A stretch of DNA of 26,758 nt, taken from IMG/VR virus record IMGVR_UViG_3300046003_007377, positions 1 through 26,758 of that record. One strand, 5' to 3'. This document shows, one piece after another, positions 1 through 26,758 of the stretch; within the stretch, counting starts at the first letter, position 1; every line of letters starts with the position of its first letter. The notes beneath the pieces are model-generated. The model saw only the letters and a list, made by a program, of their open reading frames with translations. It was not told the DNA's origin and did not search any database. The position numbers and the translations under genes are program-made. The stretch is from a virus.

Positions 1-1
1 T

Positions 2-1420
2 TTTGCTAAAGCTGCTCTCAATCAAACTACTCGTACCACAAACGGTATGAAGGCTCTAAAGAGCACAACCAATCCATGTGTTGATCTATTCTATAAGATC
101 GGTGCTTCACGTGGTAAGAATATCCTACCAGACTTTATTGCAGCATATGTTCAAGATAAGGAACTTGCTTGCCGTATTGCTCTATGGGCTCGTGATATTC
201 GATCCGGTGCAGGTGAACGTGAAATTTTCCGTTCTATTCTTGCATATGTCTCTGATAACGATCCAAATATGGCTTCTCGTCTAGTACTTCGTGTACCAGA
301 ACTTGGGCGTTGGGATGACGTATTCTCTACTTCTGGTGAAGCACGTAATATTGCTATTGGAATGGTTCGACGTGCTCTTGCAACACGTGATGGTCTAGCT
401 GCAAAGTGGATGCCACGTAAGGGACCAATTGCTATTGAACTTCGTAATGCTCTAGGTTTCACTCCTAAGCAGTACCGTAAGACTCTAGTCAATCTCTCTT
501 CTGTTGTTGAGAGCCAGATGTGCGCTAAAGATTGGGATTCTATCAACTTCAATCATGTCCCATCTGTTGCTTCTGCTCGCTATAAGAAGGCCTTCAACCG
601 TAATACTACCAAGTATAAGGAATGGACATCAAAGCTTGTCAGCACTGATCCTAAGGTTCGTGAAGAAGTCAAGATCAATGCTGGTGCAGTCTATCCTTAT
701 GATGTACTCAAGGGTAAGATTAGTCACTATCGGACTTCAGCTGGGTACTCTCAAGCAGAACTAAATGCTGTTCGGGCTCAGTGGGAAGCACTACCAAACT
801 ATATGAATGGTTCAAACGTTCTTCCTCTGGTTGACGTTTCTGGATCCATGACATGCCCAGTTGGTGGTTCTAGCACCACATCTTGCCTTGATGTGGCTGT
901 TTCTCTTGGTCTGTATTGTGCTGATAAGAATACTGGGGACTTTAAGGACATGTTCCTTACATTCTCTAGTCAACCAGAACTACTAACTCTTCGTGGTAAT
1001 ATCCTACAGAAGATTGATCAGATGATTAAATCTTCATGGGCTATGAGCACCAACATTGTTGCCGCAATGGATCTAATCCTTCACACTGCAGTCAATGGTA
1101 ATGTGCCACAGGAGGATATGCCTTCCACTCTTCTTATTCTTTCAGACATGCAGTTTAATCAATGCGCTCGCTTTGATGGCTCTGCTATGGAAACATTCCG
1201 TCGCAAGTTTACAGATGCCGGTTATACAATGCCAAAGATTGTTTTCTGGAATCTAAATTCACACGACAATGTTCCTGTAAAGGAAAATGAGAATGGTGTG
1301 GCTCTAGTCTCTGGTTTCAGCCCATCTATCCTCAAGTCTATTCTGGCTTCCGATCTAGAACAGTTTACACCAGAGGCAATGATGATGAAGACCCTTATGG
1401 CTGAAAGGTACAATTTCTAA
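2..1420 (+). CDS. DUF2828/Ro60-like vWA-domain protein, 5' partial
   Basis: The reading frame is open to the first base of the window, and the residues before the first in-window ATG (47) also fit the family (an N-terminal TT-x-NG-MKALKS-T-NP pattern), so the true start lies upstream and this is a 5'-truncated copy. The N-terminal half is helical and resembles TROVE/DUF2828 proteins. The C-terminal half is a von Willebrand A domain with an intact metal-ion site: DVSGSM near nt 833-850, a conserved Thr in AMSTNI and the Asp of LSDMQF. Ro60/TROVE proteins bind structured non-coding RNAs such as Y RNAs and act in RNA quality control. For the phage protein, RNA binding is inference. The stop overlaps the ATG of the next ORF. 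Confidence 0.85.
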   Translation, partial: FAKAALNQTTRTTNGMKALKSTTNPCVDLFYKIGASRGKNILPDFIAAYVQDKELACRIALWARDIRSGAGEREIFRSILAYVSDNDPNMASRLVLRVPELGRWDDVFSTSGEARNIAIGMVRRALATRDGLAAKWMPRKGPIAIELRNALGFTPKQYRKTLVNLSSVVESQMCAKDWDSINFNHVPSVASARYKKAFNRNTTKYKEWTSKLVSTDPKVREEVKINAGAVYPYDVLKGKISHYRTSAGYSQAELNAVRAQWEALPNYMNGSNVLPLVDVSGSMTCPVGGSSTTSCLDVAVSLGLYCADKNTGDFKDMFLTFSSQPELLTLRGNILQKIDQMIKSSWAMSTNIVAAMDLILHTAVNGNVPQEDMPSTLLILSDMQFNQCARFDGSAMETFRRKFTDAGYTMPKIVFWNLNSHDNVPVKENENGVALVSGFSPSILKSILASDLEQFTPEAMMMKTLMAERYNF

Positions 1421-1602
1421 TGAATATTGTACTTGTTGTCTCTATGTTAATCGGTGGGGTTCCTACGGGCTCCCCGATTAATCTACAGAGCACTAGCCCT
1501 GATTGCAGAGATGAGATAAATATGGTTGAGCATATGAATAGCGTATTTCAGAAGCATAAGTCTGAAATTCAATATAAGATTATAGAGTGTAAAAAGACTT
1601 AA
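1420..1602 (+). CDS. Small hypothetical protein with hydrophobic N-terminus
   Basis: This 60-residue ORF starts at an ATG that shares one base with the stop of the DUF2828 gene (TAATG), which suggests translational coupling. Residues 1-15 are hydrophobic and could be a short signal or membrane segment. The rest is polar with two cysteines. No family is recognised. The DNA at 1448-1481 can fold into a bulged GC-rich hairpin without a T-tract, so part of the region could be an RNA structure instead. Coding status is moderately supported by the overlap alone. Confidence 0.5.
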   Translation: MNIVLVVSMLIGGVPTGSPINLQSTSPDCRDEINMVEHMNSVFQKHKSEIQYKIIECKKT

Positions 1603-1606
1603 TACT

Positions 1607-1681
1607 ATCAGTGTGGTGTAGCGGTAACATGCCGGTCTCCAAAACCGTGCGTCCTGGGTTCGAATCCTAGCACTGGTGCCA
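1607..1681 (+). tRNA. tRNA-Trp (anticodon CCA)
   Basis: A full cloverleaf can be drawn by eye. The acceptor stem is ATCAGTG paired with CACTGGT (one T-G wobble). The D arm is GTGT/ACAT around a GG-containing loop. The anticodon arm has the loop CTCCAAA with CCA at 1639-1641 and a mismatch only at pair 27-43. The T arm is CTGGG-TTCGAAT-CCTAG. The discriminator is G, and the 3' CCA is encoded at 1679-1681. It reads UGG codons. The anticodon loop and stem closely match bacterial tRNA-Trp. No other tRNA was found in the window. Confidence 0.95.
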
Positions 1682-1691
1682 AACTTTTTGA

Positions 1692-1719
1692 TTGACAACC
1701 ACCACAGGTGGTATATAAT
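1692..1719 (+). promoter_or_regulatory. sigma70-type promoter of the NAD+ salvage operon
   Basis: A consensus TTGACA (1692-1697) is separated by 16 bp from a consensus TATAAT (1714-1719). It lies directly after the tRNA and 34 bp before the ATG at 1753. It most likely drives both NAD+ salvage genes, which run to the terminator at 4157. Confidence 0.85.
1698..1712. promoter_or_regulatory. Candidate operator palindrome in the promoter spacer
   Basis: ACCACC-ACA-GGTGGT is a perfect 6-bp inverted repeat with a 3-nt centre, filling the spacer between the -35 and -10 boxes. A dimeric repressor bound here would block RNA polymerase. The binding protein is unknown and the regulatory role is inferred from position and symmetry. 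Confidence 0.5.
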
Positions 1720-1752
1720 ATACATATAAATTGTTTCTTAGGAGTTAAGAAC

Positions 1753-2748
1753 ATGAAAACATTAGGCGTATTCATTGGGCGTTTTCAGCCCTTACATGAA
1801 GGTCATATTCAGGCAATCAAGGTTGCCGCTAAGCAAGTAGACCTTCTTCTGGTCCTTATCGGTTCGGCTAATCAGTGCCGTAGCATTAAAAATCCATGGA
1901 CCTATTCAGAGCGAGTTCAGATGTTCCATTCAAAATGGGAACAGATTGACAATCTGATTGACATTCTTCCCCTTAATGACTATCAATACTCCCATACTCA
2001 GTGGATGGCAGATGTACGTGCAAGCGTAGAGTATACCCAAAAGAATTGGGGCATCTATTCACCACCGACTCTTTTTGGTCACACAAAAGATGGTAATGAC
2101 TATCTTAACTGGTTTCCAGATTGGAACTTCAAAAATATTGAAGCCGAATATACAGTAAATGCTACATCTATTCGTGCAAAGATGTTTGCAGAACATGATA
2201 AGCGTATGCCGGAAACGGTCTATCAAGATCATCTGTTCTATAAGAAAGAACAAGAACTGTTTGCAAACTATCCATTCCCTGATACTCTCAACTTCAACTG
2301 CTCTGATGCTGTTCTAGAATGTCAGGGTCATGTTCTTCTAATCCAACGTAAGTTTGCTCCAGGTGCTGGATGTTGGGCTCTACCAGGTGGATTTAGAAAT
2401 AATAAAGAAACTTTTCTTGATTGTGCTATTCGTGAACTTCAAGAAGAAACAAATGTTCGAGTACCAGAAAAAGTTCTTCGTGGCTCTATTGTCAAGACTC
2501 AACTTTTTGATTCACCGTCTCGATCATTTGGCTTGCTAAGGAATACATTAGCAGTCTATATGAGGATCAGTCCAAATCCAGACTATTCTCTACCACGAGC
2601 AAATGGCGCCGATGATGCTGCACTATGTAAATGGGTGCCACTCACTGATGCTCTTAATACATATGAGCTCTATGATGACCATGCTGCTATTATCTCTACT
2701 ATGACTGGTGTTATGCCAATGCCAGCTTTTACCAAACTTAAGAAATAA
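1753..2748 (+). CDS. Bifunctional NMN adenylyltransferase / Nudix hydrolase
   Basis: The 331-residue protein has two domains. Residues 1-165 form a nicotinamide-mononucleotide adenylyltransferase of the NadM type, with the nucleotide-binding GRFQPLHEGH at 9-18 and an ISSTxxR-like NATSIR at 136-141. It makes NAD+ from NMN and ATP. Residues about 180-325 form a Nudix hydrolase whose box spans 213-235 (G-x5-E-x7-REL-x-EE), with all catalytic acidic residues present and only the late Gly replaced by Asn. In bacterial NadM-Nudix enzymes the second domain usually hydrolyses ADP-ribose, and the length fits these two-domain enzymes. The ATG at 1753 is preceded by GGAG at an 8-nt spacing, whereas the longer upstream reading begins inside the promoter. 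It is co-transcribed with the NAMPT gene 17 bp downstream. Confidence 0.92.
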   Translation: MKTLGVFIGRFQPLHEGHIQAIKVAAKQVDLLLVLIGSANQCRSIKNPWTYSERVQMFHSKWEQIDNLIDILPLNDYQYSHTQWMADVRASVEYTQKNWGIYSPPTLFGHTKDGNDYLNWFPDWNFKNIEAEYTVNATSIRAKMFAEHDKRMPETVYQDHLFYKKEQELFANYPFPDTLNFNCSDAVLECQGHVLLIQRKFAPGAGCWALPGGFRNNKETFLDCAIRELQEETNVRVPEKVLRGSIVKTQLFDSPSRSFGLLRNTLAVYMRISPNPDYSLPRANGADDAALCKWVPLTDALNTYELYDDHAAIISTMTGVMPMPAFTKLKK

Positions 2749-2765
2749 GATAAGGAGTTTATCTA

Positions 2766-4151
2766 ATGACTATTCTAAAAAATATTCTACTTAATGTTGA
2801 CAGCTATAAAGTTTCAATGTTTGAACAATACCCAGAAGGGACTGAAATTGTTCACAGCTACATTGAATCACGAGGTGGTGAACATCTAGAAACTTTATTC
2901 TTTGGTCTACAGGGTTTCATTAAAGATTATCTTCTAACGCCGGTGACAATGGCAGACATTGATCTAGCAGAAGAAATTATGCAAGCCCATGGTGAACCAT
3001 TTAATCGTGTTGGTTGGGAATATATTGTTACCAACCACGGTGGTAAACTACCAGTCCATATCCGTGCAGTTCCAGAAGGTACTATTGTTCCTGTAAGTAA
3101 TGTTCTACTTACTATTGAAAATACAGATCCAAATTGTTTTTGGTTGACAACACATTTGGAAACAGCTCTGCTTCGTGCAATTTGGTATCCTACAACTGTA
3201 GCAACCAACAGCAAAGCCATCAAGAATCTAATTAAAGGATTCTTAGAAAAGAATGGTGATCCTGCTGGACTTAGCTTTAAACTTCATGACTTCGGTGCAC
3301 GTGGTGTTTCAAGTCAAGAATCCGCTGGAATTGGTGGTGCTGCGCATCTAATTAATTTCATGGGTACTGATACCATTGCGGGTATTCTTTGGGCTCGTGA
3401 GCATTATAATGCAGGCATTGCTGGTTTCTCTATTCCAGCCGCAGAACACAGCACAATTACTAGTTGGGGTCGCCCATATGAAGTAAAAGCATATGAAAAT
3501 ATGCTGAATAAGTTTGCCAAGCCTGGTGCTATTCTTGCTGTTGTGAGTGATAGTTATGATGTATTCAATGCAGCAGAAAATCTCTGGGGTGGTGAGCTGA
3601 AACAAAAGATCATCGACTCTGGTGCTACTCTGGTTATTCGACCAGATTCTGGTGAACCGGTTGCTGTAAATTGTAAACTTATTCAGCTCCTAGATAAGAA
3701 ATTTGGCTCTACAGTAAATGATAAGGGATACCGAGTCCTGAATAATGTTAGATTAATCCAGGGTGATGGGGTCAATTATAACACAGTCAAGGATATCCTT
3801 ACTGTCTTTGATAATAACGGCTACTCTGCTGATAATATTGCTTTTGGTATGGGTGGTGCTCTTCTTCAACAGGTGAATAGGGATACACAGAAATTTGCAA
3901 TGAAATGCTCTGCTGTGCGAATCGGTAAACATGATTGGAGAAAAGTTCTAAAGGATCCTATTACCGATTCAGGTAAGAAAAGCAAAGCAGGTCTACTTGA
4001 ACTGTGGCGTAAAGATAATAAATTTGCCACAAGTGAAACAACACCTGAATTACTCAATGGTTGGAAACATGGACTTGAAACCGTTTACCTTAATGGTAAA
4101 CTAATCCGTGATATGACTTTTGAGGAAATTAGGAACAATTCAAATAGCTAA
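2766..4151 (+). CDS. nadV: Nicotinamide phosphoribosyltransferase (NAMPT/NadV)
   Basis: The 461-residue enzyme joins nicotinamide and PRPP to give NMN, the substrate of the upstream adenylyltransferase. NAMPT signatures are intact: LHDFGARG at 173-180, the catalytic-His motif AAEHST (His228), VSDSYD at 260-265 and the phosphate-binding RPDSG at 292-296. Length matches bacterial, phage and human family members. The start follows a GGAG ribosome-binding site (AAGGAGTTTATCTA). The gene ends at a strong bidirectional terminator. Together the two genes form a complete nicotinamide-to-NAD+ route. Phage-encoded routes of this type have been reported to restore NAD+ after depletion by host defence systems, and that purpose is inferred here. 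Confidence 0.95.
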   Translation: MTILKNILLNVDSYKVSMFEQYPEGTEIVHSYIESRGGEHLETLFFGLQGFIKDYLLTPVTMADIDLAEEIMQAHGEPFNRVGWEYIVTNHGGKLPVHIRAVPEGTIVPVSNVLLTIENTDPNCFWLTTHLETALLRAIWYPTTVATNSKAIKNLIKGFLEKNGDPAGLSFKLHDFGARGVSSQESAGIGGAAHLINFMGTDTIAGILWAREHYNAGIAGFSIPAAEHSTITSWGRPYEVKAYENMLNKFAKPGAILAVVSDSYDVFNAAENLWGGELKQKIIDSGATLVIRPDSGEPVAVNCKLIQLLDKKFGSTVNDKGYRVLNNVRLIQGDGVNYNTVKDILTVFDNNGYSADNIAFGMGGALLQQVNRDTQKFAMKCSAVRIGKHDWRKVLKDPITDSGKKSKAGLLELWRKDNKFATSETTPELLNGWKHGLETVYLNGKLIRDMTFEEIRNNSNS

Positions 4152-4156
4152 ACTAA

Positions 4157-4187
4157 AAAGGGAGAACCTAGGTTCTCCCTTTATTTT
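4157..4187. terminator. Bidirectional rho-independent terminator
   Basis: Positions 4157-4182 are a perfect 26-bp palindrome (arms AAAGGGAGAACCT / AGGTTCTCCCTTT), followed by T-rich sequence on the + strand and preceded by A-rich sequence. It sits between the converging NAMPT gene and the leftward gene ending at 4187, so it can serve both strands. Confidence 0.9.
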
Positions 4188-4411
4188 TATGGTTCATATC
4201 CCATACGAAGCAAATCATGTATATATAATAAAGCGGTTTCCTTTGCTGAATCCAGAGAAAAATGCATCCCTTTTGAATTTACAACTTTATCTTTCCACAT
4301 TATAAAATAAACACCATAATTTGGTTGATATGCTATTGATACCTCAGTTGTGTTTAAATTTAAAACACCGGGTGAAGTTACTATCCATTCTGGTTCAAGA
4401 TCAAAATTCAT
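4187..4411 (-). CDS. Small protein, paralogue of the 8459-8686 protein
   Basis: A 74-residue protein of unknown function. It aligns along its whole length with the 75-residue protein at 8459-8686: EW-x-V-x2-PG, L-x-TTE, a WK-x-K core and a C-terminal DLL-x-MG-x-EP ending. The frame extends to 4462, but the Met at 4411 is preferred because GGAGAAGA lies just upstream, the length then matches the paralogue, and the two earlier Met codons fall in the terminator/late-promoter hairpin. A late-type promoter at 4446-4453 is positioned to transcribe it. Confidence 0.75.
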   Translation of the reverse strand: MNFDLEPEWIVTSPGVLNLNTTEVSIAYQPNYGVYFIMWKDKVVNSKGMHFSLDSAKETALLYIHDLLRMGYEP

Positions 4412-4425
4412 TTCTTCTCCATACG

Positions 4426-4472
4426 AAAAACCCATGTGAACCTGATATTTATAATCAGACACATGGGTTTTT
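4426..4472. terminator. Hairpin terminator of the leftward 4485-6333 operon
   Basis: The 13-bp arms AAAAACCCATGTG (4426-4438) and CACATGGGTTTTT (4460-4472) are perfectly complementary, and a nested 5-bp stem CTGAT/ATCAG lies inside. A T-run follows the stem on both strands. It lies just after the stop of the 4485-4757 gene and so ends the six-gene leftward operon. Confidence 0.8.
4446..4453 (-). promoter_or_regulatory. T4-type late promoter octamer inside the terminator loop
   Basis: On the minus strand the loop reads TATAAATA, the T4 late-promoter -10 element. It lies 35 bp upstream of the ATG at 4411, the right distance to transcribe the small paralogue gene separately from the operon that terminates here. 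The assignment rests on the exact octamer and its position. Confidence 0.5.
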
Positions 4473-4484
4473 TTATATTATAGA

Positions 4485-4757
4485 CTATTCTGATAAGATT
4501 CTATAATTGACAGTTACATATTCACCAAACTCATCTAAGATTTGTTTTCGAAGAACATTTCTTGCATTTTGGACCATAACACCATTTTCTTTTGTGTCAT
4601 GCACAGTGATTGTTTTAGTTCCACAATTCTTAAGAACCTTAGCTTCAATGACATACTTTCTGTATTTACTTAAATCTTTCTTTTTTCGAAGATCTGTAAA
4701 GTAGCCATAAGGCTTATTGTTCCAGATATCTTCTAGTTCTTCTCGTGTAAAATTCAT
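4485..4757 (-). CDS. Hypothetical protein, 90 aa
   Basis: This is the last gene of the leftward operon. The protein is charged and probably mixed alpha/beta, with no recognised family. It begins with a helical acidic stretch (REELEDIW) followed by a Lys-rich segment, and has no signal peptide or membrane segment. Its ATG overlaps the TGA of the SWIM-protein gene (ATGA), with GGAAGC just upstream, so the two are probably translationally coupled. The gene ends just before the hairpin terminator at 4426-4472. Confidence 0.75.
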   Translation of the reverse strand: MNFTREELEDIWNNKPYGYFTDLRKKKDLSKYRKYVIEAKVLKNCGTKTITVHDTKENGVMVQNARNVLRKQILDEFGEYVTVNYRILSE

Positions 4758-5119
4758 GATGCTTCCTTAATGTGTTTGCATGTACGCCTGAAACCAAATC
4801 CAGTGCACGTACATGTGCTATGTTTACCGTCAATTGTAACGGTGTAAATTTCTCCTTTGGAGCCCTTTACATTAAATGTTTTGATGGGGTTTATTGGCTT
4901 AGCAACTACAGGCTTTTGTGTCGTATCATCAATAGAAACAATTAATCTTTTGGGGATGATGCGCATCTTGGATGGAATATCAGCCGTAATGCACAATGAA
5001 TCTGCTTCAGCCCAGGTTGGTATGGGTAGAAGTTCACCATAGAAAGTATCATATTGATCAATATGAAAGAAGCACAAATGCTTTCTATCCCACATTGGAT
5101 TTTTAGCTACAATTTTCAT
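4754..5119 (-). CDS. SWIM zinc-finger protein
   Basis: The 121-residue protein ends with a SWIM-type zinc site, C-x-C-x8-C-x-H (Cys103, Cys105, Cys114, His116), preceded by a short beta-rich segment (KGSKGEIYTVTIDGK). SWIM fingers bind DNA or partner proteins. Small stand-alone versions with this layout are common in tailed phages, but their role is unknown. The frame opens 16 codons earlier with TTG, but the ATG at 5119 is preferred because it overlaps the stop of the upstream membrane-peptide gene (TGATG). Its own ribosome-binding site is weak, which fits translational coupling. Confidence 0.8.
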   Translation of the reverse strand: MKIVAKNPMWDRKHLCFFHIDQYDTFYGELLPIPTWAEADSLCITADIPSKMRIIPKRLIVSIDDTTQKPVVAKPINPIKTFNVKGSKGEIYTVTIDGKHSTCTCTGFGFRRTCKHIKEAS

Positions 5120-5196
5120 CACAACACCAAAAACACAAAAATTAGAAAAGCAAAAACCAAAATCCAAGTAATTACATCACTGAATTCCAAGCGCAT
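5119..5196 (-). CDS. 25-residue single-span membrane micropeptide
   Basis: A very short ORF reads MRLEFSDVITW followed by an unbroken hydrophobic stretch of about 15 residues (ILVFAFLIFVFLV) to its end. It has the strongest ribosome-binding site of the region, GGAGG (complement of 5207-5211) with a 10-nt spacing, and its stop overlaps the ATG of the SWIM gene. The ribosome-binding site lies inside the tail of the upstream gene. Good initiation signal, coding-like composition and tight packing support a real gene. It should insert in the inner membrane. Function is unknown. It could be a small regulator of a membrane protein or only a coupling leader for the SWIM gene. Confidence 0.6.
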   Translation of the reverse strand: MRLEFSDVITWILVFAFLIFVFLVL

Positions 5197-5737
5197 TATT
5201 GTTTTTCCTCCATATGATCCGTGCAGCCTGTTTTACAATACATACACCAGTCATTAATGACCAACCTTCTTGAGCTTCTATTAGGAGTTGGTCACAAATT
5301 AGAGGCTTGAGATTATACACTAGCTTATCCCATTTACTAAGTTCAATATCCTTGAAGGTTTCATCCTTAGATAGGATAATATCATTTCCAAGCTTAGAGT
5401 CAACATAAGAAAGCACTTCTGGTGTTACAAATTGACTATAGTACTCATCAAATGTGCACCGAGTGTAAAGATAATCACGCCTAATATACATTTTATTATC
5501 CGTTTTAATTATAAGTTTTGATCCAAGATTTGATCCCAGACTTGATCCAAGACTTGAATCCATACTTGATCCCCGACTTGATCCCCGACTTGATCCATGA
5601 CTTGATCCATGACTTGAACCTCGACTTGATCCATGACTTGAACCCTGACTTGAACCCTGACTTGAACCCTGACTTGACCCAAGACTTGCTTCATTAAATT
5701 GGCTCCAGTTCCCAACGTTGGCTGATGACTTGCTCAT
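5177..5737 (-). CDS. Protein with tandem GSSx repeats and a C-terminal domain
   Basis: The 186-residue protein has a short polar N-terminus, then residues 20-74 made of about fourteen tetrapeptides of the form G-S-S-x (x is Gln, His, Arg, Met or Leu), then a folded-looking domain from 75 to the end (rich in Leu, Ile, Asp and Lys, with DEYYSQFV and a Trp-containing C-terminus). No family is recognised. The repeat is likely a flexible linker. The frame extends to 5782, but the Met at 5737 is preferred because the earlier part is deep in the upstream gene. It overlaps that gene by 44 nt. Confidence 0.7.
   Translation of the reverse strand: MSKSSANVGNWSQFNEASLGSSQGSSQGSSQGSSHGSSRGSSHGSSHGSSRGSSRGSSMDSSLGSSLGSNLGSKLIIKTDNKMYIRRDYLYTRCTFDEYYSQFVTPEVLSYVDSKLGNDIILSKDETFKDIELSKWDKLVYNLKPLICDQLLIEAQEGWSLMTGVCIVKQAARIIWRKNNNALGIQ
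5516..5680 (-). repeat. 12-bp tandem repeat array encoding GSSx units
   Basis: The array consists of imperfect 12-bp units (plus strand of the type ACTTGATCCATG or ACTTGAACCCTG), about fourteen in a row. Because the unit is a multiple of three, changes in copy number would lengthen or shorten the linker without breaking the frame. Confidence 0.9.
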
Positions 5738-5900
5738 GTGTAATCCAGCGCATATCAGCTTTAGGATCATCCTTAGGAACAATAAGAAGTTTAGATGTGT
5801 CTAAGAAATGGGATTGCACAATCCATTCCTCACCAAAGCGCTTAATTGCACCACGTTCTGTGTTTCGAGTAGGTTTCCATTTAACAAATTTAGTCGACAT
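5694..5900 (-). CDS. Hypothetical protein, 68 aa
   Basis: A small basic, Trp-rich protein (four Trp) with no recognised domain. It starts at an ATG that overlaps the end of the AT-hook gene (stop at 5890), with AGGTAG as a plausible ribosome-binding site, and it overlaps the start of the GSSx gene. The composition (VKWKPTRNT, GEEWIVQ, MRWITHEQV) suggests a compact beta fold like other small phage accessory proteins. It is the second gene of the leftward operon. Confidence 0.7.
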   Translation of the reverse strand: MSTKFVKWKPTRNTERGAIKRFGEEWIVQSHFLDTSKLLIVPKDDPKADMRWITHEQVISQRWELEPI

Positions 5901-6333
5901 TTTTACTACCTACAGGTTCAGTAATTTCAAACGTATACCATCCACTACCATCTTTCTTAGGCTTAGGCATGGAAGGATCAGTGTAACCATATTTGGTCAT
6001 AAGCATCTTAGCAAAGCGATGACAATTTGGGATATCAAAACTGGAGAATGAAACACGACGAATGCCAGATGGCACAACCACTGGCTTCTTGCGCTCGGTC
6101 AGCATTTCAGGAAGAAGAAACCTGGAGTTATCAAAGAATGCACGCTTGGCTGGAATAGCTGGCGCTACATTAGATGTTAGGGTTGCAGCATATTCATCAG
6201 CCTTTTGAACTTCCTTGGGATGCCGTTTGGCATGAGCCTTCTGACGAGCAATTACTTCCTTCTCCACTGGAGCTGGGTTAACCGCATCGATCTTAGACTT
6301 GTTCTTAGAACCCTTAGGGCGACCACGAGGCAT
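5890..6333 (-). CDS. AT-hook-containing hypothetical protein, 147 aa
   Basis: The first gene of the leftward operon. Its N-terminus is an AT-hook-like motif, RGRPKGSKNK at residues 3-12, which in other proteins inserts into the minor groove of AT-rich DNA. A Lys/Ala-rich linker follows, and residues 85-147 form a probable small alpha/beta domain (FDIPNCHRFAKMLMTKYGY ... WYTFEIT). The start has a strong AGGAG ribosome-binding site, and a consensus promoter lies 25 bp upstream. A DNA-binding role is inferred from the hook alone. Confidence 0.8.
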   Translation of the reverse strand: MPRGRPKGSKNKSKIDAVNPAPVEKEVIARQKAHAKRHPKEVQKADEYAATLTSNVAPAIPAKRAFFDNSRFLLPEMLTERKKPVVVPSGIRRVSFSSFDIPNCHRFAKMLMTKYGYTDPSMPKPKKDGSGWYTFEITEPVGSKNVD

Positions 6334-6357
6334 GTTGCTCTCCTAGATTACGTACCG

Positions 6358-6385
6358 ATTATACCATACTCACAAAAAATGTCAA
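6358..6385 (-). promoter_or_regulatory. sigma70-type promoter of the leftward operon 4485-6333
   Basis: On the minus strand TTGACA (6385-6380) and TATAAT (6363-6358) are separated by 16 bp. The AT-hook gene starts 25 bp downstream. The -35 box is part of one arm of the 6374-6413 inverted repeat. Confidence 0.85.
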
Positions 6386-6514
6386 GGGTTCTTTCGGCGC
6401 CTTGACATTTTTTCGTGAATAGAGCTTTTTGCTCTTAACAACCCTTTTATGAAACTTCGGGTCAATAAGAACCCTAGCCATAGGGTTACGTTTTATCTGC
6501 TTTCGCTTTGACAT
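6359..6514 (-). CDS. Small basic phage protein, 51 aa (possibly DUF7230-like)
   Basis: The protein is strongly basic and shows the pattern K-R-NP-x-A-x-x-L...KRVVKSKKLYSRK, seen in small conserved phage proteins of unknown function (tentatively the DUF7230 group). The start at 6514 overlaps the end of the SprT-like gene, with GGAG 10 nt upstream. Oddly, the last dozen codons run through the 6374-6413 inverted repeat and the stop overlaps the -10 box of the next promoter, so the C-terminus may be a recent rearrangement. Family assignment is from memory of the pattern only. Confidence 0.6.
   Translation of the reverse strand: MSKRKQIKRNPMARVLIDPKFHKRVVKSKKLYSRKNVKAPKEPLTFFVSMV
6374..6413. terminator. 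14-bp inverted repeat, likely terminator of the SprT operon
   Basis: AAAAAATGTCAAGG (6374-6387) and CCTTGACATTTTTT (6400-6413) are perfect complements around a 12-nt loop. On the minus strand the stem is followed by a T6 run, as in a terminator for the 6486-6947 operon. The repeat also carries the -35 box of the next promoter. Confidence 0.6.
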
Positions 6515-6947
6515 TCTTCCAGTGCTCCATGAATCGAACGTAAAGACCAAGTTCACGCCCGAATGCTTCGATTTCCCACGGTAGATCCCAATAGTCCATG
6601 GTATTGGTATTTACCATCACGCCACGAAACTTAGTCACGTATGGCGTGCGCTCATATTGCCTTGACTCACCGGTGGCGTACTGCTTCACATGGACCATCT
6701 CATGAGCCAGTGCAATCAGCATATCCTTAACCGAACGCTTCGGGTTGATATGCAAATTGAACTCACGAGGGCGAGCAATTTCGTCCGAATCACATTGACC
6801 ATCCACACCCTCACCCTTGAAAAAGACGTCGACAGTCAAGTTCTTGACAAGCTGACGGTTCATGAGCATTGATGCATAGAACCGAACCGCTTCGGTTACC
6901 ATGTCGGACGAGAGCTTGGGTGGGCACTTACAGACTGATACTTGCAT
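6486..6947 (-). CDS. SprT-like zinc metalloprotease
   Basis: The 153-residue protein carries the zinc-protease motif HEMVH at residues 82-86 inside ALAHEMVHVKQ, with a downstream acidic helix WEIEAFGRE (124-132) that could give the third ligand. This layout matches short SprT-like or gluzincin-type phage proteases, which lack the large extra domains of Spartan. Host SprT-family proteins act on DNA-associated proteins, but the phage substrate is unknown. The ATG at 6947 follows GAGGG and lies just after a well-defined promoter. The coding DNA is visibly richer in G+C than the phage core. Confidence 0.8.
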   Translation of the reverse strand: MQVSVCKCPPKLSSDMVTEAVRFYASMLMNRQLVKNLTVDVFFKGEGVDGQCDSDEIARPREFNLHINPKRSVKDMLIALAHEMVHVKQYATGESRQYERTPYVTKFRGVMVNTNTMDYWDLPWEIEAFGRELGLYVRFMEHWKNVKAKADKT

Positions 6948-6972
6948 GATACCCTCAATTGATCATAGTCTG

Positions 6973-7001
6973 GTTATAATCCAACCTGGGATTAAAGTCA
7001 A
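6973..7001 (-). promoter_or_regulatory. Repeated-type promoter of the SprT-like gene
   Basis: On the minus strand TTGACT (7001-6996), a 17-bp spacer and TATAAC (6978-6973). The spacer contains the inverted repeat AATCC-CAGGTT-GGATT shared with the promoters at 7297 and 8173. The stop codon of the upstream gene lies inside the -35 box. Confidence 0.85.
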
Positions 7002-7246
7002 CCAGAAATTTCTTCCACGTCTGCGTGCACGCTGGTGTAGCCCTCCACATAATATCCGTCGGTGCTGCGCTCCATGTCAAAGGCCTTCTGAATGGCATCC
7101 AGCACATTGCGGGCCTGCACCGGAGGGTATACAGCCTTGTTGACGTGCGGACCCGGATCATCCGTAGGGTATACAAAGGTCAGCGTAACCCTGTAGGTCT
7201 TCATCGGGGCAGGCTTACGGAAAAAACCAAACAGCTTGCAGATCAT
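6998..7246 (-). CDS. Hypothetical protein, 82 aa
   Basis: The protein opens with an aromatic, basic stretch (MICKLFGFFRKPAP) followed by a likely beta-alpha-beta fold (TYRVTLTFVYP ... ARNVLDAIQKAFD). No family is recognised. The frame reaches back to 7333, but that part covers the promoter and its leader. The ATG at 7246 follows GAGGG with a 7-nt gap and gives a sensible single-gene cassette. Its TGA stop is embedded in the -35 box of the next promoter. G+C is higher than in the phage core genes. Confidence 0.7.
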   Translation of the reverse strand: MICKLFGFFRKPAPMKTYRVTLTFVYPTDDPGPHVNKAVYPPVQARNVLDAIQKAFDMERSTDGYYVEGYTSVHADVEEISG

Positions 7247-7273
7247 CTTTAGACCCTCATTCATCATAGTCTG

Positions 7274-7302
7274 GTTATAATCCAATCTGGGATTAAAGTC
7301 AA
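7274..7302 (-). promoter_or_regulatory. Repeated-type promoter of the 6998-7246 gene
   Basis: On the minus strand TTGACT (7302-7297), a 17-bp spacer with the inverted repeat AATCC-CAGATT-GGATT, and TATAAC (7279-7274). It is almost identical to the promoter at 6973-7001 and is followed by the shared leader GACTATGATGAATGAGG. Confidence 0.85.
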
Positions 7303-7478
7303 CCATGGTCAGGTAAAAGGTCGAGCTTTTCACGGCGCCGGAGAGCTTCAGCCACGAGCTGTCCGATGCTGCCGCGGCAGTATGCTTCCCGCTGCATCAC
7401 ACGGTCAAAAAGCACCCTTTCGTTATCAGTGAGTGTGCCGCGGATCGTATCAAAGATCAGCTTATCGTTGTCGGTCAT
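7299..7478 (-). CDS. Hypothetical protein, 59 aa
   Basis: This short ORF begins MTDNDKLIFDTIRGTLTDNE and is mostly charged and helical (REAYCRGSIGQLVAEALRRR). No family is recognised. The ATG follows GAGGG with a 6-nt gap after the conserved leader, and the TGA stop is inside the -35 box of the next promoter, as in the neighbouring cassette. Matching promoter, leader and stop arrangement supports a real gene. A small helical regulator or inhibitor is possible but unproven. Confidence 0.7.
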   Translation of the reverse strand: MTDNDKLIFDTIRGTLTDNERVLFDRVMQREAYCRGSIGQLVAEALRRREKLDLLPDHG

Positions 7479-7504
7479 CTTTAACCCTCATTCATCATAG
7501 TCCC

Positions 7505-7533
7505 TTTATACCATCACATGCTTTAAAAGTCAA
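7505..7533 (-). promoter_or_regulatory. Promoter of the 7299-7478 gene
   Basis: On the minus strand TTGACT (7533-7528), a 17-bp spacer and TATAAA (7510-7505), followed by the leader GACTATGATGAATGAGG shared with the 7274 and 7903 promoters. The spacer sequence differs from the AATCC-type promoters. Confidence 0.85.
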
Positions 7534-7569
7534 CCCCAACAAAATCAATAGGTTAGCCATGAATTGGTT

Positions 7570-7589
7570 CTAACCCATTGAAAAGATTA
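7570..7589 (-). repeat. Iteron copy 3, inverted (20 bp)
   Basis: The plus strand reads CTAACCCATTGAAAAGATTA, the exact reverse complement of the first 19 bases plus one of the direct copies' core (TAATCTTTTCAATGGGTTAG). Confidence 0.9.
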
Positions 7590-7651
7590 CCAAAATTTTT
7601 TTCGGTGATCCGCAACTTTTTTGGGCATCAACCCTTACTTGGAACCAAAAC

Positions 7652-7673
7652 CTAATCTTTTCAATGGGTTAGG
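7652..7673 (+). repeat. Iteron copy 1 (22 bp)
   Basis: A 22-bp unit beginning CTAATCTTTTCAATGGGTTA, identical to the copy at 7687-7708, with a 20-bp inverted copy at 7570-7589. The two direct copies start 35 bp apart. Confidence 0.9.
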
Positions 7674-7686
7674 CTTTCCAAGATGT

Positions 7687-7708
7687 CTAATCTTTTCAAT
7701 GGGTTAGG
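7687..7708 (+). repeat. Iteron copy 2 (22 bp)
   Basis: Identical 22-bp repeat to the unit at 7652-7673. Confidence 0.9.
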
Positions 7709-7902
7709 TTCTAAAAACGTCCCTACCCGACCTAAGCCACTGTGGATGGGTTATCATACCGCTAGGATCACTTAGCACGATCTCAGACGTATTCTTAGCT
7801 AAGTGATTGATATGATTAGGCTTAAAAAAAATATAAGAAATATGTAGATTTTTTTGGTAATCTTTTCAATCACTTAGCCCTAACCCATTGATATCCTTAC
7901 GG

Positions 7903-7931
7903 TTGACTTTTATCCATCCTGGTGGTATAAA
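7903..7931 (+). promoter_or_regulatory. Promoter of the 7959-8165 gene
   Basis: TTGACT (7903-7908), a 17-bp spacer and TATAAA (7926-7931), followed by GACTATGATGAATGAGG, the leader also found after the leftward 7505 and 7274 promoters. It faces away from the 7505 promoter across the iteron region. Confidence 0.85.
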
Positions 7932-7958
7932 GAGACTATGATGAATGAGGAACGGAAG

Positions 7959-8165
7959 ATGCTCAAAGCCACCCCACTGATGATCCGATTCGTTAAGATG
8001 CTCCCGGCTGATCAGCGGATCACTGCGGTCGTTCGAGCGGAGCGGGTCTATGCTGCTGCCCTGACTCAGCTGACTCGCTTTGATGACTTCGGGCACGAGC
8101 AGAATGTTGCCATGGCACTCGAGGCGGCTGAAGCCGAACTGGCTTATATGGCAAACCAGCCCTAA
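7959..8165 (+). CDS. Hypothetical protein, 68 aa
   Basis: An Ala-rich, almost wholly helical protein (ITAVVRAERVYAAALTQL, MALEAAEAELAYMAN) without a recognised domain. The frame opens at 7938 within the conserved leader, but the ATG at 7959 is preferred because it follows GAGG at an 8-nt gap, exactly as in the mirror-image cassettes on the other strand. G+C is higher than in the core genes. Possibly a small coiled-coil regulator. Function is unknown. Confidence 0.7.
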   Translation: MLKATPLMIRFVKMLPADQRITAVVRAERVYAAALTQLTRFDDFGHEQNVAMALEAAEAELAYMANQP

Positions 8166-8172
8166 TCAGGGG

Positions 8173-8201
8173 TTGACTTTAATCCCAGGTTGGATTATAA
8201 A
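8173..8201 (+). promoter_or_regulatory. Repeated-type promoter of the 8226-8893 genes
   Basis: TTGACT (8173-8178), a 17-bp spacer with the inverted repeat AATCC-CAGGTT-GGATT, and TATAAA (8196-8201). The spacer matches the leftward promoter at 6973-7001 base for base, although it drives different genes on the opposite strand. Confidence 0.85.
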
Positions 8202-8225
8202 ATGACTATGAACAAGGTGACCGAT

Positions 8226-8459
8226 ATGGAAAAGAAGGATAATGATATGAATAGACTGATTCCCGTTGCCCGCCACAATCCCACTGTATTTGTGCGGAGT
8301 GATCTTGTAGCCACCATGAATATTGTGATTCATAGCACACATGTAGAGTTGCAAATCCTTCTTACCCTTGGCACAACGGTGTGTGAGCGGTTTGACTCAC
8401 TCACAGAGGCTTCTGATGCTGCGGTGCGCATCTGTAACCTATGCAATCAGGGCAAGTGA
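8226..8459 (+). CDS. Hypothetical protein, 77 aa
   Basis: A protein with a polar N-terminus and a likely beta-rich middle (IVIHSTHVELQILLTLGTTV) followed by a helix with two cysteines near the C-terminus (ICNLCNQGK). No family is recognised. The frame opens at 8190, inside the promoter. The ATG at 8226 follows AAGGTG, and 8247 is an alternative with AAGGAT upstream. Its TGA overlaps the ATG of the next gene, so it heads a short operon. Confidence 0.65.
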   Translation: MEKKDNDMNRLIPVARHNPTVFVRSDLVATMNIVIHSTHVELQILLTLGTTVCERFDSLTEASDAAVRICNLCNQGK

Positions 8460-8686
8460 TGAACTCTTTTAATCCACAAACTGAATGGAAAGTTGTGCGG
8501 CCTGGTGAGATTACACTACCCACCACCGAGCTGACAATTCGTCTCCGGGCTGATTGGGAAGATGGCCATCGTTACCAAATCTTGTGGAAAGGTAAGGAGG
8601 TGGGTGAGAGCATGACTCTTAACTTTGCCAAAACTATAGCACATGATTGGGTGCGTGATCTTTTGACAATGGGAATTGAACCGTAA
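8459..8686 (+). CDS. Small protein, paralogue of the 4187-4411 protein
   Basis: A 75-residue protein of unknown function. It shares the pattern EW-x-V-x2-PG, L-x-TTEL, WK-x-K and a terminal DLL-x-MG-x-EP with the leftward protein at 4187-4411. Its ATG overlaps the TGA of the upstream gene (TGATG). The two copies lie about 4 kb apart in opposite orientations under different promoter types (sigma70-like here, late-like there), which suggests duplication followed by separate timing. Confidence 0.75.
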   Translation: MNSFNPQTEWKVVRPGEITLPTTELTIRLRADWEDGHRYQILWKGKEVGESMTLNFAKTIAHDWVRDLLTMGIEP

Positions 8687-8698
8687 GGGTGACTAAGA

Positions 8699-8893
8699 AT
8701 GACTCAAGATGAGTTTGAACAGAAGGAAGCAGAGATCCTTGAGCGCCTTCCGTACCAGCTTAGAAATGCAATCAGCTGGATGGCTTATGATCGAGGGCAC
8801 AGCTGTGGATATGAAGAGATTCTTATCCATGTACGTGAAATGGTAGATGCTCTAGAGCAACCTATTCTTGATCTCATTGATAGTATGCGTTGA
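8699..8893 (+). CDS. Hypothetical protein, 64 aa
   Basis: An acidic, probably all-helical protein (DEFEQKEAEILERLPYQL at the start, VREMVDALEQPILDLI near the end). No domain is recognised. It follows the preceding gene by 12 nt, with AAGGGTG as ribosome-binding site, and completes the operon that begins at 8226. Its TGA stop lies inside the TTGACT -35 box of the next promoter. Confidence 0.7.
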   Translation: MTQDEFEQKEAEILERLPYQLRNAISWMAYDRGHSCGYEEILIHVREMVDALEQPILDLIDSMR

Positions 8894-8920
8894 CTTTAAT
8901 TCCAAGTTGGTGTATATATA
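8890..8920 (+). promoter_or_regulatory. Promoter of the lipoprotein gene
   Basis: TTGACT (8890-8895) is followed after 17 bp by TATATA (8913-8918), or after 19 bp by TATAAT (8915-8920). The spacer (AATTCCAAGTTGG) is a diverged form of the AATCCCAGGTTGG spacer of the other repeated promoters. Confidence 0.75.
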
Positions 8921-8944
8921 ATCCATAACCTATGGAATAATCTT

Positions 8945-9148
8945 ATGCTAAAAGCTCTATCACTCCTAACCATCTCTGTCACTCTTGCTGGGTGTGTCGC
9001 TGTGCCCGTCGATGACGTATATGGTGCACCATATACGTCATCGTCCGTGATTTATGTTCCACGACCTGTTTATATCCCTCAACCTTACTATAACTATAAT
9101 TCATATAATCCATATTATCGTCCCCGCTATTATAGGCACTATCGTTAA
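8945..9148 (+). CDS. Small Tyr/Pro-rich lipoprotein
   Basis: The 67-residue precursor has a clear lipoprotein signal: a hydrophobic stretch ending in the lipobox LAGC, with Cys17 as the first residue of the mature protein. The mature part is very rich in Tyr, Pro and Asn (PQPYYNYNSYNPYY, RPRYYRHYR). It should be anchored to a membrane of a Gram-negative host. Such cell-surface phage lipoproteins often block re-infection, but no direct evidence is seen here. The ATG follows GGAATAA. The coding DNA contains a perfect 34-bp palindrome (9010-9043). Confidence 0.8.
   Translation: MLKALSLLTISVTLAGCVAVPVDDVYGAPYTSSSVIYVPRPVYIPQPYYNYNSYNPYYRPRYYRHYR
9010..9043. repeat. Perfect 34-bp palindrome inside the lipoprotein gene
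   Basis: The left half CGATGACGTATATGGTG (9010-9026) is exactly reverse-complementary to 9027-9043 with no central loop. It lies in the coding sequence just after the lipobox. No T-run follows, so it does not look like a simple terminator. It could bind a dimeric protein or fold in RNA. Confidence 0.95.
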
Positions 9149-9151
9149 GTC

Positions 9152-9340
9152 ATGAATAATGTGAGGGATGAAGTTAGAGATGATTTGTGGAACTGGGTTT
9201 ATGATAAAACTAATGAAGTTTGTGAGTATGGATATTCATTAGATGTTCTTGCTGCTACAGACTCTATTCTTTTTGGAATATTATTTCCACATGATGAGTT
9301 TGTTAGAATAGGATTATATAATTTAGATGACCATGGGTAA
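9152..9340 (+). CDS. Hypothetical protein with EVRDDLW N-terminus, 62 aa
   Basis: An acidic protein of unknown function, starting three bases after the lipoprotein stop. Its N-terminal motif (D)EVRDDLW-x3-YD is shared with the protein at 9533-9715, and the DNA for this part is identical over 22 nt, which shows a local duplication. The middle is hydrophobic (DSILFGILFPHDEF). It overlaps the region before the Cys-rich gene downstream. Confidence 0.65.
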   Translation: MNNVRDEVRDDLWNWVYDKTNEVCEYGYSLDVLAATDSILFGILFPHDEFVRIGLYNLDDHG

Positions 9341-9344
9341 TAAT

Positions 9345-9533
9345 ATGCAATGTAATTGTGAAAAGCAAAGCATCACTCGTACCACAGCCTATCATAATAA
9401 GGGTAAGGGAAAGACTTTTTGTTGCTTTAATTGTGATTCGTGGTTCTTCAGCCACAGACCTACCGCAAGTAAGCACAAGAAGCTTAAGAAGATGCGCCGT
9501 GTTAAGCCAGCTCATCGTGATTGGCAAGATTGA
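9345..9533 (+). CDS. Small Cys-rich, probably zinc-binding protein
   Basis: The 62-residue protein has cysteines in the arrangement C-x-C ... CC-x2-C (MQCNCEK, FCCFNCDSWF) and a very basic C-terminus (KHKKLKKMRRVK). This looks like a small zinc ribbon joined to a nucleic-acid-binding tail, but no named family is assigned. Met codons at 9327 and 9333 also open the frame. 9345 is chosen because it avoids the preceding gene, but the start is uncertain. The stop overlaps the next ATG (TGATG). Confidence 0.6.
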   Translation: MQCNCEKQSITRTTAYHNKGKGKTFCCFNCDSWFFSHRPTASKHKKLKKMRRVKPAHRDWQD

Positions 9534-9715
9534 TGCTGTATACTAATATTGAAGTTAGAGATGATTTGTGGGATTCTGCATATGACATTGTTTATTCTAA
9601 AATCAAAACATCATTGACAAGAACAATTGCAGATGATACTTATCATACGATAACCTTCATTAATCATGGGATTAAAACTCCCATTATATGGGAACTAAAA
9701 GATGCAGTTGCTTAA
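9533..9715 (+). CDS. Hypothetical protein with EVRDDLW N-terminus, 60 aa
   Basis: The second copy of the small protein type at 9152-9340: the N-terminus carries the same EVRDDLW-x3-YD motif, but the rest has diverged (beta-rich, DTYHTITFINHGIKTPIIW). The ATG is coupled to the stop of the Cys-rich gene. No function can be assigned. The following gene begins 14 nt before its stop. Confidence 0.65.
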   Translation: MLYTNIEVRDDLWDSAYDIVYSKIKTSLTRTIADDTYHTITFINHGIKTPIIWELKDAVA

Positions 9716-10082
9716 ACCGCATATCAATAATATCGGTTCAACTAAGTCTAAACCCTCTGCTAAACAACTTCAGGCTAAAGCAGAACATGAGGCTTGGCTT
9801 AAGCGTAATGGTGTTCATCCAGAACAACTGAAGCACAAGCCAAAAGCCAAGACTACTTTGCCTTCTTATAAAACAGAAAAAGTTCAACTTTCAAACACAA
9901 TTGTTGATGGTGGGCGGGATAGGTCCATTATGAGCAATCTCTATAAAGAATCTGTAGCGGTTCAACGTAAGATTCTTGAAAAAGCTAAGCGTACCGAGAT
10001 TGCTTATAATAAGGGTGGTCTTGTGTATGTGACTGATGGAATGGATATTAAAACTATGGGAAGTAGGAGTCGACGACCGTGA
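9702..10082 (+). CDS. Hypothetical basic protein, 126 aa
   Basis: A Lys-rich protein whose first third (KQLQAKAEHEAWLKRNGVHP) resembles a helical segment seen in conserved T4-superfamily proteins of unknown function. The C-terminus contains a hydrophobic-aromatic stretch (GGLVYVTDGMDIKTMG) and ends in Arg residues. There is no catalytic motif, signal or membrane segment. It overlaps its upstream neighbour by 14 nt and its downstream neighbour by 4 nt (GTGA), so it belongs to the same operon as the phosphoesterase gene. Confidence 0.7.
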   Translation: MQLLKPHINNIGSTKSKPSAKQLQAKAEHEAWLKRNGVHPEQLKHKPKAKTTLPSYKTEKVQLSNTIVDGGRDRSIMSNLYKESVAVQRKILEKAKRTEIAYNKGGLVYVTDGMDIKTMGSRSRRP

Positions 10083-10591
10083 GCACAACTTTTGTTATCA
10101 GTGATACCCATTTTGGGCATGCTAACATTCTCAAGTTTCTAAATGAGGATGGTTCACGTGTTCGCCCAAACTGGGAAGATGTTGACGTGATGAATGAAGA
10201 TATGATCAATCGCTGGAATCATATCGTGGCACCAAATGATAAGGTTTATCATCTTGGTGATGTTGTAATCAATCGACGTTATCTAAATCTAGTTGATCGC
10301 TTGAACGGCAAGAAGGAACTGGTCTTAGGCAATCATGATATCTTTGAGACCACTGACTTCTTGAAGCACTTCAAGCGTGTTCATGGATCAGTGAAGTTTG
10401 ATTCATTGGTGCTAACACATATTCCGGTTCATCCTACAATGCTACCGCGGTGGGCACTTGGGAATGTTCATGGGCATGTGCACTGCAATTCTCTTTCTGA
10501 TCCACTCTATAAGAATGTATCAGTAGAGGTCATTGATTATGTACCAATGCCTATGGATAATATTTTAGAGGAAATGCGTAAAAATCTCTAA
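10079..10591 (+). CDS. Calcineurin-like metallophosphoesterase
   Basis: The 170-residue enzyme shows the full order of metal-binding motifs: SDTHFGH (8-14), GD (60-61), GNHD (84-87), THIP (113-116) and VHGHVH (130-135). These bind two metal ions and hydrolyse phosphodiesters or phosphomonoesters. The compact single-domain form is common in phages. The substrate (nucleotide, cyclic nucleotide or nucleic acid) cannot be told from sequence. It starts with GTG and shares 4 nt with the upstream stop. No terminator is visible after it. Confidence 0.88.
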   Translation: MSTTFVISDTHFGHANILKFLNEDGSRVRPNWEDVDVMNEDMINRWNHIVAPNDKVYHLGDVVINRRYLNLVDRLNGKKELVLGNHDIFETTDFLKHFKRVHGSVKFDSLVLTHIPVHPTMLPRWALGNVHGHVHCNSLSDPLYKNVSVEVIDYVPMPMDNILEEMRKNL

Positions 10592-10610
10592 AAAACTCCT
10601 AAATAAAATA

Positions 10611-10638
10611 TTGACTTTTTCTTAAAGTCTGGTATAAT
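10611..10638 (+). promoter_or_regulatory. Promoter of the 10666-10972 genes
   Basis: TTGACT (10611-10616), a 16-bp spacer and a consensus TATAAT (10633-10638). An inverted repeat GACTTT-TTCTT-AAAGTC (10613-10629) spans the -35 box and spacer and could be an operator. Confidence 0.85.
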
Positions 10639-10665
10639 CTCATTGAGGATAAAAGGATATATCTA

Positions 10666-10857
10666 ATGGCTACCGCTAAAAACAACCAATTTCTAGTGAC
10701 CTTTACCCAAAAGATCACTGACTCGACATCACCAGACTATGGTTATGTTGTTGAGAACTCAATGAAATTTAAGTCGTTTGATGCGGCCCATACCTTTATC
10801 CGTAGTCTGACTCGAGTCAATCTAATTGGTAAGCCCGTAATTGAGGAGATTAATTGA
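10666..10857 (+). CDS. Hypothetical protein, 63 aa
   Basis: A small protein with a beta-strand-rich start (FLVTFTQKITD) and a probable helix (SFDAAHTFIRSL), resembling a ferredoxin-like or DUF-type small phage fold. No family is named. The ATG follows AAGGAT at a suitable distance and comes 27 bp after the promoter. The next gene begins one base after its stop. Confidence 0.7.
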   Translation: MATAKNNQFLVTFTQKITDSTSPDYGYVVENSMKFKSFDAAHTFIRSLTRVNLIGKPVIEEIN

Positions 10858-10858
10858 T

Positions 10859-10972
10859 ATGTCTAACGTGAAGATGATTACTCGCTATGATATTACAACT
10901 CACACTTGGCTTCTAGGTTATTATTCTGGTTGGCGTTGGGTTACTGTGGGTTCCTGGAAGAATGCTGCTTAA
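10859..10972 (+). CDS. Trp-rich 37-residue peptide
   Basis: A short ORF with four Trp in 37 residues (THTWLLGYYSGWRWVTVGSW), downstream of the 10666 gene with only one base between them and sharing its promoter. The fold is probably a small beta-hairpin. Its last four bases overlap the end of the leftward o-spanin gene, so the two genes converge with no space for a terminator. Coding status rests on operon packing and composition. Confidence 0.6.
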   Translation: MSNVKMITRYDITTHTWLLGYYSGWRWVTVGSWKNAA

Positions 10973-11259
10973 TCCAACTCTTCATTAGCTTCAGCGGTCG
11001 TCTTGGCTTTCTCAAGGAAAGCTTTGACGGCCGTTAAGCTATTTTTACATTCTAAATTATTGGTGTGTAGTTGAATTAAAAGCTTTGCTACTTGAATATC
11101 TGTGAGTGTTTGTGAATTTGGAAATAATGCTATTGTTGGGCATCTATACATTTTTTCATCTGGTAATACAACTAGTTGTTTTTGTTTAGTAATGAACTGT
11201 TGTGGTTCAGAAGCACAACCAGATAAAAATATAACAATAGCAGCTAATAGGATTCTCAT
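10969..11259 (-). CDS. o-spanin-like outer-membrane lipoprotein (Rz1-type)
   Basis: The 96-residue precursor has a signal peptide ending in the lipobox LSGC (mature Cys15). The rest has a Rz1/LysC-like pattern: a CPTIALFPNS Pro/Cys segment and then helical residues with a second Cys. O-spanins sit in the outer membrane and join an inner-membrane i-spanin to disrupt the envelope at lysis. Its ATG overlaps the stop of the i-spanin gene (ATGA). Its length is longer than the smallest Rz1 proteins but fits separated spanin pairs. Confidence 0.75.
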   Translation of the reverse strand: MRILLAAIVIFLSGCASEPQQFITKQKQLVVLPDEKMYRCPTIALFPNSQTLTDIQVAKLLIQLHTNNLECKNSLTAVKAFLEKAKTTAEANEELD

Positions 11260-11633
11260 TTATTCTTCTCCAAAGACTTTGCAAGTCCCTCAACTGTATT
11301 TTTAAGAATATCAGAAGCAGGTCTATCATTTCTTTTAGCATCAGTTGATCCTAGATAAGTGGACACTGATTCAAGTTTTCTTGATATTTTTTGATTTTCT
11401 TCTAAAAGATCCCGTGCTGCTTCTTGTTGTACTTTTGATATTTTTTCTTGTTTTTCCAAGAAGTCTTGTTGATCTTTAAGTGATTGCTCCATTTGTTTTT
11501 GATTAAAATCCATTAGTGCTTGGCGCTCTATATCTCTTTTCCAAGCATAATAAATACCACAACCTGATCCAATTAGAGTAATTGCTATAAAAACATATAT
11601 TACTATTTTGCTTCCGCTGAATATCCCTAGCAT
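11256..11633 (-). CDS. i-spanin-like inner-membrane coiled-coil protein (Rz-type)
   Basis: A 125-residue protein with one N-terminal membrane span (residues about 9-28) followed by a long, heptad-rich coiled coil (MDFNQKQMEQSLKDQQDFLE and onward). This N-in, single-span, coiled-coil layout with an adjacent overlapping lipoprotein gene is the classical i-spanin/o-spanin pair of Gram-negative phages, so the host should have an outer membrane. The gene points leftward, away from the rightward endolysin at 12775. Its ribosome-binding site AAGGA is part of a palindrome shared with the divergent gene at 11656. Confidence 0.75.
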   Translation of the reverse strand: MLGIFSGSKIVIYVFIAITLIGSGCGIYYAWKRDIERQALMDFNQKQMEQSLKDQQDFLEKQEKISKVQQEAARDLLEENQKISRKLESVSTYLGSTDAKRNDRPASDILKNTVEGLAKSLEKNK

Positions 11634-11655
11634 ATTTTTTTCCTTAGGAACTTAA

Positions 11656-11847
11656 ATGTATATTTTAGAAGAAGATTTTGTAAAGTTAGCATCTGAAGAA
11701 TTTGAGTATGGAAGCTCATATGCCCATTTGTTGAGCATTGGTGAACTATTCAAAGAAGCTGGATTAACACCGATCTATATTTATGATCCTGAAGAAAATA
11801 GTGTTTATATAACAACAAAAGAAAAAAGTGAAAATACTTTTCACTAA
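11656..11847 (+). CDS. Hypothetical acidic protein, 63 aa
   Basis: A small acidic protein (LEEDFVKLASEEFEYG at the start, IYIYDPEENSVYITTKEK near the end), probably alpha then beta. No family is recognised. It diverges from the i-spanin gene across only 22 nt, using AGGA within the palindrome TTCCTTAGGAA as its ribosome-binding site. Since no promoter fits between the two starts, its promoter must lie within the i-spanin gene or transcription comes from further left. Confidence 0.6.
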   Translation: MYILEEDFVKLASEEFEYGSSYAHLLSIGELFKEAGLTPIYIYDPEENSVYITTKEKSENTFH

Positions 11848-11850
11848 TTG

Positions 11851-11880
11851 TTGACAAATGTTGATTGTGGTGTATAAATA
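11851..11880 (+). promoter_or_regulatory. Overlapping sigma70 and late-type promoter of the Hsp20 gene
   Basis: TTGACA (11851-11856) is followed after 16 bp by TATAAA, and the same bases at 11873-11880 form the exact T4 late octamer TATAAATA. The gene could therefore be read by the host polymerase and again by the late-modified one. The Hsp20 start is 59 bp downstream. Confidence 0.7.
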
Positions 11881-11938
11881 ATCTTGGATTGCCTTATGGG
11901 ATCCAAATATCAATAACCTTGCTTTTAGGAGGTATCAC

Positions 11939-12412
11939 ATGACCTTATGGAAAACTTATAATTTCGACACATCTAATATTGACCGCTATTTTGTAGGCGT
12001 TGATACTATGATGAAAAAAATGGTGGATGGTGCGGCATTTGTCGCCAATACAGCAATGTCTAATTTCCCACCTTACAATATCAAAAAGATTCAAGACAAT
12101 AAGTATGTCATCGAGATGGCTGTTGCTGGATTTGGCAAACAGGATCTTGAGATTACTTTAGAAGATAATAAACTCTTAATTAAGGGTAACACTTCTTTAA
12201 ACACAAAAGATAAAGAGGGAACGCAATATCTATACCAAGGCATTGCTGCACGTAATTTTGCTCGTGCATTCACTCTAGCTGATAATGTTGAGATTCAAAA
12301 TGCTGAACTTATTAATGGCATGCTTCGTGTCTGGCTAGATACCATAACACAAAAACCAAATGTAAAAAATATTGAAGTGGTTGAAAAAACCGAGCAAAAA
12401 ACAAAAGAATAA
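11939..12412 (+). CDS. Hsp20-family small heat-shock protein (IbpA-like)
   Basis: The 157-residue protein contains an alpha-crystallin domain at about residues 38-140, with the IbpA-type pattern YVIEMAVAGF, a LLIKGN strand, RNFARAFTLADNV and the closing NGMLRVWL. The C-terminus is Lys/Glu-rich. Small heat-shock proteins bind unfolding proteins as oligomeric holdases. T4-superfamily phages of environmental bacteria often carry one, possibly for virion assembly or host stress. It starts after a perfect GGAGG site. A short hairpin (ACCT/AGGT) could weakly cover that site. Confidence 0.9.
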   Translation: MTLWKTYNFDTSNIDRYFVGVDTMMKKMVDGAAFVANTAMSNFPPYNIKKIQDNKYVIEMAVAGFGKQDLEITLEDNKLLIKGNTSLNTKDKEGTQYLYQGIAARNFARAFTLADNVEIQNAELINGMLRVWLDTITQKPNVKNIEVVEKTEQKTKE

Positions 12413-12421
12413 GAGAAAAAA

Positions 12422-12598
12422 ATGATTAAAAATATTTGGGGTCGCCTTGTTAGGCGACTCCGTGCTATTAATGCGTATTACAGTGTCCATAATGACCTGG
12501 GTCGCTTATCAAACAGAAGTTTAGCAGATATTGGTATATCTAGATGCCAAATTGACTATTTTGCAATTAGGGCATATTACAAAGCTAAGGAAGGTTAA
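12422..12598 (+). CDS. DUF1127 (YjiS-like) small protein
   Basis: A 58-residue basic protein with the DUF1127 signature: an Arg-rich start (GRLVRRLRAINAYY), then the LGRLSNRSLADIGISRCQI segment near its centre, and an aromatic helix at the end. DUF1127 proteins are small bacterial proteins, common in proteobacteria, and one (CcaF1 of Rhodobacter) is known to bind RNA. Their presence in a phage is uncommon. It follows the Hsp20 gene by 9 nt and precedes the next small gene by 1 nt, so the three form an operon. The phage copy might act on host RNA turnover, an inference. Confidence 0.85.
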   Translation: MIKNIWGRLVRRLRAINAYYSVHNDLGRLSNRSLADIGISRCQIDYFAIRAYYKAKEG

Positions 12599-12599
12599 C

Positions 12600-12731
12600 A
12601 TGATTTATAAACTATTCGAATTATTTACAATTTACACTGAATCTTTAAATGTTAAGCCAACAGTAGATAATAGAGAAGCTAAAGCAATTAGACGTGAACT
12701 AGAGTCTAAACAAACACCACATAACATCTAA
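12600..12731 (+). CDS. Hypothetical protein, 43 aa
   Basis: A short protein with a hydrophobic, helical N-terminus (MIYKLFELFTIYTESL) and a charged second half (NREAKAIRRELESKQ). No family is recognised. It starts one base after the DUF1127 stop, and its ribosome-binding site AAGGAAGG lies in the end of that gene. A possible late-promoter variant (TCTAAATA, 12727-12734) overlaps its end. It is the last gene of the Hsp20 operon before a terminator. Confidence 0.6.
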   Translation: MIYKLFELFTIYTESLNVKPTVDNREAKAIRRELESKQTPHNI

Positions 12732-12736
12732 ATACT

Positions 12737-12763
12737 GGGGCATTTATTGCCCCTTTATTTTTT
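12737..12763 (+). terminator. Rho-independent terminator after the Hsp20 operon
   Basis: GGGGCA (12737-12742), loop TTTAT, TGCCCC (12748-12753) and a T-rich tail. It ends the Hsp20-DUF1127 operon just 12 nt before the endolysin start. Confidence 0.8.
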
Positions 12764-12774
12764 AGGAGAAAATA

Positions 12775-13386
12775 ATGATTACATTAGAATTGCTACAAGG
12801 AATGTTTCCGAGAACCAAGGCATTAGTTCTAGAAACATATGTTGATCCACTGAATGAAGTATGTGGTAAATTTGAAATCAACACAACAGAAAGAATTGCA
12901 ATGTTTCTTGCTCAAGTTGGGCATGAATCAGGTGGTCTTAGTGTTATTCAAGAGAATTTAAACTATAGGGCTGAAAGATTAGCGGTTGTATTTCCAAAAT
13001 ATTTTAAAGATGTAAATACCTCAACCTATGCTCATAATCCAGAAAAGATTGCTAATAGAGTCTACGCTAGTAGAATGGGCAATGGCAATGAAGCATCTGG
13101 TGATGGTTATAAGTATCGTGGGCGTGGTTTGATTCAGCTCACTGGTCGCAATAACTATGCTTCTTTTGCTTCAGATATGGGTATGAGTATTGATGAAGCG
13201 GTTGAATATCTTTCCACACCCGAAGGTGCTACCATGTCGGCTGGCTGGTATTGGAATAAAAATAATCTTAACCAATGGGCAGATAATTCAGATGTACTTA
13301 CCGTCACTAAAAAGATTAATGGTGGTACTATTGGTCTAGCTGAAAGAGAACATCTTTTCCATTATGGTATGACTCTTTTGGGTTGA
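12775..13386 (+). CDS. GH19-family endolysin (chitinase-like lysozyme)
   Basis: The 203-residue protein matches glycoside hydrolase 19 phage endolysins, which cut the sugar backbone of peptidoglycan. The first catalytic Glu lies in GHESGG (49-54), the second in ENLNY (60-64), followed by the FPKYF segment and the conserved RGRGLIQLTGRNNY (115-128). There is no signal peptide, cell-wall-binding domain or membrane span, so release would need a holin, and none is recognised in the window. GGAG precedes the ATG. The TGA stop lies in the -35 box of the polymerase promoter. Confidence 0.9.
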   Translation: MITLELLQGMFPRTKALVLETYVDPLNEVCGKFEINTTERIAMFLAQVGHESGGLSVIQENLNYRAERLAVVFPKYFKDVNTSTYAHNPEKIANRVYASRMGNGNEASGDGYKYRGRGLIQLTGRNNYASFASDMGMSIDEAVEYLSTPEGATMSAGWYWNKNNLNQWADNSDVLTVTKKINGGTIGLAEREHLFHYGMTLLG

Positions 13387-13411
13387 CATTTGGGATAGGG
13401 TGTAATAATAT
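13383..13411 (+). promoter_or_regulatory. Promoter of the DNA polymerase gene
   Basis: TTGACA (13383-13388), a 17-bp spacer and TAATAT (13406-13411). It overlaps the stop codon of the endolysin gene and lies 26 bp before the polymerase ATG. Confidence 0.8.
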
Positions 13412-13437
13412 TACTCTTGGTATTCCTGGAGAAGCAT

Positions 13438-15948
13438 ATGTCGGTTTTTTATACTAATGTCTTTAGCCGTGGTGATCGTGTATTTGTTCGTGGCTATCGT
13501 AATGGGCGCCGCTTTGCGGAAATTGTTAATTACAAACCCTATCTCTTTATTCCAGCTAGGAAAGAATCACGCACCGAGTTTCGAACTCTAGATGGTAAAC
13601 CTGTCGAAAAACTAGAGTTCGACTCTATTTCTGATACCCGTGAATTTCTAAAGCGATACGATGGTGTGGATAATATGGAAATCCATGGGTTATCCAATTT
13701 TCCATATCTCTATATCTACGATAATTATCGTGGTGAAATCAACTATGATTCATCCAAAATCAATATCATCTCTCTTGATATTGAAACACGTAGTGATGAT
13801 GGATTTCCAAATATTGAAACCGCAGATAAAGAAGTAACTGCTATTACAATTTCACGTCGTGGTGAAATGATCGTATTTGGTCTGAAGCCTTATAAGCCAA
13901 AATCAGATAAAATTACTTATATTCATTGTAAGGATGAGTGGGAACTATTGGATAAGTTCCTACATGTTTGGCAATCTGGTCGATTCCTCCCTGATGTTCT
14001 TACTGGATGGAATATTGAGTTCTTTGATATTCCCTACCTTGTGAATAGGATTACAAATATCCTAGGCAAGGAACAAGCTAAAAAACTATCTCCATGGGGA
14101 ATCCTTGAGGAACGTAAAATTGTTTCACATGGTAAGGAAAATACTACCTACACTCCTGCCGGCATCAACGTTCTAGACTATCTTCAATTATACAAGAAGT
14201 TTTCATTTGGTAATGAGGAAAGCTATAAGCTTGATAACATTGCTGAAGTGGTTCTTGGTGAGCGCAAGGTGGATTATAAGTCCATGGGTTATGAATCACT
14301 AGAGGATCTATATCAACGCAATCCGGAACTATTCTTTGATTATAACATTCAGGACACAGCACTGATTGATCGCTTTGAGGAAAAGCTTGGGTTCATTGAA
14401 TTAGTCATGGCTTTTGCATATGATGCTAAAGTCAACTATGTTGATACCATGACCACAGTGAAGCCATGGGATATTATTGTTCATAATTATCTTATGGATC
14501 GGTGTATTGTTGTTCCTCAGTTTAGTAAAAAAACAAATGATGTGCAACTTATGGGTGGTCACGTTAAGGAAATTAAGCCTGGTATGTATCGTTGGGTGGT
14601 TTCTTTTGACTTGACTTCACTTTACCCACATCTTATCATGCACTATAATATCTCACCAGAGACTAAGGTTGGGCGTGAACAATATTGGCCTGTTCTTAAT
14701 TCCTTAATTAGTGGTCATGCAGTTGTAGAAGATCATGGATATTCATATGCGGCAAATGGTGTAAAATTTACCAAGCAAAAGCAGGGCTTTGCACCAGCAC
14801 TTATGGAAAAGATGTTTAATGATCGTGCCAAGTATAAAGACAAAATGCTTGAAGCCAAAAAGAAACTAGAGACTACTGCTCTAGACTCTCTGGAACGAAA
14901 AATGACTACTAATGAAGTTGCTAGATATCATAATCTACAGCTTGCAAAAAAGATCCAATTGAACAGTTTCTATGGTGCTCTATCAAATCAATATTTCCGT
15001 TGGTTCGATTTTGATATGGCAGAGGCTATCACTTCCTCTGGTCAGCTTGCTATTCAGTGGGTTGAACGATATATCAATGAATATCTTAACACCGTTCTTA
15101 AAACCAAAGCAGTTGATTATGTGATTGCATCCGACACAGACTCACTCTATATTAATATGGAACCACTAGTAAATATTCTAGGGGTCGCCGATCCTCTAAA
15201 AATTGTAGAAGTGTTAGATAAGTTTTGCAATACAAAGATTCAAAATGTAATTAAAAAATCTTTTGATGATTTAGCAGATTACATGCATTCCTATGATAAA
15301 AAGATGTTTATGAAGCGTGAAACAATTGCTGATAAGGGTATCTGGAAAGCAGCAAAGATGTACATTCTAAATGCCTGGAATATTGAGGGTGTTCAATTTA
15401 CTGAACCACAACTTAAAATTCAAGGTATTGAAGCCGTTCGATCCTCTACTCCTAAAGTATGCCGAGCACACATTAAAAAGTGTCTCAGTATTATTATGAA
15501 TAATGATGAGGAAACTCTACATCAATTCATTGATAGGTTTAGGAATGATTTCATGAAACTTCCATTTGAGGATGTTGCATTTCCACGTGGTATGAATGGG
15601 ATGGAAAAGTATCATGATCGTAATACTATCTATTCTAAAGGCACTCCAATTCATGTAAAGGGTGCTCTACTTTATAATAACTTGATTAAAAAACGTGAGC
15701 TTGATAAGAAATATCAACTCATTGGTGATGGTGACAAAATCAAGTTTGCCTATCTGAAATTACCAAATCCACTTATGGAGCACGTTATTTCTGTTCCTGA
15801 TGAACTACCTGAGGAACTTGATTTCACAAAATATATTGACTATGATTCTCAGTTTAACAAGTCTTTTCTAGAACCAATCAAGGGCATTGTAGAAATTATT
15901 GGTTGGGATGTAGAAAAGCGTAGCACATTGGAGTCGTTCTTTGGCTAA
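13438..15948 (+). CDS. Family B DNA polymerase (T4 gp43-like)
   Basis: The 836-residue replicative polymerase has the 3'-5' exonuclease motifs DIETRS (114-119), a GWNIEFFDIPYL segment and YNIQDTALID, then the polymerase motifs DLTSLYPH (391-398), K-x3-NSFYG near 509 and ASDTDSLYIN near 563, and the thumb motif LKIQGIEAVRSSTPK. Motif A usually reads SLYPS and here ends in His, with the catalytic Asp391 kept. Its size matches gp43. The ATG at 13438 has GGAGA upstream, whereas the frame's earlier TTG at 13417 lies in the promoter leader. Together with UvsX and the helicase it forms the replication core. Confidence 0.97.
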   Translation: MSVFYTNVFSRGDRVFVRGYRNGRRFAEIVNYKPYLFIPARKESRTEFRTLDGKPVEKLEFDSISDTREFLKRYDGVDNMEIHGLSNFPYLYIYDNYRGEINYDSSKINIISLDIETRSDDGFPNIETADKEVTAITISRRGEMIVFGLKPYKPKSDKITYIHCKDEWELLDKFLHVWQSGRFLPDVLTGWNIEFFDIPYLVNRITNILGKEQAKKLSPWGILEERKIVSHGKENTTYTPAGINVLDYLQLYKKFSFGNEESYKLDNIAEVVLGERKVDYKSMGYESLEDLYQRNPELFFDYNIQDTALIDRFEEKLGFIELVMAFAYDAKVNYVDTMTTVKPWDIIVHNYLMDRCIVVPQFSKKTNDVQLMGGHVKEIKPGMYRWVVSFDLTSLYPHLIMHYNISPETKVGREQYWPVLNSLISGHAVVEDHGYSYAANGVKFTKQKQGFAPALMEKMFNDRAKYKDKMLEAKKKLETTALDSLERKMTTNEVARYHNLQLAKKIQLNSFYGALSNQYFRWFDFDMAEAITSSGQLAIQWVERYINEYLNTVLKTKAVDYVIASDTDSLYINMEPLVNILGVADPLKIVEVLDKFCNTKIQNVIKKSFDDLADYMHSYDKKMFMKRETIADKGIWKAAKMYILNAWNIEGVQFTEPQLKIQGIEAVRSSTPKVCRAHIKKCLSIIMNNDEETLHQFIDRFRNDFMKLPFEDVAFPRGMNGMEKYHDRNTIYSKGTPIHVKGALLYNNLIKKRELDKKYQLIGDGDKIKFAYLKLPNPLMEHVISVPDELPEELDFTKYIDYDSQFNKSFLEPIKGIVEIIGWDVEKRSTLESFFG

Positions 15949-16249
15949 GTACGATTATGGCGCTGGATGCCCATGTGGATTATATCGTGAATGTGAACCA
16001 AATTGTGAATATAAGGAAATAAAAATGCAAGAGCATGACTTTGGATTCTCATTTGCAGATTCTACTGAACTTACAGCTGAAATTGATACCGCAACCGAAA
16101 AGCTCGAAAAGCTTAGGGCTATGATTTTACCATTCTTAAAAAATTTAAAGCAAAATCCTGAAAAGGATATTATTAAATGGAATGGTAAAGATAGAATCAA
16201 GAAAATTGATGAGTTTATTGGAAAGATCAATGTTTTGGTTGACAGTTGA
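15941..16249 (+). CDS. Conserved hypothetical phage protein, 102 aa (second start at 16025)
   Basis: The frame has two good starts. A TTG at 15941 with GGAG 7 nt upstream overlaps the polymerase stop and adds a Cys-rich N-terminus (GAGCPCGLYRECEPNC). An ATG at 16025 with AAGGA 7 nt upstream gives a 74-residue form starting MQEHDFGFSF. The shared part has a coiled helix (TATEKLEKLRAMILPFLKNL) and a basic segment with a PEK-x2-IKW-type motif, seen in conserved T4-superfamily proteins of unknown function. Both forms may be made. The stop is in a TTGACA repeat before the uvsX promoter. Confidence 0.8.
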   Translation: MAKYDYGAGCPCGLYRECEPNCEYKEIKMQEHDFGFSFADSTELTAEIDTATEKLEKLRAMILPFLKNLKQNPEKDIIKWNGKDRIKKIDEFIGKINVLVDS

Positions 16250-16267
16250 CATTGACTAATATATAAT
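16239..16267 (+). promoter_or_regulatory. Consensus promoter of the uvsX gene
   Basis: TTGACA (16239-16244) and TATAAT (16262-16267) both match the sigma70 consensus exactly, with the ideal 17-bp spacer. A second TTGACA lies at 16246-16251. Strong transcription of the recombination-helicase genes is expected. Confidence 0.92.
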
Positions 16268-16295
16268 TCATTATTGCAGATATATTGGAGAAATT

Positions 16296-17336
16296 ATGAA
16301 CGATTTACGTTCTCGTCTTATTAAAAATAGCACAGTTGATTTTACTTCCACACTTACGGATTCAAAGATCTTTAATAAAAAGGATATGATCCACACACCA
16401 GTTCCTGGCATTAATATTGCTCTGAGTGGTAATTTGGATGGTGGACTTACACCAGGCCTATTGGTTCTAGCGGCACCATCAAAACACTTTAAAACCGCTT
16501 TCAGTCTTCTTATGGCTTCTTCATTTATTAAGAAATACCCTGACGGTATAATTCTATTTTATGATTCAGAATTTGGCACACCAGAATCTTATTTTACTTC
16601 ATTTGGTGTTCCACTAGAATCCGTTGTCCACACACCAATTACGGATATTGAACAATTAAAGTTTGATATTATGCAACAATTGAGTGAACTTAAGCGTGAA
16701 GATAAAGTTATGATTGTGGTTGACTCCGTGGGCAATCTTGCTTCAAAGAAAGAAGTAGAGGATGCTCTAAAAGGAAGTTCTGCTGCTGATATGACTCGGG
16801 CTAAACAACTCAAGTCACTATTCAGAATGGTAACACCTCATCTAACGCTTAAAGACATTCCTATGGTTGTTGTAAATCATATCTATATGACACAGGAACT
16901 ATATTCTAAGGCAGTTGTCAGTGGTGGCACCGGTGTATATTATTCTGCCGATAACATTTGGATCATCGGTCGTCAACAAGATAAGGATGATAAAGAACTT
17001 AAAGGTTATCACTTTATTATCAATGTTGAAAAATCTAGATATGTAAAAGAAAAATCTAAGATTCCCATTACAGTAAATTTTGATTCTGGTATCAATAAGT
17101 GGTCGGGATTCCTTGACTTAGCTCTGGAAGCAGGGTATATTACAAAACCAAAGCAAGGTTGGTATGCAACTTTGAATAAAGAAACTGGTGAACTAGGTCC
17201 AAATAAGCGTGCAGCAGATATTATTGATAACAATGATTTCTGGAAAACTCTTCTAGAAAACACAGACTTCTCAACTTGGATTAAAAACAAGTATAGTTTA
17301 TCATCAACTGATATGATTGAAGAAGAAAATGAATGA
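16296..17336 (+). CDS. uvsX: UvsX, RecA-like recombinase
   Basis: The 346-residue protein is a RecA-family strand-exchange ATPase of the T4 UvsX type. The Walker A loop is A-PSKHFKT (60-67), close to the GPSKSFK form of UvsX, and Walker B is VMIVVDSVGNL (138-148). The conserved VVNHIYMT and GGTGVYYSADNIWI segments near the DNA-binding loops are present. UvsX coats single-stranded DNA and drives recombination-dependent replication with the phage helicase and polymerase. Length is slightly below T4 UvsX. GGAG precedes the ATG. The next small gene overlaps its stop by 8 nt. Confidence 0.95.
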   Translation: MNDLRSRLIKNSTVDFTSTLTDSKIFNKKDMIHTPVPGINIALSGNLDGGLTPGLLVLAAPSKHFKTAFSLLMASSFIKKYPDGIILFYDSEFGTPESYFTSFGVPLESVVHTPITDIEQLKFDIMQQLSELKREDKVMIVVDSVGNLASKKEVEDALKGSSAADMTRAKQLKSLFRMVTPHLTLKDIPMVVVNHIYMTQELYSKAVVSGGTGVYYSADNIWIIGRQQDKDDKELKGYHFIINVEKSRYVKEKSKIPITVNFDSGINKWSGFLDLALEAGYITKPKQGWYATLNKETGELGPNKRAADIIDNNDFWKTLLENTDFSTWIKNKYSLSSTDMIEEENE

Positions 17337-17586
17337 TAAAAATTGGCTGAATACATTCTATAGTACCGATGGTAGAAAATATGCTGTAATTAATTCTATA
17401 TCAAATTCAATTTATGTAGAATTTTATCAAGATGAAGTGATAGTGGGTGGTGTGGAAATCAAAGAGCATAACACCCACTATGCACAATCTATTGCCGAAA
17501 ATTTCTGTAATGGTATACTTAAACTAAAGCCATGGAGCTCCAATGAGTCTATCAAATCTGATCTTTGCGAATCTAATAAACAGTGA
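17329..17586 (+). CDS. Hypothetical protein between UvsX and the helicase, 85 aa
   Basis: A small protein rich in aromatic residues and Asn/Ser (MNDKNWLNTFYSTDGRKYAV), with a probable beta-sheet core (SIYVEFYQDEVIVGGVEIK). The ATG at 17329 is preferred over the TTG at 17317, with GAAGAAGA upstream. It overlaps the end of uvsX and the first 44 nt of the helicase gene. In T4 the equivalent position between uvsX and gene 41 holds gene 40, but no sequence similarity to gp40 can be claimed. Confidence 0.7.
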   Translation: MNDKNWLNTFYSTDGRKYAVINSISNSIYVEFYQDEVIVGGVEIKEHNTHYAQSIAENFCNGILKLKPWSSNESIKSDLCESNKQ

Positions 17587-18943
17587 AGAATATGGTCGCA
17601 AAGTTCTTCCTTATATAAAAGAAGAATATTTTGAAACTTACTCAGACAAAGTATTATTCAATGTTATCAATGCATATGTTGAAAAATATAATAAATTTCC
17701 AAATGAACAAGCTATTAAATTTGATCTCGATTCAATGCAACTTGATGATCGAATTTTTAAAGAATGCAAGGAAAAACTTGGTGAGCTTGAATATGATGCT
17801 ACTAAGGATTTAGAGTGGGTAATTGACAAGACAGAAAAATTCTGTCAAGAGAGAGCAGTATATAATGCGATCATGTCTAGTATTCAAATTCTAGACAATA
17901 AGGATCCAAAGAATAATCGTGGTTCAATCCCAAAGATCCTACAGGATGCTCTAGGTGTAAGCTTTGATACTCACATTGGACATGATTTCTTTGATGATTC
18001 CGATCCTCGCTTTGAATACTATCATAGGACTGAAGATAGAGTCCCATTCCGTATTGATTATCTCAATAAAATTACTAAGGGTGGTCTTCCAAAAAAGACT
18101 CTGAATGTAATTCTTGCAGGACCACATGTTGGTAAATCACTATTCATGTGTTCAACTGCTGCTGGTAATCTTCTTGATGGAAAGAATGTTCTCTACATCA
18201 CAATGGAAATGGCTGAGGAAGAAATTGCTCGGCGTATTGATGCTAATATTCTAGATATTCCCATTGAAGAACTAGATACTATTTCCAAAGAACTCTTTGA
18301 TAAAAAGATAGCTCGAGTCAAGGGTAAGACTTCAGGTAAACTTATTATCAAAGAATATCCAACTTCTACAGCTGGTTCTGCAAACTTCCGTCATCTTTTG
18401 ATGGAACTAAAGCTGAAAAAGAACTTCATTCCTGATATCATTTATATTGATTATCTAAACATCTGTGCAAGTTCAAGATTGAAAATGGGTTCCAATGTCA
18501 ATAGTTATACGTATGTAAAAGCTATTGCTGAAGAATTAAGAGGTCTTGCTGTTGAATTTAATGTTCCAATTGTTTCAGCAACACAAACCACAAGGTCTGG
18601 TTTTGGAAATTCAGATGTTGATATCACTGATACATCAGAGTCTTTTGCTCTTCCAGCAACTGTAGACTTCATGCTTGCTCTAGTAAGTTCTGAAGAACTT
18701 GAAGCGCTAGAACAAATCATGGCTAAACAGTTGAAAAACCGATATACCAATCTACATAAATGCAAGCGCTTTGTTTTAGGGGTTGACAAAATTAAAATGA
18801 AGTTGTATAATGTGGAAGAATCTGCACAAGATCTGGTGGATGATTCACCTGTAATGGACAAAGGAAATTTCGGCGAGAGAGAAAAAGCTACTAACCGAAA
18901 AAAATCTAAGTTTGAACTGCAACAATTTGAGGATTTTAAGTGA
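17543..18943 (+). CDS. Replicative DnaB-like helicase (T4 gp41-like)
   Basis: The 466-residue protein has an N-terminal helical domain (residues 1-140, starting like gp41 with a SNLIFANLINSEEY segment) and a RecA-fold motor. Walker A is AGPHVGKS (192-199), followed by the TMEMAEEEIARR region, Walker B IIYIDYLNI (299-307) and SATQTTRSG near 350. It is the 5'-3' helicase that opens the fork for the phage polymerase and primase. Start and length fit gp41. The C-terminus is charged (REKATNRKKSKFELQQFEDF). The stop overlaps the next gene's ATG by one base. Confidence 0.95.
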   Translation: MSLSNLIFANLINSEEYGRKVLPYIKEEYFETYSDKVLFNVINAYVEKYNKFPNEQAIKFDLDSMQLDDRIFKECKEKLGELEYDATKDLEWVIDKTEKFCQERAVYNAIMSSIQILDNKDPKNNRGSIPKILQDALGVSFDTHIGHDFFDDSDPRFEYYHRTEDRVPFRIDYLNKITKGGLPKKTLNVILAGPHVGKSLFMCSTAAGNLLDGKNVLYITMEMAEEEIARRIDANILDIPIEELDTISKELFDKKIARVKGKTSGKLIIKEYPTSTAGSANFRHLLMELKLKKNFIPDIIYIDYLNICASSRLKMGSNVNSYTYVKAIAEELRGLAVEFNVPIVSATQTTRSGFGNSDVDITDTSESFALPATVDFMLALVSSEELEALEQIMAKQLKNRYTNLHKCKRFVLGVDKIKMKLYNVEESAQDLVDDSPVMDKGNFGEREKATNRKKSKFELQQFEDFK

Positions 18944-19128
18944 TGAAAATGTATACTGTTAAGCAAGCAAATGATCAGTACTATGTCTTTGAAACAGCTA
19001 GTGAAAACTACATTCGACAGTTCAAGGATAAGAATGAAGCATGGAAGTACTGTAAGCTCATGAACCGAGGGCAACAAGGTTTCCAGGGGTGGACGCCAGC
19101 TTTTGTTGCTGGAATTAGCGCTCCATAA
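18943..19128 (+). CDS. Hypothetical protein with GFQGWTPAF C-terminus, 61 aa
   Basis: A small protein with an alternating beta-strand start (MYTVKQANDQYYVFETAS), a charged helix (KDKNEAWKYCKLMN) and a conserved-looking aromatic ending (GFQGWTPAF). Similar short proteins follow the helicase gene in T4-superfamily phages, but the function is unknown. The start is the ATG at 18943. A GTG one codon earlier is less likely. It is followed by a strong terminator, so it ends the replication operon. Confidence 0.75.
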   Translation: MKMYTVKQANDQYYVFETASENYIRQFKDKNEAWKYCKLMNRGQQGFQGWTPAFVAGISAP

Positions 19129-19154
19129 ATACATAAAAAATAAAAGTCTAACTC

Positions 19155-19187
19155 AAGAGCAGATCGAAAGGTCTGCTCTTTTTTTAT
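19155..19187 (+). terminator. Rho-independent terminator of the replication operon
   Basis: A perfect 9-bp stem AAGAGCAGA / TCTGCTCTT (19155-19163 and 19172-19180) with an 8-nt loop and a T7 run. It closes the operon that begins at the uvsX promoter and sits right before a late promoter. Confidence 0.9.
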
Positions 19188-19189
19188 TT

Positions 19190-19197
19190 TATAAATA
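19190..19197 (+). promoter_or_regulatory. T4-type late promoter of the 19229-23698 genes
   Basis: The exact T4 late octamer TATAAATA lies three bases after the preceding terminator's T-run and 31 bp before the 19229 ATG. No -35 box precedes it, as expected for T4 late promoters, which need only the -10 element. Confidence 0.75.
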
Positions 19198-19228
19198 TAG
19201 AAAACATTTAATATTTTGGGAACCACAT

Positions 19229-20302
19229 ATGGCGGTTGATTCAAATACTTTTAAAAAGATAGGTGAAGTATTAGATTCTATCTCTTTAAAATACAATTTT
19301 CAAGTAGCAAGAACAAGTCCTGCAGGAAAGCCAGCATCTGATAAACGTGGTGGCCGTGAATATAGAATGCAACTTATCAATTCTAATAATGATACATCAG
19401 AATCATATAAAAAATATTTAATGAATTTAATATCTGTCTCAATAGAAGATGTTAAAAATATAAAATTTAATGAATTATCATCTAATAGTTCTAAGTATTC
19501 ATCAGTATCTTTTGATTTTGATGGGACTAGTTTTGATGTTATCATTTCAAAAGGTTCAAATAAAGGTGAAAATTTTGAAAAGAAAGTTGTATCAGATCTA
19601 CAAGGTGTTTTTCAAAATAAAGGTTTGGGTTCTGATTATAAAACTTTGGTAAAACAACTCACAACCGCAAATCCAAAATTTGCTAAAAATGAAATTATTG
19701 ATGTTAAACAAAGAACAGGATCAACTAAAAAAGAAGGCGTACCAATTGAAAATCTTGGTGAAATAATCGGAGATATTGTTTTGACCGATTCAATTGGTGA
19801 AAAATGGTATATTTCACTTAAAGATGTGAACGGTGATACATTCAGTTCATATTCTGGTGCCGCTAGTTTGATGGATAATAATGGTAATTTAGCACCTAAA
19901 TCTGCTGGTGCTGAGTTTCTTAATGCATTCGGTGCTAATTTAAATTTAATTCAAGAAGGTTATGATCTTAGAGCCAAAAAGAAAATTGTTAGAAAATCAA
20001 TACCTATAGCTAAAATAAATTCATCAAAGATAAAAGCTATATTTGAACGTGCATGGGGTATGAATTATTTCTATGTAAGAAAAACATCTGGTGGTTGGAA
20101 AATATTTTGGTTGGATAGAAAAAAACTAGATAATCTTACTTCCAATATTAAAGTAACGGATATTAAATATCCTACTGCTTCATCCAAACAGATAACTATT
20201 ATGTGTTCAAATAATTATGCAGAATACTTAATAGAAATAAGAAATAGTAAGGGTGGGGAATATCCAAATGACACTAAATTTAAAATAAAAGCATTAAAAT
20301 AA
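19229..20302 (+). CDS. Hypothetical protein, 357 aa, possible PD-(D/E)XK nuclease fold
   Basis: A Ser/Asn/Lys-rich protein. Its centre holds a sequence pattern reminiscent of PD-(D/E)XK nucleases: a helix with GENFEKKV (113-120), then GDIVLTD (181-187) and the strand WYISLKD (193-199), which could give Glu, Asp and a Ser-x-Lys triad. The N-terminal part shows ARTSPAGKPASDKRGG, perhaps a flexible basic region. The frame opens at 19103, but that start lies before the terminator, so 19229 is used. It lies 31 bp downstream of a late promoter. A structural or packaging role is an alternative. Confidence 0.7.
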   Translation: MAVDSNTFKKIGEVLDSISLKYNFQVARTSPAGKPASDKRGGREYRMQLINSNNDTSESYKKYLMNLISVSIEDVKNIKFNELSSNSSKYSSVSFDFDGTSFDVIISKGSNKGENFEKKVVSDLQGVFQNKGLGSDYKTLVKQLTTANPKFAKNEIIDVKQRTGSTKKEGVPIENLGEIIGDIVLTDSIGEKWYISLKDVNGDTFSSYSGAASLMDNNGNLAPKSAGAEFLNAFGANLNLIQEGYDLRAKKKIVRKSIPIAKINSSKIKAIFERAWGMNYFYVRKTSGGWKIFWLDRKKLDNLTSNIKVTDIKYPTASSKQITIMCSNNYAEYLIEIRNSKGGEYPNDTKFKIKALK

Positions 20303-20314
20303 GAAAGCATAGCT

Positions 20315-22366
20315 ATGATTCAATTTTCAAACTTTCTAATAGAATCACTAGACGTTGATAAGCTCAAACACTTAGAGCATGCTGAGGATCATATCATTCA
20401 TGGTGGTGAAGAAGGATTAGTACATGCTGCTGATAATCTTGATGATCTTCATAATTTTCTTACTGGTGGTAAGTCTAAATCAAAAGTAACCACAAAATAC
20501 GATGGCAGCCCATCCGTAGCATTTGGGATTAATCCAGAGAACGGAAAGTTTTTTGTTGGTTCAAAATCTGTATTCAATGTGAATCCAAAGATTAACTATA
20601 CAGAAGCAGATATTGACAAGAATCATGGGCATGCGCCAGGGCTTGCCCAGAAACTTAAAATAGCACTAAAACACTTACCTAAGATTATGCCTACTGATAC
20701 TAAAGGGAATCCTACTGGTGTATATCAGGGTGATTTCCTTTATGATAAAAATGATCTTGAAGATGAGGATGGTAAGTATAAGTTTGCACCAAATACAATT
20801 ACGTATTCTGCGCCAAAAGATTCAGGTATGGGCAGAAAAATGAATGCATCAGAAATGGGCTTTGTTGTTCATACCAAATACAATGGTAAAAATCTGACTG
20901 ATATGAAAGCTGGATTTGATGTGGATCATTCTAAATTTAAACAAGATCCAGATGTAAATTTAGTCAATCCAGAAATTAATGATACTTCTAAATCGGTCTA
21001 TTCACCTATTCAGCAAAGTATATACAAAAAACATATTGAAGCCGCCACTGAAAATTTTAGAAATACATCTTCCGATACTTTAAAGAACTTAGGTAAGCAT
21101 GATGCTTATATTAAACCTTATATAAATCAAACTGTTCGAGATGGAACCACTCCATCAGTAGATGATTATAAGTCATCACTTGAAAGTAAAAGGGATAAAG
21201 AAGTTGCAAAAGTCAAAACCGAAGCTGCAAAGCAAAAGAAGGCTTCTGTTTATGATGAGCTTATTAATGACCTTAATAGCAACAAGCAAGACTACTCCCG
21301 AGCGTTTGCGATACATCATCATTTACAGAAAGCTAAGGATACTTTGGTTTCAGCTTTAGGTAATCCTACGGAATTTGAGCACACAGTTGGTGGTAAAAAA
21401 GTAAAACCAGAAGGGTTTGTTTCAATCCGTAATGGTAGACCTACAAAACTAGTTGATAGAGCAGAATTTAGTCGCTTGAATTTTGCTAATAATAGAGGTC
21501 GTGGTGAAGATACACCAGCAGAACCGGATGCTGTAAAGCCAAACGAAAGGGATACTAAGAACCCACATGTATTGGCATTTGGTAGAATGAATCCACCAAC
21601 AATAGGTCACGGTGCTTTAGTTGATAAGGTGAAAGAATTGGCTTCTGCTAATAAAGCAAAGCACACTGTAGTATTATCGCACTCACAAGATCCGGAAAAG
21701 AATCCACTATCAGCTGAACAAAAGATAAAGCACGCCAAAAGATTCTTTCCAAATACCAATATTGAAGCAGCATCTGATGAAGCACCAACATTTATCCATC
21801 ATGCAAAAAAGCTTCATAAGCAAGGTGTAGACCATCTCATTATGGTGGGTGGATCTGATAGAGTTGATGAATATAAAAAGATTCTGGATAAGTATAATGG
21901 ACCAGGCAAAGACTTCAACTTCAAAAGAATAGACGTGGTTTCCGCTGGTGAAAGAGATCCTGATGCCGAAGGTGTATCTGGTATGTCGGCATCAAAAATG
22001 CGTGGTCATGCTATGGGTAGAAATTTCTCTGAGTTCAAAAAGGGAATACCTAGTCATGTGCACCCAGAACATGCTAAGGAACTTTATGATGAAGTTCGTA
22101 AAGCAATGCATATTGAAATTGGACCTCAAACTTCTGGTATTTCTCTTGCTAGATATGCCAAGAGAAATGATGAAATTGGACACAGAGCTAAGGTGGAACA
22201 GAAGCGAAGAGAAGAAACCAAGACTGCTACAAAAGTAAAAAATATCAATAAAGCTCCAAAAATTATAAAAGCAAAAGATATTAAAGAAGAAGTTACTGCT
22301 GATTCATCCAATGACAATTTAAAAAAGTTTGTTAAGCTTTGGCACGGAAGCTTGCATAGAAAATAA
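20315..22366 (+). CDS. DUF6267-type ligase-like / cytidylyltransferase-like fusion with possible capsid-targeting peptide
   Basis: The 683-residue protein has two enzyme-like parts. The N-terminal part (about 15-300, DUF6267-like) has TTKYDGSPSVAFG (59-71), where Lys61 is placed as in the KxDG nucleotidyl-lysine motif of ligases, then FVGSKSVFN and GFVVHTKYNG (182-191). The C-terminal part has FGRMNPPTIGH (422-432) and SASKMR (about 559-564), the HxGH-like and ISSTxxR-like signatures of adenylyl/cytidylyltransferases. The first ten residues, MIQFSNFLIE followed by Ser, match the T4 capsid-targeting pattern M-x2-aromatic-x2-F-(I/L)-x-E. Chemistry and substrate are unknown. It is part of the late operon. 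Confidence 0.8.
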   Translation: MIQFSNFLIESLDVDKLKHLEHAEDHIIHGGEEGLVHAADNLDDLHNFLTGGKSKSKVTTKYDGSPSVAFGINPENGKFFVGSKSVFNVNPKINYTEADIDKNHGHAPGLAQKLKIALKHLPKIMPTDTKGNPTGVYQGDFLYDKNDLEDEDGKYKFAPNTITYSAPKDSGMGRKMNASEMGFVVHTKYNGKNLTDMKAGFDVDHSKFKQDPDVNLVNPEINDTSKSVYSPIQQSIYKKHIEAATENFRNTSSDTLKNLGKHDAYIKPYINQTVRDGTTPSVDDYKSSLESKRDKEVAKVKTEAAKQKKASVYDELINDLNSNKQDYSRAFAIHHHLQKAKDTLVSALGNPTEFEHTVGGKKVKPEGFVSIRNGRPTKLVDRAEFSRLNFANNRGRGEDTPAEPDAVKPNERDTKNPHVLAFGRMNPPTIGHGALVDKVKELASANKAKHTVVLSHSQDPEKNPLSAEQKIKHAKRFFPNTNIEAASDEAPTFIHHAKKLHKQGVDHLIMVGGSDRVDEYKKILDKYNGPGKDFNFKRIDVVSAGERDPDAEGVSGMSASKMRGHAMGRNFSEFKKGIPSHVHPEHAKELYDEVRKAMHIEIGPQTSGISLARYAKRNDEIGHRAKVEQKRREETKTATKVKNINKAPKIIKAKDIKEEVTADSSNDNLKKFVKLWHGSLHRK

Positions 22367-22384
22367 AGTAAGGAATTAAATTAA

Positions 22385-23698
22385 ATGGCACAGTTTCGTA
22401 AAGATAGACACGAATATCTTGCTGATGGTAAAACTATCTTTGAAGTAGTAATGCTTGCCGATCAGTACGGTAGTCTAGTCGGTCCCGCAAATCCTTCTGG
22501 TACTGCGGTTGATGCTTTTGGTAGAGCAAGAATGTCGCTACCCTTGACATTGTTTGATTCCTCCCATCGTTATAAAGATAATGGTCTTTGGTCCACTTCT
22601 AATACAGCAGGTTCAACATATGCACATAATGCAAATGCCGGTTTAATTGAACTAAATTTACCCACTACAACAAATGCCGAGATTGTGCGTGAAACAACAA
22701 AGGTGTTTTCTTATCAACCTGGTAAGTCTTTGCAGATAATGAGTACATTTGTATTCAATGCAGCTAAAGCAAATCTCCGCCAGCGTGTTGGTTATTTTGG
22801 CGCACAAAATGGCATTTACGTTGAACTTGATGGAACAACTCTTAATTTTGTTGAAAGATCATATATTAGTGGTGCAGTAAATGAAACACGTGTTGCTCAA
22901 GCTGATTGGAATATAGATACTCTTCTAGGTTCCGTTGACTCAAGCCCTTCTCAGATTACTCTTGACATTTCAAAAGCACAAATTCTATTCATTGATATTG
23001 AATGGTTAGGTTTAGGGACCGTTAGATGTGGATTTGTAATTGATGGTAAAATGGTTCACTGTCATTCATTTCATCACGCAAATAAAGTTACGTCAACATA
23101 TATGACAACAGCATCACTTCCGTTGCGTTATGAGATTAAAAATACCGGAACAACAGCATCTTCAAGCACTATGAAGCAAGTGTGTTCAACCGTTATTAGT
23201 GAAGGTGGTTATGAACTCCGTGGTGAACAGTGGGCGGTTGGGACTCCAGTTCAAACACCTAAAGCATTAACAACAGCTGGTACTTATTATCCTGTTGTTT
23301 CTATTCGGTTGAAATCTGATCGTCTTGAAGCAATTGCTATTTTGACGGCACTTTCTATTCTGGGTATCAATTCCAATCCATGTTCCGTTGCTTGGAGAGT
23401 TTATAGAGGAGCAACATTAACTTCACCATCTTGGAGCCCAGGTAGTTCTGATAGTTCCGTTGAATATGATATGACAGCAACAGGTTTAAGTGGTGGGACT
23501 GTATTAGCACAAGGATATATTGGCATCACAAACCAAGCATCGCAGACAATTGACGTTCTAAAAGAAGCATTATTTAAGTTTCAATTGCAACGAAATGGTT
23601 TAACAGGTGTTCCAGAACCAATTACAATTGCTATGGCAGCATCAGTTAATAATGTCAATGCACTTGCTTCTATGGACTGGGAAGAAATTACGAGATAA
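22385..23698 (+). CDS. Virion structural protein
   Basis: The 437-residue protein starts MAQFRKDRHEYLADG and carries the pattern DAFGRARMSLPLTLFDSSHR near residues 43-62, found in virion structural proteins of T4-superfamily phages from aquatic bacteria. The rest is beta-rich with many Thr, Ser and Gly, like capsid-decoration or fibre proteins, and has no enzyme motif or membrane span. Its exact place in the particle cannot be told. AAGGA lies 10 nt before the ATG. It ends the late operon, directly before the next late promoter. Confidence 0.8.
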   Translation: MAQFRKDRHEYLADGKTIFEVVMLADQYGSLVGPANPSGTAVDAFGRARMSLPLTLFDSSHRYKDNGLWSTSNTAGSTYAHNANAGLIELNLPTTTNAEIVRETTKVFSYQPGKSLQIMSTFVFNAAKANLRQRVGYFGAQNGIYVELDGTTLNFVERSYISGAVNETRVAQADWNIDTLLGSVDSSPSQITLDISKAQILFIDIEWLGLGTVRCGFVIDGKMVHCHSFHHANKVTSTYMTTASLPLRYEIKNTGTTASSSTMKQVCSTVISEGGYELRGEQWAVGTPVQTPKALTTAGTYYPVVSIRLKSDRLEAIAILTALSILGINSNPCSVAWRVYRGATLTSPSWSPGSSDSSVEYDMTATGLSGGTVLAQGYIGITNQASQTIDVLKEALFKFQLQRNGLTGVPEPITIAMAASVNNVNALASMDWEEITR

Positions 23699-23705
23699 CT
23701 TTTTT

Positions 23706-23713
23706 TATAAATA
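23706..23713 (+). promoter_or_regulatory. T4-type late promoter of the 23734-26737 genes
   Basis: The exact octamer TATAAATA follows a T-run just after the structural gene and lies 21 bp before the ATG at 23734. It should start a second late operon of five genes. Confidence 0.75.
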
Positions 23714-23733
23714 TAAAAAAATTGGAGATTTCT

Positions 23734-24324
23734 ATGTTAGACGAAAAAAGAGGACTCTGGGATAATATCCATGCCAAGAGAAAAAGAATAGCGTCTGGTT
23801 CTGGTGAACGCATGCGTAAGCCAGGTGAAAAGGGTGCACCTACTGCTGCTGATCTTAAAGCTTCACAAGTGAAAGAAGATGCAGAAAAGCATTCTAATGA
23901 CCCAAGAAAACCAGCATCTAGATTTGATGCTTCTAATGAATTGGTAAAGACCTATAAAGACGAAACACCAGGTCAATCTAAGAATCCTTCCAAGACTCTT
24001 CGTATTCTCAAAAAGGTTGTTGAAGAAGCTCTTTATGAATGCAATGGAAATTGCACATGTGGTAAACATCAACCACCTGTTACTGAAGCTGAATATCAAG
24101 GTCGCTCGGTTCCTATTGGTAAGCCTATGAAGGGTGACGTCAAGAAATCCAAAGTTTATGTGAAGAATGAAAAGGGAAATACCATTAAGGTCAATTTTGG
24201 TGATCCTAATATGACAATTAAAAAGAATATTCCAGCTCGTAGAAAAAGTTTTAGAGCACGTCACAACTGTGATAATCCAGGACCTCGCACAAAAGCAAGA
24301 TATTGGAGCTGCAGAGCATGGTAA
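23734..24324 (+). CDS. DUF5872-like conserved phage protein, 196 aa
   Basis: The N-terminus (MLDEKRGLWDNIHAKRKRI, then GSGERMRKPGEKGAPT) resembles the DUF5872 type in phages, and the C-terminus (FRARHNCDNPGPRTKARYW) is a second conserved block of marine T4-like phages. Between them lies a Cys cluster (CNGNCTCGKH) that may bind metal. The protein is very basic. The function is unknown, and the late operon suggests a head-associated role. TTG at 23722 is rejected because it lies in the GGAG ribosome-binding site of the ATG at 23734. The next ORF starts 7 nt before its end. Confidence 0.75.
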   Translation: MLDEKRGLWDNIHAKRKRIASGSGERMRKPGEKGAPTAADLKASQVKEDAEKHSNDPRKPASRFDASNELVKTYKDETPGQSKNPSKTLRILKKVVEEALYECNGNCTCGKHQPPVTEAEYQGRSVPIGKPMKGDVKKSKVYVKNEKGNTIKVNFGDPNMTIKKNIPARRKSFRARHNCDNPGPRTKARYWSCRAW

Positions 24325-24425
24325 AGTTTAAAGTGGTAGATCCGGTGAAAAAAATGGTTCGTAAAATATTAAATTATCTCAAGTGCACATTTATATGCCG
24401 CCAGAGATGCTTAAAAGGTAAATAA
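24318..24425 (+). CDS. Cationic Cys-containing 35-residue peptide
   Basis: A short ORF overlapping the end of the DUF5872-like gene, with GGAG (24305-24308) 9 nt upstream. The product is amphipathic and strongly basic with three Cys (KKMVRKILNYLKCTFICRQR), reminiscent of membrane-active or nucleic-acid-binding peptides. It ends one base before the Dps ATG. It could be a real gene or a chance ORF. Evidence is the ribosome-binding site, the tight packing and the composition. Confidence 0.45.
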   Translation: MVKFKVVDPVKKMVRKILNYLKCTFICRQRCLKGK

Positions 24426-24426
24426 T

Positions 24427-24864
24427 ATGACGGAATTAGTTGATCAGATGAAAGTTGTGCTAGCTAGCACATTTGCTTTATATCTAAAGACTCATAACTT
24501 TCATTGGAATGTAGAAGGATCTAACTTTGTTCAGTATCACACATATTTTGGCGACTTGTATGGTGAACTCTGGGGTGCAGTTGATACTATAGCTGAACAT
24601 ATCAGAATACTTGGTGTTTATGCACCAGGAAGTTTATTAAGATTCTCACAATTATCAGTTATTGATGATCAAATTAATATTCCAACATCATTAAATATGA
24701 TTAAAGAACTTGAAGCTGATAACAGTAAGCTTAAAAATGAAATAGTAAAAGCTTATTTACTAGCAGAAAAAGCTAATGAAGCCGGTCTTTCCAATTTTCT
24801 ACAGGATAGAATAGACATTCATGCTAAGCACGGATGGTTCCTAAAGTCAATGGGTAAGTCATGA
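24427..24864 (+). CDS. Dps-like ferritin
   Basis: The 145-residue protein matches the Dps family: HNFHWNVEGSNFVQYH (residues 23-38) with the ferroxidase His26 and His38, and VDTIAEHI (52-59) with Asp53 and Glu57. Dps proteins form 12-subunit cages that oxidise iron and protect DNA. The protein is a little shorter than typical Dps and lacks a Lys-rich N-terminal tail, so direct DNA binding is not obvious. It sits in a late operon with prohead-type genes. Inclusion in the virion or protection of packaged DNA is an inference. Confidence 0.85.
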   Translation: MTELVDQMKVVLASTFALYLKTHNFHWNVEGSNFVQYHTYFGDLYGELWGAVDTIAEHIRILGVYAPGSLLRFSQLSVIDDQINIPTSLNMIKELEADNSKLKNEIVKAYLLAEKANEAGLSNFLQDRIDIHAKHGWFLKSMGKS

Positions 24865-25577
24865 AAGAAGCAGCCATAATTTCTCAGGGTAGAATTATAG
24901 GTGCTAGAGATGGCGCTTTTCGTCAATCCTCAAAATCTTCTGGTAGAGGAAGACATGATCATGGACTAGATGTTGGAGCAAGACGTAATACTGCTCATGA
25001 AAAAGCATCAAAGGAACAAGATGCGGAACGTAAAGCAGAAAAAGAAAAAGAAATAGCTAAACGTAAAAAAGAATCTGAAAAGAGAATCAATCAAATGGAA
25101 GAAACTGAATCATCTGGTACCAAAATAAGAACCAAGATCAAAAATGTTAGTCGCCCAGATGATGTAGTTCCAACTTCAGGTAAGTCAAAGCTATCAAAGA
25201 CCGCTGAAATTATCAGAAAAATAGTTGAGGAACGTATACTATTTGAGTCTGAGCATTTAAAGTCTTATAAAAAAGTATCATCATCTGAAAATTATACTAC
25301 ATTTAAACACCCCGATGGTGATACTTTAAGTATTAAGAACAGTGGTTTTTTTCATGCCATTCATAAGGATTCAAATGGCAAAACCCACGCTTTTCATGAT
25401 CAAATGAGTTTATCATCTCATTTAAATAAATCTCATGGTGATAAACCAGTAGTTAAAGCTAAAGGTAAGTTATTGGATAAGCCAAAACTTAGAAGAATAT
25501 CGGATTATAAACCAGTAGAAAAACCACCCATCAAACATGGTTGGGTATCAACATTTCAGAAACAGGAGAAAACTTAA
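24861..25577 (+). CDS. Hypothetical charged protein, 238 aa
   Basis: A Lys/Glu/Ser-rich protein. Residues about 48-75 form a strongly charged coiled coil (EQDAERKAEKEKEIAKRKKE), and the middle contains KTAEIIRKIVEERILFE, a helix similar to KTLRILKKVVEEALYE in the DUF5872-like protein. A folded segment (YTTFKHPDGDTLSIKNSGFF) follows. Its ATG overlaps the Dps stop (ATGA), and its own stop overlaps the next ATG. No family is recognised. The position suggests a head-core or packaged protein, which is inference. Confidence 0.75.
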   Translation: MKEAAIISQGRIIGARDGAFRQSSKSSGRGRHDHGLDVGARRNTAHEKASKEQDAERKAEKEKEIAKRKKESEKRINQMEETESSGTKIRTKIKNVSRPDDVVPTSGKSKLSKTAEIIRKIVEERILFESEHLKSYKKVSSSENYTTFKHPDGDTLSIKNSGFFHAIHKDSNGKTHAFHDQMSLSSHLNKSHGDKPVVKAKGKLLDKPKLRRISDYKPVEKPPIKHGWVSTFQKQEKT

Positions 25578-26737
25578 TGTTCAGCGATAAGCGATTTGGA
25601 CTTTCAAGCAGCTTAATTGCTGCATCACGTGGTATCTTAGGTGAAGAAAAAGAAGATAAAGATAAAATCGACCCTAAAATGATGAAGGGTGGAAAAACTA
25701 AAGTAGAACTAGAACCAAAAACTGATGATGATACTAGAGACTATGATGACAAAAAGAAGTCTATGAAAGAAGGTAAAGAGCATACCGTTCCAAAGACTGA
25801 TAAAGAAAAGAAGCTTGCCGCTCTTGCTTCACCAAAGGATAAGATCACTCATAAAGATGTGATGGTTGGTCGTGGTGTTATTGCTAAGGAAGAAGTTGAT
25901 CTAGAGTCTCTGACTGAAGAAGATCTTGAAGAAGCATTAAAGAAGTCACAACCTGCAGGTGAATGGATTAAAGACTTTGTTAAGTCTGATAATCCAAAGT
26001 TTGCTGGCAAGTCAAAGAAGAAGCGTATGCAAATGGCTCTCGGTGCATACTATGCTAAGCAACGCAATGAAGAAGTTGAACTATCTGATGAAGAACTTGC
26101 ACGTCTAGATGCTATTGCTCAATCTCTAGATGAAGCAAAGCCAACTATTGTTTCAGCTCCTATCCGTGGTGCTAATCAAGATCAGTCTGGTGAAAACACC
26201 AAGAGCACATCTACTGATTATACCATTTCCGATTCAAAGAAGATGAAGAAAGAAGAACTTGAACTAGATGAAGATAAAATATATTTTAAACACACATCTG
26301 GCGTAAAAGGTGAAATTGAAAAATTAGGTAGAAATTATGTTACCAAAATAAAAGGCGCTATTCCTGGATATGGTCATATTTCACAAAAACATCATAATAC
26401 TAGAATTGATGCTGAAAACCATATGAAAAAAATTGGTTTTCATAAAGAAGAACTTGAACTAGATGAAGCAAAGCGTGGGCGCCCAAAGAAGAACCCAACA
26501 CCAGATGATGAACAAGAAGAACATGAACATGTTATTATGCAGCTTCGTAAAGTTGTCTCAACTCATGGTGCTTTATCAGTCAAGCATCTTGATGGTAAAT
26601 CCACAAAGATTACACCACAACTTGCTCAGCATGCTTTGAATAAACACTCCGCCATGAAGACTGCCGCTGAAAAACAAGACTTCGAATCCAAGATGCACAA
26701 GAGTCATGATTCTATGAAAAGTGCTCTTGGTCAATAA
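25577..26737 (+). CDS. Prohead core/scaffold-like protein, 386 aa
   Basis: A highly charged, Lys/Glu-rich protein with a conserved opening (MFSDKRFGLSSSLIAASRGI), the segment KFAGKSKKKRMQMALGAYY (AK-x-R type) common in T4-superfamily prohead proteins, an AT-hook-like KRGRPKK, and repeated EELELDE stretches. Three LDE sites (LDE-AKPT, LDE-DKIY, LDE-AKRG) fit the L-x-E pattern cut by T4-type prohead proteases. There is no enzyme motif. The start at 25577 (TAATG overlap, GGAG upstream) is preferred to the frame's earlier Met at 25541. The window ends soon after its stop. Confidence 0.7.
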   Translation: MFSDKRFGLSSSLIAASRGILGEEKEDKDKIDPKMMKGGKTKVELEPKTDDDTRDYDDKKKSMKEGKEHTVPKTDKEKKLAALASPKDKITHKDVMVGRGVIAKEEVDLESLTEEDLEEALKKSQPAGEWIKDFVKSDNPKFAGKSKKKRMQMALGAYYAKQRNEEVELSDEELARLDAIAQSLDEAKPTIVSAPIRGANQDQSGENTKSTSTDYTISDSKKMKKEELELDEDKIYFKHTSGVKGEIEKLGRNYVTKIKGAIPGYGHISQKHHNTRIDAENHMKKIGFHKEELELDEAKRGRPKKNPTPDDEQEEHEHVIMQLRKVVSTHGALSVKHLDGKSTKITPQLAQHALNKHSAMKTAAEKQDFESKMHKSHDSMKSALGQ

Positions 26738-26758
26738 TAAATAAAAGAAACTTTTTCT

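Follow-up and report, generated by a model that had tools for sequence, protein, structure and literature searches.

Phage-encoded NAD+ salvage has already been described in several systems. A paper in Viruses (2022; PMC9503650) reports that no phage has NadM without also encoding NadV, and that NadM of phages is a Nudix fusion; it holds that the phage pathway counters NAD+ depletion by defences, and that the NadM-type Nudix domain may cleave NAD+ too, an activity treated there as NAD+ limitation. NARP2 (Osterman et al. 2024) is presented, by way of PMC12300627 and PMC11984713, as phage-encoded NAD+ restoration against depleting defences, and the nadV/natV salvage pathway of Vibrio phage KVP40 is given as functional in PMC7139368, which relays Lee et al. 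2017. Among cellular genes, the bacterial NadM proteins of Synechocystis (2qjo) and Francisella (2qjt/2r5w) have the same two-domain architecture as the protein described here. The NARP2 pathway reportedly pairs NadV with an NMN adenylyltransferase, and the Nudix domain of natV is said to have preferred ADP-ribose, NAD+ and NADH.

The locus presented here is a complete example of this known kind—both the fusion and the pairing are familiar. It lies in what we call the window (the whole stretch of DNA analysed), a 26.8-kb virus record with T4-like replication genes recognised by their Pfam domains: a family-B polymerase, nearest to cyanophage polymerases (48%), a UvsX-like recombinase, and a DnaB-like helicase. 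As in NARP2, NadV and an NMN adenylyltransferase are encoded together; however, the window comes from an uncultivated virus. KVP40 likewise has a NAMPT and natV, the same bifunctional fusion, 38.5% identical to the NadM of the window, but its natV is flanked by genes other than nadV, and the stem around its Shine-Dalgarno sequence is merely 3 bp long; in the KVP40 relative CZ01, the nadV and NadM genes lie ~40 kb apart. Acidovorax phage ACP17 (KY979132) shares the fusion and the gene order, with a 13-bp gap and identities of 47% and 56%; in contrast, it belongs to another phage genus and its hairpins (the subject of the later paragraphs) are just 3 and 4 bp. The order nadM then nadV is also found in Xanthomonas phage LucasX, Ruegeria phage V10, BUCT-ZZ01, DSS3_MAL1, and B23, and among 73 distinct viral loci, 41 have nadV at most 120 bp downstream of nadM and 59 have it downstream on the same strand. 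The preliminary description had singled out the pairing in one operon as notable; it is instead the rule in relatives, and in PMC9503650. Taken whole, the locus is probably a NadV/NadM-Nudix salvage operon of the type known from NARP2 and KVP40, serving NAD+ upkeep and bearing hairpins that we propose as control elements.

Positions 1692-4182 read as one transcription unit that runs from a promoter through nadM and nadV to a hairpin terminator. The putative promoter is sigma-70-like (TTGACA-N16-TATAAT, 1692..1719, + strand, 12/12 consensus matches), so that position 1692, where the operon had been taken to start, is the -35 box and holds no start codon. A GTG at 1708 would give a 346-aa version of NadM; we set it aside, as it falls inside the promoter and the ribosome binding site (RBS) favours the ATG at 1753. 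Within the promoter spacer there is an inverted repeat on the + strand, ACCACC-ACA-GGTGGT (1698-1712), which may be a conserved operator; it was seen in the window and, in altered form, in the relative L009. The nadM gene (natV-like) occupies 1753..2748 on the + strand and encodes 331 aa, with an NMN adenylyltransferase domain at residues ~1-150 and a Nudix domain at ~180-320; nadV, a nicotinamide phosphoribosyltransferase gene of the NAMPT family, follows after 17 bases on the same strand (2766..4151, ATG 2766, 461 aa). Downstream lies an intrinsic-terminator-like hairpin, AAAGGGAGAACC-TAGGTTCTCCCTTT (4157..4182, listed on the + strand), that is usable in both directions—an ORF on the - strand ends at 4187.

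Several features around the operon are recorded here as separate observations. Directly upstream is a tRNA-Trp (CCA) gene (1607..1681, + strand; ARAGORN, Rfam tRNA 52 bits), which is adjoined by a DUF2828/DUF7788 protein (47-1420; PHROG 'RNA-binding protein') whose gene likewise precedes nadM in L007-L010, the closest relatives. In two of these relatives ARAGORN calls tRNAs whose anticodons are CTA and TCA (given as Pyl and SeC; L007 2724-2798, L009 2582-2656 and 3637-3708) and which are possible stop-codon suppressors. Elsewhere in the window, near-identical promoter-like units, TTGACTTTAATCCCAG-TTGGATTATAA, occur at 6973-7001, 7274-7302 (- strand) and 8173-8201 (+ strand), and promoter-like matches whose spacer is 17 bases long are in excess (21 vs 7 expected). 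The window also encodes an HSP20-like protein (11939-12412) and a Ferritin/Dps-like protein (24427-24864; Pfam Ferritin 1.4e-19), and contains a 12/36-base tandem repeat at 5518-5688 (14 copies of the 12-base unit) that reads as a GSSxGSS-type repeat in a - strand ORF.

The identity of NadV as a NAMPT-family enzyme is unambiguous by homology. It has the Pfam domains NAMPT_N and NAPRTase, scores 638 bits against PRK09198 (cut-off 405), and matches the PDB entries 7yqo (bacterial NAMPT-like, 8e-165) and human NAMPT (~1e-122). Residues Y14, F176, R179, D202, H228, R292 and D294 are present and invariant in ten phage NadV proteins; they are the equivalents, in the same order, of Y18, F193, R196, D219, H247, R311 and D313 of human NAMPT, among which we take H247, D219, R311 and D313 to be catalytic positions.

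NadM matches Pfam CTP_transf_like (7.6e-13) and NUDIX (5.4e-16), and its residues 4-315 align with 2qjo, so that both domains lie in one chain, end to end with solved members of the family (2qjo 8e-49; 2qjt/2r5w 5e-42). Its best score against NCBIfam PRK05379, the bifunctional NMNAT/Nudix model, is 249.7 bits, under the cut-off of 397; since it falls below the NCBIfam cut-offs of the bacterial models, we call it NadM-like on the strength of its architecture and motifs, and not a PRK05379 equivalog. The nucleotidyltransferase motifs are intact (GRFQPLHEGH, containing HxGH, and NATSIR, with T138 and R141 invariant), as is the Nudix box, G-x5-E-x7-REL-x-EE-x-N-V, in which G213, E219, R227, E228, E231 and E232 are all present and N replaces the final G, a change shared with the solved Francisella enzyme. 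Homology and intact motifs support assigning the Nudix domain to the NAD/ADP-ribose type. Two claims of the preliminary description thus hold: the NAMPT and NMN adenylyltransferase-Nudix genes are present and adjoining on the + strand, with domain and structure matches far beyond chance, and the NMNAT, Nudix and NAMPT domains all retain their catalytic motifs.

From gene identity and intact motifs, we infer the enzyme activities in this phage. NadV is predicted to convert nicotinamide and PRPP to NMN, the N-terminal domain of NadM to adenylate NMN to NAD+, and the Nudix domain to hydrolyse ADP-ribose-like dinucleotides; the likely benefit would be a continued supply of NAD+ while the phage replicates and while NADase defences of the host are active. 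The Nudix domain may also return the carbon of ADP-ribose to the pathway via ribose-5-phosphate and PRPP. A PRPP-synthesis gene between nadM and nadV would back such recycling; however, the inserts in the loci checked are not Prs—relatives carry radical-SAM and deoxyribosyltransferase-like genes (L012), a radical SAM gene (L017), a NADAR gene (B23), or unknown genes. Prs does adjoin nadV in Staphylococcus phage GE1, a phage without NadM. The NADAR domain gene of Synechococcus phage B23 (L005 3255-3785) fits the neighbourhood described in PMC9503650.

The rebuilding of NAD+ from nicotinamide, as first proposed for this locus, is supported by homology and intact motifs, and the accompanying idea of counter-defence, which we find plausible, had already been published (PMC9503650). 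The operon could instead serve phage metabolism, supplying NAD+ for replication in large phages, with the Nudix domain as a house-cleaning enzyme or NAD+ limiter. We think this somewhat improbable as a replacement for counter-defence, although the KVP40 work framed the pathway as salvage (PMC7139368), the Nudix domain regulates NAD+ levels according to PMC9503650, and nadM and nadV share the window with the polymerase, UvsX-like and helicase genes. On the other side, defences that act as NADases are widespread, and PMC12300627 reports that NARP2 counters them; metabolic and counter-defence roles can coexist. The enzyme pair adds one more phage with the known counter-defence and salvage pathway.

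The part of the locus that is worth following lies at the ribosome binding sites, and seems not to have been described: a search of mainly open-access papers brought up nothing relevant on such an element, and an Rfam 15 scan of the window and five loci matched tRNA only, with no match above the gathering score for this hairpin or for the GYRGT hairpin described below, although 17-21 nt may be too short for such a scan. In both genes the Shine-Dalgarno sequence sits in a GGANN pentaloop whose stem is perfectly paired, and this hairpin touches the start codon: ttctta-GGAGT-taagaa before nadM (1735..1751, + strand) and agataa-GGAGT-ttatct before nadV (2748..2764, + strand), the latter starting on the final base of the nadM stop codon. 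Both stems show covariation in relatives. The window hairpins are weak alone (-2.0 kcal/mol for nadM and -2.1 for nadV), and that of nadV is absent from the minimum-energy fold of its 66-nt context. Besides one overlapping gene junction at 18940, nadM and nadV are the only genes of the window with such a hairpin.

Across phages, 67/97 distinct upstream sequences of nadM and 80/93 of nadV have GGANN enclosed by a perfect stem of 5 bp or longer, counts that include related sequences and therefore overstate the number of independent events; shuffles that kept the loop and the composition of each upstream sequence gave ~0.6 hairpins. The stems are also paired and covarying to a degree that shuffling removes: for nadM (39 distinct hairpins), 90.6% of cells are paired vs 49.4% in shuffles, with a covariation score of 0.956 vs 0.190, and for nadV (45 hairpins) the values are 90.4% vs 56.6% and 0.751 vs 0.155. 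Shifting the partner by one base abolishes the covariation signal in both sets. In many nadM hairpins the start codon lies inside the 3' arm; BUCT-ZZ01, read from its sequences, has the hairpin with its register shifted, so that the loop contains AAGGA. The hairpin is very probably real as a conserved RNA structure.

The hairpin is confined almost wholly to the salvage genes. Among other genes with a Shine-Dalgarno sequence in the same phage loci, 32/594 were flagged; reading of the sequences reassigned 19 of these to nadM or nadV, which the motif filter had missed, and a further 11 are small uncharacterised genes in the neighbourhood of the salvage genes, with ten lying upstream of nadM and one between nadM and nadV. 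This leaves 2 unrelated genes and a background of 2/~564 unrelated neighbours. This control, which relied on a simple gene caller, missed nadM and nadV of DSS3_MAL1, for which the evidence is a check of the whole genome: its only annotated genes with a hairpin at the start are nadM and nadV. The controls in the window, in DSS3_MAL1, and in neighbouring genes together rule out the hairpin as a general feature of these phages. In a further set of phages, enlarged by whole-record searches, the hairpin is present in 24/41 with NadM and in 1/19 lacking full-length NadM (the exception is a 43-kb fragment); it is absent in a phage with the NMN adenylyltransferase domain alone (Mx1) and in one with none (a Kayvirus). 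Some phages with NadM also lack it (Rhizobium phage B1VFA and Aeromonas phage AhFM11), and KVP40, CZ01 and ACP17 have stems of 3-4 bp only.

The same kind of element is found in bacteria. The nadM-nadV operons of Variovorax, Lysobacter, Burkholderia and Microbulbifer have the gene order and the kind of RBS hairpin seen in the window, but their stem sequences are unlike those of the window; GC-rich bacteria carry GC-rich stems (e.g., ccgtgag-GGAGC-ctcatgg). A nadV hairpin of at least 5 bp is present in 27/58 bacterial nadV loci with nadM in the locus and in 0/22 without it, and the background in bacterial 20-kb stretches is 2/130 other genes. Fisher values computed on the hairpin counts with and without nadM take no account of phylogeny. 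The dependence holds within genera: Pseudoxanthomonas has the hairpin with nadM (L214) and none without (L217, L219), as do Lysobacter (L236, L243 vs L226, L230) and Luteimonas (L221 vs L231), and in these three genera the strong hairpin sits at nadM, with a nadV stem of 3 bp. Conversely, bacterial nadM genes with no nadV nearby have no hairpin.

What the hairpin does can be stated only tentatively. The reading we put forward, at somewhat less than an even chance, is that of a dedicated element for translational control, with a reader that acts in trans: the GGANN pentaloop hairpin would present or sequester the Shine-Dalgarno sequences of nadM and nadV, and its reader would be tied to the salvage pair, possible candidates being full-length NadM and a protein that senses a metabolite. 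NadM is one guess among several, and NadM alone is weakened as a candidate, since bacterial nadM without nadV nearby lacks the hairpin and the protein by itself therefore does not explain it. On the wider form of this proposal, held with equal reserve, nadM and nadV of bacteria and phages alike would make up a small regulon controlled at translation, in which the NAD+ state switches salvage.

A role outside regulation is rather unlikely: the hairpin may simply display the Shine-Dalgarno sequence efficiently, or may have been inherited with the nadM-nadV operon. The weakness of the window hairpins, which leave the Shine-Dalgarno sequence in the loop, fits such a role, and because the operon is common to bacteria and phages, the hairpin may have travelled with it as one block. 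However, as the stems diverge, each pair shows compensatory changes, the hairpin is nearly absent from unrelated genes, and in many phages the start codon is held in the 3' arm. Explanations based on operon packaging or intergenic position also fail where the genes are far apart—Klebsiella phage phiKp_15 has nadV and nadM ~100 kb apart on opposite strands, both with aacgt-GGAG[T/C]-acgtt, and contig G380 has them ~25 kb apart, each with its hairpin—and these are cases that a trans factor covers.

It is improbable that the hairpin is a site for an endonuclease or a host regulator, such as a GGAG cut of the T4 RegB type or a GGA loop of the CsrA/Rsm type. The GGA in a loop over the Shine-Dalgarno sequence does resemble RegB and CsrA/Rsm sites, but GGAAC is common among nadV loops and GGATT among nadM loops, in place of GGAG, the hosts are very diverse, and the hairpin is limited to two genes, whereas these regulators act on many. 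That the hairpin is an artefact of composition, with the AT-rich flanks of an extended Shine-Dalgarno sequence merely looking self-complementary, is scarcely credible: TAAGGAG-TTTA flanks are common in AT-rich relatives, but the composition-keeping shuffles (0.6 vs 67 and 80), the rarity among Shine-Dalgarno neighbours (2/~564, with similar rates not seen in other genes), and the GC-rich stems of GC-rich bacteria all argue against it.

Two further observations concern the head of the operon in relatives. A second hairpin, absent from the window, lies 30-55 nt upstream of nadM, one per locus, with a stem of ~8 bp and an invariant loop, GYAGT (L011, L012, L014-L019, L021, L026-L028, L045, L055, L063 and others), or the loop variant GYRGT (L047, L052, L056); in 16 distinct sequences 98.4% of cells are paired, with a covariation score of 0.934 vs 0.269 in shuffles. 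The small genes upstream of nadM that bear the RBS hairpin include the phrog_12218 family (~108 aa; L065, L094, L140, L154, L161), 118-aa genes (L098, L168, L200), and a 238-aa repeat-bearing gene (L412), and their hairpins suggest that these genes are part of the operon for NAD+ salvage.

If the trans-read control element is real, the hairpin would be a simple sequence mark for further genes of the NAD+ salvage pathway, and small unknown genes at operon heads, such as phrog_12218, would be marked as NAD-linked. Phages and their hosts would then tune NAD+ salvage at translation, and NAD+ homeostasis during infection would be open to direct testing.
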